64,000 nt of DNA from an uncultured Sinobacteraceae bacterium (GTDB lineage: Bacteria; Pseudomonadota; Gammaproteobacteria; Nevskiales; Nevskiaceae). The DNA lies in the NCBI GenBank assembly GCA_903822975.1, contig CAIJRD010000012.1:868001-932000 (forward strand). The letters are read 5' to 3'. A program made the position numbers and the translations under genes. Shown here piece by piece: positions 1 through 64,000 of this stretch. Within the stretch, counting starts at the first letter, position 1; each line of letters begins with the position of its first letter. The notes below the pieces were generated by a model. It saw only the letters and a list, made by a program, of their open reading frames with translations, was not told the DNA's origin and searched no databases.

Positions 1-1096
1 TTTTCAAGGCATCGTCGGAAGCATCCGGACGCGCAGTCGCCTCGATCATCAACTGGCCGCCAATCTCGTTGCTTTCCACGCCGGTGCTGACCGAAGAGGC
101 GATCTGGTCGCGGTAGACCAGGCGCTGATACAGCCGGCTGGTCTTGCCACCGCCGAGCACTTCGGCGAACAGGTCGAGCAGCACGTTGTCGCGGCCGCCG
201 TCGCCGGGCACGTTCCAAACGATGTAGAGGCGCGGCAAGGGCACCGCGTCCTGCAGCGTCACGCGCTTGTCGGCCGACAGCGGCGCCGGCCAGGCCTTGA
301 CGTGTGGCACCGGCGCGGTCGGCTTGAGGCTGCCGAAATACTTTTCGACCAGCGCCTTGGCGCTCGCGGTATCGACATCGCCGGCGATCGACAGCACGGC
401 ATTGTTGGGGCCGTAGTAGCGCTTGAACCAGGCTTTGACGTCGGCGAGTGTTGCGGCATTCAGGTCGGCTTCGGAACCGATCGTGGTCCACGAGTACGGA
501 TGCCCGACCGGATAGGTCTGCTCGGCGATGACGTCATCGACCTTGCCGTAGGGCTGGTTCTCGTCCTGGCGTTTTTCGTTCTCGACCACTTCGCGCTGCT
601 GATCGAGCTTGGCTTGCGTGATGGCCTCCGACAGGAAGCCCATCCGATCCGATTCGAGCCACAGCGTGCGCGCGAACGCCGAGGTCGGCACGGTCTCGAA
701 GAAGTTGGTGCGATCGTCGTTGGTGGTGCCGTTGATGTCGACCGCGCCGGCCGGTTCCAGCGCACGGAAGTATTCGTCGTCGTAGTGCTGCGAGCCGGTA
801 AACATCAGGTGCTCGAACAGATGCGCGAAGCCGTGCCGACCGGTCGGCTCGTCGCGGCTGCCGACGTGGTACCAGATGTTGATCCCGACCAGCGGCGCCT
901 TGTGGTCCTCGTGGATCAGCACAGTGAGTCCGTTGGCCAGCACGAACTTGCTGTAGGGCACGTCGACTTCGGACAGCGGCGCACCGCTGGCGGCACGCGC
1001 GGTGGTGCCGGGGGCGGTCGGCGCATCTGGGCTGGGGGCAATTGCGGAGCAGGCGCCGAGACAAATCGCGGCGGCGAATGGGACAATGCGACGCAT
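1..1096 (-). CDS. M16 family zinc metallopeptidase (pitrilysin/insulinase type), lipoprotein, C-terminal part missing
   Basis: Reads off the left edge, so only the N-terminal 365 residues are present. The protein starts with a lipoprotein signal whose lipobox is LGAC, so it should be anchored in the envelope and face the periplasm. The inverted zinc motif of M16 peptidases, HLFEH (HxxEH), lies about 85 residues in, after the typical VLANGLTVLIHED strand and the WYHVGSRDEP segment. The SxStGVESNEIGG-like stretch near the window edge also fits the family. M16 enzymes degrade peptides, and bacterial ones often come as two domains or as pairs with an inactive partner. The start at 1096 gives a complete signal peptide. 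Confidence 0.9.
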   Translation of the reverse strand, partial: MRRIVPFAAAICLGACSAIAPSPDAPTAPGTTARAASGAPLSEVDVPYSKFVLANGLTVLIHEDHKAPLVGINIWYHVGSRDEPTGRHGFAHLFEHLMFTGSQHYDDEYFRALEPAGAVDINGTTNDDRTNFFETVPTSAFARTLWLESDRMGFLSEAITQAKLDQQREVVENEKRQDENQPYGKVDDVIAEQTYPVGHPYSWTTIGSEADLNAATLADVKAWFKRYYGPNNAVLSIAGDVDTASAKALVEKYFGSLKPTAPVPHVKAWPAPLSADKRVTLQDAVPLPRLYIVWNVPGDGGRDNVLLDLFAEVLGGGKTSRLYQRLVYRDQIASSVSTGVESNEIGGQLMIEATARPDASDDALK

Positions 1097-1138
1097 GGGA
1101 GCTTCCTTTTATTCGACTGATTCTATAGGCCGCCCCGC

Positions 1139-1792
1139 ATGAGCGCGCCGGTGCCCGCTTCTGACCACGCGGCAAGCCGCCGCGTTCCGATCTTTACTGT
1201 AGACGCTAGCCATCTTTTGCAGGGCGCTCGCCAGCTGCCCTCCCCTCATTACGACGAACGCCCGCAACCGGATGACGCACTGGTTGCCGCAGGGCCGATG
1301 GTCAACGACATCAGCCTGCTGGTGATTCACGCGATCTCGTTGCCGCCTGGCGAATTCGGCGCCGGCAGCGCGGAGCTGCGCTACATCGACGCGCTGTTTC
1401 TCGGCCAACTCGATACCAGCGCCCACCCCTATTTCGAGACGCTGCAGGGCTTGCGCGTGTCCGCGCATGTGTGCATTTTTCGCGACGGCTCGGTGACGCA
1501 ATACGTACCGTTCGATCGCCGCGCCTGGCATGCCGGTGCGTCGAGTTTCGCAGGTCGCAGTCGCTGCAACGATTACTCGATCGGCATCGAACTGGAAGGT
1601 TGCGACGAGCTGCCGTTCGAGCCGGCGCAGTACACCACGCTCGATGCGGTCATCCGCGCAGTGCGGCTGCGCTACCCCACGATCACGCGCGATCGCATCG
1701 TCGGGCACAGCGATATCGCACCCGGGCGCAAGACCGATCCGGGTCCGCATTTCGACTGGCCGCGCGTGCGCGCCACACTTCAGGAGGTGTGA
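1139..1792 (+). CDS. ampD: 1,6-anhydro-N-acetylmuramyl-L-alanine amidase AmpD
   Basis: Cytosolic zinc amidase (217 aa) that cuts the stem peptide from anhydromuropeptides during cell-wall recycling, thereby controlling AmpR/AmpC-type beta-lactamase induction where that system exists. Seen in the sequence: the first metal histidine in LLVIHAISLPPGEFG, the middle AHVCIFRDG..TQYVPFDRRAWHAG core, and the closing GHSDIAPGRKTDPGP block with the second His and the Asp ligand. Length is slightly above the usual 180-190 aa because of an N-terminal extension of about 30 residues. An ampE-like gene follows 65 bases downstream on the same strand, the classical ampDE arrangement. No ampR or ampC is visible here. 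Confidence 0.95.
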   Translation: MSAPVPASDHAASRRVPIFTVDASHLLQGARQLPSPHYDERPQPDDALVAAGPMVNDISLLVIHAISLPPGEFGAGSAELRYIDALFLGQLDTSAHPYFETLQGLRVSAHVCIFRDGSVTQYVPFDRRAWHAGASSFAGRSRCNDYSIGIELEGCDELPFEPAQYTTLDAVIRAVRLRYPTITRDRIVGHSDIAPGRKTDPGPHFDWPRVRATLQEV

Positions 1793-1857
1793 AGGCATGA
1801 GCATGCTCGCAAGGTTGTTGGCGCCGACTCTGGCGTTGATTCGCGAGTCGTGAAGCG

Positions 1858-2739
1858 ATGAGCCTCCTCGCGATGTTGCTGGCGCTGATCGCTGAACGTC
1901 TGTCGTCGCCGTATCGACATGCGGAGGTCGCGCGCGGTCACATCGCACAAGTGTTGCGCGAACGTCTGCCGCAGGTGTGGGCGCGAACTTCCCTGATGCT
2001 CCTGTTCCTGCTGCTGCCGGCGCTGCTGGTGGAGTTGTTGCGCGAGTCAATCGCGTTCGTGCCTTTGCGCTTGCTGTACGACGCTGCGTTGCTGTTCGCC
2101 TGCCTCGGTCCGCGCGATTTGAGCGACGACATCCGGCTGCTGCGCAAGGCACGAACCCGCGGCGATAGCGCTGAAGTCGCACGCCTCGGCGCGCAGTTGC
2201 AGACCGGCCCGACGCCGGACGCCGATCACCGATCGCTGATCGGCGCGCTCTTCATCCAGTCGCATGAACGCGTGTTCGGCATGTTCTGGTGGTTCCTGGT
2301 TGCCGGGCCTGCGGGCGCGGTGCTGTATCGCTGTGCCAGCCGCCTGCCGGCACTACTCGGCGATCCGGCGCAGACGCATGCCGAATTCGGCGCGCCGCTC
2401 GGTGCGCAGTTCGCGCAGAAAGTGCATGCCGTTCTCGCCTGGCTGCCCGCGCGGCTGACGGCAGCACTATTCGGTCTGGCCGGCAGCTTCGACGATGCCG
2501 CGCGCGCCTGGCGCCGCGTGCAGCAGGCGCCACACGACAACTGGCAGCGGCAGACCTGGAATCTGCTCGCCGAAGTTTCCGATGCGGCACTCGATTGGGA
2601 AGATGAGAGTGGCGGCGGCCCGGTGGAAACTGCCGCGCTCGATACCGTGCTACAGGAAGTGCAGCGCATGCAGGCACGTGCGCTGCTGATTCTTCTGGCG
2701 ATCACCGCACTGTTTGGCGCCGGCACCTGGATCGCGTGA
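1858..2739 (+). CDS. ampE: AmpE-like regulatory membrane protein
   Basis: Integral membrane protein of 293 aa, with hydrophobic segments near residues 40-60, 63-82, 138-160 and at the extreme C-terminus. AmpE proteins (CobD/AmpE fold family) are encoded next to ampD and are thought to act as a membrane component linked to cell-wall recycling signalling; no enzymatic activity is established. Supporting details are the N-terminal MSLLAMLLALIAERL, the RDLSDDIRLLRKA motif and the SHERVFGMFWWFLVAGPAGAVLYR segment. Immediate downstream position to ampD and family-typical length support the call. Confidence 0.85.
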   Translation: MSLLAMLLALIAERLSSPYRHAEVARGHIAQVLRERLPQVWARTSLMLLFLLLPALLVELLRESIAFVPLRLLYDAALLFACLGPRDLSDDIRLLRKARTRGDSAEVARLGAQLQTGPTPDADHRSLIGALFIQSHERVFGMFWWFLVAGPAGAVLYRCASRLPALLGDPAQTHAEFGAPLGAQFAQKVHAVLAWLPARLTAALFGLAGSFDDAARAWRRVQQAPHDNWQRQTWNLLAEVSDAALDWEDESGGGPVETAALDTVLQEVQRMQARALLILLAITALFGAGTWIA

Positions 2740-2858
2740 TCGCAGGCCGCTTCCTCCGAGCGCGACGCGTCGGTGCAGGTCGACTCCATCGTGCGCGACA
2801 CGCCATCGCGTCCGCTGCCGTGTTCCGAATCCAATCTATCCTTACAGAAACCGACCGC

Positions 2859-3311
2859 ATGATTCCGCCGCGCCAACAAGCCATGTTTCGCCGCCTGATC
2901 GCACTGCTTGCGGTCCTGCTCGCATTGACCACGGCCGCTGCCGCGCAGGCCTACTTCCCGACCCCGCCGGACACCCCCGGCGACGACGGCGTGGCGCAGG
3001 CCTATGCACAACATCTCAGCCACGTTCACGTCGAAGGCAGCGGCGTTGTGTTGAAGCTGCTGCCCGACGATACCGAGGGCGATCGTCACCAGCGCTTCAT
3101 CGTCCGTGCGCCCGGCGGCGAGCGTCTGCTGTTCGCGTACAACATCGACATTGCACCGCGCATCGACCGGCTACGCGTCGGCGACGGCATTCGCTTTGCC
3201 GGCGAATACATCTGGAACCGCAAGGGCGGCATCGTGCACTGGACGCATCACGATCCCTCCGGTCGGCACGTCGGCGGCTATATCGAAGTCGACGGCCGGC
3301 GCTACCAATGA
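2859..3311 (+). CDS. DUF3465 domain protein, exported
   Basis: 150-residue protein with a cleavable signal peptide (hydrophobic LLAVLLALTTAAAAQA). The mature part matches the DUF3465 pattern: GSGVVLKLLPDDTEGDRHQRF, then NIDIAPRIDRLRVGD, GEYIWNRKGG and WTHHDP.GRHVGGY. The fold looks OB-like, but no activity has been assigned to the family. Its stop overlaps the start of the next gene (ATGA at 3308-3311), so the two are translationally coupled. A second in-frame ATG at 2883 is a possible alternative start. Confidence 0.85.
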   Translation: MIPPRQQAMFRRLIALLAVLLALTTAAAAQAYFPTPPDTPGDDGVAQAYAQHLSHVHVEGSGVVLKLLPDDTEGDRHQRFIVRAPGGERLLFAYNIDIAPRIDRLRVGDGIRFAGEYIWNRKGGIVHWTHHDPSGRHVGGYIEVDGRRYQ

Positions 3312-4219
3312 CGGTGTCGCAGCGACGCCGCATGCGCAGCGTCGGCTGCGGTCTTCTGCTTGCTGCCAGCCTTGCCTGCGGCAATGCTCAGGCGGCCGCG
3401 CGCATCGTGACCCTGTCACCGCACCTCGCCGAACTGGTGTGCGCGGTCGGCGCCTGCTCGCAGCTCGTCGGCGTGTCCGCGCGTAGCGACTATCCAGCAC
3501 AAGTCAGGTCGATCGCGCAGATCGGCGATGCCTTCGCGGTCAATCTCGAAGTGATCCTCAGCCTGCATCCGGATCTGGTATTGGCCTGGGATGGCGGCAC
3601 GCCGCCGGATCGCGTCGCGCGGCTGCGCGCGCTCGGCCTGCGTGTGGAACTCGTCTCCGCGCGCAAACTCGACGATGTGGGCACTGCCTTGCAGCAGGTC
3701 GGCACGTGGACCGGCAGCGGCGAAATCGCAAAGCAAGCCGCACAGGCCTACCGCGCGCGTCTAGCGGCGCTGCGCGCGCGATGGCGCAATGCGTCGCCGA
3801 TCCGCGTGGTGTACCAGATCGAAACCGCGCCGGCCTACAGCATCAATCGCGACAGCCCGATCAGCGAGGTGATTTCCGTCTGCGGCGGCGTCAACGTCTT
3901 CGCCGCGCTATCGACCATCGCCGCACCGGTGAGCGCCGAGGCCATGCTCGCCGCCGCGCCCGACGTCGTGTTGTATGGCGGCGAAGAGAACAGCCACGCG
4001 ATCTGGGCCTACTGGCATCGCCTGAGCAGCAGCACCGTCGCACGCAACGACACGCTGTACGCGGTGAATGCGGATTGGCTCGGTCGCGCGACACCGCGCC
4101 TGCTCGATGGCGTCGACGAGGTCTGCCATGCGCTGGACCAGGCGCGCGAGCGTCTCGCGGTGCAGGCGCGCGAACACAGCGAGCGTTCTGCGCCGCGCGC
4201 GGCGACTGAACCGAATTAA
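3308..4219 (+). CDS. Cobalamin-binding periplasmic protein, BtuF-like
   Basis: 303-residue class III substrate-binding protein with a signal peptide ending near AQAA. The mature N-terminus, RIVTLSPHLAELVCAVGA..LVGVSARSDYP, is the BtuF/FepB-type opening, followed by ...IGDAFAVNLEVILSLHPDLVLAWDGGTP. BtuF proteins capture vitamin B12 or corrinoids and deliver them to the BtuCD ABC importer. Here no btuCD is adjacent, and the partner is a DUF3465 protein with overlapping stop/start. The long C-terminal tail after VCHALDQAR is not conserved. An iron-siderophore ligand cannot be excluded from sequence alone. Confidence 0.85.
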   Translation: MTVSQRRRMRSVGCGLLLAASLACGNAQAAARIVTLSPHLAELVCAVGACSQLVGVSARSDYPAQVRSIAQIGDAFAVNLEVILSLHPDLVLAWDGGTPPDRVARLRALGLRVELVSARKLDDVGTALQQVGTWTGSGEIAKQAAQAYRARLAALRARWRNASPIRVVYQIETAPAYSINRDSPISEVISVCGGVNVFAALSTIAAPVSAEAMLAAAPDVVLYGGEENSHAIWAYWHRLSSSTVARNDTLYAVNADWLGRATPRLLDGVDEVCHALDQARERLAVQAREHSERSAPRAATEPN

Positions 4220-4432
4220 GTCATCGCGCAGGGAAAGCGGCGGATCGAACGCGAACTTGCGCGCGTCGCCATACACGCTGCGAACCGAGTTTTACGCTTG
4301 AGAACGACGCGCTTGTCATTCGCGCCGAGCGCGACACCAAGGCTTGCTCTGATTGCGTGATCACGCGACCCGATTCGGCAGCACGCTGCCGAAGGGCGTG
4401 GTGCGACCGCGGCGCCTGCGGCAGCACCGCAT

Positions 4433-4924
4433 TCAACAGCAGCGCGAGCTTCCGCGTCGGTACTTCGCTGCCTGCCGCTGACGAAAGAATTCGGTCGCGC
4501 CGAGTACGGGTTCGCCGGGATGGTGTGCGCGTCGATGCGCAACGTAGGTCTGATAGTCCGGAGCGCCGAGCGCGCTACGCAGTGTCGCGAGGCCAAGCGC
4601 GAGCCAACGCACGATGCGGCGCTGGACGGACTTCAATGCACCCGCGTCGGCAACATCAGCTGCTTCATCTTTTGCTGCACTGTTTGCGCCGTCGTTCGCG
4701 CCGTCGGCATCGCGATCAGTCGCGCGATTTGTTGCGTACTTTGTTGCGAGATCTGTTGCTCGATCTGTTGCGCAACCTATCGTGCGCTGCTCGAAATCCG
4801 CGGCCCGGTCGCCTTGTCCGCATGAATCGCTACCGCGCACGGCCGCAGCAAGCTGCGCAGCGGGCGCTGTCAGCACTGCAGGTTCCGGCGCTCGCCGCTC
4901 AATCTGCAACGAGACAAGCTGCAT
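4433..4924 (-). CDS. YbdD/YjiX (DUF466)-like protein with low-complexity N-terminal extension
   Basis: The last ~65 residues are a clear YbdD/YjiX protein: APDYQTYVAH..HHPGEPVL..TEFFRQRQAAKY and the terminal RCC. YbdD-type proteins accompany CstA/BtsT transporters and are needed for pyruvate/peptide uptake in enterics; cstA lies directly upstream on the same strand. The family is normally 65-67 aa. Starting at ATG 4924 gives 163 aa, with an extra repetitive stretch (ATDRATDLATKYATNR and similar). A TTG at 4636 would give a family-sized 67-aa protein. Neither start has a convincing ribosome-binding site, so the N-terminus is uncertain while the C-terminal domain is secure. Confidence 0.7.
   Translation of the reverse strand: MQLVSLQIERRAPEPAVLTAPAAQLAAAVRGSDSCGQGDRAADFEQRTIGCATDRATDLATKYATNRATDRDADGANDGANSAAKDEAADVADAGALKSVQRRIVRWLALGLATLRSALGAPDYQTYVAHRRAHHPGEPVLGATEFFRQRQAAKYRRGSSRCC
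4725..4772. repeat. Degenerate 12-base tandem repeat inside the YbdD-like gene
   Basis: On the plus strand the core TTTGTTGCG/TCTGTTGC recurs every 12 bases four times. On the coding strand the period is four codons, so it encodes AT-rich tetrapeptide units (ATDR, ATDL, ATKY, ATNR). The in-frame period agrees with translation of this extension but does not prove it. Confidence 0.6.
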
Positions 4925-4937
4925 TCGCGCCACGCGC

Positions 4938-7013
4938 TCAGGACTGGAAAGTCGCGGCGGCCACATAGGGCGCCTCCACTGCGGTCGCACGCGGCGTGCG
5001 TCGCGCACGGTAGGCGGTGAGTGCGCCGATGGCGCTGATCGACACCACCACCGACATGAACAGCAAGGCGAGCGCACCGTTGATGTGATCGTTGGTGATG
5101 ACCTGCTGCATCTGCTGCAGCGACTTCGCCGGCGCCAGCACTTGTTGTGTCGCGAGTGCATCGGCGAACTTGCGGCCATGCGCGAGGAAGCCGATTTTGG
5201 GATCCGCCGAAAACACTTTCTGCCAGCCGGCGCTGAGTGTGCAGATCAGCAGCCAGACCATCGGTATCGCGGTGACCCAGGCCTGACGGCCGCGTTTCAT
5301 CTTGATCAGCACCACCGTCGCGAACACCAGGGCGATGCCGGCGAGCATCTGGTTGGCGATTCCAAACAGCGGCCATAAGGTGTTGATGCCGCCGAGCGGA
5401 TCGATCACGCCCTGGTACAGGAACCAACCCCAGCCGGCGACACATAGCGCACTGGCAACGACATTCGCGGCCCAGGAATCCGTGCGGCGAAACGGTGCCC
5501 ACGCGGCCCCCACCAGATCCTGAATCATGAAGCGGCCGATACGCGTGCCGGCATCGATGGTGGTGAGGATGAACAGCGCTTCGAACAGAATCGCGTAGTG
5601 ATACCAGAACGCCATCGTGCCGGCGTTCGGCGTGAGCTGATGGAGAATCTGCGCCATGCCGACGGCCAGCGTCGGCGCGCCACCGGCGCGCGACAGGATG
5701 CTGCCTTCGCCGATGTCGCGCGCGGTCTGCGCGAGCAGGTCGGGTGTGACGTTGAAGCCCCAGTTGGCGATCGCCGCGCTGGCGGATTCCACCGAGGTGC
5801 CGATCACCGCAGCCGGCGAGTTGAGCGCGAAGTAGACGCCCGGCTCCAGCACCGAGGCCGCGCACAAGGCCATGATCGCGACACAGCTTTCCGCCAGCAT
5901 GCCGCCGTAGCCGATCAGCCTTGCATCGCCTTCCGAGCGCAGCAGCTTCGGTGTCGTGCCGGACGACACCAGCGCGTGGAAACCGCTCACTGCGCCGCAG
6001 GCGATGGTGATGAACAGAAACGGAAACAGGCTGCCGGCGAACACCGGGCCGCTGCCGTCGATGAAGCGCGTCAACGCCGGAAGTTTCAGTGCCGGGGTTG
6101 CAAACAGGATTGCGATGGCGAGCAAGGCAATAGTGCCGAGCTTCAGGAAGGTCGACAGATAATCGCGCGGCGCGAGCAGCAGCCACACCGGCAGTGCGGA
6201 GGCGACGAAGCCGTAGGCGATCAGCATCCACGCCAGCACGGTGCCGTCGAACGTGAATAGCGGGGCCCAGTTCGGGTCGGCCGCCACGCGGCCGCCGCCG
6301 ACCACTGCGAGGACCAGCAGCACACAGCCGAACACCGAGACTTCGACCACGCGGCCGGGGCGCAGGTAACGCAGATACAGGCCCATCAGCAGTGCGATCG
6401 GCAGCGTCGCCGCCACCGTGAACGTGCCCCAGGGGCTGCTCGCCAGCGCCTTCACCACGATCAAGGCGAGTACCGCCAGCAGCATCAACATGATCGCGAG
6501 AATGCCGATCATCGCGATCCAGCCGGCGGCGACGCCGAGCTCGGCGCGGATCATGTCGCCGAGCGAACGCGCATCGCGGCGCGTCGACAGGAACAGCACG
6601 ACGAAGTCCTGCACGGCGCCCGCGAAGATCGCGCCGGTGAGGATCCACAGCATGCCGGGCAGGTAGCCCATTTGCGCGGCCAGCACCGGGCCGATCAGCG
6701 GACCGGCACCGGCGATTGCAGCGAAGTGATGACCGAAGACGACGCGCCGATCGGTCGGCACGAAGTCGAGCCCGTCGTCGTGCACCTGCGCCGGCGTTGC
6801 GCGCGCGACATCGATGCGCAACACACGCTGGCTTAAGTAGCGCGCATAGAAGCGATAGGCGACGGCGAACACGCACACCGTCGCGACTAACATCCACAGC
6901 GCATTGATCGACTCGCCACGGTGCAGCGCCAGCGCTGCGATACAGCTGGCACCCACGACCGACAGCAGCGACCACAGCAGGATCGAGCGCAGCCGCTGCA
7001 TCGCTGAAGACAT
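4938..7013 (-). CDS. cstA: Carbon starvation protein CstA, pyruvate/peptide transporter
   Basis: 691-residue inner-membrane transporter with many hydrophobic helices. Family landmarks are visible: FGHHFAAIAGAGPLIGPVLAAQMGYLPG near residue 90, LWILTGAIFAGAVQDF, RRDARSLGDMI and VSSGTTPKLL..E in the middle. Length equals E. coli CstA (about 700 aa). CstA imports pyruvate and/or peptides under carbon limitation. The start at 7013 was chosen because GGAGGAGGAA lies just upstream; an upstream in-frame start at 7052 lacks this. A YbdD-like gene follows 13 bases after the stop, the usual companion. Confidence 0.95.
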   Translation of the reverse strand: MSSAMQRLRSILLWSLLSVVGASCIAALALHRGESINALWMLVATVCVFAVAYRFYARYLSQRVLRIDVARATPAQVHDDGLDFVPTDRRVVFGHHFAAIAGAGPLIGPVLAAQMGYLPGMLWILTGAIFAGAVQDFVVLFLSTRRDARSLGDMIRAELGVAAGWIAMIGILAIMLMLLAVLALIVVKALASSPWGTFTVAATLPIALLMGLYLRYLRPGRVVEVSVFGCVLLVLAVVGGGRVAADPNWAPLFTFDGTVLAWMLIAYGFVASALPVWLLLAPRDYLSTFLKLGTIALLAIAILFATPALKLPALTRFIDGSGPVFAGSLFPFLFITIACGAVSGFHALVSSGTTPKLLRSEGDARLIGYGGMLAESCVAIMALCAASVLEPGVYFALNSPAAVIGTSVESASAAIANWGFNVTPDLLAQTARDIGEGSILSRAGGAPTLAVGMAQILHQLTPNAGTMAFWYHYAILFEALFILTTIDAGTRIGRFMIQDLVGAAWAPFRRTDSWAANVVASALCVAGWGWFLYQGVIDPLGGINTLWPLFGIANQMLAGIALVFATVVLIKMKRGRQAWVTAIPMVWLLICTLSAGWQKVFSADPKIGFLAHGRKFADALATQQVLAPAKSLQQMQQVITNDHINGALALLFMSVVVSISAIGALTAYRARRTPRATAVEAPYVAAATFQS

Positions 7014-7354
7014 GCTTCCTCCTCCGGTATTCGATCTAGTTGTCAGCGGCATGGTGCCACCGCCAGTTCATCGTCGCCGATTCGGTGCAGCGGCGAAAGC
7101 CGGCGCAGACACTATTGGCGATCTGTTGGCGCCCTGATGGCGCCCTGATGGCGTCGCCGGCACCCGTCACCTCAGCATCAATGGCATCAATGGCATCAAT
7201 GGCATCGACCGTATCGCCGGCACCGGTGTTTGCACCGGCATCGACGTCGGCGCGAGATTCGAAGGTCGCGCGCGGCACCTCAAGCCGGCGTCAAGCTTTG
7301 GGCGCGACTGCGGCATACTGCGCGCGCCTTTCGATTCGCTCAAGGACCGCGACG
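7014..7354. other. Intergenic region between cstA and GST with short direct repeats
   Basis: 341 bases without a convincing gene. It must hold the divergent promoters of cstA and the GST gene. It also contains a duplicated 11-mer (GGCGCCCTGAT, around 7130-7150) and three copies of the 9-mer CATCAATGG at 7176-7202. No clear terminator or RNA gene was recognised. Confidence 0.5.
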
Positions 7355-7963
7355 ATGCATACGCTCTATGGCAGCTCGATTTCCGGCAACTGCTGGAAGC
7401 CCGCCTTCATGTTGCGCCAGCGTGAGCTGCCGTTCCGCTGGATCGAAATCGACGTGCGCGCGAAGCAGAGCCGCACACCGGAGTTCCTGGCGCTGAATCC
7501 CAACGGCCGCGTGCCGCTGCTGCAACTGCCGGACGGTCGCCTGCTCGCCGAATCCAACGCGATGCTGCTGCATCTCGGCGAGGGCAGCCGCTGGCTGCCG
7601 AGCGATGCGTATCTGCGCGCCAAGGTCTACGAGTGGCTGTTCTTCGAGCAGTACAGCCATGAGCCTTATGTGGCGACGGTGCGCTTCTGGGTGGCGTACC
7701 TCGGCAAGGGCGAGGAATGGCGCGACAAGATCGCGGAGGCGATGATCAAGGGCTATGCCGCATTCGACGTGATGGAGCGCGCGCTGACGCAGAGCGCTTT
7801 TCTGGTCGGCGACACGCCGACACTCGCCGACATTGCGCTGTATGCGTACACCCACTGCGCCGAGGAAGGCGGCTTCCGCTTCGATCACTATCCGCAGTTG
7901 CGCGCCTGGCTCGCGCGCTTCGCCGCGGAGCCCGGATTCGTCGCGATGCCCTGCACGGCATGA
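7355..7963 (+). CDS. Glutathione S-transferase family protein
   Basis: 202-residue soluble protein. The N-terminal thioredoxin-like domain has the GST opening MHTLYGSSISGNCWKPAFMLR, the cis-Pro segment NGRVPLLQLPDG and the glutathione-contacting LLAESNAMLLHL (E-S pair). The C-terminal helical domain contains FLVGDTPTLADIALYAYTH, the N-capping/hydrophobic staple motif of GSTs. Likely conjugates glutathione to electrophiles; the substrate cannot be read from sequence. Its stop overlaps the start of the following membrane protein gene (ATGA), suggesting a two-gene unit. Confidence 0.9.
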   Translation: MHTLYGSSISGNCWKPAFMLRQRELPFRWIEIDVRAKQSRTPEFLALNPNGRVPLLQLPDGRLLAESNAMLLHLGEGSRWLPSDAYLRAKVYEWLFFEQYSHEPYVATVRFWVAYLGKGEEWRDKIAEAMIKGYAAFDVMERALTQSAFLVGDTPTLADIALYAYTHCAEEGGFRFDHYPQLRAWLARFAAEPGFVAMPCTA

Positions 7964-8430
7964 TCGCTATTGCAGAGCTGTCCGATCCCGCGCTGCGCTT
8001 GTGCGTGCTCGCCGCTGCGCTGTTCTTCCTCGCCGGGCTGCTCACCGGCGCCTGGAAATACTTTGCGATGGCGGCATCACCGGCGGCAACCGCCCCGGTC
8101 TATGTCGACATCGCACATCGTGCGAGCCTGCTTTACAGCTTCGCCGCATTGCTGATTGCGCAGCTGGTGCGTGTGTCGGCCTGGTCGACCACGATCAATT
8201 TCTGGGCGGCCGCCGCGCCGCTGACGTTCTTCGCGCTCGCGATCGGCGGCTATCTGCTGCACGGCTGGCTCGGCGATACCGACAACCAGTTCCGCAAACC
8301 GCAGGCGATCGGTGCATGGCGATTGCCGCGCGGCGCACTGCACGGCTTCATGTGGTTACTGATGATCGCCGAAATCGGCGGCGTGATCGTGCTGATCGCG
8401 GGCCTGTTGCGAAGCCTGCGCTGGCTCTAG
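7960..8430 (+). CDS. Small membrane protein, four predicted helices, unknown function
   Basis: 156 residues with hydrophobic segments near 12-32, 52-70, 80-100 and 126-148. No catalytic motif is recognised. It overlaps the GST gene by four bases (ATGA), so co-translation is likely. The topology resembles small DUF-type inner-membrane proteins often annotated only as hypothetical; a specific family cannot be assigned by eye. Confidence 0.75.
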   Translation: MIAIAELSDPALRLCVLAAALFFLAGLLTGAWKYFAMAASPAATAPVYVDIAHRASLLYSFAALLIAQLVRVSAWSTTINFWAAAAPLTFFALAIGGYLLHGWLGDTDNQFRKPQAIGAWRLPRGALHGFMWLLMIAEIGGVIVLIAGLLRSLRWL

Positions 8431-8451
8431 CCACCTGCGCGCACTCGCATG

Positions 8452-8481
8452 CGCAGCGAATCGGAACGCAGCGAATCGGAA
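8452..8481. repeat. Perfect 15-base tandem duplication
   Basis: CGCAGCGAATCGGAA occurs twice head to tail between two convergent genes. No coding role is apparent. Confidence 0.8.
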
Positions 8482-8543
8482 ATATGCGGGACGATTGAAT
8501 CGGGCCGGCGTTGTTCAACGCGATGTCCTGCGTGTGATTGTCG

Positions 8544-9068
8544 TCAGTTGCTCGGCGCTTCGTCGTGCGAATCGCCAGCCGACGCGGCGGCGGTTTCCTG
8601 CGGCGATGGCGCTGCGGTGTTGCCCATGTCGACGGCCACTTTCCAAGCGCCGGCAGCATCGCGTTTCCAGATGTTTACGTATTTGCCATGCGCCAACACC
8701 TGGCCGGAACGCGCCGATGCGAGCAGCTGCCAGTCGCCCCAGGTCCAGCCGAGATCGAACGAGGCGGCGACTTCGGCCTTGCGTGGCGTCCAGCTCAGCA
8801 CCTGGATGCCGAGCGGACGCAGATGTTCGCGAATTGCCACGCGGCCCGTGACGGGTGCGCCGTTGGCCGACAGCTGCAGCGCATCCGCTTCGAGATTGGC
8901 GTAGAACGCGTCGGCCGTGCCGGTCTCCAGCGATGCGGCGGCGAATGCGCGGTCAGCATCGAGCAGACTTTGCTGTGCGCTGGCTTGCGCGGCCTTGCGA
9001 TCAGGCTGGCAGCCACCGAGCAGCGCAAGGCCGAGCAGAACGGTTGCGAACGATACGGTACGTGTCAT
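8544..9068 (-). CDS. NTF2/SnoaL-like (DUF4440-type) lipoprotein
   Basis: 174 residues with a lipoprotein signal (lipobox LGGC around residue 20). The mature part has the DUF4440/SnoaL pattern of a cone-shaped NTF2 fold: LLDADRAFAAASLETGTADAF near the start, then LGWTWGDWQLL, GKYVNIWKRD..GAWKVAVDMG. Such domains serve as small-molecule pockets or subunits; no activity is predictable. The C-terminal tail is Ala/Ser/Asp-rich and probably disordered. Converges with the membrane protein gene on the other strand. Confidence 0.8.
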   Translation of the reverse strand: MTRTVSFATVLLGLALLGGCQPDRKAAQASAQQSLLDADRAFAAASLETGTADAFYANLEADALQLSANGAPVTGRVAIREHLRPLGIQVLSWTPRKAEVAASFDLGWTWGDWQLLASARSGQVLAHGKYVNIWKRDAAGAWKVAVDMGNTAAPSPQETAAASAGDSHDEAPSN

Positions 9069-9140
9069 GACATTTCGTCCTTAGCCCCATCGGGTGTGCG
9101 TCGGCGTGTCGCTTCTGGAATTCGCTTCGGTTGCTTTACT

Positions 9141-9210
9141 TCTGAGCTTCGGTTCTGAGCTTCGCTTCTTATGAGCTTCGCTCATGAGTTTCAATTCTGA
9201 GCTTCGCGTG
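9141..9210. repeat. Degenerate tandem repeat, core GAGCTTCG
   Basis: TCTGAGCTTCG and variants recur four to five times at roughly 13-16 base spacing between the NTF2-like lipoprotein and the Kdo hydroxylase gene. It is too irregular to be a CRISPR and non-coding as far as I can see. Confidence 0.6.
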
Positions 9211-9299
9211 TCGATTTGCGTGCAAGTTTTCAGTGCGGACCACCACGCTGCGTGCGCTCCGCAGGTGGACAGGATTCGTCCTGCTTATGCGAGGCGCGC

Positions 9300-10178
9300 T
9301 TATGCGAGTGCGCGACCGGCGAGTCGTTCGAGGACGCGCAAGGGGCTGCTGGCCGGATCGTACAGGGCGGCCACGGGCAGGTGCAGCGTCTGCTCGAACA
9401 GGTATTGGCCCGACATCACCGCGTGCGAGGCCTGGTCCGAGAAACAGATCCAGCTGCCGCCGGCCGGGAACGGCACGCTCTGTTGCGGTGCCGACTGCTG
9501 ATAAGCGAGATCGGCCTTCATCGCATCGTGCAGCTGCAGCATGTAGTGATCGTAGGCGCTGCGCGGCGACTTGGTGATGCGCAGCGCATTCATCACGCCG
9601 GCCGAACCGGGCAGTTGTCGCGGCAGGCGCGGCAGGAAGCGCGCGGCAAGATCGGCAAAGGGTTCGCCGACGCGCCAGACACGCGGCAGGTCCGCCGGAT
9701 TGACGTTGGAGAACACGCGCAGGATGCGTTCGCCGCGGTTGGGGCGCGAGGGAAACGCATCGACGTGCAGACGGCTATCGTCCTTGCGCCAGGAGGCGTG
9801 CCGCCCGGCGACCGGCATCGGCCGGAAGCTCGCGCGCGCAATGCGCAGCTGCGCTGCGTATTCGGGGAACAGTGCGCGAATCACGCCGACCGCGCGCTGA
9901 TGGAATCGCTCGAGCAGGCGGCGCAAGTCTTCGAGATCCGCGGCATTGCCGATCGCGCCTTTGATCTGCGCCGTGGCCGGGTCGAAGCTGATGTTCTTGG
10001 CTTTTTGGTCCGACCAGCGCGGATCGAGAAAGCGGCGCTCGTCGGAACGCAGGTCGAAGCGCAAGCGTGGCAACAGCAGCACCTTGCCGGCTTCGAGCAT
10101 GGCGGCATAGCGGGCCGTGTCGGCAGCGGCGACGGTTGGCGTCCAATCGGCGATCGGCAGCGTTTCGATCTGGCTCAT
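9300..10178 (-). CDS. kdoO: Kdo hydroxylase family protein (Fe(II)/2-oxoglutarate dioxygenase)
   Basis: 292-residue protein of the Kdo dioxygenase family, which hydroxylates C3 of the Kdo sugar in lipopolysaccharide to give Ko, hardening the inner core. The key block is KDDSRLHVDAFPSRPNRGERILRVF, giving the HxD iron ligands, with a distal His in SDQASHAVMSGQY and a downstream Arg-rich C-terminus. Length matches the family. The N-terminal RFLDPRWSDQKAKNISFDP segment is also typical. No other lipid A or Kdo genes are adjacent, which is usual for this gene. Confidence 0.85.
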   Translation of the reverse strand: MSQIETLPIADWTPTVAAADTARYAAMLEAGKVLLLPRLRFDLRSDERRFLDPRWSDQKAKNISFDPATAQIKGAIGNAADLEDLRRLLERFHQRAVGVIRALFPEYAAQLRIARASFRPMPVAGRHASWRKDDSRLHVDAFPSRPNRGERILRVFSNVNPADLPRVWRVGEPFADLAARFLPRLPRQLPGSAGVMNALRITKSPRSAYDHYMLQLHDAMKADLAYQQSAPQQSVPFPAGGSWICFSDQASHAVMSGQYLFEQTLHLPVAALYDPASSPLRVLERLAGRALA

Positions 10179-10472
10179 CGTTAATTGCGGGCGATGCGAC
10201 GCAGCCCTTCAGTGATTGCGTAAGCCGCAAAGGGTAGCGCAGCCAGCGGCTGGTGTGAGGACTTCAGCAGATTGCGCAAGTCTGGCGAGCGACGAAGTCG
10301 CGAACATCGTCGGGCCTTGATGCGCGCGTGCTCGAACTAGCGAGCATCGGCAGCCATCGCGTTACGGCTTGCCCGAATGCGGCTCGCGCACAAGCGCTGC
10401 GGCACCTGCGCTTGCCACGCCTCGTTGCTCGCAAGCTTCGGTTGCCAGTTCCACGGCGACTTCGACTGCGAA
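10179..10472. other. Intergenic region, no gene recognised
   Basis: About 294 bases between the start of the Kdo hydroxylase and the stop of the EamA transporter. It carries the hydroxylase promoter by position, but I could not identify convincing -35/-10 elements, a terminator or a small gene. Confidence 0.4.
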
Positions 10473-11357
10473 TCAACTGCTGCCGCGTTGCCCGAGCCAG
10501 ACGCCCGCTGCTGCCAGCGCAAAGCCGGCGCAGTCGCGCAAGCCGAAATGTGCGTGTAGCAGAACGGCCGCGAACGCCGCCGACACCGGCGGCACCAGAT
10601 AGAACAGGCTGGCGACGCGCGCAGCACCCGAGCGCGCCAGCAGTGACAGATACAGCAGCAGGCCGGCGGCCGAATTGATCAGGATGACCCAGGCCAGGCC
10701 GCCGATTGCGACCGCGTTCGGGTGCATCTGCAAGCCTTCGAGCAACACGCCGAAGGGCAGCAGGCACAGCGCGGAGGCGCTGAGCTGCATCAGCATCGAC
10801 CAGACCGGATCGGCGCCGACCACGAAACGCTTCTGGTACAGCGTGCCGAGACTCAGACTCGCCAACGCCAAGGCCACGAACAGGTAGCCCAGCAGTGGTC
10901 CACCGCCGTGCAATCCCGGCGCGACCACCAGCAGCACACCGGCCAGGCCCAGCACGAGTCCGAGCACGGCAGCCGGGCGCATCCGTTCGCCGAGCAACAG
11001 CGCGGCACCGACCGCGGTGGTCAAGGGCATCAGGCCGGCGATCAAGCCGGCAATCGCCGGCGCAACGCCGGCACGCATGCCGGCATAGGTGAAGCCGAAG
11101 AAGCCGGCCTGCAGCAGCAGACCTGCAATCGCTGCATGCAGCAGCACACGCGACACCGGCCGCGGCGCCGCGCGCATGGCGACCAGCGCGGCGATGATCG
11201 CGCCGGAGCCGAAGAATCGTACGGTCGCGAGCGTGAACGGCCCCATGCCGGTCAAGGCGAACGCAGCCGCGACGTAACCCGCACCCCAGATCAGGATAAA
11301 GGTGAGGTGCGGCAACAGGTCCGAGCGCGGTGTGCTGCGCGTGAGTACGGCTTCCAT
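10473..11357 (-). CDS. EamA/DMT superfamily transporter
   Basis: 294-residue inner-membrane protein with about ten hydrophobic helices arranged as two EamA repeats. The first opens with HLTFILIWGAGYVAAAFAL and ends near GLMPLTTAVGAALLLGERMRPAAVLGLVLGLAGV; the second ends with LVPPVSAAFAAVLLHAHFGLRDCAGFALAAAGVWL. DMT exporters of this type export amino acids or other metabolites. The start at 11357 follows GGAGGCCGCG; an ATG four codons upstream (11369) is possible. Divergent from a LysR regulator 106 bases away, a very common regulator/exporter pairing. Confidence 0.9.
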   Translation of the reverse strand: MEAVLTRSTPRSDLLPHLTFILIWGAGYVAAAFALTGMGPFTLATVRFFGSGAIIAALVAMRAAPRPVSRVLLHAAIAGLLLQAGFFGFTYAGMRAGVAPAIAGLIAGLMPLTTAVGAALLLGERMRPAAVLGLVLGLAGVLLVVAPGLHGGGPLLGYLFVALALASLSLGTLYQKRFVVGADPVWSMLMQLSASALCLLPFGVLLEGLQMHPNAVAIGGLAWVILINSAAGLLLYLSLLARSGAARVASLFYLVPPVSAAFAAVLLHAHFGLRDCAGFALAAAGVWLGQRGSS

Positions 11358-11439
11358 CGCGGCCTCCATGGCCAGCTTCGCAAGAGTTATGAGGTCGCGA
11401 TCATAGGCGGTTCGTTGCCGGGATAAACTGGGCCATAGG

Positions 11440-11454
11440 CAATTGTTTATTGCA
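11440..11454. promoter_or_regulatory. Dyad GCAAT-N5-ATTGC upstream of the LysR gene
   Basis: Five-base inverted repeat in the EamA/LysR divergent intergenic region, ending 9 bases before the LysR start codon. LysR proteins usually bind interrupted dyads in such spacers and repress themselves. A binding role is inference. Confidence 0.35.
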
Positions 11455-11463
11455 GGTGACGCA

Positions 11464-12429
11464 ATGAAGGGCGAAGCGCTGCTGGAGATCGAAGTGCTGG
11501 CCGCGGTCGCACGCTTGCGCAGTTTCGGCGCCGCCGCGCAACAGCTCGGGCTCAGCACCTCGGCGGCCAGCCGCGCAGTGAGCCGCCTCGAAGCGCGTCT
11601 GGAAGTACGGTTGTTGCAACGGACCACGCGCAAGGTAGTGCCGACCGAAGCTGGCCGCGCCTACCTCGCGCGCTGCGAGCCGGCGCTGGAAGAACTGCGC
11701 AGTGCCGGCGTTGCGGCACGCGAACTCAGCGGCGAATTGCGCGGCCGCCTGCGCGTGGCAGCCCCGCCGGGATTCGGTACCTCCGTGTTGATGCCGGCCT
11801 TACAGGTCTTTCTTGCGCGCCATCCGCAGCTGTCGATCGACCTGCAACTGGCCAACCGCCGCGTCGATGTAGTCGGCGAAGGCTTCGACTTGGCACTGCG
11901 TATCGGCGCGTTGAGTGCGGATCGCACCATCGCGCGACGCATCGGCCAAAGCGCGCGCTTGCTGGTTGCATCGCCCGCCTATCTCGCCGCACACGGCGAA
12001 CCGCGCCATCCGCGCGAACTCGCAGCGCATCGCGTGCTGGTGCAATCGCTCCCGGACGACGAGGGCACTGCCACCCGCTGGCAGCTGTTCTCGCGCGGCA
12101 GCACGCATGCGATCGAACTCGAACCGCTGCTGCGATCCAACAACGGTCCGGCGCTGCTGGCCGCGACTCAGGCAGGGCTCGGCATTGCACTGCTGCCGGA
12201 TTTCTTTGTCGCGCCGCTGTTGCGCAGCGGCGATCTCAAACGGCTCGCACCGCGCTGGAGCGGCCGCGTCGATCCGATCTCGGCGATCTATCCGGGCTAC
12301 CGCTTGATTCCGTCGAAAGTGCGCACGCTGGTCGACCATATCCGCGACAGCATCGAACCCGCCAATCAGTTGACGTCGGCGCGCCTGCCGACGAGCAGTT
12401 CGACGGCGGGCGCGCTCAAGCGCGGATGA
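11464..12429 (+). CDS. LysR family transcriptional regulator
   Basis: 321-residue regulator. The N-terminal winged helix-turn-helix is clear: VARLRSFGAAAQQLGLSTSAASRAVSRLEARLEVRLLQRTTRKV, followed by PTEAGRAYLARC. The effector domain then runs as LRVAAPPGFGTSVLMPAL...FLARHPQLSIDLQL...DLALRIG, as in the CrgA-like subgroup. ATG 11464 is preceded by a GGTGA element and gives a standard N-terminus. It is divergent from the EamA exporter, which it probably controls together with its own gene. Confidence 0.92.
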   Translation: MKGEALLEIEVLAAVARLRSFGAAAQQLGLSTSAASRAVSRLEARLEVRLLQRTTRKVVPTEAGRAYLARCEPALEELRSAGVAARELSGELRGRLRVAAPPGFGTSVLMPALQVFLARHPQLSIDLQLANRRVDVVGEGFDLALRIGALSADRTIARRIGQSARLLVASPAYLAAHGEPRHPRELAAHRVLVQSLPDDEGTATRWQLFSRGSTHAIELEPLLRSNNGPALLAATQAGLGIALLPDFFVAPLLRSGDLKRLAPRWSGRVDPISAIYPGYRLIPSKVRTLVDHIRDSIEPANQLTSARLPTSSSTAGALKRG

Positions 12430-12553
12430 CGGATGCGTCTCTCGTCTCGATCCATCGCAACGAGAGACTCCTCAAATGTTTACGGCCAAAACTCGACCAA
12501 GGGCTCGGTCTGTGGCGATCACGATTCGATGGAAGGCCTCGACGTTTGCCCTG

Positions 12554-12602
12554 GCCTTAGCCTTAGCCTCAGCCTCGCGTTCGCGTTCGCGTTCGCGTTC
12601 GC
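12554..12602. repeat. Hexanucleotide tandem array (GCCTTA/GCCTCA then GCGTTC x4)
   Basis: Eight consecutive units of about six bases: GCCTTA twice, GCCTCA, a five-base GCCTC, then GCGTTC four times. It lies between the convergent LysR and mscL genes and appears non-coding. Confidence 0.75.
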
Positions 12603-12614
12603 ACATCGACCAGC

Positions 12615-12637
12615 GCCTTGAGCTTTTTTCTCAAGGC
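12615..12637. terminator. Hairpin GCCTTGAG/CTCAAGGC between convergent genes
   Basis: Perfect 8-bp stem with the loop CTTTTTT, 18 bases past the mscL stop. The T tract is in the loop rather than after the stem, so it is not a classical intrinsic terminator. It may still end or protect transcripts of the convergent LysR and mscL genes. Confidence 0.4.
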
Positions 12638-12654
12638 TTGTTAGGCCGCCAGTC

Positions 12655-13062
12655 TCAAGCCTTCTGCTTGAGCAGGTCGCGAATCTCGGTCAGCAGCACT
12701 TCCTCTGCGGGCGGCGGCGGCGCCACGGCGGGTGCTTCCGGCTTCTTGTTGAAGCGATTGATCGCCTTGACCATCAGGAAGATCGCGAATGCGACGATCA
12801 GGAAGTCGATGCTGTTCTGGATGAATTTTCCGTAAGCCAACAATACGGCCGGAACCTTGCCGTCGGCGGAGGCCTCTTTCAGCGTGATCGCCATGTCGGA
12901 GAAGTTGATGCCGCCGGTGGCGAGCCCCAGCAAGGGCATGAAGATGTCGCCGACCAGTGAAGTCACGATTTTGCCGAAGGCACCGCCGATGATGACGCCG
13001 ACGGCGAGATCGACGACGTTGCCCTTCATCGCAAATTCCTTGAACTCGCTGACGATGCTCAT
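12655..13062 (-). CDS. mscL: Large-conductance mechanosensitive channel MscL
   Basis: 135-residue inner-membrane channel that opens under hypo-osmotic stress. Signature: N-terminal amphipathic [37 protein letters not shown] with TM1, the periplasmic loop, TM2 around [19 protein letters not shown], a proline-rich linker and the C-terminal bundle [13 protein letters not shown]. Length is exactly family-typical. A GAGCGTCT element precedes the start. Monocistronic by context. Confidence 0.97.
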
Positions 13063-13121
13063 GAGACGCTCCTTGATGTGAAGTTTGAAAAAAAATGCAC
13101 ACGCTGCCGCGAAGCGCGACC

Positions 13122-13994
13122 TTAGCTTCTGACGGCGCGAAGCGCTAGACCGTTTTCGATACTGGTGTAGCGCGGCGACCAGCCGAGCGTGCGCAAACGA
13201 TCACAACGCAGCCGCTTCGACTCTTCGAGAAAACTCATCATCGACGCGGTCAGGCTGCGCTGCGCATCCTGCAAACTGATCTGCGGCGGTGAGGGCAGGC
13301 CCAGATGCGTGGCACATCGCTGGAAATAATCGGTCATTGTCGTCGGCGCGCCGTCGCTGACGTTGTAGGCGCAACCGGGCACGCCGCGTTCGGCAACGAC
13401 CAGCGCCGCCGCGGCAAGGTCGTCGGCGTGAATGCGATTGCTGAAAGGCGCTTCATCCGCACGCAGAATCGGCGTACCGGCGCGCAGTCTTGCTTCGGGT
13501 ATGCGGTCGGGTCCATAGATGCCGGGCACGCGCAGAATCAGCACGTCGCAGCCGCTGGCGGTCGCGTACGCGCGCGCATGACCTTCGGCGTCGAGCCTGC
13601 GGCGGCCACGATCGTTGCCGGGGCGCAGCGGCGCGTCTTCATCGATCCAGGCACCGCCGCAATCGCCGTAGACCGCCGAGGTCGACAGATAGATCAGCCG
13701 TTGTGGCGGCGTTTGCAAGGCCGCGAGAAAACCCGCGATTCGCGGGTCGGTCGTGCCATGGTTCGGCGGCGGTGCAAACCAGAACAGCCAGCGAGGCGCG
13801 GCGTGCAAGGGCGCCATCGCTGCATCCAGATCGACCACGCGCGCTTGAATGCCTGCGGCTTCGAGTTGTGTCGCCGTTGCCTCGCTGCGCACCCAACCAC
13901 AGACGCGCTGGTTCTGCGCAATCAGCAAGGCCGCGAGTCGCTGCCCGATGTCGCCGCACCCGAGGACCCAGCTGTTGGCAGAAGCTTCCGTCAT
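13122..13994 (-). CDS. NAD(P)-dependent SDR/epimerase, YeeZ-like
   Basis: 290 residues with an atypical Rossmann start [16 protein letters not shown] (GxGxxG), then [15 protein letters not shown] with the catalytic Ser/Tyr region, and [14 protein letters not shown]. Later [13 protein letters not shown] and [16 protein letters not shown] are typical of extended/atypical SDR epimerases of the YeeZ group. The substrate is unknown; such proteins may act on nucleotide sugars. No sugar-nucleotide operon is nearby. Confidence 0.85.
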
Positions 13995-14288
<294 letters not shown>

Positions 14289-15476
14289 TCAAGCCTGTTG
14301 CGTCGCCAGCTCCAGGCCTTGCCGGTAAAACTTGGCGGCGTCGTCCGGCTGCTGGGTTTCCTGACACAGTCGCGCGAGATCGAGATAGGCCTTTGGCGTC
14401 GGTGCCGAGTGCAGCGCGGCTTCGAGATAGCTGCGCGCCTTGCCCCAAAGCTTGTTGCGCAGACACACGCGACCGGCCACCTGCAACAGCTCGGGCCGCT
14501 CGCCGTATTGGCCGAGCCACTGCTCGACGCTTGCAAGCTGTGCGATCGGATCGATCGTGTGCAGATCGCCATACAGCTGTACCAGCGCGCCGTCCCATTC
14601 GATTCTGAGCGTCTGCGCGATCAGCGCCAGCGCCTGCGCATCCGCATTCAGGCGCGCGAGACCGCGCACGTATTCGTCGCGCACTTCGGCATGCAAGCGC
14701 ACGCTGCCGGCGGCATCCCACAGGGCCTTGAGCTGATCGAGACGCGCATCGGCCACCGCCGCGCGCATCAACTCCACGGTTGCGCGACACATCAACTGCT
14801 CGCGACGCTCAGTGGTCAGCGCCGGCATGCCGGCAGTGGCCACCAGCAACTGTCGCAGCGGCTCCCATTCGCCGAGTGCGGCATGACTTTCGGCCAGCAG
14901 TTCGACCACGAACGGATGCTGCGGATCGCGCAGGCGCAACAACTGCGCGCTGCTGCGCGTGGCTTCAAACTCGCCGCGCTTGCGCTGCAGATCGGTCTGC
15001 GCGAGTTGCGTGGTGAATTCGAGTTCCGGCTTGTTTTGCGCAGCCAGTTGCAGGTAATGATCGCGTCGATCCGCTGCACCCAGATGCTGGGCCGCACGCG
15101 CGGCGGCGATGTAGTTCAGATGCGCGGCGTGATGATCGGAAGCGCGCCGCACCAGCTCCATTTCGGCGCGTTTCCAATTGCCTTCGAACAGGCTCTGCAG
15201 GCCGGTTTCGAAGGATGCGCGCGCACGATCATTGCGACGGCGGTCGAGCCGCTCGCGCAGATTGGTCGGCAAGCGGATCGCCAGAACGAACAACTTGAAC
15301 GCGAGATAGAACAGCCAGTACCACAGCGCCAGACCGACCACCAGCACGGTCAGCGAGGTCTCGGCGACCCAGTGACCGTAGTTGATCAGCACATAGCCGG
15401 CGTCGGGTTTGAGCAACACGATCGCAGCCGCACCGGCGGCGAAGATCGCGATCAACATCAGGAAATATCGGATCAC
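14289..15476 (-). CDS. hemY: HemY-type TPR membrane protein of the heme operon
   Basis: 395 residues. Two hydrophobic segments at the N-terminus (about 4-22 and 38-62) are followed by a HemY_N region and then TPR-like helical repeats such as AYLDLARLCQETQQPDDAAKFYRQGLELA at the C-terminus. This is the proteobacterial HemY, not the Bacillus protoporphyrinogen oxidase of the same name. It sits in the inner membrane and its exact role in heme synthesis is unsettled. Last gene of hemC-hemD-hemX-hemY, ten bases after hemX. Confidence 0.92.
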   Translation of the reverse strand: MIRYFLMLIAIFAAGAAAIVLLKPDAGYVLINYGHWVAETSLTVLVVGLALWYWLFYLAFKLFVLAIRLPTNLRERLDRRRNDRARASFETGLQSLFEGNWKRAEMELVRRASDHHAAHLNYIAAARAAQHLGAADRRDHYLQLAAQNKPELEFTTQLAQTDLQRKRGEFEATRSSAQLLRLRDPQHPFVVELLAESHAALGEWEPLRQLLVATAGMPALTTERREQLMCRATVELMRAAVADARLDQLKALWDAAGSVRLHAEVRDEYVRGLARLNADAQALALIAQTLRIEWDGALVQLYGDLHTIDPIAQLASVEQWLGQYGERPELLQVAGRVCLRNKLWGKARSYLEAALHSAPTPKAYLDLARLCQETQQPDDAAKFYRQGLELATQQA

Positions 15477-15486
15477 GGGCGGATGC

Positions 15487-16551
15487 CTAGCGCGGCATCG
15501 CGTCGAGATACGCGCGCAACAGGCCGAGGCTGCGGCTGATGTCGGGCAGCGGCGGATCGAGTTCCAGTTTCTTCATCGCGTCGAGCTGGTCGCGCGCGGC
15601 GATTACGGAAGGGTCCTCGACACGATAATTGTCGTCGAGCAGCTTCTGCGCGGATTCCAGCGCGCTGCGGAACGCCAGCGTCTGGCCACGCAGCAGCGAG
15701 ATTCGTGCGGATTCGAGTTTCAGATCGAACAGATCGATCACCAGCACTTCCTGGTCGGCCGGCAGCAGCGGCTGCACCGGCTGATCGGTGCGTCGCACGA
15801 CGAACAGCGCGCCGAGCACTTGTTTCACCGAAATCCAGCCACGCGTCCAGAAGCCGGCGCCGATCGGTGCACCGTCTTCGGCGGTCAGACTATTGCCGCC
15901 CACCGCGGACACCGGCGGGCGCGCGCGCAGCGGCAGATTGCCGGCACGATCGATCAATGCCGACAGCACCAGCGCGGTGGCCGCACGATCCGCATGCGGC
16001 ACCGCCAGCAGCGCGGTGCGTTCGTCTGCAATCGCCTTGCGGATTTCGAACAGCTTGGGCTCGGCCAGCGTCGCCAACCGGTCTTGCGCCAATTGCATCG
16101 CCGTTGCGGCGGTGGCGCTGTCGTGTTCGAGCTGTACGCGATCGTTGGCGATCAGCAGCAGTTGTTCGACCGCGATCAGTTGCGCGCGGCTGCGGCCGCC
16201 CTGCACCGCCGCGCCAAGCTGCGCCAAGGAATGTTCGAAATCGCTGCTGCGCGCCTGCTCGGCGGCGAGCGCGTCGGCGATCTGGTGTTGGCTTTCGGTG
16301 AGATCGGCGGTGCGCTCGCGCTGTTGCTCGAGATCGGCCTGCTGATCACCGACCTGGTGACTGAGCCGCCGCAGCAAGGTGTCCTGCGCGGCGATGATCT
16401 CTTCGGTGTCGGCATGTTCGCGCCACAGCTGCCAGCCGCGGAAGCCACCGAGCACGAGTGCGCCAAGTACGATCAGTACCAGCAGGCTCAGGGCCAACCG
16501 CGCGGGCCAGCGGCGGCGCGGTGCGCGCATCGGAGCTTCGTACTCGGTCAT
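15487..16551 (-). CDS. hemX: HemX, heme operon membrane/coiled-coil protein
   Basis: 354 residues. There is one transmembrane helix near residues 18-40, then a coiled coil (HQVGDQQADLEQQRERTADL and following) and a long soluble domain. Often labelled uroporphyrinogen-III C-methyltransferase, but it lacks the SAM-binding methyltransferase motifs, so that activity should not be inferred. Twenty bases downstream of hemD and directly upstream of hemY, the conserved gammaproteobacterial order. Confidence 0.9.
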   Translation of the reverse strand: MTEYEAPMRAPRRRWPARLALSLLVLIVLGALVLGGFRGWQLWREHADTEEIIAAQDTLLRRLSHQVGDQQADLEQQRERTADLTESQHQIADALAAEQARSSDFEHSLAQLGAAVQGGRSRAQLIAVEQLLLIANDRVQLEHDSATAATAMQLAQDRLATLAEPKLFEIRKAIADERTALLAVPHADRAATALVLSALIDRAGNLPLRARPPVSAVGGNSLTAEDGAPIGAGFWTRGWISVKQVLGALFVVRRTDQPVQPLLPADQEVLVIDLFDLKLESARISLLRGQTLAFRSALESAQKLLDDNYRVEDPSVIAARDQLDAMKKLELDPPLPDISRSLGLLRAYLDAMPR

Positions 16552-16571
16552 CGTCGCTCGTCTAGGGTCGA

Positions 16572-17345
16572 TCAGTCAGCAGGGTGATCGCGCCACCAAT
16601 GTTCCAGCACTTCGACGAAGGCGGCATCGGTCACGCGGGCGGGCAGCAAAGGGGCGTGCAGGAACCCCAGCGTCCGCGCGTGTTCTACCACACGCGCCGA
16701 TGGCACGGCCAGTTGCTTCGACGCGAGCCCTGAGGCGAACGACGCCGCGCGCGCCAGGCGCTGCAGCGATTCGCCGCTGCTGATCAGGATCACGTCGGCC
16801 GCGCGGATCGCCGCATCGACGCGCGCAGTGGGATGCTTGACCATGACGCGTCGATAGACCGGCAACAGTTCGACACGCGCGCCGCGCTCGCGCAGGCCGC
16901 TGGCCAGATCCGGCAAGGTATCGTCGCCGGTAATGATGAGGATGCGGCGGCCTTTGCACTGCTCGAACTCACGCATCGCCAGCAGTCCGGCCGCACCGTC
17001 GCGCAGTGCCGGAATGCGTCCATCGCCGCGCCCCGCATCGCTCAAGGCAGCGGCCGTCGCGGCCCCGGCGGTGGCCAACAGTTTCGGCCATTTCTTCACC
17101 ATCGGATCAAGCCGCAAGGCCTGCCGCACCGCGTTCGCACTGGTGAAAATCCAGGCATCGCAAGCGCGCGCGCTGACCAGCATCTGCGCGCGCTCCTCGC
17201 GGTTCGACAGCGGCTCCACCGCAAACAGCGGCAGTCGCGAAGTCGCCCCGCCCTTACGCTCGATCAGCACACACAGGTTTTCCGCCTGATGCGCCGGTCG
17301 CGTGATCAGTGCGTTGATGCCGGCCAGTGGCCGCGGGTCACTCAT
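16572..17345 (-). CDS. hemD: Uroporphyrinogen-III synthase
   Basis: 257 residues. Converts hydroxymethylbilane to uroporphyrinogen III with D-ring inversion. Visible family features: N-terminal [22 protein letters not shown], the [11 protein letters not shown] motif, the linker into domain 2 with [33 protein letters not shown], and [12 protein letters not shown]. The start ATG at 17345 overlaps the hemC stop (ATGA), which fixes both the start and translational coupling. Confidence 0.94.
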
Positions 17346-18283
17346 GCCGCTCGTCCAACGTCCACTCCCAAGTCGCTGAGAATCTCGCGCCCGCCTGCCG
17401 CCAGCAAGCGCATCGCCAGCTGTTCGCCCAAGGCTGCGGCATGGCCAAGCTCGCCGCTGATTTCGTCGCGCACCTGGCGTGAGCCATCCGGTGCCGCCAC
17501 CAACGCCAGCAGCCGCAGCCCGTGACCGCGGACGACGGCGTGACCGGCCACCGGCACCGTGCAGGCGCCGCCGAGGCAAGCATTGAGCGTGCGTTCCGCT
17601 GCCAGACGCGTTGCGCTGACCGCGTCGTGTAGCGGCGCCAGCAGCGCCTGCGTGGCCGCATCGTCGCTGCGGCATTCGATCCCGATGACGCCCTGCGCGA
17701 TCGCCGGGACGAACACCTCCGGATCGAAACTCTGGCGGATACGCGCGCCGAGCCCGAGTCGGGCCAACCCGGCGTGTGCCAACAGAATCGCGTCGAACTC
17801 ATCGGCATCGAGCTTGCGCAGACGCGTGCCGACGTTGCCGCGCAACTCGCTGATGCGCAGGTCGGGACGCAGCCTTCGCAGCTGCGCCTGCCGGCGCAGG
17901 CTGGCGGTGCCGACGTGTGCGCCCTGCGGCAGCGCGTCGAGTTGCGCGTAGCGATTCGAAACGAGGGCATCGCGCGGATCTTCACCGGCGAGAAATGCGC
18001 TGAGGCACAAGCCGTCCGGCAATTGCGCGGGCACATCCTTCATCGAGTGCACGGCAAGGTCGGCGCGTCCGGCGAGCATGGCCTGCTCGAGTTCCTTGAC
18101 GAAGAGTCCCTTGCCGCCGACGGTGGCCAGGCTGCGATCGAGCAGCTGGTCGCCGGCCGTGGTCATCGGCAGCAGCTCGACGATCAGGCCTGGGTGCAGT
18201 GCGCGCAGCCGCGCCTGCACATGCTCGGCCTGCCACAGCGCCAGCGGACTCTGGCGGGTGGCGATCCGCAGGACCGCACTCAT
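17342..18283 (-). CDS. hemC: Porphobilinogen deaminase (hydroxymethylbilane synthase)
   Basis: 313 residues. Polymerises four porphobilinogens using a covalent dipyrromethane cofactor. N-terminal [50 protein letters not shown] with catalytic Asp, then [20 protein letters not shown], and the cofactor cysteine in [16 protein letters not shown]. The cysteine loop GGACTVP carries one more residue than the common GGCQVP form. First gene of the hem cluster. Confidence 0.96.
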
Positions 18284-18583
18284 GCTTTGGCGCCGGGCGG
18301 CGCGAAGCCGGGTGGGTAGGGTTGCACGAAGACTGCGCGCAGGGCCGGCAGCGCTGCAAGAGCAGCGTCGCGACTCGCGTTCTGGGGGGCGGCGCCGAGC
18401 GATGGCATCGCTACAGTTTCCATTTTCCGACGGCCGGTTTCCAGTTGTTTTTGCAGGCCTGCGGTCGGAACACCGGCCGGGTCCGGCTGGCCTGCGGGCG
18501 TGGCAATGGAAACCGGGCGCTCACACTGCGCCGCCAGGCACCCGCAACGGCAATCGCCCCGCCGAGGCGGGGCCGCGTGCTGC
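18284..18583. other. Intergenic region between algR and hemC with inverted repeats
   Basis: 300 bases on the way from algR into hemC. It holds a set of symmetric elements. The outer pair GTTTCCATT (18416-18424) and AATGGAAAC (18505-18513) encloses the pair CGGCCGGT (18431-18438) and ACCGGCCG (18472-18479). Between these is the 10-base palindrome GCAGGCCTGC (18453-18462). No small gene was found. It may be an RNA structure between the two operons or an extragenic palindromic element. Confidence 0.55.
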
Positions 18584-19336
18584 TTACTCGCCGGTCCCGT
18601 CGTCGGTCAGGAAGCGACGCACCTCGGCCAGCCGGCGCCGGCTTACCGGCAGAAGCCCGGTGGCGTGGCGCATGCGCAGCCAGTGCAGCGATTCGTCGCC
18701 CTTGCCGCGCTCCAGGCCGGCGATGAAGCGGGTGGCAACCAGCGCCTTGCGGTGCACGCGCAAGAACCAGGGCGCGAAATCGTCCTCCAGCGTCTTCAGC
18801 GATTCCTCGATCAGGACCTCGCCATGCAGATGGCTGACCGTGGTGTATTTCTGATCGGCGACGAAATAGATGATGTCGTCGACCGGCACCCGCACCAGCC
18901 CTTCGCGAGTGGTCGCCAGCACGAATTCGCGCTTGGGCCGAGTGCCGGGTGCAGCAACCGTGACCGGCTTCTGCGCGCGCGACAGCTTGCGCACACGCAT
19001 CAATGCTTCCTTGAGCTTTTCCTTGCGCACCGGCTTCAGCAGGTAGGCATAGGCCTGTGCGTCGAAGGCCGACAGCGCATGCTCGGGGTAGGCGGTGGTA
19101 AAGATCACTGCCGGGGGCATGTCTTCTTCCGCGATCGTGCGGGCTACCTGCAGGCCGTCGACCATGCCCATGCGGATATCGAGCAGCACCACGTCGGGCT
19201 CTTCCTCGCGGCACAGTTCGATGGCGCTGTCGCCATCTTCGGCCTCGCCGACCACCTCGTATCCGGGGAATTCGGCGATCAGGCGGCGGAGTCGCTCGCG
19301 GGCCAGCGGTTCGTCATCGGCGATCACCACTCTCAC
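18584..19336 (-). CDS. algR: LytTR-family response regulator AlgR
   Basis: 250 residues. Receiver domain 1-120 with acidic residues D7/D8, phospho-acceptor D53 in VVLLDIRMG, and the conserved Lys in AYLLKPVRKEKL. The C-terminal LytTR DNA-binding domain includes TREGLVRVPVDDIIYFVADQKYT and LRVHRKALVATRFI. In Pseudomonas AlgR controls alginate, type IV pili and virulence; here the regulon is unknown. Directly downstream of the partner kinase gene algZ. Confidence 0.93.
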   Translation of the reverse strand: MRVVIADDEPLARERLRRLIAEFPGYEVVGEAEDGDSAIELCREEEPDVVLLDIRMGMVDGLQVARTIAEEDMPPAVIFTTAYPEHALSAFDAQAYAYLLKPVRKEKLKEALMRVRKLSRAQKPVTVAAPGTRPKREFVLATTREGLVRVPVDDIIYFVADQKYTTVSHLHGEVLIEESLKTLEDDFAPWFLRVHRKALVATRFIAGLERGKGDESLHWLRMRHATGLLPVSRRRLAEVRRFLTDDGTGE

Positions 19337-19393
19337 GATCTCGCTCCTCGCACATTCTTCATTTATTTACCCCGCATGAGAACTTTTTTCTAG

Positions 19394-20476
19394 CTACTGA
19401 ACCGATTCGTCCGTCAGCTGAAACGGCAGCCGCAGGCGCGCTCGGAAGAATGGACCAAACTCGCCTTCGTCGCGTCCCATCATCAGCTTAGCGCGCTCGC
19501 CGTAAACCAGCTTAATACGCTGAGCAATATTGTTCACGGCGGTTCCGGTGCCGCCAGTACGCGGCGCAGCCTCCTGCGGTGGCACCGGGTTGTCGACGTC
19601 GAGCACCAGGAAATCGCCTTCGCGGCGACTGCTGATGTGCAGCACGCCGCGCCCGCGCAGCCGCGACACGCCATGCAACACCGCGTTCTCGACCAAGGGC
19701 TGCAGCACCAGATGCGGCACCTTGGCGTCGAGCGTGGCGGCCGGCATTTCCCAGTTGACGAACAGCTTGTCGCCGAGCCGGACTTCCTCGATGCGCAGAT
19801 AGCCTTTGACGATCTCGACCTCCTCGCGCAGCGAAATCAGGCGCTGCCGCGAGTCCAGGCTGACGCGGAACAGGTCGGCCAGGTCGACCACCATTTCCTC
19901 GGCCTGCGCCGGCTTGGAGCGGATCAGCTCGGCCAGCGAGTTCAGCGCGTTGAACAGGAAATGCGGCCGGATGCGCGCCTGTAGCGCCAGATAGCGACCC
20001 TCGGACTCGGCACGCGCCTCCTCCTGCCATTGGTGGCGCTCCCAAAAATAGCGCAGCAGCAGTAGCGACACGATCGCACCGACGCAGACATTGCGCAGCA
20101 CGAAGTCCCACTCGGAGACGCCCACCGGCATGCCGAAGTGCAGCCAGCTCTCGAGCCGGTAGGCGAGGTCGCTGATCATCAGGGTGGTCAGCACCAGCAT
20201 GCCCCAGCAGGCGAAGAACACCACCCCGACGCTGACCATCCGCAACCAGCGCCGCGCCATGCACAGGATCGCGGCACCGGAAAATCCCATCCACTGCAGA
20301 TACAGCGACAGCAACAGGAAGCGCGCCTGGGTCTGGATATTGCCGCCCATGCTGGCCAAGGTCAGCAGCACCGCGACCAGTTCCATCACATAAGCCAGCG
20401 TGATCAACGCAGGCCCACGGCAGAACTCTGGAATGATGTTGATCTGCGCCGAGGGTTTGGGTTGATAGCGCTTCAT
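19394..20476 (-). CDS. algZ: LytS-type sensor histidine kinase AlgZ (FimS)
   Basis: 360 residues. The N-terminal half has several membrane helices (about 25-45, 52-75, 80-102 and 127-143). It is followed by a His_kinase domain with the motif RIRPHFLFNALNSLAELI (His172) and an ATPase part containing LVLQPLVENAVLHG (N-box) and GTGTAVNNIAQRI. It lacks the classical HisKA dimerisation domain, as expected for the LytS/AlgZ group. Operon with algR; divergent from argH. Confidence 0.93.
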   Translation of the reverse strand: MKRYQPKPSAQINIIPEFCRGPALITLAYVMELVAVLLTLASMGGNIQTQARFLLLSLYLQWMGFSGAAILCMARRWLRMVSVGVVFFACWGMLVLTTLMISDLAYRLESWLHFGMPVGVSEWDFVLRNVCVGAIVSLLLLRYFWERHQWQEEARAESEGRYLALQARIRPHFLFNALNSLAELIRSKPAQAEEMVVDLADLFRVSLDSRQRLISLREEVEIVKGYLRIEEVRLGDKLFVNWEMPAATLDAKVPHLVLQPLVENAVLHGVSRLRGRGVLHISSRREGDFLVLDVDNPVPPQEAAPRTGGTGTAVNNIAQRIKLVYGERAKLMMGRDEGEFGPFFRARLRLPFQLTDESVQ

Positions 20477-20608
20477 GGGCTTGCAGCCTAACCAGTCTGC
20501 GTCGGTCGCGAAACAGGGCGATAACGGCTCTGCGTCGAAAACCTCCTAAAATGACGCCCGCGCCGCCGTCGGCGAGCGCATGCGCAGCCCCTTTCAGCGA
20601 ATCGAACC

Positions 20609-22048
20609 ATGAACGCACCTGGCGGCGACAACGCCCCTTCCAGCACCGGCGCCACCGTTGGCGGCAATCCCGCGCAGAAGCTCTGGGGTGGACGCTTCGC
20701 GGAAGGGACCGATGCGCTGGTCGAAGCCTTCACCGAATCGGTCAGCTTCGACCGCCGTCTGTGGCGCCAGGACATTGCCGGCAGCAGTGCGCACGCGCGC
20801 ATGCTGGCGAAGATCGGCGTGCTCAGCGCGGACGACGCCGCGGCCATCGTCGCCGGCCTCGCCGCGATCCACGATCAGATCGCCGCCGGCGACTTCGTCT
20901 GGCAGCAGACGCTCGAAGACGTGCACATGAATATCGAAGCGGCGCTGACCGCGCGCATCGGCGACGCCGGCAAGCGTCTGCATACCGGACGCTCGCGCAA
21001 CGACCAGATCGCCACCGACCTCCGACTTTACGTGCGCGATGCGATCGACGAACTGGCGGCGGTGATCGACACACTCGCCGCAGCCTTGCTGGATCTCGCC
21101 GAGCGCGAGGCCGACAGCATCATGCCGGGCTTCACCCACCTGCAGATCGCGCAACCGGTCAGCTTCGGCCATCACCTGCTGGCCTGGCGCGAGCAGATCT
21201 TGCGTGATCGCACACGTCTGCTCGATACGCGCAAGCGCGCCAACGTGCTGCCGCTCGGCAGTGCGGCGCTGGCCGGCACGGTCTACCCGCTGGATCGTCA
21301 CTATGTCGCCGAACTGCTCGGCTTCGAAGCGGTCAGCGAAAACTCGCTGGACGCGGTGAGCGATCGCGACTTCGCAATCGAGTTCGTCTCGGCCTGCGCG
21401 CTGTTGATGGTGCATCTATCGCGCTGGAGCGAGGAACTGATTCTGTGGAGCAGCCCGATGTTCGGCTTCATCAAGTTGCCGGATCGCTTCTGCACTGGCT
21501 CGTCGATCATGCCGCAGAAGAAGAACCCGGACGTGCCGGAGCTGGTGCGCGGCAAGAGCGGACGCGTGATCGGCGATCTCAACGCGCTGCTGGTATTGAT
21601 GAAGGGCCAGCCGCTCGCCTACAACCGCGACAACCAGGAAGACAAGCTGCCCTTGTTCGATGCGCACGACACCGTGAACGCCTGCCTGCGCGTATTCGCC
21701 GCGATGATGCCCTCGCTGAATCTGCAGCGCGACGTCTGCCGCGCGGCTGCCGCCAAGGGCTTTTCAACCGCGACCGATTTCGCCGACTACCTGGTGCGCA
21801 AGGGCCTGCCGTTCCGCGACGCGCACCACGCCTGCGGCAGTGCCGTGGCCTATGCGGTCGACAAGCAGTGCGATCTGGCGGAATTGAGTCTCGAAGAACT
21901 GCAGCGTTTTTCGAAGCTGGTCGAGGCCGACGTGTTCTCGTACATCACGCTGGAAGCCTCGCTCGCCGCGCGGCAGACCTATGGCGGCACCGCGCCTTCG
22001 CAGGTGCGCGCGGCGATTGCGCGAGCGCGGCAGTCCGGCTCGCGCTGA
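20609..22048 (+). CDS. argH: Argininosuccinate lyase
   Basis: 479 residues. Last step of arginine synthesis, splitting argininosuccinate into arginine and fumarate. Family signature [12 protein letters not shown] near residue 295, [13 protein letters not shown] near 130, and [20 protein letters not shown]. The first ~22 residues are a non-conserved Gly/Ala/Ser-rich extension before [18 protein letters not shown]. The argH/algZ divergent pair is a conserved feature in pseudomonad-like genomes. Confidence 0.97.
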
Positions 22049-22204
22049 TCAGGTCGCAATCGGAAGCCCGCGCGCGGATCGTTCGCGCGCCGACGGATCG
22101 AACAGATGGATCGCAGGCCATCTTGCTACTGATCCGCAGACTCATCATGCGCAGACTAATCATGCGCCTACCGATTGAGTGACGTAGCGCGCTGAAGTCC
22201 CGTC

Positions 22205-22723
22205 TCAGATTTCGGTGCGCCGCCGACCGATCACGCGCAGCAGGCCCTTGATCGCCGCGTGCAGCAGCGCGTACACCACGATCGCGAGCAGGATGGCGCT
22301 CGAAAACACCATGCCGCCGTCGAGCTCGTTGCTCGGCAGCGTGCCTTTGAACGGCGCAAACAGCGGCGTCGTGACGGTGTTGATGAACTGCACGAATCCA
22401 GCACCCTGGCGCGCGCCGATCAGGGCCAGCACGAAGCGTAGCGCCATCAGCCCGTAGATCAGATAGAACGCGTAGTCGACGAACTGCGCGATCCGAGCGA
22501 TGCCGCGCTGGCGCTCGATCTCGGCATCGGTCGTGATGACATCGTCGATCGCCTTGCCACGCAGACGGGTGGCAACGGTCGCGAGTTTCTCGCTTTCATC
22601 GACTGCGCCGACCTGCGCGTGTGCGCGAATTTCCGAATGTACGCCGCCTTCGATGTCGCGCTTGACCGCACCGTGCTGTTGCTGGCGCCGCGCTTCATCC
22701 AGTGCCGTCTTGTCAGTTTCCAT
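22205..22723 (-). CDS. YggT-like membrane protein with cytoplasmic N-terminal region
   Basis: 172 residues. A charged N-terminal half of ~80 residues (no motif recognised) precedes two hydrophobic segments around residues 83-103 and 140-162, containing YAFYLIYGLMALRFVLALIG and PLFAPFKG, which resemble a single YggT repeat. YggT proteins are small membrane proteins of unclear, possibly osmotic-stress, function. The assignment rests on this short match only. Confidence 0.65.
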   Translation of the reverse strand: METDKTALDEARRQQQHGAVKRDIEGGVHSEIRAHAQVGAVDESEKLATVATRLRGKAIDDVITTDAEIERQRGIARIAQFVDYAFYLIYGLMALRFVLALIGARQGAGFVQFINTVTTPLFAPFKGTLPSNELDGGMVFSSAILLAIVVYALLHAAIKGLLRVIGRRRTEI

Positions 22724-22819
22724 GGGATCGTCCTTGCGCCGGGTGACGGGTGCAGCGAAGCTGCCGCACCATTTCTTGGTTATCGCTTGGCGCTTGGACT
22801 GCGCAAAACCATCCGCGGT

Positions 22820-23329
22820 TCAGTGCGGCGCGATCTCGTCCGGCAGCATCGGCAGATCGGTGACGCCGATATCGACGCCCAGTTGACTCAACAATGTGGT
22901 CAGCTGCCCGCGATGATGCGTCTGGTGATTGAACAGATGCACCAGCAGCGTCCACGCCGGCCGCGTGAACTGCGCATCGTAGGCTTTACTGAAATAGCTG
23001 AAATCAGCGGCGAGCCAGCCGGCATCCAGCGTCTCGATCCAGGCCTGCAGTTCGGCATCCAGTGCTTCGCGACGGGCGCGCAAGGCACCGAAGTCATCGT
23101 AAAGACCAGCCTTCGGATCGAGTCCGTCGATCGCGCGTCCGGTGAAGCGATAGAGCCAGGCAAGATCGCCGTACAGCAGATGGTTCAGCGTGCCGTGAAT
23201 CGACTTGAAGAACGCGCCTCGATCCTGCTTGCGCGTCGCATCGTCGAGGCCCGCACACAGCGCATACAACCGCTGGTTCATCCAGCGGTTGTAGCGCGCC
23301 ATCATCCGCGCGTAGTCGACATCGATCAT
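22820..23329 (-). CDS. DinB family protein
   Basis: 169-residue helical bundle protein. The metal-binding histidines of the DinB/YfiT fold are visible: HGTLNHLLYGDLAWLYRF and the C-terminal HLFNHQTHHRGQLTTLLSQLG (HxxxH pattern). DinB-like proteins are often thiol-dependent enzymes, and the DNA-damage name is historical. Start at 23329 (MIDVDYARMMARYNRWMNQRL) matches the family N-terminus. It lies 23 bases downstream of speA and may be co-transcribed with it. Confidence 0.88.
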   Translation of the reverse strand: MIDVDYARMMARYNRWMNQRLYALCAGLDDATRKQDRGAFFKSIHGTLNHLLYGDLAWLYRFTGRAIDGLDPKAGLYDDFGALRARREALDAELQAWIETLDAGWLAADFSYFSKAYDAQFTRPAWTLLVHLFNHQTHHRGQLTTLLSQLGVDIGVTDLPMLPDEIAPH

Positions 23330-23352
23330 GGCGCAGCGCCTTCTGCAGTCGT

Positions 23353-25326
23353 TCAGCTTAGGTAGGTATAGCCGGACAGCCCCGCTTCGAGTTCCGCCAG
23401 CAGCGCGCGCTTGTCCGCTTCCGGCATGCTGCTCGCGGCAAACTTGCGACGATACGACTGCGCCAGTTCTTCCGGCGCCAGGTGCACATAGCGCAGGAGT
23501 TCGTCGGTACGATCGCCGTGCTCGGCCTGTTGCAGATGCCAGCCGCCGCTGCCATCGACGACGACATTGACCGCGTTGGTGTCGCCGAACAGGTTGTGGA
23601 TGTCGCCGAGAATTTCCTGGTAGGCGCCGACCATGAAGAAGCCGAGCAGGTACGGTTCGCCTTCGCGCCGCGTGTGCAGCGCCAGCGTCGGCAGCACGCC
23701 TTCTCGATCGACGTATTGATCGAGACGACCATCGGAATCGCAGGTCAGATCGCACAGTCGCGCACGCAGATCGGGGCGCTCGTCGAGCCGCTGCAGCGGC
23801 ACGATTGGAAACACCTGATCGATCGCCCAGGCATCCGGCATCGACTGGAACACCGAAAAATTGCAGAAGTACTTGGCAGACAGCTTCTCGCTGAGTTCGT
23901 CGATGGTCTCGCGCTGCGCGCGCACGGTTGCATCGAGCCGCGGCAGTGCTGCACGCGCAACCGCGTAGTACGCGCGTTCGGCGTAAGCGCGGCCCGCCAG
24001 CGACAGTTCGCCGTGGGTGTACTGCGCCTGCGCTTCCGCAAGGAAATGCGCGGCATCGTGCAAGCTCTCCACCGGGTCGGCGGCGACTTCGGCGAGGAGC
24101 CCGTGCAGGGTCTGCAGCACCGTCGGCGCATCTTCGGCCGGTGCTTCCAGTGGCGTCGACGGCACGACTTCTTCGTCCACCACCGAGGTGATCAGCACCG
24201 CGTGATGCGCGGTGAGTGCGCGGCCGGATTCGGAGATCACATCCGGCTCCGGCTCGCCGGCCTGCGCACAGATGTCCTGCAGCGTGCGCAGGATGTTGCG
24301 GGCGTACTCGCGCAAGGAATAGTTCATCGAGCAATGACTGCGCGAGCGGGTGCCTTCGTAGTCGACACCGAGTCCGCCGCCGACATCGACGACGTCGACC
24401 GGCGCGCCGAGCCGGCGCAGTTCGACATAGAAGCGCGCCGCTTCGCGCAGCCCGCGCGCGATGTCCTGCACCGCCGCGACTTGCGATCCGAGATGAAAAT
24501 GCAGCATGCGCACCGCGTCGATCCGACCGGCTGCGCGCATCATTTCGACCGCTTGCAGGATCTGCGGCGTGGTCAGTCCGAACTTGGACTTTTCGCCGCC
24601 GGTGTTCTGCTGCGTGCTGGCCGAATTCGACGCCAGCCGCGCGCGCAGGCCGATCAGCGGCGCCACATCGAGATTCTTCGATTCTTCGAGCACCAACGGC
24701 AGTTCGGAGAGTTTCTCGACCACGATGTACACGCGGTGGCCGAGCTTGGAGCCGATCAGCGCGCGACGGATATAGGCGCGGTCCTTGTAACCATTGCAGA
24801 CGATGATGCCGCCCGGCGGCGTGATTCCCAGCACTGCGGCCAGTTCCGGCTTGCTTCCGGCCTCGACCCCGACCTTGTTGACGCCGCCGGCAAAACCGTG
24901 GCGCACGATTGCGTCGACTACCGACTGCTGCTGGTTGACCTTGATCGGGTAAACCGCGGTGTAGTGCCCTTTGTAGTCGAGCTCTTCGATCACCTGCGCG
25001 AAGGCGCCGGTCAGCGCATCGACGCGATCACGCAGGATGTCCGGAAAGCGCAGCAGCACCGGCAGGTCGAGACCTTCACGCGGCAGCTGCTGCGCCAGTT
25101 CGTGCAGGTCGATTGCGACACCATCGCGCGCGCCGTGCGGACGCACGACGACATGCCCGGCCGCATTGACGCCGAAGTAGCCCTCACTCCAGTGTGCAAT
25201 GTTGTACAGATCGGCCGCGTCGGCGGCGGTCCAGCTTGGGGTGCCATCCATCTTCGATACTCCGCGACGCGAATCGATCGACGTCGCCAGGGTTGATTGC
25301 TGCGGTGAATCTGCGTAGTCACTCAT
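23353..25326 (-). CDS. speA: Biosynthetic arginine decarboxylase
   Basis: 657 residues. PLP enzyme that converts arginine to agmatine, entering polyamine synthesis. Features: the PLP lysine block VYPIKVNQQQSVVDAI, ISESGRALTAHHAVLIT, the product-site region LCDLTCDSDGRLDQYVDRE and the final LLAELEAGLSGYTYL. Domain order and length match long-form SpeA. Start 25326 (MSDYADSP) leaves a 63-base spacer to the divergent speE, so the two polyamine genes share a control region. Confidence 0.96.
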   Translation of the reverse strand: MSDYADSPQQSTLATSIDSRRGVSKMDGTPSWTAADAADLYNIAHWSEGYFGVNAAGHVVVRPHGARDGVAIDLHELAQQLPREGLDLPVLLRFPDILRDRVDALTGAFAQVIEELDYKGHYTAVYPIKVNQQQSVVDAIVRHGFAGGVNKVGVEAGSKPELAAVLGITPPGGIIVCNGYKDRAYIRRALIGSKLGHRVYIVVEKLSELPLVLEESKNLDVAPLIGLRARLASNSASTQQNTGGEKSKFGLTTPQILQAVEMMRAAGRIDAVRMLHFHLGSQVAAVQDIARGLREAARFYVELRRLGAPVDVVDVGGGLGVDYEGTRSRSHCSMNYSLREYARNILRTLQDICAQAGEPEPDVISESGRALTAHHAVLITSVVDEEVVPSTPLEAPAEDAPTVLQTLHGLLAEVAADPVESLHDAAHFLAEAQAQYTHGELSLAGRAYAERAYYAVARAALPRLDATVRAQRETIDELSEKLSAKYFCNFSVFQSMPDAWAIDQVFPIVPLQRLDERPDLRARLCDLTCDSDGRLDQYVDREGVLPTLALHTRREGEPYLLGFFMVGAYQEILGDIHNLFGDTNAVNVVVDGSGGWHLQQAEHGDRTDELLRYVHLAPEELAQSYRRKFAASSMPEADKRALLAELEAGLSGYTYLS

Positions 25327-25389
25327 TTGTCGCGGCCCAAACCTTATACTGCGCGGCCTTGATGACGCCGGATTTGCAGGAGCACGAAC

Positions 25390-26244
25390 ATGTCGCTGGA
25401 CAACACCTGGTTCACCGAGCCGATGGACAAGACCGGCACGGCATTTTCGCTCAAGCTGGGCGAGCGCGTACATGCCGAGCAGACGCCGTACCAGAAGATC
25501 GAAATCTACCGGACGGAAACCTTCGGTCATCTGATGGTGATCGACGGCTGCACCATGGTGTCGACCCGCGACAATTTTCTTTATCACGAGATGATGTCGC
25601 ACCCGGCTCTGTATTCGCATCCGAATCCGCGCGATGTCGTGGTGGTCGGCGGCGGCGATTGCGGCACCTTGCGCGAGGTGCTGAAGCACGGCGAGGTGCA
25701 ACACGCCACTCAGGTCGAGATCGACGAGCGCGTCACGCGTCTGGCCGAGCAGTATTTCCCCGAGCTGTGCGTGGCCAACGGCGACCCGCGCGCAACACTA
25801 TTTTTCGGCGACGGCATTGCCTGGATGAAGGAGGCTGCGCCCGAGAGCCTCGATCTGATCATCATCGACTCGACCGATCCGGTGGGCCCGGCCGAGGGTC
25901 TGTTCGGCAAGAAGTTCTATGTCGACTGTCTGAAGGCCCTGCGTCCCGGCGGCATGCTGGTGCAGCAGTCCGAATCACCGCTGCTGCATATCGATCTGAT
26001 CGTCGAGATGCACAAGGCCATGCACGATGCCGGTTTCGCGCAGACGCGTCTGCTGCACTTTCCGCAGGTGATTTATCCGAGCGGATGGTGGTCTGGTTCG
26101 ATTGCGCAGAAAACCGCTGGCCCGCTGGCCGAGCGGCTCGACCCGGCAACGCTGCAGACACTCGACACGCAGTACTACAACGCCGAGATTCATCGGGCCG
26201 CGTTTGCAGTGCCGAATTTCGTCAAGCGCGCGCTCGGCGTTTGA
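25390..26244 (+). CDS. speE: Spermidine synthase (polyamine aminopropyltransferase)
   Basis: 284 residues. Transfers an aminopropyl group from decarboxylated SAM to putrescine. Visible: N-terminal beta domain with YQKIEIYRTETFGHLMVIDGCTM, the nucleotide-binding GGGDCGTLREVLKHGEV, IIIDSTDPVGPAEGLF and the C-terminal NAEIHRAAFAVPNFVKRAL. The usual GGGDGG loop reads GGGDCG here, a small difference that need not affect function. Divergent from speA. Confidence 0.95.
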   Translation: MSLDNTWFTEPMDKTGTAFSLKLGERVHAEQTPYQKIEIYRTETFGHLMVIDGCTMVSTRDNFLYHEMMSHPALYSHPNPRDVVVVGGGDCGTLREVLKHGEVQHATQVEIDERVTRLAEQYFPELCVANGDPRATLFFGDGIAWMKEAAPESLDLIIIDSTDPVGPAEGLFGKKFYVDCLKALRPGGMLVQQSESPLLHIDLIVEMHKAMHDAGFAQTRLLHFPQVIYPSGWWSGSIAQKTAGPLAERLDPATLQTLDTQYYNAEIHRAAFAVPNFVKRALGV

Positions 26245-26274
26245 GGCGGCGCGCCTCGCAGGCGATTTATTGGC

Positions 26275-26320
26275 AGCGGCTAGCGGCTAGCGGCTAGCGG
26301 CTAGCGGCTAGCGGCTAGCG
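26275..26320. repeat. Heptanucleotide tandem array AGCGGCT, six copies plus a partial
   Basis: Six perfect copies of AGCGGCT followed by AGCG, directly downstream of speE and only a few bases before the stop of the convergent DUF4124 gene. Copy number is a candidate polymorphism. Confidence 0.9.
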
Positions 26321-26322
26321 AT

Positions 26323-26835
26323 TTAGCGTAGATCGCTGACAGCGCCGACACCTCCGGCCGCAGTGGTTTGCGCGGCAGCGCGCTCGCGTGCTGCGAGATA
26401 AAGACGGCGCGCGGCATCGGGGCTGCAGTAGCGCGTCGCATCGCGCCCGAGCGCGCCGAGCGCCAATCCCACTTGCGTCTGCGTCAGCGGGTGCACGTTT
26501 CCGAACGGATCGCGTCCGTACAGTGCGCGTGCGCCCTGATAGTTCTGCAGGCGGTCGCGCGTCAATGCGCAACGGCGGGCAACTTCCGCTGCGTAGTCGG
26601 TGGGAACGCCCTGGTCGGGTGCGGGCTTGATCCGGCGCTGGTCGAGAATATCGAGTGTCAGCCGCGGCTCCGTCAGGCTGGCGTCGTCGTAATGCAGTAC
26701 GCCGTTGCGGTCGGCCCACTTGTAGACGCCGGGGGACTGATCCTGTGCAGGGTCGGTCGACTGCGCCGACGCCAGCCCGGCACCTAGACCCGCCAGCACG
26801 ATCAACGCAAGGCTATTCCGGGCTGCACAATTCAT
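26323..26835 (-). CDS. DUF4124 domain protein, exported
   Basis: 170 residues. Signal peptide (ALIVLAGLGAGLASAQ), then the short DUF4124 beta motif VYKWADRNGVLHYDD. The remainder is helical and contains two conserved-looking Cys (ARRCALTRDRL and TRYCSPDAARRLYL). Function unknown; DUF4124 is a WW-like beta unit common in periplasmic proteins. Overlaps the preceding DUF4124 gene by 23 bases. Confidence 0.8.
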   Translation of the reverse strand: MNCAARNSLALIVLAGLGAGLASAQSTDPAQDQSPGVYKWADRNGVLHYDDASLTEPRLTLDILDQRRIKPAPDQGVPTDYAAEVARRCALTRDRLQNYQGARALYGRDPFGNVHPLTQTQVGLALGALGRDATRYCSPDAARRLYLAARERAAAQTTAAGGVGAVSDLR

Positions 26836-27214
26836 GGATCGACTTCTCCGTAAGTTCGATCAGCTTTTGCTTTTCGTCCGGCGAGTACTCGCGCGTGTTG
26901 CCGAGCCCGTCGGTCTCCGTCACTTTCGCAGCATGCCGGTAAGTGATCAACTGTTCCTTCTTGCGCTGGCATTCCTGTGCGCGCGGGTCATCGCTCGTCG
27001 CCGTGGCATTCGAAGGATCCGGCTGAACCGGCTTGGTCCCCGCGACCGGCTTGTTCTTGACTTCGTTGGCGGCGGCATCCGCTTGATCGCTGTAATGAAC
27101 GTGACCGGCCTGATCGGTCCAGCGATACACGTGGCCGCTATCGGCCGCTGCGCCGGCAACTGCCAGCGCCAGCACGATCGGCGCATGAGTCAAGACACTG
27201 AAGAGGATTCGCAT
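26813..27214 (-). CDS. DUF4124 domain protein, exported
   Basis: 133 residues with a signal peptide and the DUF4124 motif HVYRWTDQAGHVHYSDQ directly after it. The C-terminal part EYSPDEKQKLIELTEKSIHELC and an internal AQECQRKKEQLITYR supply two cysteines. Paralogue of the next gene, with which it overlaps, so they form a pair. Function unknown. Confidence 0.82.
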   Translation of the reverse strand: MRILFSVLTHAPIVLALAVAGAAADSGHVYRWTDQAGHVHYSDQADAAANEVKNKPVAGTKPVQPDPSNATATSDDPRAQECQRKKEQLITYRHAAKVTETDGLGNTREYSPDEKQKLIELTEKSIHELCSPE

Positions 27215-27340
27215 GCGTCAATCTAGACCTTGCCGCGAGGATCTGCACAACAACGCGTTACGACAGCGCGTTACCAGGCCGTAATCGCGAGATCGGCTTC
27301 ACCCAATCCGCAATCCAGAGGTTCCGTATGGCCTGTGGAC

Positions 27341-28007
<667 letters not shown>

Positions 28008-29762
28008 TCAGTAGTTGTAGGCCTTCTCGCCGTGGTCGGCGAGGTCGAGGCCTTCTTCTTCCTGCTCCTCGGTGGAACGAATGCCGATGGTGAACTTCAG
28101 CACCGTCAGCACCACGATCGTGACCAGACCCGACCAGAACAGCGTGATGCCGATATCCCACAGCTGCGAGATGATCTGCGCCTTGGCGTCGAAATCCGCC
28201 ACCTTGTTGGCGACGTAGTCGTACACGCCGGTGCCGCCGTAGGCCGGGTTCACGAAGATGCCGGTGCCGAGCGAGCCGATGATGCCGCCGACGCAGTGCA
28301 CGCCGAAGGTATCGAGTGCGTCGTCGTAGCCGAGCATCTGCTTGACCTTGGTCGAGGCGAGCAGGCAGACCACGCCAGCGACGGCGCAGATGATCAGAGC
28401 ACCCATCGGGCCGACATAGCCGGCAGCCGGGGTGATCGCGACCAGACCCGCGACGATGCCCGAGCACACGCCGAGCAGACTCGGCTTGCCCTTCAGCAGC
28501 CATTCGGTGATCGCCCAGGTGCAACCGGCGACTGCGGTGCCGAACAGCGTGTTGAAGAACGCCAGGCCGGCAGCGCCGGTGGATTCGAGCGCCGAACCGG
28601 CGTTGAAGCCGAACCAGCCCATCCACAGCATGCCGGTACCGATTGCCGTCATCGTCAAGCTATGCGGCGCGAAGTGCGTCTTGCCCAGGCCGGTGCGCTT
28701 GCCGAGGAAGATTGCGCAGATCAGAGCGGCAATACCCGAGTTGATGTGAACCACGGTGCCGCCGGCAAAGTCCAGCGCGCCCTTGTTGAAGATGAAACCG
28801 GCGTGCGTGGCGGCGAGGTCGCCCGCCTTGGCATCGGTGTAGGCATCCGGGCCATCCCAGTACCAGACCATGTGCGCGACCGGCAGGTACGCGAACGTGA
28901 ACCAGAGGATGCTGAACAGGATCATCGCCTTGAACTTGAAGCGTTCGGCGTAGCCACCGCAGATCAGCGCGACGGTGATCGCCGCGAAGGTCAGCTGGAA
29001 CATGCAATAGACGTAGTCAGGCAGGTAGATGCCCTTGCTGAACGTCGCCGCGACGGCGGTCGTCGGGTCATCGCCCTTCATGAACAGCTTGTCGAGCGAA
29101 CCAATGAACGGCTGGTACCAAGTTCCGTCGTGACCGGCGGTGAACGCCAGGCTGTATCCGTAGACGACCCACAGCACTGCGATCACGCAGAAAATCGAGA
29201 AGCTCTGCATCACCGTCGACAGCGCGTTCTTCGTACGGACCATGCCCATGTAGAACAGCGCCAGGCCTGGCACCGTCATGAACAGCACGAAGGCGGTCGA
29301 GGTCATCATCCAGGCGATGTCGCCCTTGTTGCACTCGAAGCCCTTGTCGCCGCACTTCGGCACCGGTGCAGCAGCGGCGTCGGCAGCGGGCGCGGCCGCA
29401 TCAGCGGCGGCAGCCGGAGCAGCCGCATCGGCAGCAGCAGCCGGCGCGGTTTCCTTTGCATCAGCAGCGGCCGGAGCGGCCGCATCTGCTTTGGCATCCG
29501 CAGCCGGAGCGGCGGCAGCCGGCTCAGCAGCCGGGGCCGCATCGGCCTTGGCTTCCGTTTTGGCTTCGGTTTTGGCGGCAGCCACTTCAGCCTTGGCCTT
29601 CTTCTTGGCTTTGGTGACCTTGGCAGGCGCGGCGTCGGCCGGCGCGGCCGCTTCGGCGGCCGGCGCATCGGGCGGCGGCGCATCGTCGGCCATCGTGTTG
29701 AAGCAGAGCGCTGAGAGGCCGGTAAACAGCATCACGCTCATGTAGCGAGACAACGAAGTCAT
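28008..29762 (-). CDS. amtB: Ammonium transporter AmtB with long Ala/Lys-rich periplasmic extension
   Basis: 584 residues. The C-terminal ~440 residues are a complete Amt/Rh channel: DIAWMMTSTAFVLFMTVPGLALFYMGMVRTKN, the pore His pair in AGGTVVHINSG and DTFGVHCVGGIIG, and the cytoplasmic tail ending HGEKAYNY that contacts GlnK. Ahead of it are a signal peptide (residues 1-25) and ~110 residues of Ala, Pro, Asp and Lys (for example KVTKAKKKAKAEVAAAK), which should lie in the periplasm. Start 29762 is preceded by AGGGAGC; an upstream in-frame start at 29807 is less likely. Twenty bases after glnK. Confidence 0.95.
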   Translation of the reverse strand: MTSLSRYMSVMLFTGLSALCFNTMADDAPPPDAPAAEAAAPADAAPAKVTKAKKKAKAEVAAAKTEAKTEAKADAAPAAEPAAAAPAADAKADAAAPAAADAKETAPAAAADAAAPAAAADAAAPAADAAAAPVPKCGDKGFECNKGDIAWMMTSTAFVLFMTVPGLALFYMGMVRTKNALSTVMQSFSIFCVIAVLWVVYGYSLAFTAGHDGTWYQPFIGSLDKLFMKGDDPTTAVAATFSKGIYLPDYVYCMFQLTFAAITVALICGGYAERFKFKAMILFSILWFTFAYLPVAHMVWYWDGPDAYTDAKAGDLAATHAGFIFNKGALDFAGGTVVHINSGIAALICAIFLGKRTGLGKTHFAPHSLTMTAIGTGMLWMGWFGFNAGSALESTGAAGLAFFNTLFGTAVAGCTWAITEWLLKGKPSLLGVCSGIVAGLVAITPAAGYVGPMGALIICAVAGVVCLLASTKVKQMLGYDDALDTFGVHCVGGIIGSLGTGIFVNPAYGGTGVYDYVANKVADFDAKAQIISQLWDIGITLFWSGLVTIVVLTVLKFTIGIRSTEEQEEEGLDLADHGEKAYNY

Positions 29763-29781
29763 TTTAGTTAGCTCCCTAAAT

Positions 29782-30150
<369 letters not shown>

Positions 30151-30204
30151 TTACGGCTAATTTAGTCCGCCCCAGCCGATGCCCCCGGCGGCGCTCGGTG
30201 AATA

Positions 30205-30220
30205 TGCATGGAATATGCCA
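30205..30220 (-). promoter_or_regulatory. Sigma-54 (-24/-12) promoter-like element for glnK-amtB
   Basis: Minus strand TGGCATATTCCATGCA: GG and GC are 10 bases apart, as in TGGCAC-N5-TTGCW, with two mismatches. Positioned 85 bases upstream of the glnK start codon. RpoN control of glnK-amtB is established in many proteobacteria; its operation here is inference. Confidence 0.6.
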
Positions 30221-30234
30221 TCGACTCGGAGCAA

Positions 30235-30249
30235 GCCCCGATTTGGTGC
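30235..30249. promoter_or_regulatory. NtrC-like dyad upstream of glnK
   Basis: Minus strand GCACC-AAATC-GGGGC, one mismatch from GCACC-N5-GGTGC. It lies only 15 bases upstream of the -24 element, closer than typical NtrC enhancer sites, so the assignment is tentative. Confidence 0.35.
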
Positions 30250-30332
30250 GCAATGCCTAAGCGCTGCGGAATTGCGGATGTCGCCGCTACAATCGAAGGA
30301 CTTCCGCAAGCTTTCGCGATCAGGTGACAACG

Positions 30333-30614
30333 ATGGTCAACCCGCAGCAACTCGAGGATCTGGCCGCGCGTCTGGCGCGGGTGATTCCGCCCGGATTGAA
30401 AGGCCTGCGCGCCGAACTCGAAGACAATTTTCGCGGCGTGCTTCGCGCCAACCTCGACCGGCTCGAATTGGTCAGCCGTGAACGCTTCGACGTGCAGGCG
30501 GAACTGCTGAGTCGGACGCAAACGCGGCTTGCCAGTCTTGAGAAGCGGCTCAAGGCGCTCGAAAAACAAGCCGCCGGCACGGACGCCGACACGGAGCCAG
30601 GTCGCGGCGCGTGA
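30333..30614 (+). CDS. ubiK: UbiK family ubiquinone biosynthesis accessory factor (YqiC-like)
   Basis: 93 residues, mostly helical. N-terminal MVNPQQLEDLAARLARVIPPGLKGLRAELEDNFRGVLRANLDRLELVSREEFD-like pattern, then a coiled coil LLSRTQTRLASLEKRLKALEKQ. UbiK (BMFP/YqiC) forms coiled-coil trimers and works with UbiJ in the soluble Ubi complex making ubiquinone under aerobic conditions. Divergent from glnK and 56 bases before yifB. ATG 30333 follows AGGTGA; a GTG three codons upstream is possible. Confidence 0.88.
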   Translation: MVNPQQLEDLAARLARVIPPGLKGLRAELEDNFRGVLRANLDRLELVSRERFDVQAELLSRTQTRLASLEKRLKALEKQAAGTDADTEPGRGA

Positions 30615-30670
30615 CGCGCGACCGCGACAGCGGCCGGTTCCGCGCCGCTGTCCACAGCCGGCGCTGAAAC

Positions 30671-32188
30671 ATGGGTCTGGCGACGGTCTACAGTCGCGCC
30701 CAGAACGGTCTGCTCGCCGATCTCGTCATCGTTGAAGTGCATCTGGCGCCGGGACTACCGGGACTGGCGATCGTTGGTTTGCCGGAAGCGGCGGTGCGCG
30801 AATCGCGCGACCGCGTGCGCGCCGCCATCACCAACAGCGGCTATCAATTCCCGAATCGCCGGATCACCGTCAATCTGGCACCGGCGGACCTGCCGAAGGA
30901 AGGTGGCCGCTTCGATCTTCCGATTGCGCTTGGCATTCTTGCAGCGTCCGAGCAGATCCCGGCCAGCGCGCTGGCAACCATGGAAGTGCTGGGTGAACTC
31001 TCCCTGACCGGCGAGCTGCGTCCGGTGCGCGGGGCGCTCCCGGCCGCGCTCAAATGTGCGGCGAGCGGACGTCGTCTGTTGCTGCCCGCGGCGAATGCGG
31101 CCGAAGCAAACCTCGCGCGCAATTTGGAGATCATCGCCGCCGCAGACCTCGGCACCCTGTGCGGCGATCTGCATCGTGAAGAGTTGAAGGTATTCACGCC
31201 GTCTGCGACGCCGCTTTCGATTCGCGACGCGCCGGAGCTGGCCGATGTCCGCGGCCAGTACCAGCCGAAACGGGCATTGGAAATCGCTGCGGCTGGGCAG
31301 CACTCCATGTTGATGATTGGTCCGCCGGGAAGCGGCAAGAGCATGCTGGCGGCACGCCTGCCCGGCCTCTTGCCGCCGTTGACCGAGGTAGAATCGATCG
31401 AGGTTGCCGCCGTTTCATCGATCGGTGGCGGCGGCTTTGATCCCGGACAGTGGGGACTCAGGCCCTATCGCGCTCCGCACCACACGGCTTCCGGCGTCGC
31501 GCTGGTCGGCGGCGGCGCCACGCCGCGTCCTGGGGAAATTACGCTGGCGCATCATGGCGTGCTGTTTCTGGACGAACTGCCGGAGTTCGAACGTCCGGTG
31601 CTGGAGGTCTTGCGCGAACCGCTGGAGAGCGGCCACATCACCATCTCGCGCGCGGCGCGGCAGGTGGACTTCCCGGCGCGCTTCCAGCTGATTGCCGCGA
31701 TGAACCCCTGTCCTTGCGGCTATCTCGGCGACAGCACCGGCCGCTGCCGCTGCACGCCGGATCAAGTGCTGCGCTATCGCTCGAAGATCTCCGGTCCGCT
31801 GCTCGATCGGATCGATCTGCAGGTGTTCGTGCCGAAGGTCGATGTCGGAGCGCTGAGCGCTGGCGCGTCGGCGTCCGGCGAAACCAGCCGCGATGTCCGC
31901 GCGCGCGTCTGCGCGGCACGCGCACGGCAGCAGCAACGCGCAGGTAAACCCAACGCGCTGCTGAGCGTGTCGGAAGTCGAACGCGATTGCCGCGCGAATG
32001 ACGAGGCGCGCGCGCTACTGAATCAGGCCATGACGAAGATGCGGCTGTCGGCACGCGCGTTCCATCGTGTTCTGAAGCTGGCGCGCAGCATCGCCGACCT
32101 TGCCGGCATCGACGTCATCGGGGTCGCACAGATCGCCGAGGCGATCCGCTACCGTCAGCCGGAAGGACTCGACGGCAGCTGGCACTGA
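30671..32188 (+). CDS. YifB family Mg-chelatase-like AAA+ ATPase (ComM-like)
   Basis: 505 residues. N-terminal Lon-like/ChlI domain (GLATVYSRAQNGLLADLVIVEVHLAPGLPGL..GLPEAAVRESRDRVRAAI). Next is the Walker A GPPGSGKSMLAARLPGLLPP near residue 215, Walker B VLFLDELPEF with the sensor region, and the C-terminal MCM-like DAFHRVLKLARSIADLAG. Homologues (ComM/YifB) are hexameric helicases promoting branch migration in natural transformation. Length and domain order are canonical. Neighbour of ubiK as in many gammaproteobacteria. Confidence 0.94.
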   Translation: MGLATVYSRAQNGLLADLVIVEVHLAPGLPGLAIVGLPEAAVRESRDRVRAAITNSGYQFPNRRITVNLAPADLPKEGGRFDLPIALGILAASEQIPASALATMEVLGELSLTGELRPVRGALPAALKCAASGRRLLLPAANAAEANLARNLEIIAAADLGTLCGDLHREELKVFTPSATPLSIRDAPELADVRGQYQPKRALEIAAAGQHSMLMIGPPGSGKSMLAARLPGLLPPLTEVESIEVAAVSSIGGGGFDPGQWGLRPYRAPHHTASGVALVGGGATPRPGEITLAHHGVLFLDELPEFERPVLEVLREPLESGHITISRAARQVDFPARFQLIAAMNPCPCGYLGDSTGRCRCTPDQVLRYRSKISGPLLDRIDLQVFVPKVDVGALSAGASASGETSRDVRARVCAARARQQQRAGKPNALLSVSEVERDCRANDEARALLNQAMTKMRLSARAFHRVLKLARSIADLAGIDVIGVAQIAEAIRYRQPEGLDGSWH

Positions 32189-32222
32189 GGGGGCGGAGCG
32201 GCGGAGCGGCAGATCGTCGGAA

Positions 32223-32960
32223 TCAAAAATCGAAATGCTTGCCCAACTCGATCAGGTAGTGCGGCTGCGATCCGTTGCGATCGTGCCCATCACCGAGATC
32301 GAGTGTCGTGCCGACGACGCCGGCCGCGACCTCGAAGTCGGCCGGCAGTGCGTATTCCAGCAGGGTCGAGTAGTCCAGGTAATTGCGACCGCGACCACCC
32401 TGCGTCACGCGGGCGGTGTACTCGCGCACGCCCTCGCCGACGTTTACCCCGGCTTCAACGCTCAACTTCAGTGCGCCAATCAAAGGCCAATGCAGTGCGC
32501 CGCGAATGGCGGCCGCGACCGCACCGGTGTTCGCGTAGCTGGGTGAGATCAAAAGTTTGAGACTCGCCGGGCCCAGGCGTGCGCCGGCAAAGGCTTCGGC
32601 AAAATCGAGCTTGTGTCGCCCTGCCGAGCTTTGCTCATCGCCCGTGAACAGATAGCCGACCACACCGGCGTCGACCCGCACCGGGTACAGGTCGTGCACC
32701 GTAATTGTGCGTCCGTAGCCGGCGAAGGTATCGACTTCACTGCCGCCGACCGCGCCGGCATTCGAGGCCCAGACGCCCGCATAGGCCCCACCCTGCGCCA
32801 GATAATCGAGTTCGCCCTGCAATGCCGGACCATCGGTTCGGTCGATCCCGCGGAACAGATAGTCGCTGGCGAGTTTCAGTTCGCCGCTGAATTGGCCATC
32901 GAATGCGACGGCCGGTGCCGCCAGGCACGCCAGCATCAGCGTTACCAACCTTCGATGCAT
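32223..32960 (-). CDS. TorF family putative porin
   Basis: 245 residues with a signal peptide (LMLACLAAPAVA). The mature part has the TorF-family beta-barrel pattern: ELKLASDYLFRGIDRTDGPALQGELDYL, YAGVWASNAGAVGGSEVDTFAGYGRTI and the terminal aromatic FDF expected for an outer-membrane barrel. The family is named from its TonB-/nitrogen-linked members; transport substrate unknown. Start 32960 was chosen because of GAGG five bases upstream and the complete signal peptide; 32975 is possible. Confidence 0.85.
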   Translation of the reverse strand: MHRRLVTLMLACLAAPAVAFDGQFSGELKLASDYLFRGIDRTDGPALQGELDYLAQGGAYAGVWASNAGAVGGSEVDTFAGYGRTITVHDLYPVRVDAGVVGYLFTGDEQSSAGRHKLDFAEAFAGARLGPASLKLLISPSYANTGAVAAAIRGALHWPLIGALKLSVEAGVNVGEGVREYTARVTQGGRGRNYLDYSTLLEYALPADFEVAAGVVGTTLDLGDGHDRNGSQPHYLIELGKHFDF

Positions 32961-33012
32961 GGCAGCCTCGTTCATTGACCCGCGGCTTGCAGCTTAGCCT
33001 CTGCCGCCGGGC

Positions 33013-33039
33013 AAAAAAAAGGGCCGCACGAGGCGGCCC
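33013..33039 (-). terminator. Intrinsic terminator of the OmpL-like porin gene
   Basis: Minus strand stem GGGCCGC-CTCGT-GCGGCCC followed by eight T residues, 20 bases beyond the porin stop codon. Strong intrinsic terminator. Confidence 0.9.
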
Positions 33040-33059
33040 TTCTCAGATGCGAGCGACGC

Positions 33060-34181
33060 TTAGGTCGTCGGCACCGGGGTGCCGAACTTCCAGATCGCCT
33101 TCAGCAGGACTTCGCCCTGCGAATGTGAGAACTTGTCGAAGGTTCCGCCGTCGCCATCGTCGGTGACGCCATCCGGGTAGATGCGATCGCCGGAGAAGTC
33201 ATAACGCACTTCGCCGAGCACATCGAAGCTCGAGGTCGCCGCGTAGTCGGCGGTCAGCGTCAGCTCTTCGAGGTGCACTTTGCCCTCACCGAAGGTGTTC
33301 TTGCTGGTCAGATACTCACCGCGCAGCGAACCCTTGAGGCTGTCCGTGACCTGCAGGTTGGCGTATGCGGCCACACCGGCGACGTAAGCATCCGCACCAC
33401 CGCCCGAGACACGCGAGTAGTCACCGTTCAGCGCAAGCTGCAAGGTCTTCGTGGCCTGCAGGCTGGCAACGACGTCGAGCAGATCGGTGTTGGCGTTAGA
33501 GCCCGCACGGTCATCAACGCCGTAGTAGTTGGTGGCGGCGATCGTCACGGTCGAGCTCGGCGTGATCACAACGCCGGTTTCAACTGTCTTGTGCTTGTCG
33601 TCGTCCACTGCAGTGCCGCTCAACGCGCTGTTCGACAGACCCAAATAAGCCGTGATCACGTCGCTGAACTTGTAGCTGGCGCGGACACCGGTGTGAACCA
33701 GCGGCTCGGCGTTCTGGAACAGCAGCGAACGCGAGATGTTGACGTTCTTGGTGTCGTCGATGACTTCGAAGCCCGACAGCGTGACGAAACGGCCACCGAT
33801 GACGGTGAAATTGCCGTGCGCCCACTGAACATAGGCCTGGGTCAGCGCGAAATCGCTGGTGCCGCTGCCGTAGCTGCCATTGATGACGCTGGCATCGCTA
33901 CCAGCAATGACGTTGACCATGCCGCCGAATCCGTCGGTCGGCAGATAGGACAGGGTCAGCGCGGCCTGGTTGAGTTCGAAGGTGTTCGAGTTGGTGTCGA
34001 ACGTGTGGCCGGCGATCGTCTTGCCGTCGTTGAAGCCATCGACATAGGAACCATCGATGTAGCCGGCAGCCGTGATGCCCGACGAGACGAAAACGTCGCT
34101 AAGGCTCGGCGCTGCAGCCAGCGCCATAGCGGGCGCCGTCGCGAGGCCAACAGTAGCCAACAACCCTACATATTTGTTCAT
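33060..34181 (-). CDS. Outer-membrane beta-barrel porin (BBP2/OmpL-like)
   Basis: 373 residues. Signal peptide ending ALAAAP, then a barrel-forming series of amphipathic strands: ITAAGYIDGSYVDGF, NTFELNQAALTLSYLP, FTVIGGRFVTLSGFEVIDDTKN, LVHTGVRASYKFSDVITAYLGLSN, and an aromatic C-terminal strand VLLKAIWKFG. It resembles the OmpL-like putative porin-2 family. A sigma-54-like promoter 55 bases upstream and the neighbourhood of glnK-amtB suggest induction under nitrogen limitation, so it may admit a nitrogen source. The substrate is not deducible. Confidence 0.82.
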   Translation of the reverse strand: MNKYVGLLATVGLATAPAMALAAAPSLSDVFVSSGITAAGYIDGSYVDGFNDGKTIAGHTFDTNSNTFELNQAALTLSYLPTDGFGGMVNVIAGSDASVINGSYGSGTSDFALTQAYVQWAHGNFTVIGGRFVTLSGFEVIDDTKNVNISRSLLFQNAEPLVHTGVRASYKFSDVITAYLGLSNSALSGTAVDDDKHKTVETGVVITPSSTVTIAATNYYGVDDRAGSNANTDLLDVVASLQATKTLQLALNGDYSRVSGGGADAYVAGVAAYANLQVTDSLKGSLRGEYLTSKNTFGEGKVHLEELTLTADYAATSSFDVLGEVRYDFSGDRIYPDGVTDDGDGGTFDKFSHSQGEVLLKAIWKFGTPVPTT

Positions 34182-34235
34182 GTCGCTCCCTAAATTGTTT
34201 ATCGAGACGCTGCTTTTTATCAGCGGCTTCGTGTT

Positions 34236-34251
34236 CGCACGGAACGTGCCA
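34236..34251 (-). promoter_or_regulatory. Sigma-54 (-24/-12) promoter-like element for the porin gene
   Basis: Minus strand TGGCACGTTCCGTGCG: the -24 half TGGCACG is perfect and GC is correctly spaced 10 bases after GG. About 55 bases upstream of the porin start codon. Better match than the glnK element. Confidence 0.7.
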
Positions 34252-34352
34252 GAGAACAGCTAGTTGAACAGCTCTTTTTTACGCCTTGCATTCCCTGCAA
34301 GCACTGCCAGACCGCGGCAGTGAGGACCACACAACCCCGTATTCGACCGGCT

Positions 34353-34829
34353 TTAGACCCCGGTCTGCTTCAACATTTCGGCGACGGCACCCTTGATTTC
34401 GTCGTCGCTGAGATCCGCACGTCCACCGCGTGGCGGCATGCTGTTCTTGCCCTTTTCGGCCGAGGCCGCGAGACCGTCGACTCCGCCTGCCGCACTCTTG
34501 CGCGCGCTCCAAGCAGCCTTGTCGCCGATTTTCGGCGCACCCAGCACGCCGGAACCGTGACAGGCGGAGCACACCTGTGCCACGACCTGCTCGCCGGTCA
34601 GCGGCGTGTGCGGGGCGACTGCGGTGAGCTTCTTGAATTCTTCCGGATCGGTAATTTCATGTCCGATCGGCGCAATGCGCGATTGCAGCTTCTGCGCGGC
34701 GGCCGGATCCAAGGGCTCCTTGCCGCTGAGCAATGCTGCAACGATCACGATGACGAAAGTCAGGGCCACCAGCGCGCCGATAACGCCGAGCACGGTCTTG
34801 ACGAAATTTTGATCGTTGTTGGCGCTCAC
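34353..34829 (-). CDS. Membrane-anchored cytochrome c5 family protein
   Basis: 158 residues from the GTG at 34829 (VSANNDQNFVKT). An N-terminal transmembrane anchor (VLGVIGALVALTFVIVIVAALL) is followed by a monoheme domain with VCSACHG (CxxCH) and a distal Met in NSMPPRGG, then DLSDDEIKGAVAEML. Probably a periplasm-facing electron carrier. The GTG is supported by GGAG upstream and by the family-like SANNDQ.FVKT N-terminus. An in-frame ATG at 34910 would add 27 residues across a TATAAC/ACTAAT promoter-like stretch. Confidence 0.85.
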   Translation of the reverse strand: MSANNDQNFVKTVLGVIGALVALTFVIVIVAALLSGKEPLDPAAAQKLQSRIAPIGHEITDPEEFKKLTAVAPHTPLTGEQVVAQVCSACHGSGVLGAPKIGDKAAWSARKSAAGGVDGLAASAEKGKNSMPPRGGRADLSDDEIKGAVAEMLKQTGV

Positions 34830-35007
34830 AAGCACGGGCTCCGAGGTAGGACTGACTGCATTAGTGTTATAGGGAAACCACGCCCGCGCTTTAAGCGCCG
34901 GGCGCGCCATTATGGACGAACCGCGTTCGTGGATCGAGAGCCGGACGGGCCGCGCGCCGATCTCGCCCGGATGGCCTACCCGTTACATCGGAGTCGATGT
35001 CGTTGCC

Positions 35008-36495
35008 TCATCGACTGAAGGCAGCGTGCGGATCGGCAGCCGCCAGCGGTCGAGCGGGGTCGAGCGTCCAGACGCCGAGTCGTCCGAGGCTCGCAGCGAG
35101 TTCAAGCCGCGCGATGCGCCACGCCGACTGCGCGGCTATGCGCTGATACTGAGCGCTGGCATAGACATCCTGAGCATTCAGCAGATCGATTATCCCGCCA
35201 ACGCCGGCCTTGTAGCGGCCTTCGGCTTCGCCGTACGACTCAGCGGCGCTGCTGAGTAGACTTTCACTCGCAGCAAGACTTTGCGTCTGTGTCTGCAACG
35301 ACTGATAGCTGCGCCAGACCTCGAGTGACGACTGCAACTCGTCTTGATCGAGCTCAGCCTGACGCATGTCCGCCTGCGCCTGCACCTGGCGACTCCGATA
35401 AAGCTGACTGAATCCTTCGAATAGCGGTACCGACAGCTGCACGCCAATGCGTCGCTGATCGACGGTGATATCCGCCGCGTACTGGCCGCTCGGGTTGTCG
35501 CGTTCCAGCGCACCGACCAAAGCCAGCGTCGGCCACTGGCTCCGATCGACTTGTGCTGTTTCGGCGCGCGCCGCTTGCAACTGCGCCTGAGCGGCAATCA
35601 GGCTGGGGTGACTTTGCTTAGTTTGCTCGATCAATTCGTCGACCGAGGCTAGAAAATCTGCATGCGGTTTTGGTGGGTCCTCATCAATCAACTGAAACGG
35701 TGTATTGGCTGCAAGCCCCATCGCAATCGCAAGCTCTCCGGCTGCGACCTGATCACCGCCTTCAGTGCGCACGCGAACAAGCGTCGCCTGCGCCAAGGCT
35801 GTGCCCGCTTGCAACGCATCCGCCTTTGCGCCAACGCCGGCCGCATGTCGCGCGTCGGCGGCCTCGTAGTTCCGTCGTGCAACAGTCTCCGATGTAATCG
35901 CTGCGGCCAACGCCGCTTGCTCGGCAGTCATCCGGTACGCCGCGCGTGCTGCCTGCAGCAACACCTGCTGAAGCAAGGCGTCTTCGCTGGCGTTGGCGGC
36001 AGCCAGGAGTTGGCGCGCCTGTTCGATCGCGGCTTCGCGTTGGCCAAAGTCGAAAATCAGCCAGCCGAGAGTGAGGTTGCCGCTCAACTGTGCGGCACTC
36101 GTGTGGCTCCCGGTATTGGCGGCATCGCCCCTGATATCGGTTGAGGATTCGGCCAGTCCGAGGTTGACGGTCAAATTCGGCAAATAATTGGCGCGTGCGA
36201 CGCCAAGCGCTGCTGCGTGGGCCTTAACGCTGGCCCAGGCTTCGCGCGATTGCGGGTTGTGACACAGCGCGCGATCGACCACTTCACGCAGATTCATCGG
36301 TTGCCGCGGCGCTTCGAAATTGCACAGCAAAGCCGCGTCGTTCGCCGCAAGCCGATCCTTGGTTGGTCCTCGCGCGACGCTTTCCTGAGTCGACCAGGGA
36401 TCGAAATCGAACGCCATTACGGATGTGCAGCAACACAACGCCGACGCAATCACTGCCGTTAGACGTTCAGCTCTCAAGCACCGCTTGTATGTCAT
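35008..36495 (-). CDS. TolC family outer-membrane efflux protein (type I secretion)
   Basis: 495 residues with a signal peptide (cleavage after SVMA). Two OEP repeats of long coiled-coil helices: MNLREVVDRALCHNPQSREAWASVKAHAAALGVARANYLPNLTVNLG begins the first, and ADFLASVDELIEQTKQSHPSLIAAQAQLQAARAETAQ begins the second, ending with GRYKAGVGGIIDLLNAQDVYASAQYQ. Forms the outer-membrane duct of a tripartite exporter. The start ATG overlaps the stop of the ABC transporter gene (ATGA), tying it firmly to this export operon rather than to a general efflux pump. Confidence 0.93.
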   Translation of the reverse strand: MTYKRCLRAERLTAVIASALCCCTSVMAFDFDPWSTQESVARGPTKDRLAANDAALLCNFEAPRQPMNLREVVDRALCHNPQSREAWASVKAHAAALGVARANYLPNLTVNLGLAESSTDIRGDAANTGSHTSAAQLSGNLTLGWLIFDFGQREAAIEQARQLLAAANASEDALLQQVLLQAARAAYRMTAEQAALAAAITSETVARRNYEAADARHAAGVGAKADALQAGTALAQATLVRVRTEGGDQVAAGELAIAMGLAANTPFQLIDEDPPKPHADFLASVDELIEQTKQSHPSLIAAQAQLQAARAETAQVDRSQWPTLALVGALERDNPSGQYAADITVDQRRIGVQLSVPLFEGFSQLYRSRQVQAQADMRQAELDQDELQSSLEVWRSYQSLQTQTQSLAASESLLSSAAESYGEAEGRYKAGVGGIIDLLNAQDVYASAQYQRIAAQSAWRIARLELAASLGRLGVWTLDPARPLAAADPHAAFSR

Positions 36496-38666
36496 GGCGC
36501 AGCCCGTACCGAGCTTGCGGGAGCAGTTTCGGCGGAACCGAAGGCGCGGTCCCACTGCACACGTCCGCCAGTGAGAACGAGGACCCGATTCGCCGCGGCG
36601 ATCGTCTCAGGGCGATGCGCGACGATGATGCGGGTCATCGACTGGGCGCGCAGCACCGCATTGATCTGTGCTTCGCATTTTAAGTCGAGGTGACTGGTGG
36701 CCTCATCGAGGAACAGGATCTGCGGCCGCTTGTAGAGCGCACGCGCCAGCAGCACGCGCTGCTTCTGGCCACCCGACAACACCGTGCCCATGTCGCCGAC
36801 CAGCGAGGCATAGCCCATCGGCATCAGCTGAATGTCGGCATCGATTGCTGCCATCTGCGCGCACTGTCGCATCCACTCGCGATCGACCGTCGGCGCGAAG
36901 AAACTGATGTTGTCTTCGATCGAACCGGCAAACAGGACGTCGTCCTGCATCACCGTTCCGATCATGTTGCGAAGCCCCGCCAGTCCAAGCCGCCGCAACG
37001 TCACGCCGCCAATGCGAACCTCGCCCGCGGTGGGCTCGAACACGCCCAGCATCAGGTTGATCAACGTGGTCTTGCCACAGCCGGATGCTCCGACAATTGC
37101 GACCGACTCGCCCGCAGCAATACTGAGACTGAGGCCGTCCAGTACATAAGGATCCTGCTCGCTGTAGCGGAAACGCACGTCTTTGAGCTCGACACAGCCC
37201 GGCAAGCTTGCGCTGTCCGGCGCGCCGCCAACGGTCTCGAGCGGCTCGGGCTGGGTCAATACGATGTCCGCGAGTCGCTCGCCCTGCAACTGCAGCATGC
37301 GCAATTCGAAATACTTGTCGATCAGACTGCTGACGCGGCCCTCGAACTGTGACTTGTACGAAAGAAATGCCATGAATACGCCGACGCTGAAATGCCCGGT
37401 CAAGACCAGCCGCGCACCGACCCAGATCACCGCGATGCCTTCGAAGCCGAACAGTAGGCCATTGATCTGGCCGTACAGCATCGACATCTTTTGTGTGCGC
37501 AAGCCGACATTGACCTGCGCAACCACCAGACTCAGCCAGCTCGCGCGACGCTCGTCGAGCCGCCCGAACAACTTGATCGCCTTGATCCCGCGCACCGTCT
37601 CAAGAAAATGCGTCTGCTGTCGGGCGGCCTGGACAATTTGTTGTTCGGTGGCACTGCGCAGCGGCGCATACCAGAGCCAGCGACTGGCGCCGTAAAGCAG
37701 CATCGCCGTCACCGCGATCCAGCCTAGCGTTGTGCTGTACAGAAACATCATCACCAGTGTTGAAAGTGCCATCAGGCCATCGAGGATGGCGGCGAGGAAC
37801 GAGGTCGTCAGCGTGTGTTGGATTGAGTCGACAGCGCCGAAGCGAGAGACGATATCGCCCAGATGTCGTTTCTCGAAGTAGGCCATCGGCAGGCGCACCA
37901 GATGGCTGAATACGTTCGCGGTCCACTGCAGGCTCAGCGTGGTCCCCAGGTACATGATCGCCCAGGTCCGGACCAGGCTGATCGCCTGTTGCAACAGCAG
38001 CAATAGTGCGAAGCCGACCGCCAGCGTGCTGAGTAAATCGCGGTCTGCAGACACGATGACGTCATCGATCACCAGCTGCGTTAGCAATGGACCCAGCAAG
38101 GCGAAGACTTCGAGCACCAGCGCCAACACCAGAATTTGCGCGAGCGAGCGCCGCAGGCCGGTGACACGCCCCATCAGTTCGCGCAAGCGCAGGCGTGGCT
38201 TCGGCTGCTGCGGGCGAAACTCGGGATTCGGCCACAGTTCCAGTGCAACACCGGTGAATGCGCGCGACAGCTCGTTCCACGACAGCCGTCGTGGCCCGGC
38301 TGCAGGATCATGAATCGTCGCGCCCGCGGCATCGACCCGCATCAGCACGACGAAATGGTTGAAATTCCAATGCAGCACGCTGGGCAGGCGCAGTTGCTTG
38401 AGTTCTGCCAGTTCCAGTTTGAGCGGTCGCGTGCCGAGTTGCAGCCGCTCGGCCACGCGGATCAACTCGTCCAAGGTCGCGCCCTTGAGTGATGCGGGAA
38501 ACCGGCGACGCAGCGACGCCAAATCGATGGCGTCGCCGTGGAAGTTGGCGATCATGCACAGACAAGCGAGGCCGCACTCGGTGGCTTCGGTCTGCAGTAC
38601 CGTTTGCTGACGCTCACCGAAGCCGAAGCCAAAACGGAGACGGTCGAGCGACTCGCGAATGTTCAT
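36492..38666 (-). CDS. Peptidase-containing ABC transporter (C39, CvaB/RaxB-like)
   Basis: 724 residues in three parts. N-terminal C39 cysteine peptidase with catalytic Cys31 (QTEATECGLAC), His104 (HWNFNHFVVL) and Asp120 (HDPAAG). Next come six transmembrane helices from about residue 165 to 450. The C-terminal ATPase has Walker A GASGCGKTTL, the signature LSGGQKQRV, Walker B ILFLDEAT and the H-loop IVAHRPETI. It cuts double-glycine leaders while exporting peptides. All three C39 residues are present, so it should be a processing enzyme and not a degenerate HlyB type. Start 38666 (ATG) was preferred to the preceding TTG. Confidence 0.96.
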   Translation of the reverse strand: MNIRESLDRLRFGFGFGERQQTVLQTEATECGLACLCMIANFHGDAIDLASLRRRFPASLKGATLDELIRVAERLQLGTRPLKLELAELKQLRLPSVLHWNFNHFVVLMRVDAAGATIHDPAAGPRRLSWNELSRAFTGVALELWPNPEFRPQQPKPRLRLRELMGRVTGLRRSLAQILVLALVLEVFALLGPLLTQLVIDDVIVSADRDLLSTLAVGFALLLLLQQAISLVRTWAIMYLGTTLSLQWTANVFSHLVRLPMAYFEKRHLGDIVSRFGAVDSIQHTLTTSFLAAILDGLMALSTLVMMFLYSTTLGWIAVTAMLLYGASRWLWYAPLRSATEQQIVQAARQQTHFLETVRGIKAIKLFGRLDERRASWLSLVVAQVNVGLRTQKMSMLYGQINGLLFGFEGIAVIWVGARLVLTGHFSVGVFMAFLSYKSQFEGRVSSLIDKYFELRMLQLQGERLADIVLTQPEPLETVGGAPDSASLPGCVELKDVRFRYSEQDPYVLDGLSLSIAAGESVAIVGASGCGKTTLINLMLGVFEPTAGEVRIGGVTLRRLGLAGLRNMIGTVMQDDVLFAGSIEDNISFFAPTVDREWMRQCAQMAAIDADIQLMPMGYASLVGDMGTVLSGGQKQRVLLARALYKRPQILFLDEATSHLDLKCEAQINAVLRAQSMTRIIVAHRPETIAAANRVLVLTGGRVQWDRAFGSAETAPASSVRAAP

Positions 38667-38676
38667 CAACGGTCGA

Positions 38677-39954
38677 TCAATCGAGCTTGCGGGTCAGACT
38701 GAGCAGCGGGTCCAGCACCCACTCGTACAAGCGTCGCGAGTCCTGCAGCACATCGGCTTGCAGTGTCATGCCCGCCTGCAACGCGAGCGCGTTCGCCCCT
38801 GAACGCACGGTTTGGCGATCGAGGACCACCACCACCCGATACAGCGCCTCGCTGCTGGTGATGCCCGGCGGCAGCGGCAGACCGGCGATCTGCAACTCCG
38901 ACGCAGGCCTTGCGACGCGCGCGACCGTGGCGACGCGGCCGGCGAACTGCCCGAACTTCTGATACGGAAACGCCGCGTAGCGCAGTCGTACGGCGTCTCC
39001 GGGTTTGATGAAGCCGATCGCATGACTTGGCACATAGAGATGCGCCTGCAAGCGCGCGCCGTCGGGCACGATGCTGAGTAGAGGGCGACTCGCATCCATC
39101 GTCTGACCCAATTCGCCCAGCAATGCGGTGGCGATGCCGGCAGTCGGGGCCACCACCACCAATCGTCGCTTCGCCTCGCTTTCGGTGAGCTCCTCGGCGG
39201 TGAGAATAATGTTGCGATCGATTCCGGCCAGCTGGTTTTTCTGCGTCAGGGGTGCAACGGCCAGCTCGCTGCGCTGGGCGGCCAGGTTGCCGGCAAGCAT
39301 CAGTCGATCGCGCTGCAACGCTTGTAGCCTGATTTGCTGATCGAGCACGTCCTCCTGGCGCTGTTGCACCTGCTCGTTCGATATGTAGTCTTTTGCCAAA
39401 AGGCCGCGATAGCGGCGCAGGCTGTCGCTGGCCAGCACGACCCGTTGACGCTGCGCATCGAGTTGCCCATCGAGTGCTGCCAACTGGGCGCCCAGACCGG
39501 CGACGGTCTGTTCGAGCGTGGCACGCTGCTGCGTTTGCAGCACACGTGTGTTCTCCAGCTCCGACTGCATCGAGACCCGGCGTGCCTCGACCTGACCACT
39601 GATTGAGGCCTGGCTGCTGCCCTGGCTGTTGATTCGATCGCTGGAGATCACGTACAGCACATCACCACGGCGCACGCGCTGGCCTTCAACGACGTGCTTC
39701 TCGATCACAACGCCAGATTGTTGCGCATAGACCGCGACAATGCCTGTATCTGGAATCAACTGTCCGGAAATGGTGCTGCGCTTTGTGTAGCTTTCCAAAC
39801 AAACAAAAAGGGTGACTACGAGTCCGGCACACGCTGCGAGCGCGACAAATACACTCAGGGATGGCGGTCGCAACAGCAGAATGCTTCCGAAACGCTCCGC
39901 GCCTTGTGCGTCCAATGCGGCAGCACGAAACAGCGGTTTTTGGGACGAGTCCAT
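38677..39954 (-). CDS. HlyD/CvaA-like periplasmic adaptor of the export system
   Basis: 425 residues. One transmembrane helix near 33-52, then a periplasmic part: the first half of the lipoyl/barrel-sandwich (SGVVIEKHVVEGQRVRRGDVLYVI), a long coiled-coil hairpin (residues ~110-260), the second half (RLVVVAPTAGIATALLGELGQTMDASRPLLSIVPDG) and a C-terminal beta barrel ending LLSLTRKLD. Bridges the ABC transporter and TolC. Ten bases upstream of the transporter gene and 56 bases after the precursor peptide gene. ATG 39954 was chosen over an upstream GTG. Confidence 0.93.
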   Translation of the reverse strand: MDSSQKPLFRAAALDAQGAERFGSILLLRPPSLSVFVALAACAGLVVTLFVCLESYTKRSTISGQLIPDTGIVAVYAQQSGVVIEKHVVEGQRVRRGDVLYVISSDRINSQGSSQASISGQVEARRVSMQSELENTRVLQTQQRATLEQTVAGLGAQLAALDGQLDAQRQRVVLASDSLRRYRGLLAKDYISNEQVQQRQEDVLDQQIRLQALQRDRLMLAGNLAAQRSELAVAPLTQKNQLAGIDRNIILTAEELTESEAKRRLVVVAPTAGIATALLGELGQTMDASRPLLSIVPDGARLQAHLYVPSHAIGFIKPGDAVRLRYAAFPYQKFGQFAGRVATVARVARPASELQIAGLPLPPGITSSEALYRVVVVLDRQTVRSGANALALQAGMTLQADVLQDSRRLYEWVLDPLLSLTRKLD

Positions 39955-40010
39955 CGAGGCTTGCAGTGCAAGGCACACACCCGGCCACTCGCCGGGTGTG
40001 TGCCAATGAC

Positions 40011-40364
40011 TTACAGAGAGATGATGCCGCCCGGCACGAAGACGCCCTGCGAGGTCGCGGTTTTCGCGAAGTTCGCGGCGAGCGCCATGATGACGTCGTG
40101 ACCCTGGTCGAGTCCGTAAAAACCACCGTAAGTGGCGCCGATTGCGGCACCCGCGCCGAGACCGACCAGTTCGCCGATCGGCATCAGCAGCGACCCGGTA
40201 TCAAGTGCGCCGATTTGCACGCCATCCCAGGCACCCACCACGGCGCCGAGCGCGACGCCCTCAACTGCGCCGGCGATATGCGAACGCCGATTCATCTGCT
40301 CGGGTGTCGGTGTACGCGCGGCGCCGGCGACCTGTTGGATTTCAACGCTATTTAGTTCTTGCAT
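40011..40364 (-). CDS. Putative microcin/class II bacteriocin precursor with double-glycine-type leader
   Basis: 117 residues. The first 15, MQELNSVEIQQVAGA, fit the leader consensus cut by C39 transporters (EL at -13/-12, E-I at -8/-7, V at -4, GA at -2/-1). The predicted mature part of 102 residues starts ARTPTPEQ, contains many Gly and small residues with GxxxG-type spacings (GAVEG, GLGAGAAIG) and ends VFVPGGIISL with no cysteine. This pattern resembles pore-forming class II bacteriocins and Blp-like peptides. AGGGGATC lies ten bases upstream. First gene of the export operon and therefore the likely cargo. Antibacterial action is inference. Confidence 0.78.
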   Translation of the reverse strand: MQELNSVEIQQVAGAARTPTPEQMNRRSHIAGAVEGVALGAVVGAWDGVQIGALDTGSLLMPIGELVGLGAGAAIGATYGGFYGLDQGHDVIMALAANFAKTATSQGVFVPGGIISL

Positions 40365-40681
40365 GATTTTGATCCCCTGAACTTCGATTTGAGCGCCGCC
40401 GCGCAGGCCGGCGCATTTGGTCTGCATTTCTGCAGTGCGCAACAGCAAACCTCGCGCGAGCGCGTCGTAGCCGATGGAGGCAACAGCGCGTGCGAGCAGA
40501 TTTCCCGACGATGTTCTCGGTCAATAAAGGACAAAGTCTTTGCGACTGGCGACAATTCGAGCGTCAAGACGCGCTGAATGGGTAGCAGTCCCGACTGTGC
40601 GCGGCTCCTCGGCCTCCGCCAACTGAGGGTTTCTCCTGTAGCTACTTTGAACTGGTTACATGTTCTGGGCTCGTGCGGGCG
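40365..40681. other. Intergenic region upstream of the precursor peptide gene
   Basis: 317 bases between the ECF sigma gene stop and the precursor start. I looked for an immunity gene in all frames and found none that looks coding. It should contain the export operon promoter, but no consensus -35/-10 pair is convincing. Confidence 0.45.
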
Positions 40682-41971
40682 TCATTGCCGCGGATGCGCC
40701 GCAAGGCGTCGATCGCATTCGGCGGCACGATCCAGCAACAGCGCACGCTCGCGCAGGTTCTGCGTGAGTGCTGCGGCCCGCACGAATTCCGCACTGGCTT
40801 CGTGCCAGCGCTCGAGCCGCGCCAGCAGATCGCCACGCACGCTCGGCAACAGGTGGTAGTTCCGCAGCGCGGCTTCCGATTGCAAAGCGTCCACCAGTTC
40901 CAAGGCTTGCGCCGGACCGAACGCCATCGACACTGCAACCGCGCGATTCAATTCGATCACCGGCGAGGGTGACAGCTGCGCGAGTGCGTCGTATAGCGCG
41001 ACGATGCGCGGCCAGTCGGTTTCATCGGCGCTGCGCGCCCGCGCATGGCAGGACGCGATCGCCGCCTGCAAGGCATAGACGCCGAGCGCTCCGCCGAGTT
41101 GCTGCGCGCGCGCGAGTGCGGCGAGCCCGCGCCGAATCAACAACTGATCCCAGCGCGCGCGGTTTTGCTCCAGCAACAGAATGGGCGTGCCATCGGCGGC
41201 ACAGCGCGCCGCCAGCCGCGACGCCTGGATTTCCATCAGCGCGACCAGGCCATGTACTTCGGATTCGAGTGGCGTCAGCTCGGCGAGGATGCGGCCCAGG
41301 CGCAGCGCTTCATCGCAGAGGGCCGGTCGCATCCAGTCGCTACCGGCCGTGGCCGAGTAGCCCTCGTTGAAGATCAAGTAGATCACTGCCAACACCGATG
41401 CCAGCCGCGCCGCACGCTCGCCGGCCGGCGGCACTTCGAACGGTACGCGCGCCTCACTGAGCGTGCGTTTGGCGCGGACGATCCGCTGCGCAATGGTCGG
41501 CTCGGGCACCAGGAAGGCTCGCGCAATTTCGTCGGTCGTGAGTCCGCCGAGCAGGCGCAAGGTCAGCGCGAGTCGCGCCTCGGTCGACAACACCGGATGG
41601 CAGGAGACGAACAACAGGCGCAGCAGATCGTCGCCGACATCGTCATCCAGCGCCGCTTCGCGCGCGAGCGCGGCGTCATCGTGATCGAGTTCCAGCTCGT
41701 AGCCGAACTCGACGTGCTTGCGTTCCTGCATCGTTTCGCGGCGCAGTCGATCGAGCGCGCGATGCTTTGCGGCGGTCATCAGCCAGGCACCCGGATTCTG
41801 CGGCAGCCCGCTCTGCGGCCACTGTTCGAGCGCGGTGACCAGCGCGTCCTGCGCCAGCTCCTCGGCCACGCCGACATCGCGCACCAAGCGTGCGAGGCCG
41901 GCGATGATCCGTGCCGATTCGATGCGCCAGATCGCGTTGATCGCGCGATGGGTTTCGCTCGTCGTCGCCAT
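40682..41971 (-). CDS. ECF sigma factor, ECF42-like, with C-terminal extension
   Basis: 429 residues, more than twice a minimal ECF sigma. Region 2 (ARIIAGLARLVRDVGVAEELAQDALVTALEQWP..GAWLMTAAKHRALDRLRRE) and region 4 (LLGGLTTDEIARAFLVPEPTIAQRIVRAKRTL) are followed by a ~220-residue helical, TPR-like/DUF6596 extension (YLIFNEGYSATAG...). This is the ECF42 architecture. No anti-sigma factor is present; such sigmas are thought to be regulated through the extension. Same strand and downstream of two DGPF/YCII genes, the hallmark ECF42 context. Start at ATG 41971. Confidence 0.9.
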   Translation of the reverse strand: MATTSETHRAINAIWRIESARIIAGLARLVRDVGVAEELAQDALVTALEQWPQSGLPQNPGAWLMTAAKHRALDRLRRETMQERKHVEFGYELELDHDDAALAREAALDDDVGDDLLRLLFVSCHPVLSTEARLALTLRLLGGLTTDEIARAFLVPEPTIAQRIVRAKRTLSEARVPFEVPPAGERAARLASVLAVIYLIFNEGYSATAGSDWMRPALCDEALRLGRILAELTPLESEVHGLVALMEIQASRLAARCAADGTPILLLEQNRARWDQLLIRRGLAALARAQQLGGALGVYALQAAIASCHARARSADETDWPRIVALYDALAQLSPSPVIELNRAVAVSMAFGPAQALELVDALQSEAALRNYHLLPSVRGDLLARLERWHEASAEFVRAAALTQNLRERALLLDRAAECDRRLAAHPRQ

Positions 41972-42050
41972 CAATTTGCTTGGGTGCGAAACCGCAGCGC
42001 GCACGCGTCAACACACGCCGTGCGCGCCGCGCTCAGGCTCGCATTCGGCA

Positions 42051-42461
42051 TCAAGGCGCGATTTCGCAATTGACCATCCAAGGCGTGCCGAACCGGTCGG
42101 TGACGATGCCGAAGCGCGTTGCCCAGAATGTCGGCTGCAGCGGCATCTCGACCTTGCCGCCGGCCGACAAGGCAGCGAACGCCCGCTCGGCTTCTTCGGC
42201 GGTTGCGGTGCCCAGGTTCACGCTGAACCCCTGCGGCCGTACGTAACGATCCGGCGGTGCATCGGAGGCCATTAAGATGGTCTCGCCGATGGTGCAGCGT
42301 GCGTGAACCACCTTGTCCTTCCACTCGGGCGACACTTCGGCGGCCATCGGCGAGTCGCCGAAGCGCATCAGCATGTGGACGTTCGCGCCGAGGGCCTGTT
42401 CGTAGAACTTCAGTGCGGCCTCGCACTCGCCTTTGAAATTCAGATAGCAGTTGATTTGCAT
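42051..42461 (-). CDS. VOC family (PhnB/glyoxalase-like) protein
   Basis: 136 residues. One complete vicinal-oxygen-chelate unit: INCYLNFKGECEAALKFYEQALGA, MRFGDSP, IMASDAPPDRY, then SVNLGTATAEEAERAFAALSAGGKVEMPLQPTFWATRFGIVTDRFGTPWMVN. PhnB-like members bind a metal or small molecule; the enzymatic role is unknown. Lies between the YCII fusion gene and the sigma factor and so is probably part of the ECF42 operon. Confidence 0.9.
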   Translation of the reverse strand: MQINCYLNFKGECEAALKFYEQALGANVHMLMRFGDSPMAAEVSPEWKDKVVHARCTIGETILMASDAPPDRYVRPQGFSVNLGTATAEEAERAFAALSAGGKVEMPLQPTFWATRFGIVTDRFGTPWMVNCEIAP

Positions 42462-42651
42462 GTTGTTCTCCTCGTTAGTTTTGCGGATTGTTGAATCGGA
42501 TTTTTCAGTAGGGTCATAACAGACGCATTACCGTCGGGGGCGATGACCTTGGTCGCGGCATGAAGTCATCGTTGAAGACTCCGATCTCCAATGTGCGGCG
42601 CTCAAGCGTCGCGCAACGCTCAAGCGCCGACGGACGCCTTCTTGCAAACGC

Positions 42652-43485
42652 TCAAGGCAGCTTCGCCTGCGCGATCTGCACACGCATGCGCGCCTCGGCC
42701 TCCCGCGCTTCCGGCGAGAACGCTTCACCGAAATCTTCGGCTTCGTAGAGCTTGCGGATTTCAACGTAGTACTCGTCGTCCTTGTCGCGCGGATACGGAT
42801 ACCGCAGCACCCAGTCGATGGCGTGTTGCCGACTCGGCACTTGCAGCAGCCAATAGCCGGCGATGAGTTCCTTGGCCTCGGCATAGGGACCATCGATGAC
42901 CTGTGATCGACCGCCGCTGAATTTCAGCTTCGCACCGCGCGCGCTCGGCTGCAGTCCATCTCCGCCGAAGAGCATGCCGGCATCCAATGCTTCCTGATTG
43001 CGCTGCGCCATCGCGGCAAGTCGTTCGGCACCCGGATCGATCGATGCTTCCGTATTTGCATCGGATTGCAGAATCAGCATGAAACGCGGATTTCTCGCGC
43101 CGGTCGCATCGGTCGCCGCAACGCCGCACAAGCCGTTCGAGCAGCCGACTTCACGCAGCTCCAGTTCGACACCACCATTCGCGTCGAGCGCCGGCCAGCG
43201 ACGCACCCAGGCCAGCGCTTCCTCGCGCGATTCGACCTCGATCATGCTGAAGCCGGCGATCAGTTCCTTGCTCTCGGTGAACGGCCCGTCGATCACTTGC
43301 GCCTTGCCGTGCTTGAACTGCACGCGCACCCCGTCCGCACTCGGCTTGAGTCCTTCGCCGGCGCGCAAAATGCCGGCTGCCGCCATCTCTTGATGAAACT
43401 TGCCCATCGCATCGAGCAGCGCCGGATCGGGCAATTCGCCGGCCTCGGTGGCCGCGTCGGCCTTGCGCAAAATGATGAATCGCAT
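42652..43485 (-). CDS. Tandem YCII/DGPF-domain protein (two fused domains)
   Basis: 277 residues made of two YCII-related DGPFAET-type domains. Domain 1 (about 1-115) carries the motif VIDGPFTESKELIAGF; domain 2 (about 135-250) carries VIDGPYAEAKELIAGYW. Each is a dimeric ferredoxin-like fold, so the fusion may form an intramolecular dimer. DGPF proteins are the characteristic targets of ECF42 sigma factors; their activity is unknown. A GGAG-type site lies before ATG 43485. Confidence 0.88.
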   Translation of the reverse strand: MRFIILRKADAATEAGELPDPALLDAMGKFHQEMAAAGILRAGEGLKPSADGVRVQFKHGKAQVIDGPFTESKELIAGFSMIEVESREEALAWVRRWPALDANGGVELELREVGCSNGLCGVAATDATGARNPRFMLILQSDANTEASIDPGAERLAAMAQRNQEALDAGMLFGGDGLQPSARGAKLKFSGGRSQVIDGPYAEAKELIAGYWLLQVPSRQHAIDWVLRYPYPRDKDDEYYVEIRKLYEAEDFGEAFSPEAREAEARMRVQIAQAKLP

Positions 43486-43573
43486 CCTCAGTTCCTCCAA
43501 ATTGGGCACACACGCTGGCGTGTAACTGCCGATGCTTGATCGGGTTGCAATGGTTTGCAAATCGATTGCGTGC

Positions 43574-43999
43574 TCAGCCGTGTCCCTGCGCACGGAACTC
43601 GGCTTCGGCTGCCAGCGTCGCGCGGCCTGCTTCGGTTTCGATCGCCGGCGCGAAGTCGGCTGCGTCGAACACCTGCCGAAGTTCGAGTTCGCCAACTTCA
43701 TGCGGGCAGCGCGAAAACCATTCGATGGCTTCTTCCTTCGACTGGACTTGGACCATCCAGAAGCCTGAGATCAGCCCTTCGATATTCGTAAAAGGTCCCT
43801 GCGTCACGATCCGGCGACCATCGGCCAGCACGCGCAGCCGAGCGCCGCGACGGCTGGCGTGAAGACCGTCGCCGGCGAGCAAGACGCCCGCCTTCACCAG
43901 CGCTTCGTTGAACTTTCCCATCGCCACGATGAGCGACTCGTCCGGCAGCGCTCCGGCCTCGGATGCCTCGCTCGCTTTGACCAGCACCATGAATTTCAT
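43574..43999 (-). CDS. YCII/DGPF-domain protein
   Basis: 141 residues, a single YCII-related domain: MKFMVLVKASEASEAGALPDESLIVAMGKFNEALVKAGVLLAGDGL, then IVTQGPFTNIEGLISGFWMVQV, where QGPF replaces the usual DGPF. First gene of the likely ECF42 operon: an ECF42-type promoter motif lies 78 bases upstream, followed downstream by the tandem YCII protein, the VOC protein and the sigma gene. Confidence 0.9.
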   Translation of the reverse strand: MKFMVLVKASEASEAGALPDESLIVAMGKFNEALVKAGVLLAGDGLHASRRGARLRVLADGRRIVTQGPFTNIEGLISGFWMVQVQSKEEAIEWFSRCPHEVGELELRQVFDAADFAPAIETEAGRATLAAEAEFRAQGHG

Positions 44000-44410
44000 C
44001 TGTTCGTCTCCGGTGATTCACGTCGACGCAGCGGATCGGTCCAAATCGGTTGCCGATTTACTGCTCTCATGAAGGCGACGAACGGAGGCGAACGAAATCG
44101 ACAGGCTGCACAAACTTTTTTTGCGTCGCGGCGATTCGGGCGGCGATTCGGGTTGTGGCGTCGCGCGCGCGCCTCGAACACCGCCCGAACTGCCGACCCA
44201 CCACCCCCGATCGCCTGCGGCGCGGCGGCGCGCGCGCCAACCGAAGCAACTGGCGTACGTGCGCCGCCCTTGAAGCGAGGGCGCTCGATATCTAGAGGGC
44301 GACATCGAGTGGGCGAACGTCCGACCAGCCGGCATTCGCCCGATCGCCCAGTATCGAGGCTCGTCTCGTTCGAACGACTCAAGCCCGGCGAAACGACCGC
44401 AAGCGGGCGA
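44000..44410. other. Intergenic region with ECF42-type promoter
   Basis: 411 bases with no convincing gene between the first DGPF gene and the HxlR gene. The only strong element is the promoter motif at 44077-44103. The rest is GC-rich with no clear repeat or terminator. Confidence 0.5.
44077..44103 (-). promoter_or_regulatory. ECF42-type promoter: TGTCGA (-35) and CGTC (-10)
   Basis: Minus strand TGTCGA (44098-44103) followed by 17 bases and CGTC (44077-44080), upstream of the first DGPF gene. TGTCGA with a CG(A/T)C-type -10 is, as I recall, the motif described for ECF42 targets. The match plus the sigma gene in the same cluster implies autoregulation. Confidence 0.65.
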
Positions 44411-44794
44411 TTACCTGCGCTTTTTGTCCCAGCGCTCGGCCCATTGCGACAGATCCTTGAGCTTTTCGCCGAGTTCGGCGCCGAGCGAGGTCGGTGTGTA
44501 GCCTTCGGGCTGGCGATCGATCAGATCGGCATCGCGCAGCTCGGCGAGCCGCTTGTTGAGTACCGTGGGCGACAGCCCCCCGCTGCTTTCCTGCAGCGCA
44601 CGAAACGTCAACGGCTGTCCGCGCAACTCCCACAGAATGCGTAGCGTCCAGCGCTGCCCGAGAAGCTCGAACAAGCTGATCAGCGGAACCCGCGTGCTGC
44701 GTGCGGCCGGCTTGCTCGCCTTGCGCTTGGCCGCAACCGGCTTGCTCGGCTTCGATTTTTTCTTGATCGCGGTCTTGGTTTTGGTCTTGCTCAT
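44411..44794 (-). CDS. HxlR family winged-helix transcriptional regulator
   Basis: 127 residues. A ~35-residue Lys/Ala/Pro-rich tail precedes the HxlR domain: LFELLGQRWTLRILWELRGQPLTFRALQESSGGLSPTVLNKRLAELRDADLI, wing EGYTPTSLGAEL, and the C-terminal helix LKDLSQWAERWDKK. The usual N-terminal cysteine of redox/aldehyde-sensing HxlR proteins is absent. The basic tail could add non-specific DNA contacts. No obvious divergent target gene sits directly beside it. Confidence 0.88.
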   Translation of the reverse strand: MSKTKTKTAIKKKSKPSKPVAAKRKASKPAARSTRVPLISLFELLGQRWTLRILWELRGQPLTFRALQESSGGLSPTVLNKRLAELRDADLIDRQPEGYTPTSLGAELGEKLKDLSQWAERWDKKRR

Positions 44795-44822
44795 CTGGAC
44801 TCTCCTGCGTTTGCTTGTATAC

Positions 44823-44839
44823 GCTATTAATTGTATAGC
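44823..44839. promoter_or_regulatory. Dyad GCTAT-N7-ATAGC overlapping a -10-like element of the HxlR gene
   Basis: Inverted repeat 28 bases upstream of the HxlR start. On the minus strand it includes TGCTATACAAT, an extended -10-like sequence. A dyad over the core promoter fits autorepression. Inference from position only. Confidence 0.4.
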
Positions 44840-44969
44840 AATCTTCGCACACGTCAGGATTTTGCGTTATTCGCCAGACCAAGCGAACGGTCATTGGCCA
44901 CGGCGGCCACGCGTGCGGCTGAGCGATGGCCGGGCCGGCCCGAACCGGCCAGGCCCAGCCGCGCCGCGC

Positions 44970-46562
44970 TCAGTACTCCAGATGAATGCGGAAGCCGACT
45001 ACATCGGCGGGTCCGCGCGCTCGGTTATAACCAGGGTGATCGATGTGCTGGTAGTCGGCGGCGAGCTGCACGTGCGCAATCGGCTGCAGGCGGTAATAGG
45101 TTTCCAGCACGCGCTCGGCGCCGTAATCGATGTGGCCGTCGCCAACGACGAAGCCCTCGCCGCCCGCAGCCAGATACTGCTCGTGCCGCGCAGAGAGATT
45201 GCCGATGACGTAGGCCACACCGACGCGATCGCTCGGCCGCCACCAATGCAGGCCGTCGAGCTGGCCGCCGAGGCTGACCAGATGATCGACCTCGGTGTAC
45301 GCGAACGATTCGGTCCGGCCATTGTTCCAGCCGATGCGCGTGAACAGCCCGGTCTCGCCGTCGTCCGCCAGCGGCAGTTCGCCATTCAGCGTGACGCCGT
45401 ACTTGCGCCGGAACGGCTTGTCGTCGGCGGTGATCGAGGGAGCCGTGCCGCTGGCCTGTCCCTGCGCGATGGCATCCGCATAGACGCCCATGCGCGCGGT
45501 GTTCCGGAACACCAGCACCCGCAGAATCGCCGGATTATCGCCGGGACGTTGCAGCGTCAGTTCCAGCTGCTGGCCGTTGGCGTGCGTGATCGGATTGTCG
45601 AGTTCCTGGCCGTTGGCGTGCTTCGGCATCTGGTAGATGCCATAGCGCAGCGCCCACAGCGGACTGACGTAGGCGAGCATCGCGCCGCCGGTATAGCCGC
45701 GCGTGTCGGCGGCGAAATCCCAGGCGGTGTTGTTGAACAGACTCCAGTTCTCGAACTGCGTGCGGGTGGAGTTGGCGTAGCGGTTCTTGTCGAAATCGTC
45801 CGATACGGCGAGCGTGCCCAGCTTGAATTCGAATCGACGATCGGCCTCGTCGCCGGGCAGCGTGTCCTGCGCGCGTTCGACCGAATGAGTCTCGCTTCCG
45901 AGCGGCAGCACATAACGCACGAACTTACGTGCGATGTAGGGCCCCTTGGCCAAGCCGGCCGATCCGGAGCGGATCGAATCGCCATCGGTCAGGCTGGCGA
46001 GTCCGGTGGCATTGCCGATGCCGCGGCCCTGGAACTGCTCGAGGTCGAGATACAGTTGCAGATGCCGGATCGGCTCCCATCCGGTGTAGACGCCGTAGGT
46101 ATAGGTATTGGCGGTATCGCCGCCGGCCGGCAGGCTCAGGCTGCTCGCGTACGGCGACTTCAGCGACGCGAGGTGTTGGCGAATCATCGTGAACTGCAGG
46201 CCGGTGAGTTGCGGCAATGGAACGTGATCGAGGCCGAGCGCGGACACCCAGGCCGGTGCGGGCGCGGCGGGCGGCGTGTCGACAGGTGCGCTCGGCGTCG
46301 CCGTAGCAACGGGTGCCGCGGAAACCGGCGCAGCGTCCCCCGGCTTCTCTGGGTTTTCCGGGTTCGCTGGATTGTCAGGTTTCGCCGAATTCGCCGGATT
46401 CGCCGGATTTTCTGCGGCGCTGATTGCGGCGTTCGTGCTTGCGCTGGCAGCCGCGTGCACATCGGTATCCGCGTCGGCCTGCGAAAACACGAAGCCGGCT
46501 GCGCCAATGGCCAGCAACACTCCGCGGCGGACACGGCACTTCCATGTCGGACGAATCTGCAT
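44970..46562 (-). CDS. Carbohydrate-selective porin, OprB-like
   Basis: 530 residues. Signal peptide (GVLLAIGAAGFVFSQADA), then a low-complexity stretch of Asn-Pro-Ala/Glu units and an Ala/Pro-rich linker to about residue 110. The OprB-type barrel follows: TYTYGVYTGWEPIRHLQLYLDLEQFQG, LGTLAVSDDFDKNRYANSTRTQFENWSLFNN, and FTRIGWNNGRTESFAYTEVDHLVSLGGQL...TYYRLQPIAHVQLAADYQHI, closing on an aromatic strand FRIHLEY. Outer-membrane sugar uptake is the family role. Start 46562 is preceded by GGGAGAGG. A strong promoter lies at 46701-46728. Confidence 0.88.
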   Translation of the reverse strand: MQIRPTWKCRVRRGVLLAIGAAGFVFSQADADTDVHAAASASTNAAISAAENPANPANSAKPDNPANPENPEKPGDAAPVSAAPVATATPSAPVDTPPAAPAPAWVSALGLDHVPLPQLTGLQFTMIRQHLASLKSPYASSLSLPAGGDTANTYTYGVYTGWEPIRHLQLYLDLEQFQGRGIGNATGLASLTDGDSIRSGSAGLAKGPYIARKFVRYVLPLGSETHSVERAQDTLPGDEADRRFEFKLGTLAVSDDFDKNRYANSTRTQFENWSLFNNTAWDFAADTRGYTGGAMLAYVSPLWALRYGIYQMPKHANGQELDNPITHANGQQLELTLQRPGDNPAILRVLVFRNTARMGVYADAIAQGQASGTAPSITADDKPFRRKYGVTLNGELPLADDGETGLFTRIGWNNGRTESFAYTEVDHLVSLGGQLDGLHWWRPSDRVGVAYVIGNLSARHEQYLAAGGEGFVVGDGHIDYGAERVLETYYRLQPIAHVQLAADYQHIDHPGYNRARGPADVVGFRIHLEY

Positions 46563-46700
46563 CTGCCTCTCCCGGTCGGATCCATCCCTGACGACCCGCC
46601 GTTGGCAGGTCGATCGCGCCTGCAGCGCATCGGTCATGTTGCAAAAGTTTTACGACGGTCCGGTGACGCAGTGGCGTGCCGCCGGCTTCGGTGGGGCGGC

Positions 46701-46728
46701 ACTATACGCCCGTCTTTATTGATGTCAA
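46701..46728 (-). promoter_or_regulatory. Near-consensus sigma-70 promoter of the OprB-like gene
   Basis: Minus strand TTGACA (46723-46728), 16-base spacer, TATAGT (46701-46706). Predicted transcript start near 46694 gives a ~130-base leader to ATG 46562. Confidence 0.7.
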
Positions 46729-46749
46729 CGAATTTCAGTCAATTTCTAC

Positions 46750-46790
46750 TATCCCCCCGCGGAGGATAACGGGTATCCCCCATGGGGGAT
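46750..46790. promoter_or_regulatory. Two palindromes upstream of the OprB-like promoter
   Basis: A perfect 16-base palindrome ATCCCCCATGGGGGAT (46775-46790) and a near-palindrome with TATCC/GGATA ends at 46750-46768. Both lie 22-62 bases upstream of the -35 box. The position is typical for an activator or repressor site; the binding protein is unknown. Confidence 0.5.
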
Positions 46791-46964
46791 CTTGATAAAT
46801 CCGTCAATCGCCGAGTCACCCTCGCGAATACGGACGACTTCCCAATCGGGCAATCCCACCGTCGCTTCGGCGAGCGATCTTTTGGCGTAACGATGCAGCC
46901 CCGGCTGTGATCGCGCGAGCCGGCGTCACCGTCAAAGCCAAAGGTCCACTACAGCGCCACACAG

Positions 46965-46993
46965 CAGAACGCCCGCACAAGGCGGGCGTTCTG
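46965..46993 (-). terminator. 12-bp hairpin downstream of the 5'-nucleotidase gene
   Basis: Perfect stem CAGAACGCCCGC/GCGGGCGTTCTG with a five-base loop, 43 bases after the nucleotidase stop. No T run follows, so it may be a Rho-assisted or stabilising structure. A second hairpin CCCGAAC/GTTCGGG lies at 47003-47022. Confidence 0.5.
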
Positions 46994-47035
46994 TGGTTTA
47001 TGCCCGAACGGATTCGTTCGGGTTCGGCCTGCGTT

Positions 47036-48850
47036 CTAGTGCAGCCGCGTGATCCGCGACGGCGTGATCGGCATCAGCGGCGCACCGTTTGAATTCGCGG
47101 TGATGTACTGCGCGAAGGCGTCGATGTCCACCGCGCCGGTGTAGAGATTGGTGCCGGTGGTAAAGCCGGTGAAGCCGTCGCCGCCGCCGGCGATGAAGTT
47201 GTTCGCCTCGACGCGATAGGTCTTGCTCTTGTCGATCGGCGTTCCGTTCAGCGCGACACTACCGTCGACGATCTTGCTGCTGCCATCCGGCAGACTGGCA
47301 TCCCAGGTGTAGGTGAAGCCCTTCGACACTTCAAGGATCTTCGGCGAGGTCTGACCGACCCACTGCTGGCCGAGGATCGTGTAGATCTGCGCACCGGTGA
47401 GATCGAGATCGGTGAGGATGTCGCCGAACGGCTGCACGTTGTAGGCCTCGCCATAGGTGATCTGCCCCGGCTGCTCGCCGCCGCTGATCTGGTTGAACAG
47501 CAGGTTGGTGCGGATTCCGCCGGGATTCATGAAGGCGATCACGGCCGGCTTCGGATCGGCCTGTGCCGCGACCAGTTGCGAATCCGCGATCAGATCGCCC
47601 AGCGGCGATTCACCGGAGGTGCCCGAAGAAATCGCTTCGCCGTCGGTGGTGATGTCGGCGCTGATGCTGCCGACGACCTTGTTGACCAGCGCAGCACTCG
47701 CGCTGTCGTATTGTGCAACGATACCGGCGACGGTGGCGTTCGCGCTCAAGGTTGGATACGCAACCGGTGCCGGATTGGCGGCCTTGTCGTTGACCACCAG
47801 GTGATTCGCCGCCGCCACATTGGTGATGGTGTCGCTGGCGCTATCGAGCGTGACATCGAGCGCGGTGACAAACGAGCCGTAACGGTAGGCGCTGGTGTAG
47901 AACACGCTGGTCGCACCGCTAGTGCCCTGACCGTCGTTGCAGATATACGGCCAGTGCGTGTGCGCGCTGATGACGAGCTTGATGGTCGGATCGAGCTTCG
48001 GCAGGATCGACAGCAGTTCACCATTGGCACCCGCGCAACTCTGCGTGTCGTTGAACGCGGTGGTGTAGATGCCTTGGTGAATCAGCACGACGACGGCATT
48101 GACGCCCTGCGCGCGAATCTCCGGCAACAGTGCGTTAACGGTGTCGGCTTCATCCTTGAAGGTGACGTTGGCCACGCCCGAGGCGGTGACCAAGCTTGGC
48201 GTTTCCTTCAGCACCAGGCCGACAAATGCGATGCCGAGCTGCTTGCCGTTGCCGATATCGAATTGCTTGATCGCGTAGGCGGGAAAGATCGGCTTGCCGG
48301 TGCTGTTGTCGATGACATTTGCGGCGAGGTACTTGAACTTGGCACCTTCAAAGCTGTTGTTGATGACGCAGGTGTCTTGCCCTGCGGTGCCTCCGGGGAA
48401 ACAGCCGCCGGTCTGCTTGCGCTGCAGCTCAGTCACGCCTTTGTCGAACTCGTGATTGCCCACCGAGGTGAATTCCAGCCCGATGTTGTTGAGCGCCTGG
48501 ATGGTCGGCTCGTCGTGGAACAAGGCCGAGTCGAGCGGGCTCGCACCGACCATGTCGCCAGCGCCAATCACCGCATTCAAAGGATTTTCCGCTTTCAACT
48601 GCGCCACCATTGTTGCCAGGTACGCAGCACCGCCAGTCGATTCGGAAACGGTTTTGGTGGAGTCGTTCGGGTCGGCGACTTTCACCGGCGCCGGCGGATC
48701 GATGTAGCCGTGGAAATCGTTGAACGCGATCAGTCGCACGGTCGCCGATTTCGGCGTGGTGTCGGACGACGATTTGTTATCGTTGTTGCAGGCCGCGAGC
48801 AGCCCCGCAGCGGCGCTCGCAACACAGGCTGCGATGAGCAGTTTCTTCAT
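47036..48850 (-). CDS. 5'-nucleotidase/metallophosphatase lipoprotein (UshA-like)
   Basis: 604 residues with a lipoprotein signal (lipobox LLAAC). N-terminal calcineurin-like metallophosphatase domain with dimetal motifs AFNDFHG, GAGDMVGASP, GNHEFDKG and SAHTHWPY. C-terminal 5'-nucleotidase domain with GESPLGDLIADSQL, FMNPGGIRTNL, TYGEAYNVQPFGD and NNFIAGGGDGF. Releases phosphate and nucleosides from nucleotides outside the cytoplasm. A Cys-rich insertion (GCFPGG..QDTC) is seen between the metal motifs. Likely monocistronic. Confidence 0.94.
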   Translation of the reverse strand: MKKLLIAACVASAAAGLLAACNNDNKSSSDTTPKSATVRLIAFNDFHGYIDPPAPVKVADPNDSTKTVSESTGGAAYLATMVAQLKAENPLNAVIGAGDMVGASPLDSALFHDEPTIQALNNIGLEFTSVGNHEFDKGVTELQRKQTGGCFPGGTAGQDTCVINNSFEGAKFKYLAANVIDNSTGKPIFPAYAIKQFDIGNGKQLGIAFVGLVLKETPSLVTASGVANVTFKDEADTVNALLPEIRAQGVNAVVVLIHQGIYTTAFNDTQSCAGANGELLSILPKLDPTIKLVISAHTHWPYICNDGQGTSGATSVFYTSAYRYGSFVTALDVTLDSASDTITNVAAANHLVVNDKAANPAPVAYPTLSANATVAGIVAQYDSASAALVNKVVGSISADITTDGEAISSGTSGESPLGDLIADSQLVAAQADPKPAVIAFMNPGGIRTNLLFNQISGGEQPGQITYGEAYNVQPFGDILTDLDLTGAQIYTILGQQWVGQTSPKILEVSKGFTYTWDASLPDGSSKIVDGSVALNGTPIDKSKTYRVEANNFIAGGGDGFTGFTTGTNLYTGAVDIDAFAQYITANSNGAPLMPITPSRITRLH

Positions 48851-48950
48851 TGGTTGGGATCCCTTGCACAGCGAAATGTTTTTGACATCGATGACGATGC
48901 CGATCGCCTCAGACCCTAGTCAGGACAGTTTGCGCGTGCATGACGCGCGC

Positions 48951-49418
48951 ATGTCGATGCGGAGTCAGCGCCGCAGTGCGTCGATTTTCGCTGCGCTGTC
49001 GCTTGCTGTTTTCGCAAGCGTCGCCTGCTCGCGCATCGATCCGACGCAGGCTGCAGCACTCGCGGCAGGTCGCGATGCCGTGGTGCCATGCCAGGAGCGA
49101 TTTCACGAACAGTCGCGCACGTATGCGGACTGCGCGCGCTACATCGCCAATCGCAAATCAGCGAGTACTGCCACCGCCACCCATGACTGGCGACGCCTCG
49201 GCGCACTGACGGCTGCCTGGATCACCGCCGATCGCGTGGGGCAGCTTGGCGATGCCGAGGCCAACGGTTCGGCACGACAGCTCGTCGCCGAAGCCACCCA
49301 GTTGCAACAGCAGATGAAGGTCGCCGATGCCACGCTCTACGCGCTGCTCGGCATGCCGCGCGGCAACTTCAACAATCGCCGCAAAGACCTGCTCGACAGC
49401 GCACCGGTCGCGCCGTGA
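48951..49418 (+). CDS. Hypothetical exported protein, possible lipoprotein
   Basis: 155 residues from ATG 48951. The N-terminus RSQRRSASIFAALSLAVFASVAC looks like a signal peptide with a possible, non-ideal lipobox (SVAC). The rest is helical with a conserved-looking Cys pair (VPCQERFHEQSRTYADC). No family recognised. No strong ribosome-binding site, so the exact start is unsure. Divergent from the nucleotidase. Confidence 0.6.
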   Translation: MSMRSQRRSASIFAALSLAVFASVACSRIDPTQAAALAAGRDAVVPCQERFHEQSRTYADCARYIANRKSASTATATHDWRRLGALTAAWITADRVGQLGDAEANGSARQLVAEATQLQQQMKVADATLYALLGMPRGNFNNRRKDLLDSAPVAP

Positions 49419-49642
49419 GCGCGTGAGCACGGGATCGCGATTGCATCGTCCGGTGCGTGCGCGTTCGTTTGCCGTCGAGACGGCGTGGCAACGCGTATCG
49501 CGAAATTCAACGCCGCACAGCTGCGAGCCCTCTCGGATGAACAAGCATGAAGTTCGGCGTATCGGTGCTGACGTTCGCGTAAGGCATCGCGCATAGTGGG
49601 CCGCTCGCGCCACACTGCGAGCTTCGCTTCCGAGTAAACCGC

Positions 49643-50671
49643 ATGCCTGAAGTCTGTAGACGCCACGCCGTAGTGCCTTGCCAAAAGGCGATGGCCCTGG
49701 GCCTGCTGCTGGTGTTCCTCATGTTGTCGCTACCAGGGCAAGTGGCGCAGGCGGCGTCGGTGGTCAATGACGATGACAAGCTGCTGGCCGGCTGTATCGC
49801 CACGCAACAGCTGACGGTCGGCGGCGCAGGCATTCGGTTGTCGTATACGCCTGCAGGCTACGCGCTGACCCCACAGCAGATCTGCGAATGGACGCTGCGC
49901 GCAGCACACGCGGTAACGCAGTACTACGGGCGGTTTCCGGTTACGGCGCTGCGTATCGTGCTGCAGCCTGCCGCAGGCAGTGGCGTATCCGGCGGCACCA
50001 CCTACGGCGCGTCCGAGTTCGGAACAGCGCTGATCGTGATCCAGCTCGGTCGCGACGCGGATCAATCCGATCTTCTGCGTGACTGGGTCATGACCCACGA
50101 AATGGTGCATCTATCCGTTCCGGCGGTGCCGGAACGCAGCCACTGGCTCGAGGAAGGCATCGCAACTTACGTGGAGCCGGTGGCGCGTGTGGAGACCGGC
50201 GAACTTGAAGCTGCGCAGATCTGGGCGGATATGCGTCGCGGCATGCAGCAGGGCATGCCGCACAGCGGTGATAGCGGCCTCGATCACACGCCCACCTGGG
50301 GTCGCACGTACTGGGGCGGCGCGCTGTTCTGCTTGCTCGCCGATGTCGAGATCCGCCGCCGCACCGACAATCGCAAAGGCTTGCAGGACGCGCTGCGTGG
50401 CGTACTCGCAGCCGGCGGCAACATCGAGCAAGACTGGCCGGTGCAACGCATTCTCGATGCCGGCGACGCCGCCACCGGCGTGCCGGTGCTGAGCGAGTTG
50501 TACCAGCGGCTGCGAGCCGCGCCCCTGCCGGCAGATACCGAGCTCAGCGAACTCTGGAAATCGCTCGGCGTCGTCGGCGAAGGCTCGCACGTGAGTCTGA
50601 CCGATGCGGCACCGCTGGCCGCCGTACGCCTCGCGATCACGCAGCGTCGCAGCACGGCGCCGCCACGCTGA
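49643..50671 (+). CDS. Secreted HExxH metallopeptidase-like protein (peptidase MA-like)
   Basis: 342 residues with a signal peptide (GLLLVFLMLSLPGQVAQA). The zinc motif HEMVH is embedded in WVMTHEMVHLSVPAVPERSHWLEEGIATYVEP; the second Glu (EEG) 18-19 residues later is the gluzincin third ligand, as in M1/M61/MA-like peptidases. A downstream WGRTYWGGALFCLLADVEIR segment also recalls this group. Probably a periplasmic or secreted protease with unknown substrate. Start 49643 is kept, but ATG 49691 with AAGGCG upstream is possible. Confidence 0.78.
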   Translation: MPEVCRRHAVVPCQKAMALGLLLVFLMLSLPGQVAQAASVVNDDDKLLAGCIATQQLTVGGAGIRLSYTPAGYALTPQQICEWTLRAAHAVTQYYGRFPVTALRIVLQPAAGSGVSGGTTYGASEFGTALIVIQLGRDADQSDLLRDWVMTHEMVHLSVPAVPERSHWLEEGIATYVEPVARVETGELEAAQIWADMRRGMQQGMPHSGDSGLDHTPTWGRTYWGGALFCLLADVEIRRRTDNRKGLQDALRGVLAAGGNIEQDWPVQRILDAGDAATGVPVLSELYQRLRAAPLPADTELSELWKSLGVVGEGSHVSLTDAAPLAAVRLAITQRRSTAPPR

Positions 50672-50770
50672 AGCCCTGGCCGATCGGCGCGGCGGTCGCG
50701 CCGTGCGTCGGCCAAGGTGTCAGCGCGTCATCTTGTCGACGCGTGACGCATCAACGATGTCCGCGCTGCT

Positions 50771-52270
50771 TCAGGCCGCCATCGTTTCCGGCAGCGCCGT
50801 GGATTGCGCCGATCTTGGTGCGGTGAATTCGAGCAGACCATCGTCGATCGGTGCGTCTGCCAGCATCTTGCTATCTTTTTCGTAGTGATGAAGAACGCGC
50901 CAGGGCAGGTCGTGTCCCTGCCGCGGCAGTACGCTGGCGCCGCGCTGCACGTATCCCGAACCGAGCGAGCCGAGAATGCTTTCGTCCTGGCTGAGTACGC
51001 CGGCCGGCGCGCGCGGTGTGGCCACCGCCAGCTTCGCTGCATCCATGTGGTTCAGCAGGCGCGCGATATAGCTCGATGCGAGATCGGCCTTCAGCGTCCA
51101 CGGCGCATTGGTATAGCCAATGATGAAGCCCATGTTGGGCATGTCCTGCAACAGCGTGCCCTTGTAGGTCATCAGCTTGGCCGGTGATCGCACCTGCCCG
51201 TCGACGCGCAGTTCCATGCCGCCCAGCACCTGGATCTGCAGGCCGGTGGCGGTGATGATGATGTCGGCGTCGAGGTGCTTTCCGCTCGCCAGTTGAATGC
51301 CGGTTTCGTCGAAGGTCTCGATCTTGTCGGTGACGACCGATGCCTTGCCGTCGCGAATCGCGTTGAACAGGTCCGAGTCCGGCACCGCGCACAGGCGCTC
51401 GTCCCAGGGCATATAGCGCGGCGTGAAGTGCGTCATGTCGGCGTTCGGGCCGAGCTGCTTCTTCACACCGTCGAGCAGCAACTTGCGTACCCGCGCAGGC
51501 CAACGCTTCGCCGCTTTGTAGATGAACCGTTGCAGCACGATATTGCGCTTGCGCGCGAGGCCGAACACCCACTTCTCGGGCAGGAAGGTTTTCAGCACGG
51601 CGGACAGCTTGTCGTAGCCTGGCACCGAAAAGATATAGGTTGGTGAACGCTGCAGCATGGTGATGTGCCCAGCCTTGTCCGACATCGACGGCACGATCGT
51701 GACGGCCGTGGCACCGCTACCGATTACGACCACGCGCTTGCCACTGTAGTCGAGGTTTTCCGGCCAGAACTGCGGGTGGATGCGCAAGCCCTTGAAGCGC
51801 TCGACGCCTGGAAAAGTCGGCAGATAGCCTTGGTCGTAGTTGTAGTAGCCCGTCGCACCGATCAGGAAGCGCGCACGAAAGGTTTTCACCTGGCCGGTGG
51901 CTTCCTCGAGCGCGGTTACGGTCCACATCTGCGTATCGCTGGACCACTCGGCTTTCGTCGACTTCAGTCCGAAACGGATCTTCTTGTCGATGCCGAACTG
52001 GCGCGCGGTGTCGTTGACGTATTGGCGGATCGAAGGACCGTCGGCCAGCACCTTCAGCTCGTTCCACGGCCGGAACCTGAAACCGAAACTGAACATGTCC
52101 GAATCGGAGCGGACGCCGGGGTAGCGAAACAGATCCCAGGTGCCGCCGATGACCTGGCGCCGTTCCAGAATGCCGACGCGCTGACGCGGCGCATCCATCG
52201 CCAGGTGGCAGGCCGCACCGATACCGGACAGGCCGGCGCCGATGATCAGAACGTCGTAGGTTTCGGTCAC
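50771..52270 (-). CDS. Flavin-containing monooxygenase, Baeyer-Villiger type
   Basis: 499 residues. FAD site DVLIIGAGLSGIGAACHL at the N-terminus and NADPH site VVVIGSGATAVTIVP near 180. Between them is the type I BVMO fingerprint FKGLRIHPQFWP (FxGxxxHxxxWP, residues 159-170). Also typical are GGTWDLFRYPGVRSDSDMFSFGF and the C-terminal TATGLQIQVLGG. Such enzymes insert oxygen into ketones or oxidise sulfides and often act in hydrocarbon or steroid metabolism. Divergent from an AraC regulator 140 bases away, its probable controller. Confidence 0.93.
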   Translation of the reverse strand: MTETYDVLIIGAGLSGIGAACHLAMDAPRQRVGILERRQVIGGTWDLFRYPGVRSDSDMFSFGFRFRPWNELKVLADGPSIRQYVNDTARQFGIDKKIRFGLKSTKAEWSSDTQMWTVTALEEATGQVKTFRARFLIGATGYYNYDQGYLPTFPGVERFKGLRIHPQFWPENLDYSGKRVVVIGSGATAVTIVPSMSDKAGHITMLQRSPTYIFSVPGYDKLSAVLKTFLPEKWVFGLARKRNIVLQRFIYKAAKRWPARVRKLLLDGVKKQLGPNADMTHFTPRYMPWDERLCAVPDSDLFNAIRDGKASVVTDKIETFDETGIQLASGKHLDADIIITATGLQIQVLGGMELRVDGQVRSPAKLMTYKGTLLQDMPNMGFIIGYTNAPWTLKADLASSYIARLLNHMDAAKLAVATPRAPAGVLSQDESILGSLGSGYVQRGASVLPRQGHDLPWRVLHHYEKDSKMLADAPIDDGLLEFTAPRSAQSTALPETMAA

Positions 52271-52382
52271 TTCAATGTCTCCTCGATGCGATGGAATGCA
52301 ACTGCTGCGTCGCGGCTGTTGTCGCGCGCTGACCGACCAGCTTTCGCATGATGCTCGTCGCCGCAGTCGCTACCTTGACATG

Positions 52383-52411
52383 ACGAGACAAAAGTTGGAC
52401 GTTACGAGACA
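52383..52411. promoter_or_regulatory. Direct repeats ACGAGACA spaced 21 bases, in front of the AraC gene
   Basis: ACGAGACA at 52383-52390 and 52404-52411, exactly 21 bases apart (two helical turns), the geometry of AraC-type half sites. GACATGAC also repeats at 52377 and 52408. Function inferred. Confidence 0.45.
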
Positions 52412-53451
52412 TGACGGACATGGTGCGGGCAAGCGGATTGCGCGGCTACATGACGCTGATGCGTCAGCTCGGCACCGATCCGACGCCGTTGCTGCGCCGC
52501 TATCGCATTGCGCCGGCATCCTTGGCGGACGACGAGGCACTGATCCCGATGCTCGCCGTTGCGCGTTTGCTCGAATCGAGTGCCAGCGCGGCGCGCTGTC
52601 CGGACTTCGGCCTGCGCCTCGCCAACCATCAGGACATTTCAGTACTCGGGCCGGTGGCGATCGCGATCCGTAACGCGCCGACGGTTGCCAGCGGGCTCGA
52701 TACCGCCTCGCGCTATCTGTTTGTCCATAGTCCGGGCATGGCGATGACGGTGCACGCGCGCAGCGACTTCGTACCCGGTGCGGCGATGGTCCGCTTCGCG
52801 CTCGATGTGCCGGGTCAAGCCGTGCTGCGGCAGACCATGGACGTATGCCTCGGCGACATCCACCACATCGTCGCGCTGCTCGCCGGGTCGCGCTACGCGC
52901 CGCAGGCGGTGACGCTGCCGCATACACCGCTGGCACCGCCGCTGGCCTATCGACGTTTCTATGGCGCGCCGGTGCACTTTGCGCAGCCGCATGCGGCGCT
53001 GCATTTCGCGCCCAGTACGCTTGCGATCGGACTCGATGCGGTCGACGGCACGTTGCGGCAACTGGCGATCGAATATCTCGCGCAACACTTCGGCGATCGC
53101 GCGCAGACGGTCAGCGCGCGCGTGCGTCATGCCTTGCAACGCACGCTCGACAGCGGACAGGTTGGCAAGACGCAGGTTGCATCGCTGCTCGGTCTGCACC
53201 CGCGCACCTTGCAGCGGCGTCTGGCGGCCGAAGGTTCCGGGTTCGAGGTGTTGCGCGAAACCGTGCGCCAGGAAACCGCGATGCGTTATCTCTCGGAGAC
53301 CCGGCTACCCTTCAGCCAGATCGCCGAATTGCTCGGGCTGCCGGAGCAGTCCGTTCTGTCGCGCAACTGTCGCCGCTGGTTTGGCAAGACGCCGTCGGAG
53401 ATTCGCCGGCGTGCGCGCTCAGGCGTATCGACGCACGGCGGTTCGCGTTGA
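52411..53451 (+). CDS. AraC family transcriptional regulator
   Basis: 346 residues. The N-terminal Arabinose_bd-like effector domain (RGYMTLMRQLGTDPTPLLRRYRI, FGLRLANHQDISVLGPVAIAIRNAPTVASGL) is typical of the AraC regulators that accompany monooxygenases and alkane genes. The C-terminal two-HTH domain is complete: GKTQVASLLGLHPRTLQRRLAAEGSGFEVLRETVRQETAMRYL and SQIAELLGLPEQSVLSRNCRRWFGKTPSEIRR. Likely activates the divergent BVMO gene. The start at 52411 overlaps the putative operator; ATG 52420 is an alternative. Confidence 0.9.
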   Translation: MTDMVRASGLRGYMTLMRQLGTDPTPLLRRYRIAPASLADDEALIPMLAVARLLESSASAARCPDFGLRLANHQDISVLGPVAIAIRNAPTVASGLDTASRYLFVHSPGMAMTVHARSDFVPGAAMVRFALDVPGQAVLRQTMDVCLGDIHHIVALLAGSRYAPQAVTLPHTPLAPPLAYRRFYGAPVHFAQPHAALHFAPSTLAIGLDAVDGTLRQLAIEYLAQHFGDRAQTVSARVRHALQRTLDSGQVGKTQVASLLGLHPRTLQRRLAAEGSGFEVLRETVRQETAMRYLSETRLPFSQIAELLGLPEQSVLSRNCRRWFGKTPSEIRRRARSGVSTHGGSR

Positions 53452-53601
53452 CGCAGGCTTTTGCGCCGGCTTGATTGACTGGCGTTTTTGGGGTTGAACG
53501 CCGTCACGCCGCAACCCGGCCCGTTGAAGGCCTCAGTCGAAGTCTTTACCCGGCCAAGGATTTTTGTGTTGCCAGACTCCGCGCAGCGTGCGCAGAAGAA
53601 G

Positions 53602-53790
53602 TCAGTCGGCTTGCTCGCCGGACGCTAAGGGCTCCGGTGAATATGCCAGCACCAGGCAGATCACCAAGAACAATCCGCCAACGATTCCCATCGGGGCATA
53701 GCCCCATTCCCGAGAATAGTCCCACCACGGCGCAATAGAGATCAAAGCGGACATGGTCATCAACAGCGCACAAAAACTTGCAAACGACAT
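53602..53790 (-). CDS. Small DUF3309-like membrane protein
   Basis: 62 residues with two hydrophobic helices flanking PWWDYSREWGYAPMGI, which resembles the P.W..S.GWGY.PSG motif of the DUF3309 family. AGGGA precedes the ATG at 53790. The charged C-terminus SGEQAD is extra. Function unknown; DUF3309 proteins are tiny membrane proteins often linked with stress. No operon partner is clear. Confidence 0.65.
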   Translation of the reverse strand: MSFASFCALLMTMSALISIAPWWDYSREWGYAPMGIVGGLFLVICLVLAYSPEPLASGEQAD

Positions 53791-53862
53791 ACGACTTTCC
53801 CTGACTCCTGAACTACGAACGCGCGCGATGAATATCGGATCGCGCAAAAGTTTTAATTTGAA

Positions 53863-54345
53863 TCAATGCTCAAAACGTGACTGGCGCAACGCGGTTCGGC
53901 CGAGCGTCAATGACTCGTTTATCGACGGGTTGTAAGAAATCGAAGCGCCCATAAAGTTCCCTGCTCGCAGCCGCTGCAGCCTGGCCTGATCAAAGTCTGC
54001 GGTTGGCTTCGGAAAGCAAAGCGACTCGAGCAGGCTGCCAGGCTCGCTCGGCAGGCTCGCGTCCGACACCGCAACATCCAATCGTGCAGATTTGCGCCTG
54101 ATTCGGACGGTCGATTCCCGAATAGATCGGTTGCGATCAACCAGGCGTGTGTAACCGTTCTGAGCACTTTCGCTATCGTTTCCAACGTATCCGCCGGGTT
54201 CTACGAATGACCGCGAAAGTTGGATGCACCAGCGCAAAAAGATTTGCGCGCTTGCCCAGCTCGGTGGTGGCGCGTCGTCGGGCAGTCCGGTAGTCAGGCG
54301 CAGTATTCCTTGCACATCCTCAGCCGCTGAAGCCGCGCCGCTCAC
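53863..54345 (-). CDS. Hypothetical protein, lower GC than its neighbours
   Basis: 160 residues from GTG 54345, with GAGG nine bases upstream. No domain recognised. It contains SWASAQIFLRWCIQLSRSFVEPGGY and a polar C-terminus FMGASISYNPSINESLTLGR. Base composition is visibly less GC-rich than the flanking genes, which may reflect transfer or weak selection. It could be a real orphan gene or a decayed fragment. Confidence 0.45.
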   Translation of the reverse strand: MSGAASAAEDVQGILRLTTGLPDDAPPPSWASAQIFLRWCIQLSRSFVEPGGYVGNDSESAQNGYTRLVDRNRSIRESTVRIRRKSARLDVAVSDASLPSEPGSLLESLCFPKPTADFDQARLQRLRAGNFMGASISYNPSINESLTLGRTALRQSRFEH

Positions 54346-54710
54346 GCGTCGCGCCTCGATCGCATCACAGGCGCCGCATATGCGAAGTTCTTAAGTTCGC
54401 AGTTCGCAGTTCGCAGTTCGCAGTTCGCACCTTAACGACGCCTTGTGAAGGCTCGTGAAGGCTCGCGAAGACGAACGGGCGCGCGACGCGAGTTCGCGTG
54501 CAGCAGCTCGGCTTCAGGTGTCGCGGTACGTCGACAGCCTTGCTGTCGGGGGGCGAATGTGGCGGCGCGCGACACGGTCCTCGCTTCGCGGCCATTCAAG
54601 TCTCCACACGCGGCCATGCGGGCTCCGGCAACATGGCAGAACATCTGGCTCCGGCCGCGGTCTTGCAGAAGCCCGCGCGAGCCGGCACCTCGCACCCAAC
54701 CGGAGTACCT
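54346..54710. other. Intergenic region with a heptamer array
   Basis: 365 bases upstream of the OYE gene. Contains the AGTTCGC array (54394-54428) and, at ~54445-54470, GTGAAGGCTC repeated about twice. Frames open here, but their translation (Arg/Ser/Ala-rich) does not look coding. It should hold the OYE promoter. Confidence 0.45.
54394..54428. repeat. Heptanucleotide tandem array AGTTCGC, five copies
   Basis: Five perfect, contiguous copies of AGTTCGC. Intergenic; candidate variable-number repeat. Confidence 0.9.
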
Positions 54711-55820
54711 GTGAGCCAACTCTTCTCCCCATTGCAGCTGGGCACGCTCAAGCTCAGCAACCGCATCGTCGTCGCCCCGATGTGCCAGTACTCCGCGGTC
54801 GATGGGCAGGCCAGCGACTGGCACCTGATCCATCTCGGCGGTTTCGCCCTGTCCGGCGCTGGCTTGCTGATTCTGGAAGCGAGTGCGGTCGAGGCGCGCG
54901 GACGCATCACCCATGCGGACCTCGGCCTCTATGACGACGCCAACGAGGCCGCGCTGGCGAAGGTGCTGGCGAGTGTGCGCCGCTACTCCGACATGCCGAT
55001 CGGCATTCAGCTCGCGCATGCAGGCCGCAAGGCCTCGACGCAGCGACCTTGGGATGGCGGCCAGGCGATTGCGCCGGATGCGTCACATGGCTGGCAAACG
55101 ATCAGTGCGTCGGCGCAAGCCTTCAAAGACGGCGACCCCGTGCCGCTCGCGGCAGACGTCGACGATCTCGATGGCATCGTCGAAGCGTTCGCCGCTTCGG
55201 CACAACGCGCGCAGCGGCTCGGGCTCGATCTGATCGAACTGCACGGCGCGCATGGTTACTTGCTGCACCAGTTCTTGTCGCCGCTGTCGAACCATCGCCA
55301 AGACGACTACGGCGGCAGCCTCGAGAATCGCCTGCGCCTGCTGCTGCGCGTATTCGACGCAGTACACGCGCGCGTGCCGACGCTGCCGATCGGCGTGCGA
55401 CTGTCGGCAACCGACTGGGTGGATGGCGGCTGGGATGTCGAGCAAAGCACGGTGTTGAGCCTGGAGTTGCAACGGCGCGGCTGCGCGTACATCCACGTTT
55501 CCAGCGGCGGCAACAGCATGCAGCAGCAGATCAAGATCGGTCCGGGATATCAGCTGCCGTTTGCGCGCGCGATCAAGCAGGCCCTGTCGATTCCGGTGAT
55601 CGGCGTCGGCCAGATCACCGAACCGCAGCAGGCGGAGGCCGCAATTGTCGACGGCGACGCCGATGCGGTCGCACTCGCACGCGGCCTGCTCTACGACCCG
55701 CGCTGGCCCTGGCACGCGGCCGCAGCGCTCGGCGCAAAAACCAAGGCACCGCCGCAGTACCTGCGTTGCGAACCGTTTGCGGTTAAGGGCTTGTTCGAAA
55801 CAATGTCCCCGCGCCGCTGA
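54711..55820 (+). CDS. NADH:flavin oxidoreductase, Old Yellow Enzyme family (YqjM/XenA-like)
   Basis: 369 residues, an FMN TIM barrel. N-terminal SQLFSPLQLGTLKLSNRIVVAPMCQYSA contains the redox-tuning Cys of the YqjM class. Then IQLAHAGRKAS, IELHGAHGYLLHQFLSPLSNHRQDDYGGSLENR, and IPVIGVGQIT..QAE..I..GDADAVALARGLLYDPRWP. Reduces activated alkenes, nitro compounds and similar electrophiles with NAD(P)H. The GTG start at 54711 is set by CGGAG six bases upstream and by the family N-terminus; the frame is open further upstream but non-homologous. Confidence 0.93.
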   Translation: MSQLFSPLQLGTLKLSNRIVVAPMCQYSAVDGQASDWHLIHLGGFALSGAGLLILEASAVEARGRITHADLGLYDDANEAALAKVLASVRRYSDMPIGIQLAHAGRKASTQRPWDGGQAIAPDASHGWQTISASAQAFKDGDPVPLAADVDDLDGIVEAFAASAQRAQRLGLDLIELHGAHGYLLHQFLSPLSNHRQDDYGGSLENRLRLLLRVFDAVHARVPTLPIGVRLSATDWVDGGWDVEQSTVLSLELQRRGCAYIHVSSGGNSMQQQIKIGPGYQLPFARAIKQALSIPVIGVGQITEPQQAEAAIVDGDADAVALARGLLYDPRWPWHAAAALGAKTKAPPQYLRCEPFAVKGLFETMSPRR

Positions 55821-56111
55821 CGCGGCAGCGACTCACTGCGCGCAAAGATGTCGGGCGTTTCGGTCGCGCAGATGTCAGTGCAACGGGTATCGGGCGACTG
55901 GGGCACGTCAGCCGACCGACCCGTTAAGGCCGACGCGCGCACTGAGGTTTCGCCGCAATCGAGCGAGTCGGGGCGAGCGAGTCGGGGAATGGCTGCGCTT
56001 GAATCAAGCCGCATCATGCGGCGCCGCTCCATCGCGTCGAGATGCGCGTAGAGCACCTGTCGACGCATTCGATGCTGAAGATTTCGCGCGCGTCGCGCTA
56101 ACGGCACCGAC
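55821..56111. other. Intergenic region, nothing recognised
   Basis: About 290 bases between the OYE stop and the small gene at 56112. No gene, repeat or clear terminator seen. Confidence 0.4.
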
Positions 56112-56279
56112 TCAGGTGCTGGCGGCTTCCAGCAGCGCGTTGAGGCAATCACCATCGAGCTCGGACAGATCGAGCGTGAGCGTACGGTTCATCCGATCGA
56201 TCGCGAGGTTGATCCCGCGATGCACCGGCATCTCTTCGATCAGGTCGGCGAGAATCAACATCTGTTCTTTGGTCGGCAC
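56112..56279 (-). CDS. Small hypothetical protein, 55 residues
   Basis: Open from GTG 56279 to TGA. The sequence reads like a folded acidic small protein: VPTKEQMLILADLIEEMPV, then HRGINLAIDRMNRTLTLDL and SELDGDCLNALLEAAST. Third codon positions are strongly GC-biased, like the neighbouring real genes, and AGGAC precedes the GTG by six bases. The helix-rich, Leu-rich pattern with no basic skew distinguishes it from shadow frames. No family assigned. Confidence 0.6.
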   Translation of the reverse strand: MPTKEQMLILADLIEEMPVHRGINLAIDRMNRTLTLDLSELDGDCLNALLEAAST

Positions 56280-56704
56280 GTTCAAGTCCTTTTGACTTTG
56301 ACTTTCGATCTCGGCACCGATCCCAACGTGACGCCGAGGTCCACAAAGTGTGGCGTACCTGCATCGCGTGCGGAATCGCGTTCGTCCGGCGCGCGCTACC
56401 GTACGGCTGCTTGCACCTCAAGATGGGCCGAGCAGTGGTGCGACTCGTGAGCGTGTCGGTTCGAGTCGGCATCGAAGGGCAACATCGCTTCGTGGCCAAA
56501 TCGGAGCGCGCAGAACCCATGCGCGATGGAGGCGCGGACGCGCGGGCCCGAAATGCAGTCGCTGTTTGCTGTTTGCTGTTTGCTGCTTGCTGCTTGCTGT
56601 TTGCTGGGCGCTGGGCGCTGGGCGCTGGGCGCTGTGAAAAGTTCGCCGTTTGTCGTTCGCCACGACGACCGCCCAGTGAACAACCGGCAATACAGGATCC
56701 AACT
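56280..56704. other. Intergenic region with a ten-unit heptamer array
   Basis: 425 bases between the small gene and the LysR stop. The main feature is the heptamer array at 56561-56630. Translated frames here are Arg-rich and not gene-like. Confidence 0.5.
56561..56630. repeat. Heptanucleotide array, ten phased GCTGNNN units
   Basis: GCTGTTT x3, GCTGCTT x2, GCTGTTT, GCTGGGC x4, all in exact register. Two sub-families share the GCTG start, indicating stepwise expansion. Confidence 0.9.
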
Positions 56705-57616
56705 TCAATCCGTGCCGGCGTCCTGTGCGAGCCGCGCGCGCAGCTTCGGTGCGACGAAATCGATGAACGCGCGCAGCTTCTGCGGCAATCGCCCACCGCC
56801 GGCATAAACCAGACTCACCGGCAGCGCCGCTGGCTCGAACTTCTGCAGCAGACGACGCAGCTTGCCGTCGGCGATGGCCGTGGCCACTTGGTACGACAGC
56901 ACCGCGGTGATGCCAACGCCGGCGATGGCGGCGTCGATCGCGGCCTCGGCGGTATTGACGGCCAGCCGCGCGCGCAGCGGTACCAGCAGTTCGGAATTGT
57001 CCGCGCGGAAACGCCAGTGCGGCGCCGCGGTGCGGCTTTCGAACGCCACGCAGTCGTGCGCACTCAGCTGTTCGGGATGCGTGGGGACGCCGCGACGCCG
57101 CAGGTAAGCGGGACTCGCACAGACCACGCGGCGGATCGTTGCAACGCGCGTTGCGATCAGGCTGCTGTCGGGCAGCGCACCGATGCGCAAAGCGAGATCG
57201 ACATGATCGTCGAACAGGTTGACCACGCGATCGGCCAGCTGCAGGCGCAGGTCCACGTCCGGATAAGCCTTGAGGAACTGGCTCGCCAAGGGCAGCAGGT
57301 GCAGGCGGCCGAACACGATCGGCGCGGTTACCACCAGCGTACCGCGGGGTGCACGGAATTCGCCGGCAGCGGCGCGTTCGGCCTCGTCCACCGTTTCCAG
57401 GATGCGGCGGCAGGCGGCGAGGTAATCCTCGCCAGCATCGGTGAGACCGAGCCTGCGACTCGATCGATTCAACAGACGCGTCTGCAGATGCGCCTCCAGA
57501 TCGGTAATGCGCCGGCTCACGGTCGCCAGCGGCATGCCGAGACGTCGGCCGGCCGCCGACAAGCTGCCGCCATCCACCGCAGCCACCAGCAGCGCCATTG
57601 CAGCGAGACGATCCAT
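56705..57616 (-). CDS. LysR family transcriptional regulator
   Basis: 303 residues. wHTH: MDRLAAMALLVAAVDGGSLSAAGRRLGMPLATVSRRITDLEAHLQTRLLNRSSRRLGLTDAG. Effector domain begins GTLVVTAPIVFGRLHLLPLASQFLKAYPDVDLRLQLADRVVNLFDDHVDLALRIG (CrgA/DmlR-like group). Divergent from the carboxymuconolactone decarboxylase-like gene with a 120-base spacer; probably regulates that three-gene set. Confidence 0.93.
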   Translation of the reverse strand: MDRLAAMALLVAAVDGGSLSAAGRRLGMPLATVSRRITDLEAHLQTRLLNRSSRRLGLTDAGEDYLAACRRILETVDEAERAAAGEFRAPRGTLVVTAPIVFGRLHLLPLASQFLKAYPDVDLRLQLADRVVNLFDDHVDLALRIGALPDSSLIATRVATIRRVVCASPAYLRRRGVPTHPEQLSAHDCVAFESRTAAPHWRFRADNSELLVPLRARLAVNTAEAAIDAAIAGVGITAVLSYQVATAIADGKLRRLLQKFEPAALPVSLVYAGGGRLPQKLRAFIDFVAPKLRARLAQDAGTD

Positions 57617-57736
57617 TGTTTGCAGATTCCGGAAGGATGATTCCTGTTTCTAGCGTCTATTCATCTAAATTGGAAGGGCCTATCGTTTTCAGAGCCGCAG
57701 CACCTCATCCGCTGAACCTTCCAACCGGAGCCAACC

Positions 57737-58288
57737 ATGTCCCGCATCGCGATTCTCGCCGATATCCAGGCCGCCCCCGCCGCCACTCACGCCAAGTTGC
57801 AGGCCGTGCAGCAGCAACTCGGCACGGTGCCCAATCTGTTTCGCCTGATTGCCAACAGCCCAGCAGCACTCGAGGGCTACCTCGGTCTGTCCGGCGCGCT
57901 CGCCAAGGGCCGCCTGCCGGCCGCGACGCGTGAACGTCTGGCGCTGGCGATTTCGCAATTCAATGGCTGCGGCTATTGCCTGGCTGCGCACAGCTTTCTC
58001 GGCAGCCATCACGCCAAACTGGACGATGTCGAGATCGCCACCAATCGTCACGGCCATTCGGCAGATACCAAGGCAGACGCAGCGTTGCGCTTCGCGCTTG
58101 CGGTTGCGGCTCAGCGAGGTCATGTTGCCGATGCCGATCTCACCGAGGTTCGCGCGGCCGGCTACGACGACGCTCAAATCATCGAGATCGTTCTGCACGT
58201 CGCCTTGAACGTGCTGACCAACTACGTCAACGAAGTGGCCGCCACCGATATCGACTTCCCGGTCGCCGCCCAGCTGCAGGCCGCCTGA
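57737..58288 (+). CDS. Carboxymuconolactone decarboxylase / AhpD-like protein
   Basis: 183 residues, all-helical CMD fold. The redox CxxC is present in RERLALAISQFNGCGYCLAAHSFLG (CGYC, then His three residues later), the AhpD-type peroxidase-associated motif, so a thiol peroxidase or related redox role is more likely than ring decarboxylation. The C-terminus has the repeated QIIEIVLHVALNVLTNYVNEVA helix. First gene of a run with DUF1348 and PNPOx-like genes, divergent from LysR. Confidence 0.92.
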   Translation: MSRIAILADIQAAPAATHAKLQAVQQQLGTVPNLFRLIANSPAALEGYLGLSGALAKGRLPAATRERLALAISQFNGCGYCLAAHSFLGSHHAKLDDVEIATNRHGHSADTKADAALRFALAVAAQRGHVADADLTEVRAAGYDDAQIIEIVLHVALNVLTNYVNEVAATDIDFPVAAQLQAA

Positions 58289-58396
58289 GCATCGTTCATG
58301 CTTTTAATTCGCGTGCGTGGACCGCACGCGAATCGTCTCGAAACCTCTTAAGCCTTCGACCGCAGCCGAATTCCTCTTACACCCGGAGCCCAGCGC

Positions 58397-58861
58397 ATGA
58401 GCCGACCCCCACTGCCGCCGTTCACGCTCGAAAGCGCGACGCAGAAAGTTCGCATGGCCGAAGACGGCTGGAATTCTCGCGATCCTGCTCGTGTGGCTCT
58501 TGCCTACAGCGTCGATAGTCGCTGGCGCAATCGCAGCGAATTTCTGCAGGGCCGCGCGCAGATCGAGGCCTTCCTGCAGCGCAAGTGGCAGCGCGAGCTG
58601 GACTATCGCCTGATCAAGGAACTGTGGGCATTTCGCGACAACCGCATCGCAGTGCGGTTCGCCTACGAATGGCACGACGAAAGCGGCCAATGGACTCGCA
58701 GCTACGGCAACGAAAACTGGGAATTCGATGCGGAAGGATTGATGCAGCTGCGCATCGCCAGCATCAATGATGTTGCGATCGCCGAATCCGAGCGGCGCTA
58801 CCACTGGCCGCAAGGCCGACGGCCCGACGATCATCCCGGCCTGTCGGCGCTCGGCTTCTAG
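58397..58861 (+). CDS. DUF1348 (NTF2-like) family protein
   Basis: 154 residues. Family-typical: [54 protein letters not shown] and [23 protein letters not shown], closing [22 protein letters not shown]2-like cone fold of unknown activity, common near oxidoreductases and LysR regulators. The PNPOx-like gene follows 26 bases later, suggesting an operon. Confidence 0.93.
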
Positions 58862-58887
58862 GCGGGTTGCATAAAAGGAGTGCGCTC

Positions 58888-59508
58888 ATGACCACCACAC
58901 TTCCATCCAGCGATGTCGCGTTCAGCCCTTCGGTGAAAGCGGTGCAGGCGCGACTCGGTTCGCGCAAGGGCTACGCCGGCATGGAGTCGCGTGGCGGCTG
59001 GGCGACGACGATCACACCCGAACTGGCCGCATTCATCGCCGATCAGCGCAGCCTGTTCCTGGCAACCGCCAGCGCCGACGGACAAGCTTACATCCAGCAT
59101 CGCGGCGGGCCGCGTGGCTTCGTGCACGTGCTCGACGAACACACGCTCGCCTTCGCCGATTTCGCCGGCAATCGCCAGTACATCTCAACTGGCAATCTCA
59201 GCGAGAACCCGAAGGCGCAGTTGTTCTTGATCGACTACCGCAATCGCCGCCGCATCAAGATCTGGGGTCGTGCGCGCATGGTCGAAGGCGACGACGCGCA
59301 GGTCGCGAAGCTGATGCCCGCGGATTACGCAGCGCGCGGCGAACGCGTACTGCTGTTCAGCGTCAGCGCCTGGGACAGCAATTGCCCGCAACACATTCCG
59401 CAGCGATTCGATGCCGAAGACGTGGTCGCAACGCTGGCCGAACGCGAGCGGCGCATCGCCGCCCTCGAAGACGAGATCGCGCGCCTGCGTCTGCAACTGC
59501 CGGCCTGA
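58888..59508 (+). CDS. Pyridoxamine 5'-phosphate oxidase family protein
   Basis: 206 residues. Flavin split-barrel fold: MESRGGWATTITPELAAFIADQRSLFLATASADGQAYIQHRGGPRGFVHVLD, then RQYISTGNLSENPKAQLFLIDYRNRRRIKIWGRARMV. The C-terminal tail is a coiled coil (LAERERRIAALEDEIARLRLQL). Family members reduce or oxidise with FMN or F420; this one is a general PNPOx-like protein, not vitamin B6 PdxH. ATG 58888 follows AAAAGGAG. Confidence 0.9.
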   Translation: MTTTLPSSDVAFSPSVKAVQARLGSRKGYAGMESRGGWATTITPELAAFIADQRSLFLATASADGQAYIQHRGGPRGFVHVLDEHTLAFADFAGNRQYISTGNLSENPKAQLFLIDYRNRRRIKIWGRARMVEGDDAQVAKLMPADYAARGERVLLFSVSAWDSNCPQHIPQRFDAEDVVATLAERERRIAALEDEIARLRLQLPA

Positions 59509-60186
59509 AGTGCAGGCCTAGTCCGGCACATCGGTCTCGCGGTTCACAAGCTTTGCTGTCGTAGCGATTGACGGAAGGCGCGCGGCTTACATTCCGTAAG
59601 CTGAGCGTAAGCCTGCGGAAACACCGAATACTTTTTCTGTAGCGCTTTCGATGTTTAATTGCGCCTGACAAGTGATTCAGCTGCAGACCGCAATAAATCC
59701 TGGGTGAAAACACCTGCACTGGCGTCGCCGGTCAAGCGCCGACGCCTCCCGCCGCCGGATGCTCGATCCATCTAGTCGTGCAGTAAAGCAGTCGCACGGC
59801 GATCGACCCAGCCCAGTAAAAAACGCAGGAAACGCGCGGTGAACGCTTCGCAGGTTCACGCGCGGGCTTTTATGCAGCGACAGCGAAACTCCGCACGACG
59901 CTTGTCGATGCAGAGCCGATGCCGCAGGCGCCAGTCGATCGCTACGAAGGCTTTGGCAGGACTTTAACCAGCGCCATCACGGACGGTGTCGCCTCCAAAA
60001 CCTTTGCTGGAAATGTCGGGCTTGCGCAGGGAGTCGCGCAGGCCACGACGGTCAGGGAGCCTATCGATGATTCGTCTCAGCACGCGCACAACACCTGCAG
60101 CTCAGTCCTGCACGGCGTTTGGCGTCAGCACGCAAACCAACAAGCCCGTCGTCAAATTGTCCAATCAACATGCAATGGAGTTTTCG
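59509..60186. other. Long intergenic region before the S53 protease gene
   Basis: 678 bases. I see no gene: frames that stay open are off-frame continuations. A hairpin CGCGCG(G)TGAAC/GTTCACGCGCG with a short T run lies at 59833-59869. The region may hold the protease promoter and a long leader, but no clear -35/-10 was found. Confidence 0.45.
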
Positions 60187-62754
60187 ATGCGCGGGATGTC
60201 CGCTGTGCGTCGGCCAATGGCCTTCGCAATGCAGGCGCTCGCCGTCTGTGCGGGCCTTGCGCTGTATCCGCATGGTGCGGCCGCGGCGGCCTGGGTCAAC
60301 ACCGCCACACAGGCGCTGCCGTTGAAGAATGTATCGGGTCTCGCGCCGCTGTCGGCGTCGACGCCGATGCACATCACCGTCGGCCTCGCGCCGCGCAACA
60401 AGGCGCAGCTCGATGCATTCGTCGTGTCGGTCAGCACGCCGGGAAATCCGGCCTTTGCGAAGGTGCTGACGCCGGAGCAGTTCCTCGCCCAGTACGCGCC
60501 GACCAAGACGCAGACCGACGCGGTGATGAGCTACCTGACCAGTGCCGGCTTCAGCCATCTTTCGCTGTCGGCGAATCACATGGCGATCACCGCCGATGGC
60601 AGCGCCGCCACGGTGCAGAGCGCATTCAACACGCAGCTGGTGCAGTTCGCCTTCGGTGGCAAGCGCCTGTTCGCCAACAGCAGCCCGGCGATGGTGCCGG
60701 CGCAACTTCAGGGCACGGTGGCTGCAGTGCTCGGACTGCACAACCTGGCACAGGCGCAGACCATGCTGGCGCAGAACATCGCCAGCGGCAAAGTGCTGCC
60801 GCAAGCAGTGGATCGCAAGCGCAACGCGGCGGCGATGCCGGCCGCCATTGGCGTGCCGCAGATTTCGCCGATCGTGAACGCCGCAGCGTTCCAGACTGCT
60901 TACGACGCCGGCGCGACGCCGACCGGTTGGGGCACCAGCATAGGCATCGTCACCGAGGGCGACATCACCCAGGTGCCGCTCGATCTGCGCCAATACGAAA
61001 AGGAAAACAACCTGCCGCAGGTGCCGTACGAAATCGTGCAGGTCGGTCCGGCCAGCAGCGATACCGCAGGCACCGACGAATGGGATCTGGACAGCCAGTC
61101 GTCGTCCGGCATTGCCGGCAACCTGCGTTCGATCGTGTTCTACAACACCGCGTCGCTGGGTGATGCCGACCTGATCCCGACCTATCAGCGCATCGTCGCC
61201 GAGAATCGCGTGAAGGCGGTCAACATGTCGTATGGCGGCTGCGAAACGCTCGAATACCTGAGTGGCGCGATGCTGCTGTCCGATCTCGCTTACGAGCAGG
61301 GCGTGGCACAGGGCATTACCTTCTTCGCCTCGTCCGGCGATGCCGGTGCGGCCTGCGGCCTGCTGATCAACCTCGGCTTGCCGGATACCGGTCTGATCGG
61401 CGCGGTGGAATATCCGTCTTCGTCGCCTTACGTGGTGGCGGTGGGCGGTACGAGCTTGCTGATCGACAAGAACAACGCCTACATCTCCGAGCTGTCCTGG
61501 GATGGCGGTGGCGGCGGCAACAGCCTGTGGGAGACCGCGCCGAGCTGGCAGAGCGGCGTGGTGCCGCTCGGCGGTTCGCCGCTCGGCCTGCGTGGCGTGC
61601 CCGATATCGCAATGGACGCCGACAACAATCTGTCGCCGGCATTGGTGGTGGTCAGCGGTGCGGATACCGGCGTCGGCGGCACCAGTCTGTCGTCGCCCTT
61701 GTCGGCCGGCACCTGGGCGCGCATGCAGACCGCGCACGGCAACTGCTACGGCTTTGCCGCGCCGATCTTCTACCACTATGCCAACGGCCTGCTGAAAAAG
61801 CCGACCGACTTCCACGACATCATCGTCGGCACCAACGGCCTGTATGTCGCCACACCCGGCTACGACTACACCACCGGCATCGGCAGCTTCGACATCGCCA
61901 AGGTCAATGCCGATCTGCCGCCGGTGTCGTGCGCACCGGAAGCACCGGTCAGCGTCACCGCCGCCGTCATCAGCGGTCACATCCTGTTGAACTGGACCGG
62001 TTCGGCCGGTGCGACCAGCTATGCGATCTACGTCGGCACCGCCGCCGACGCGGAGAGCAGCACGCCGTTGACGACCACCAGCAACACCAGCTCGCTGGTC
62101 AATGGCTTGGTCGGCGGCAAGACGTATTACTTCGTGGTGAAGGCGGTCAACAGTGTCGGCAGCAGCCCGGCTTCGAATGAAGCGAGCGTGGCATTGCCGC
62201 TGCCGCCAGCCGCTCCGACCGCACTGACGGCGAAGGCCGGCAACGGTTCCGCCACGCTGAGCTGGACCGCATCGTCGGCGGCGAGCAGCTATGAAGTGTT
62301 CCAGGGCAGCAGCGCCGGCGGCGAAAGCACCGTGCCGGTAGCGACCGGCATCAGCGGCACCAGCGTCGTCATCGGTGGCCTGAGCAATGGCTCGAGCTAC
62401 TTTTTCATCGTCAAGGCCGTCAACGACGGCGGCGAGAGCGCGAAGTCGAACGAAGCCAAGGCCGCGCTGCCGGCGCCGCTGCCGGCACCTGGCTCGGTGA
62501 AGGCCGTCGCCGGCACCGCCAGCGTCAAGCTGACCTGGACTGCGGTTGCAGGCGCCAGCAGCTACAGCGTGTATCAGGCTGCGGCATCCGGTGCGGAAGG
62601 CAGCACGCCGGTACTCGCTGGCCTAACCGGCACCAGCACCACGATCACCGGCCTCAGCAGCGGCCACACCTACTTTTTCCAGCTGACCACGGTCGGCAGC
62701 ACCGGTGTGGAAAGCAGCAAGCATTCGATCGAAGTGAGCGCGACGGCGAAGTAA
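60187..62754 (+). CDS. Secreted S53 (sedolisin/kumamolisin) serine-carboxyl protease with fibronectin III domains
   Basis: 855 residues. Signal peptide, then a pro-kumamolisin activation domain (about 25-200; PMHITVGLAPRNKAQLDAFV...PAFAKVLTPEQFLAQYAPT). The S53 catalytic domain follows: Glu/Asp pair in DEWDLDSQ, oxyanion Asp in FFASSGDAGA, and nucleophile Ser in GVGGTSLSSPLSAG. After ~residue 580 come three FN3-like repeats (each with SWTA/NWTGSAGA, SYAIY/SYEVF/SYSVY and TYYFVVKAVN/SYFFIVKAVN/TYFFQLTTV). S53 enzymes work at acidic pH outside the cell. ATG 60187 has GGAG seven bases upstream; the frame is open earlier. Confidence 0.92.
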   Translation: MRGMSAVRRPMAFAMQALAVCAGLALYPHGAAAAAWVNTATQALPLKNVSGLAPLSASTPMHITVGLAPRNKAQLDAFVVSVSTPGNPAFAKVLTPEQFLAQYAPTKTQTDAVMSYLTSAGFSHLSLSANHMAITADGSAATVQSAFNTQLVQFAFGGKRLFANSSPAMVPAQLQGTVAAVLGLHNLAQAQTMLAQNIASGKVLPQAVDRKRNAAAMPAAIGVPQISPIVNAAAFQTAYDAGATPTGWGTSIGIVTEGDITQVPLDLRQYEKENNLPQVPYEIVQVGPASSDTAGTDEWDLDSQSSSGIAGNLRSIVFYNTASLGDADLIPTYQRIVAENRVKAVNMSYGGCETLEYLSGAMLLSDLAYEQGVAQGITFFASSGDAGAACGLLINLGLPDTGLIGAVEYPSSSPYVVAVGGTSLLIDKNNAYISELSWDGGGGGNSLWETAPSWQSGVVPLGGSPLGLRGVPDIAMDADNNLSPALVVVSGADTGVGGTSLSSPLSAGTWARMQTAHGNCYGFAAPIFYHYANGLLKKPTDFHDIIVGTNGLYVATPGYDYTTGIGSFDIAKVNADLPPVSCAPEAPVSVTAAVISGHILLNWTGSAGATSYAIYVGTAADAESSTPLTTTSNTSSLVNGLVGGKTYYFVVKAVNSVGSSPASNEASVALPLPPAAPTALTAKAGNGSATLSWTASSAASSYEVFQGSSAGGESTVPVATGISGTSVVIGGLSNGSSYFFIVKAVNDGGESAKSNEAKAALPAPLPAPGSVKAVAGTASVKLTWTAVAGASSYSVYQAAASGAEGSTPVLAGLTGTSTTITGLSSGHTYFFQLTTVGSTGVESSKHSIEVSATAK

Positions 62755-62799
62755 GCGCAAACCCATCACCTAGCGCAACTTCGCTGCGTGCAGTATCCG

Positions 62800-62830
62800 C
62801 CGCCGGCTCCGATGGAGCCGGCGGTTTTTT
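62800..62830 (+). terminator. Intrinsic terminator of the S53 protease gene
   Basis: 11-bp stem CCGCCGGCTCC/GGAGCCGGCGG with loop GAT and six T residues, 45 bases after the stop codon. Strong. Confidence 0.93.
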
Positions 62831-63259
62831 GGTCATGACACCGCGAGCTGAACACGCGTAGTCGCCACTTAGATTCGCTCGCGTCGGGACCGGTTGCGGT
62901 TGCAGTTGCAGTTGCAGTTGCAGTTGCAGTTGCAGTTGTAGTTGTAGTTGTAGTTGTAGTTGCCGTCGCGATTGCCGTTACCCACGGAAGTGCTCGGCAG
63001 TTGCCGCAGAACATTCAAGATCGGTTGCCGTCGCGATGCGAGAATCGTTGCGTGAATGCGCGTCCGAAATCGGACTCCGCCGGTGTGCCGTTGCAACACC
63101 CTTTCGGGATTGCGCGTCCACGTGATGCCGGAGCCTGCTATCGAAGATCGCGCGAACCAGCGTGAACCAGCGTGAACTCGCGCGAGCGTCCGCGCCACGG
63201 TTCGACGACGCTAGAATTGGCATTCGCCATTCGCCATTCCCCAATCGCCAAAGACGCTC
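62831..63259. other. Intergenic region with a hexamer array
   Basis: About 430 bases between the S53 terminator and the MDR gene. Contains the GTTGNN array (62893-62964) and, near 63222-63238, short CATTCGC repeats. No gene recognised. Confidence 0.5.
62893..62964. repeat. Hexanucleotide array, twelve GTTGNN units
   Basis: GTTGCG, GTTGCA x6, GTTGTA x4, GTTGCC, in exact register. The longest short-period array in the window. Non-coding. Confidence 0.9.
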
Positions 63260-64000
63260 ATGCAAGCCCTGCAGTTCGATCGACTCGGCAGTCTCGATGC
63301 ACTTCAATTGATCGAGTTGCCGCGGCCGCAGCCGGCGAGCGACGAGGCATTGATCGAGGTGCGCGCTGCGGGGCTCAACCCGAGCGACGTCAAGAATGTG
63401 CTTGGGCGCTTTCCGTATACAACGCTGCCGCGCGTGCCGGGCCGCGATTTTTCCGGCGTCGTCGTCGGAGGTCCGGCCGAGTGGCGGGGTCGTGCGGTGT
63501 GGGGCACCGGTCGCGACCTGGGCTTCTTTCGCGACGGCAGCCACGCGCAATTCCTGCGGCTACCGGTCGGCGCGCTCGCGGCCAAGCCCGCTGCGCTGAG
63601 CTTCGCGCAAGCCGCGAGCTGCGGCGTGCCGTTCACCACCGCGCTCGACGCGCTCGACCGCGCCGGCGTCGGTGCCGGCACGCGGCTGTTGGTGATCGGC
63701 GCCAACGGTGCGGTCGGCCGCGCCGCAATCGCGCTGGCGCGGCTGCGTGGTGCGGAGGTGGTGGCAGCGGTGCGTCGCGCAGATCAGGCCGCAGTGTTTG
63801 TCGAAGGCGGTATCGTCGCGCTGCGACTCGATCAAGGCGACGAATTGATGTCGCTGCTGAAGCCGCATTTCGACGGCGGTGCCGAAGTCATTTTCGATAC
63901 CACCGGCGCCTGGCTGCCGGCGGCGGTTGACGCCCTCGCACCGTTCGGGCGCATCGCGGTGATCGCAGCACCGCTCGACGGACTGGTACAAGTTCCCATC
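63260..64000 (+). CDS. Quinone oxidoreductase-like MDR family protein, C-terminal end missing
   Basis: Runs off the right edge; 247 residues present. MDR opening MQALQFDRLGSLDALQLIELPRPQPASDEALIEVRAAGLNPSDVKNVLGRFP, PGRDFSGVVVG, then the NAD(P) site RLLVIGANGAVGRAAIALARLRGAEVVAAVRR (GANGAVG) and VIFDTTGAWLPAAVDALAPFGRIAVI. No zinc-ligand cysteines in the usual positions, so it is the zinc-free quinone oxidoreductase type, reducing quinones or enones with NADPH. Confidence 0.88.
   Translation, partial: MQALQFDRLGSLDALQLIELPRPQPASDEALIEVRAAGLNPSDVKNVLGRFPYTTLPRVPGRDFSGVVVGGPAEWRGRAVWGTGRDLGFFRDGSHAQFLRLPVGALAAKPAALSFAQAASCGVPFTTALDALDRAGVGAGTRLLVIGANGAVGRAAIALARLRGAEVVAAVRRADQAAVFVEGGIVALRLDQGDELMSLLKPHFDGGAEVIFDTTGAWLPAAVDALAPFGRIAVIAAPLDGLVQVPI

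Follow-up and report, generated by a model that had tools for sequence, protein, structure and literature searches.

What does a compact exporter with a single small gene beside it send out of the cell? The question is raised by four neighbouring genes in a 64,000-nucleotide stretch (hereafter, the window) of the genome of an uncultured Sinobacteraceae bacterium of the family Nevskiaceae. We put at roughly two in three the probability that they form a probably mobile, self-contained class II microcin-type export cassette whose cargo is most likely a membrane-active antibacterial. The type of export system is known; what is new is the example, for whose peptide no clear relative was found. Its contribution, in an environmental family, is a small and probably mobile locus that brings an outer-membrane channel of its own and a peptide whose core has no confident relatives. 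It could also serve as a test case, with a single peptide, a single exporter and a cassette-less relative as a possible indicator. A full-text literature search found no paper pairing a microcin with Nevskia.

Table 1. Features of the export locus, in window coordinates.
Feature	Position	Strand	Basis or remark
Precursor peptide, 117 aa	40011..40364	-	Leader matrix 33.7 bits; leader MQELNSVEIQQVAGA
Inverted repeat, perfect, 14 bp, loop 5	39972..40004	-	In the precursor-adaptor gap
HlyD/CvaA-type periplasmic adaptor (membrane fusion protein)	38677..39954	-	HlyD_D23 50.9 bits, HlyD_3 51.2
C39-peptidase ABC transporter	36492..38666	-	Pfam domains; aligned triad C31/H104/D120
TolC-family outer membrane channel	35008..36495	-	OEP 163.6 bits; ATGA overlap with transporter stop
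Acquired-or-lost stretch, 5,765 bp	34958..40722		Same-genus genome G011 has 157 bp instead

The initial annotation, made from the sequence alone, had described four same-strand genes, and all were found, on the minus strand, in the order precursor, HlyD adaptor, C39-ABC transporter and TolC-type protein. The overlap that it reported between the last two is also there, with the transporter's stop TGA at 36494-36492 and the TolC ATG at 36495-36493. The adaptor reads for 425 aa without a stop codon, counted from ATG; a GTG at 39978 is a possible alternative start.

The transporter scores 117.5 bits for Peptidase_C39, 136.1 for ABC_membrane and 105.7 for ABC_tran in Pfam. Its Cys/His/Asp triad, which the annotation had called intact, was assigned to C31, H104 and D120 by alignment with two bacteriocin transporters of solved structure, 8vp3 and 4ry2, and is invariant across eight aligned transporters. 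Type I secretion of the PCAT kind is characterized by a triad-bearing C39 domain fused to an ABC exporter, an adjacent HlyD-type adaptor and a TolC-type channel, all of which are present; judged by its sequence, the locus belongs to the leader-processing type I secretion systems and is of class II microcin type. The same fusion of C39 triad and ABC exporter occurs in 95 of 95 related loci, 80 of which were retrieved with patterns, one including the His motif. In the host genome, the cassette transporter has the only C39 domain found with the triad kept, and a second C39-like domain lacks the Cys and the His. An NHLP/NHLM export system was considered and rejected, as the scores lie below the NCBIfam cut-offs (TIGR03796, 508 bits vs 853.3; TIGR03794, 55.9 vs 156.2).

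The initial annotation had named a dedicated TolC among the features that make the exporter complete, but this gene does not set the locus apart: a TolC gene directly follows the transporter in 35 of the 80 named relatives and in nine of ten family loci. The host genome itself contains 32 OEP domain matches. An HlyD-type match was found in 94 of the 95 transporter loci (L090 has none), nearly always directly upstream. PCAT-HlyD-TolC loci from Nevskiaceae, Burkholderia, Pseudomonas, Zoogloea and others (among L028-L036 and L046-L098) share the three-gene export order of the window, and often have a leader peptide just upstream as well, but their cargos differ; those of the family loci are 57-77 residues long, mostly with MAIQEL...VSGG-type leaders. 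The window's flanks showed no DNA similarity to the loci of 13 relatives, and translated matches were fragmentary. In the same-genus genome G012, the contig ends just upstream of the HlyD gene, which puts its cargo out of view.

The evidence that the small gene encodes the cargo comes mainly from its leader, which has 15 residues and a predicted cut after GA. A matrix was built from 11 seeds, of which the window leader is one; at 14 bits it produced 94 matches in the 95 related loci against one in the same DNA reversed, and at 16 bits 87 against none. When the matrix was retrained on those 87 leaders, which do not include that of the window, the counts were 103 and none; the contrast with reversed DNA indicates that the leader is more than chance. 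The retrained matrix found one match in the whole window, the precursor, at 33.7 bits, and the GA leader of the initial annotation is thereby upheld. At least one leader match was found in 65 of the 95 transporter loci and none in the other 30 (same scan). In the 58 family genomes, the host's own included, all eight leader matches with E <= 0.01 adjoin a related C39 transporter (three of the 30 rows of the leader HMM are leaders from these genomes). This comparison, together with the leader type and the intact triad, bears out the claim of a complete leader-processing exporter. The claim of a single cargo stands at the sensitivity of the same HMM, of which the window leader is one row: in the host genome, that leader has an E of 3.8e-5 and the runner-up, inside an integrase-like ORF, 0.36, so that this profile search found no second credible leader peptide. 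A small precursor with a GG or GA leader is part of the definition of class II microcins (PMC9746304), and the window has such a precursor.

It could be argued that the exporter moves another substrate, and that the small ORF does not encode the cargo or is no gene at all, given that the collections searched yielded no confident core homologue. This is hardly credible: the ORF has an ATG start with a ribosome-site-like AGGGGA 8 nt upstream, its leader is the window's sole match, the genome's next leader is the one in the integrase-like ORF, and it lies upstream of the adaptor as in eight family loci with a leader match.

What, then, is the core? The predicted mature peptide has 102 aa, would begin with ARTPTPEQ, is cysteine-free and of glycine-zipper type, with 11 GxxxG motifs against 3.3 in shuffles (none of 5000 shuffles reaches 11). 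It is acidic (net charge -3), and its mass of 10,092 Da (10.09 kDa) falls just over the round limit in the description of mature class II microcins as under 10 kDa (PMC11798529). No confident relative was found in 18 genus, 85 order and 369 class genomes (the host's own included in each), or among plasmids, genome_contigs and viral_contigs; weak matches (L038-L043) were rejected as antisense, interrupted, or glycine-rich proteins without the precursor's leader. Among 99 of the 103 relatives' cores (four of under 25 residues were dropped), the best matches were a 127-aa peptide of Pseudomonas panipatensis (L063, z 6.7) and a Delftia peptide (L074, z 5.1). Stricter shuffles, with residue classes and glycines fixed, were applied to five of the 99 and reached the two scores in 3 and 35 of 1000, respectively; given 99 comparisons, neither is convincing as a relative. 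The AlphaFold model of the precursor is poor (mean pLDDT 53.9).

Class IIb (siderophore) microcins have a serine-rich C-terminus, and the core was rejected as one of these, its C-terminus, ATSQGVFVPGGIISL, not being serine-rich. A scan of the cassette's four genes and of four genes flanking it found none of the modification genes that are described for class IIb (PMC10233263). The profile search proposed in the initial annotation did not recognize the precursor: no bacteriocin family model matches it. The profile searches gave weak, sub-cut-off matches to glycine-zipper and OmpA-lipoprotein families, from which one might suppose an exported, non-toxic glycine-zipper protein at the outer membrane or in the matrix. 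However, these matches resemble effects of repeat composition, like the weak genome matches examined; leader, gene order and triad are typical of peptide-bacteriocin loci, and several relatives' cargos are also short and glycine- or alanine-rich, which leaves this supposition very doubtful.

Comparison with known systems points to the antibacterial reading. In Moraxella catarrhalis, mcbABCI, found on plasmid pLQ510 and some chromosomes, likewise comprises an HlyD-type McbA and a small peptide whose leader is of the same type, and killing is lost in mcbA, mcbB and mcbC mutants (PMC2761928). McbB, the C39 transporter of pLQ510, is 54% identical to that of the window. However, the mcb peptide gene follows the transporter and an immunity gene, mcbI, is present (PMC2761928), whereas the window precursor lies upstream of the adaptor; no TolC match was found in the mcb stretch compared, unlike the window cassette with its own TolC, and the two peptides have no significant core similarity. 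Mcc17978 of Acinetobacter baumannii uses a GA-ending leader (PMC10333792), as do plasmid locus L045 and the window precursor. The Mcc17978 locus and the related plasmid loci L026 and L045 have an HlyD protein and a C39 transporter, as in the window (the L045 transporter is 55% identical), but L026 and L045 have no TolC match; the Mcc17978 locus contains a cupin-like gene, suggested by its authors as immunity factor (PMC10333792). Microcin V (colicin V), with CvaAB-CvaC-Cvi-TolC, follows the same logic of parts (PMC10233263; PMC3335142), and CvaB Cys32/His105/Asp121 correspond to C31/H104/D120 by position numbers, not by alignment. MccV relies on a chromosomal TolC and has the immunity gene cvi, whereas the window has a cassette-borne TolC and no recognized immunity gene.

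By analogy with MccV, Mcb and Mcc17978, the precursor would be made in the cytoplasm, and the transporter's C39 domain would bind its leader and cut after Gly-Ala. The core would then be driven out in one step through transporter, HlyD adaptor and the cassette's TolC channel, and its GxxxG-rich helices might insert into the inner membrane of competitor bacteria. The name microcin, as applied to the cargo, is one that we infer.

An antibacterial role of the core is likely but unproven, since no immunity gene was recognized: the gaps 40365-40681 and 34911-35007 contain no plausible immunity ORF. Confirmed class II immunity proteins have 51-216 aa, are often membrane-bound, share no common sequence and are difficult to find (PMC9746304), so this search cannot establish the absence of such a gene. 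Another explanation would be that what the same exporter releases is no weapon against competitors but a signal, or a peptide of the autolysis type that is directed at the producer itself; the missing immunity gene would then be accounted for. The Neisseria nap island, a small, horizontally acquired island with a C39 peptidase gene and GG peptides, is a precedent: its bacteriocin-like peptides are described as having no detectable antimicrobial activity and as promoting gonococcal autolysis (PMC11798529). A gonococcal transporter, possibly not that of nap, is 48.5% identical to the window transporter. Yet the island differs in having a FapF-related channel, a putative regulator, several cationic peptides and an immunity-like gene: the authors of that study aligned napI with the immunity protein of a bacteriocin (PMC11798529). 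No sensor or receptor gene occurs among the four cassette genes, and immunity proteins are in any case elusive, as noted above; we consider the explanation unlikely. A core of 102 aa is also long for a signalling molecule. More speculatively, the core could be the founder of an unseen family of exported glycine-zipper peptides, in a minimal four-gene, chromosome-hopping cassette without dedicated immunity because the peptide acts on the producer's own population, by autolysis or signalling, or because the producer lacks the target; this seems distinctly improbable.

The cassette looks acquired, and is probably mobile, on the strength of one same-genus relative, G011, in which the two flanking genes are adjacent and the stretch between them is missing. 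G011 aligns to window positions 42476-40723 and 34957-33002; the borders are approximate, the upper one lying within the last 41 bp of a sigma-factor ORF. Ten other genomes of the genus have both flanking genes, adjacent only in G011 and on different contigs in the other nine; conservation of this gene border thus does not extend across the genus. No direct repeat was found at the two borders, and no transposase was recognized among the ORFs read there. In a quick transporter tree of 60 rows, which left out 36 of the 95 relatives as long or distant and whose topologies were put to the test once a tree had already been inspected, a sister relation between the window transporter and that of G012 was rejected (p-AU 0.0006). 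A clade of the window transporter with other family loci was neither demonstrated nor rejected (p-AU 0.239), and transfer into the family from elsewhere is therefore not established.

As to expression, a Sigma-70 promoter scan found none (1.4 expected in shuffles), and the best match to the Fur box consensus was 10/19 (shuffle mean 10.1). The inverted repeat after the precursor gene, which has no T-run, is probably an attenuation or mRNA-stability hairpin and may allow more peptide than exporter to be made. The 81-nt segment around it has an MFE of -39.3 kcal/mol (z -4.70; none of 200 shuffles as stable), and hairpins were seen by eye in the precursor-adaptor gap of several family loci.

In its working, the four-gene cassette resembles the secretion systems of class II microcin type (MccV, Mcb and Mcc17978), and it has each feature of a PCAT-type secretion system that was tested. 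The adaptor, the C39-ABC transporter and TolC gave high Pfam scores; the precursor had no Pfam match above the cut-off, and no NCBIfam cut-off, the NHLM ones included, was reached among the matches listed (the best 25 of 195 for the transporter). The best full-length matches to the transporter among solved structures were the bacteriocin transporters 8vp3 and 4ry2 (PCAT1); the lowest E-value belonged to a P-glycoprotein, but that match covers only the ABC part. Residues C31, H104 and D120 correspond in position to Cys32, His105 and Asp121, the catalytic residues of CvaB (PMC3335142; PMC9746304), the likeness being one of numbering rather than of an alignment with CvaB. The ATGA overlap of the transporter and TolC genes reported in the initial annotation is real. 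A second exporter of the same genome (contig C11:248111-250150) has a C39-like domain without the Cys and His, a trait known from HlyB-type systems.

The cassette, its neighbours and the hairpin in the window
Feature	Coordinates	Strand	Remark
Precursor, HlyD adaptor, C39-ABC transporter, TolC	40364-35008	minus	four genes in that order
Sigma-70-type factor with DUF6596			upstream neighbour of cassette
Cytochrome c gene			downstream neighbour of cassette
Hairpin	39972-40004		14-bp inverted repeat

The leader was followed with a position matrix seeded with eleven 15-residue leaders, that of the window among them, across 95 loci of related transporters, made up of 80 named ones, 10 of family genomes and 5 plasmids (L076 and L097 duplicate L032 and L034). 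This matrix gave 94 matches versus 1 in reversed DNA at 14 bits, and 87 versus 0 at 16 bits. The 87 distinct leaders thus obtained, which include one or more chance matches, were used to retrain it; it then gave 103 matches versus 0 at 11 bits, 92 of the 103 ending in GG and 9 in GA. At least one match occurred in 65 of the 95 loci (54/80 named, 8/10 family, 3/5 plasmid), and 97 of the 103 reached at least 20 bits; a few are probably due to chance or lie inside other genes, examples being an antisense match in L055 and one within HlyD in L052. The exporter had been credited with a single cargo, which holds at the sensitivity of a leader HMM; across the 64 kb, the retrained matrix matches only the precursor. 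A leader HMM of 30 rows (own leader included, 3 rows being from the 58 family genomes, own included) found the precursor in its own genome at E 3.8e-5, the next best hit being in an integrase-like ORF at E 0.36. At E <= 0.01, it found 8 leaders in 6 of the 58 family genomes, all 8 adjoining C39 transporters, while the other 17 members of the genus gave no leader at this level; the HMM is not exhaustive, because matrix-found peptides of L028, L032 and L036 escape it.

The core (102 residues, 10.09 kDa, net charge -3) is cysteine-free, with 19 glycines, 16 alanines and 11 GxxxG motifs versus 3.3 in composition-preserving shuffles (0/5000 had as many). The single-sequence structure model of the precursor, which is not reliable (mean pLDDT 53.9), suggests helices at 21-53, 63-83 and 85-105. 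No confident core relative was found in genome samples of the genus (18), order (85) or class (369), own genome included, nor in plasmids, genome_contigs or viral_contigs, the scans of the last two being sensitive only to close relatives. Among the cores of 99 relatives, the one nearest to it, that of L063, was unconvincing under a stricter shuffle. No immunity gene was recognised in the two gaps 40365-40681 and 34911-35007, where the ORFs, the flanking cytochrome gene excepted, are low-quality frames. Because of this and its borderline size, the cargo is only a candidate class II microcin. The chief alternative for its function is that the peptide is self-directed or acts as a signal, with a precedent in the Neisseria nap island (PMC11798529).

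Unusual cargos were seen in other loci. The minus strand of Janthinobacterium fluminis hw3 (L064, 1371-5270) encodes five leader peptides (MHPFSLN...VSGG) whose cores have repeated AIGEEGG-like motifs and look like substrates of modifying enzymes rather than unmodified microcins. Five very similar tandem leader peptides of 73-74 residues precede the exporter of Andreprevotia lacus (L120, 3746-5512) and are an expanded cargo family, while in a locus of the host's own family (L030, genome G043, 10704-9615), four different leader peptides, one after another, precede one exporter. A Moraxella MAG (L090, 6108-6817) has a leader peptide with a core that is McbC-like by eye (THWGDRG and the TKKW end in common), adjoined by a second, glycine-rich peptide; this locus gave no HlyD match.

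A perfect 14-bp hairpin (z -4.70) occupies the precursor-adaptor gap and may keep adaptor expression lower than that of the peptide; an alternative HlyD start, GTG at 39978, would fall inside it. Hairpins were seen by eye in the same gap of L030, L031, L033, L034 and L036, and 140-nt stretches folded in 8 family loci gave z from -0.2 to -3.9, so these are not all exceptional.

A pattern scan of genome_contigs for transporter relatives gave at least 595 stretches, at least 563 being relatives; the best 80, which were kept, are 50-66% identical to the window transporter and, in the tree listing, belong to the Pseudomonadota save one Aquimarina (Bacteroidota). Among these 80 named loci (the best of at least 563), a TolC match directly follows the transporter in 35 and does not in 41, contig ends making 4 undecidable; in the family loci it does so in 9/10. 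On the transporter tree, the TolC label is clustered (8 changes versus 31 in shuffles, 0/500 as low). The co-encoded TolC is therefore a habit of one part of the transporter group, unlike MccV, which, according to PMC10233263, relies on the chromosomal TolC. In the own genome, 32 matches to OEP domains were counted. Two family loci have transporters identical to those in named records of Hydrocarboniphaga effusa and of a Solimonas; since both are listed under Nevskiaceae, this is probably the family of the host.

In the same-genus genome G011, both flanking genes (at 80% and 88% identity) are direct neighbours on a single contig; between the breaks in the DNA alignment, at window 40723 and 34957, G011 has 157 bp and the window 5,765 bp. 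G011 is the sole relative with this empty site: among the 10 other genus genomes that have both flanking genes, it alone has them adjacent, and in the remaining 9 they are on different contigs. A 60%-identity transporter occurs only in G012 among the 17 other genus genomes, the matches in G004 being at 30-32%. In a quick tree of 60 rows, with groups picked after the first tree had been viewed, the window and G012 transporters as sisters were rejected (p-AU 0.0006), and one clade of the window transporter with all family loci was not (p-AU 0.239). The G011 site alone fits gain or loss equally; the patchy presence favours gain of the cassette in the window lineage over loss in G011. The GC content of the cassette, about 62%, does not stand out. 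Just upstream (40682-42461), the DUF6596 sigma factor adjoins a glyoxalase-like gene; the sigma factor is matched in 13/17 other genus genomes, which makes a link with the cassette improbable.
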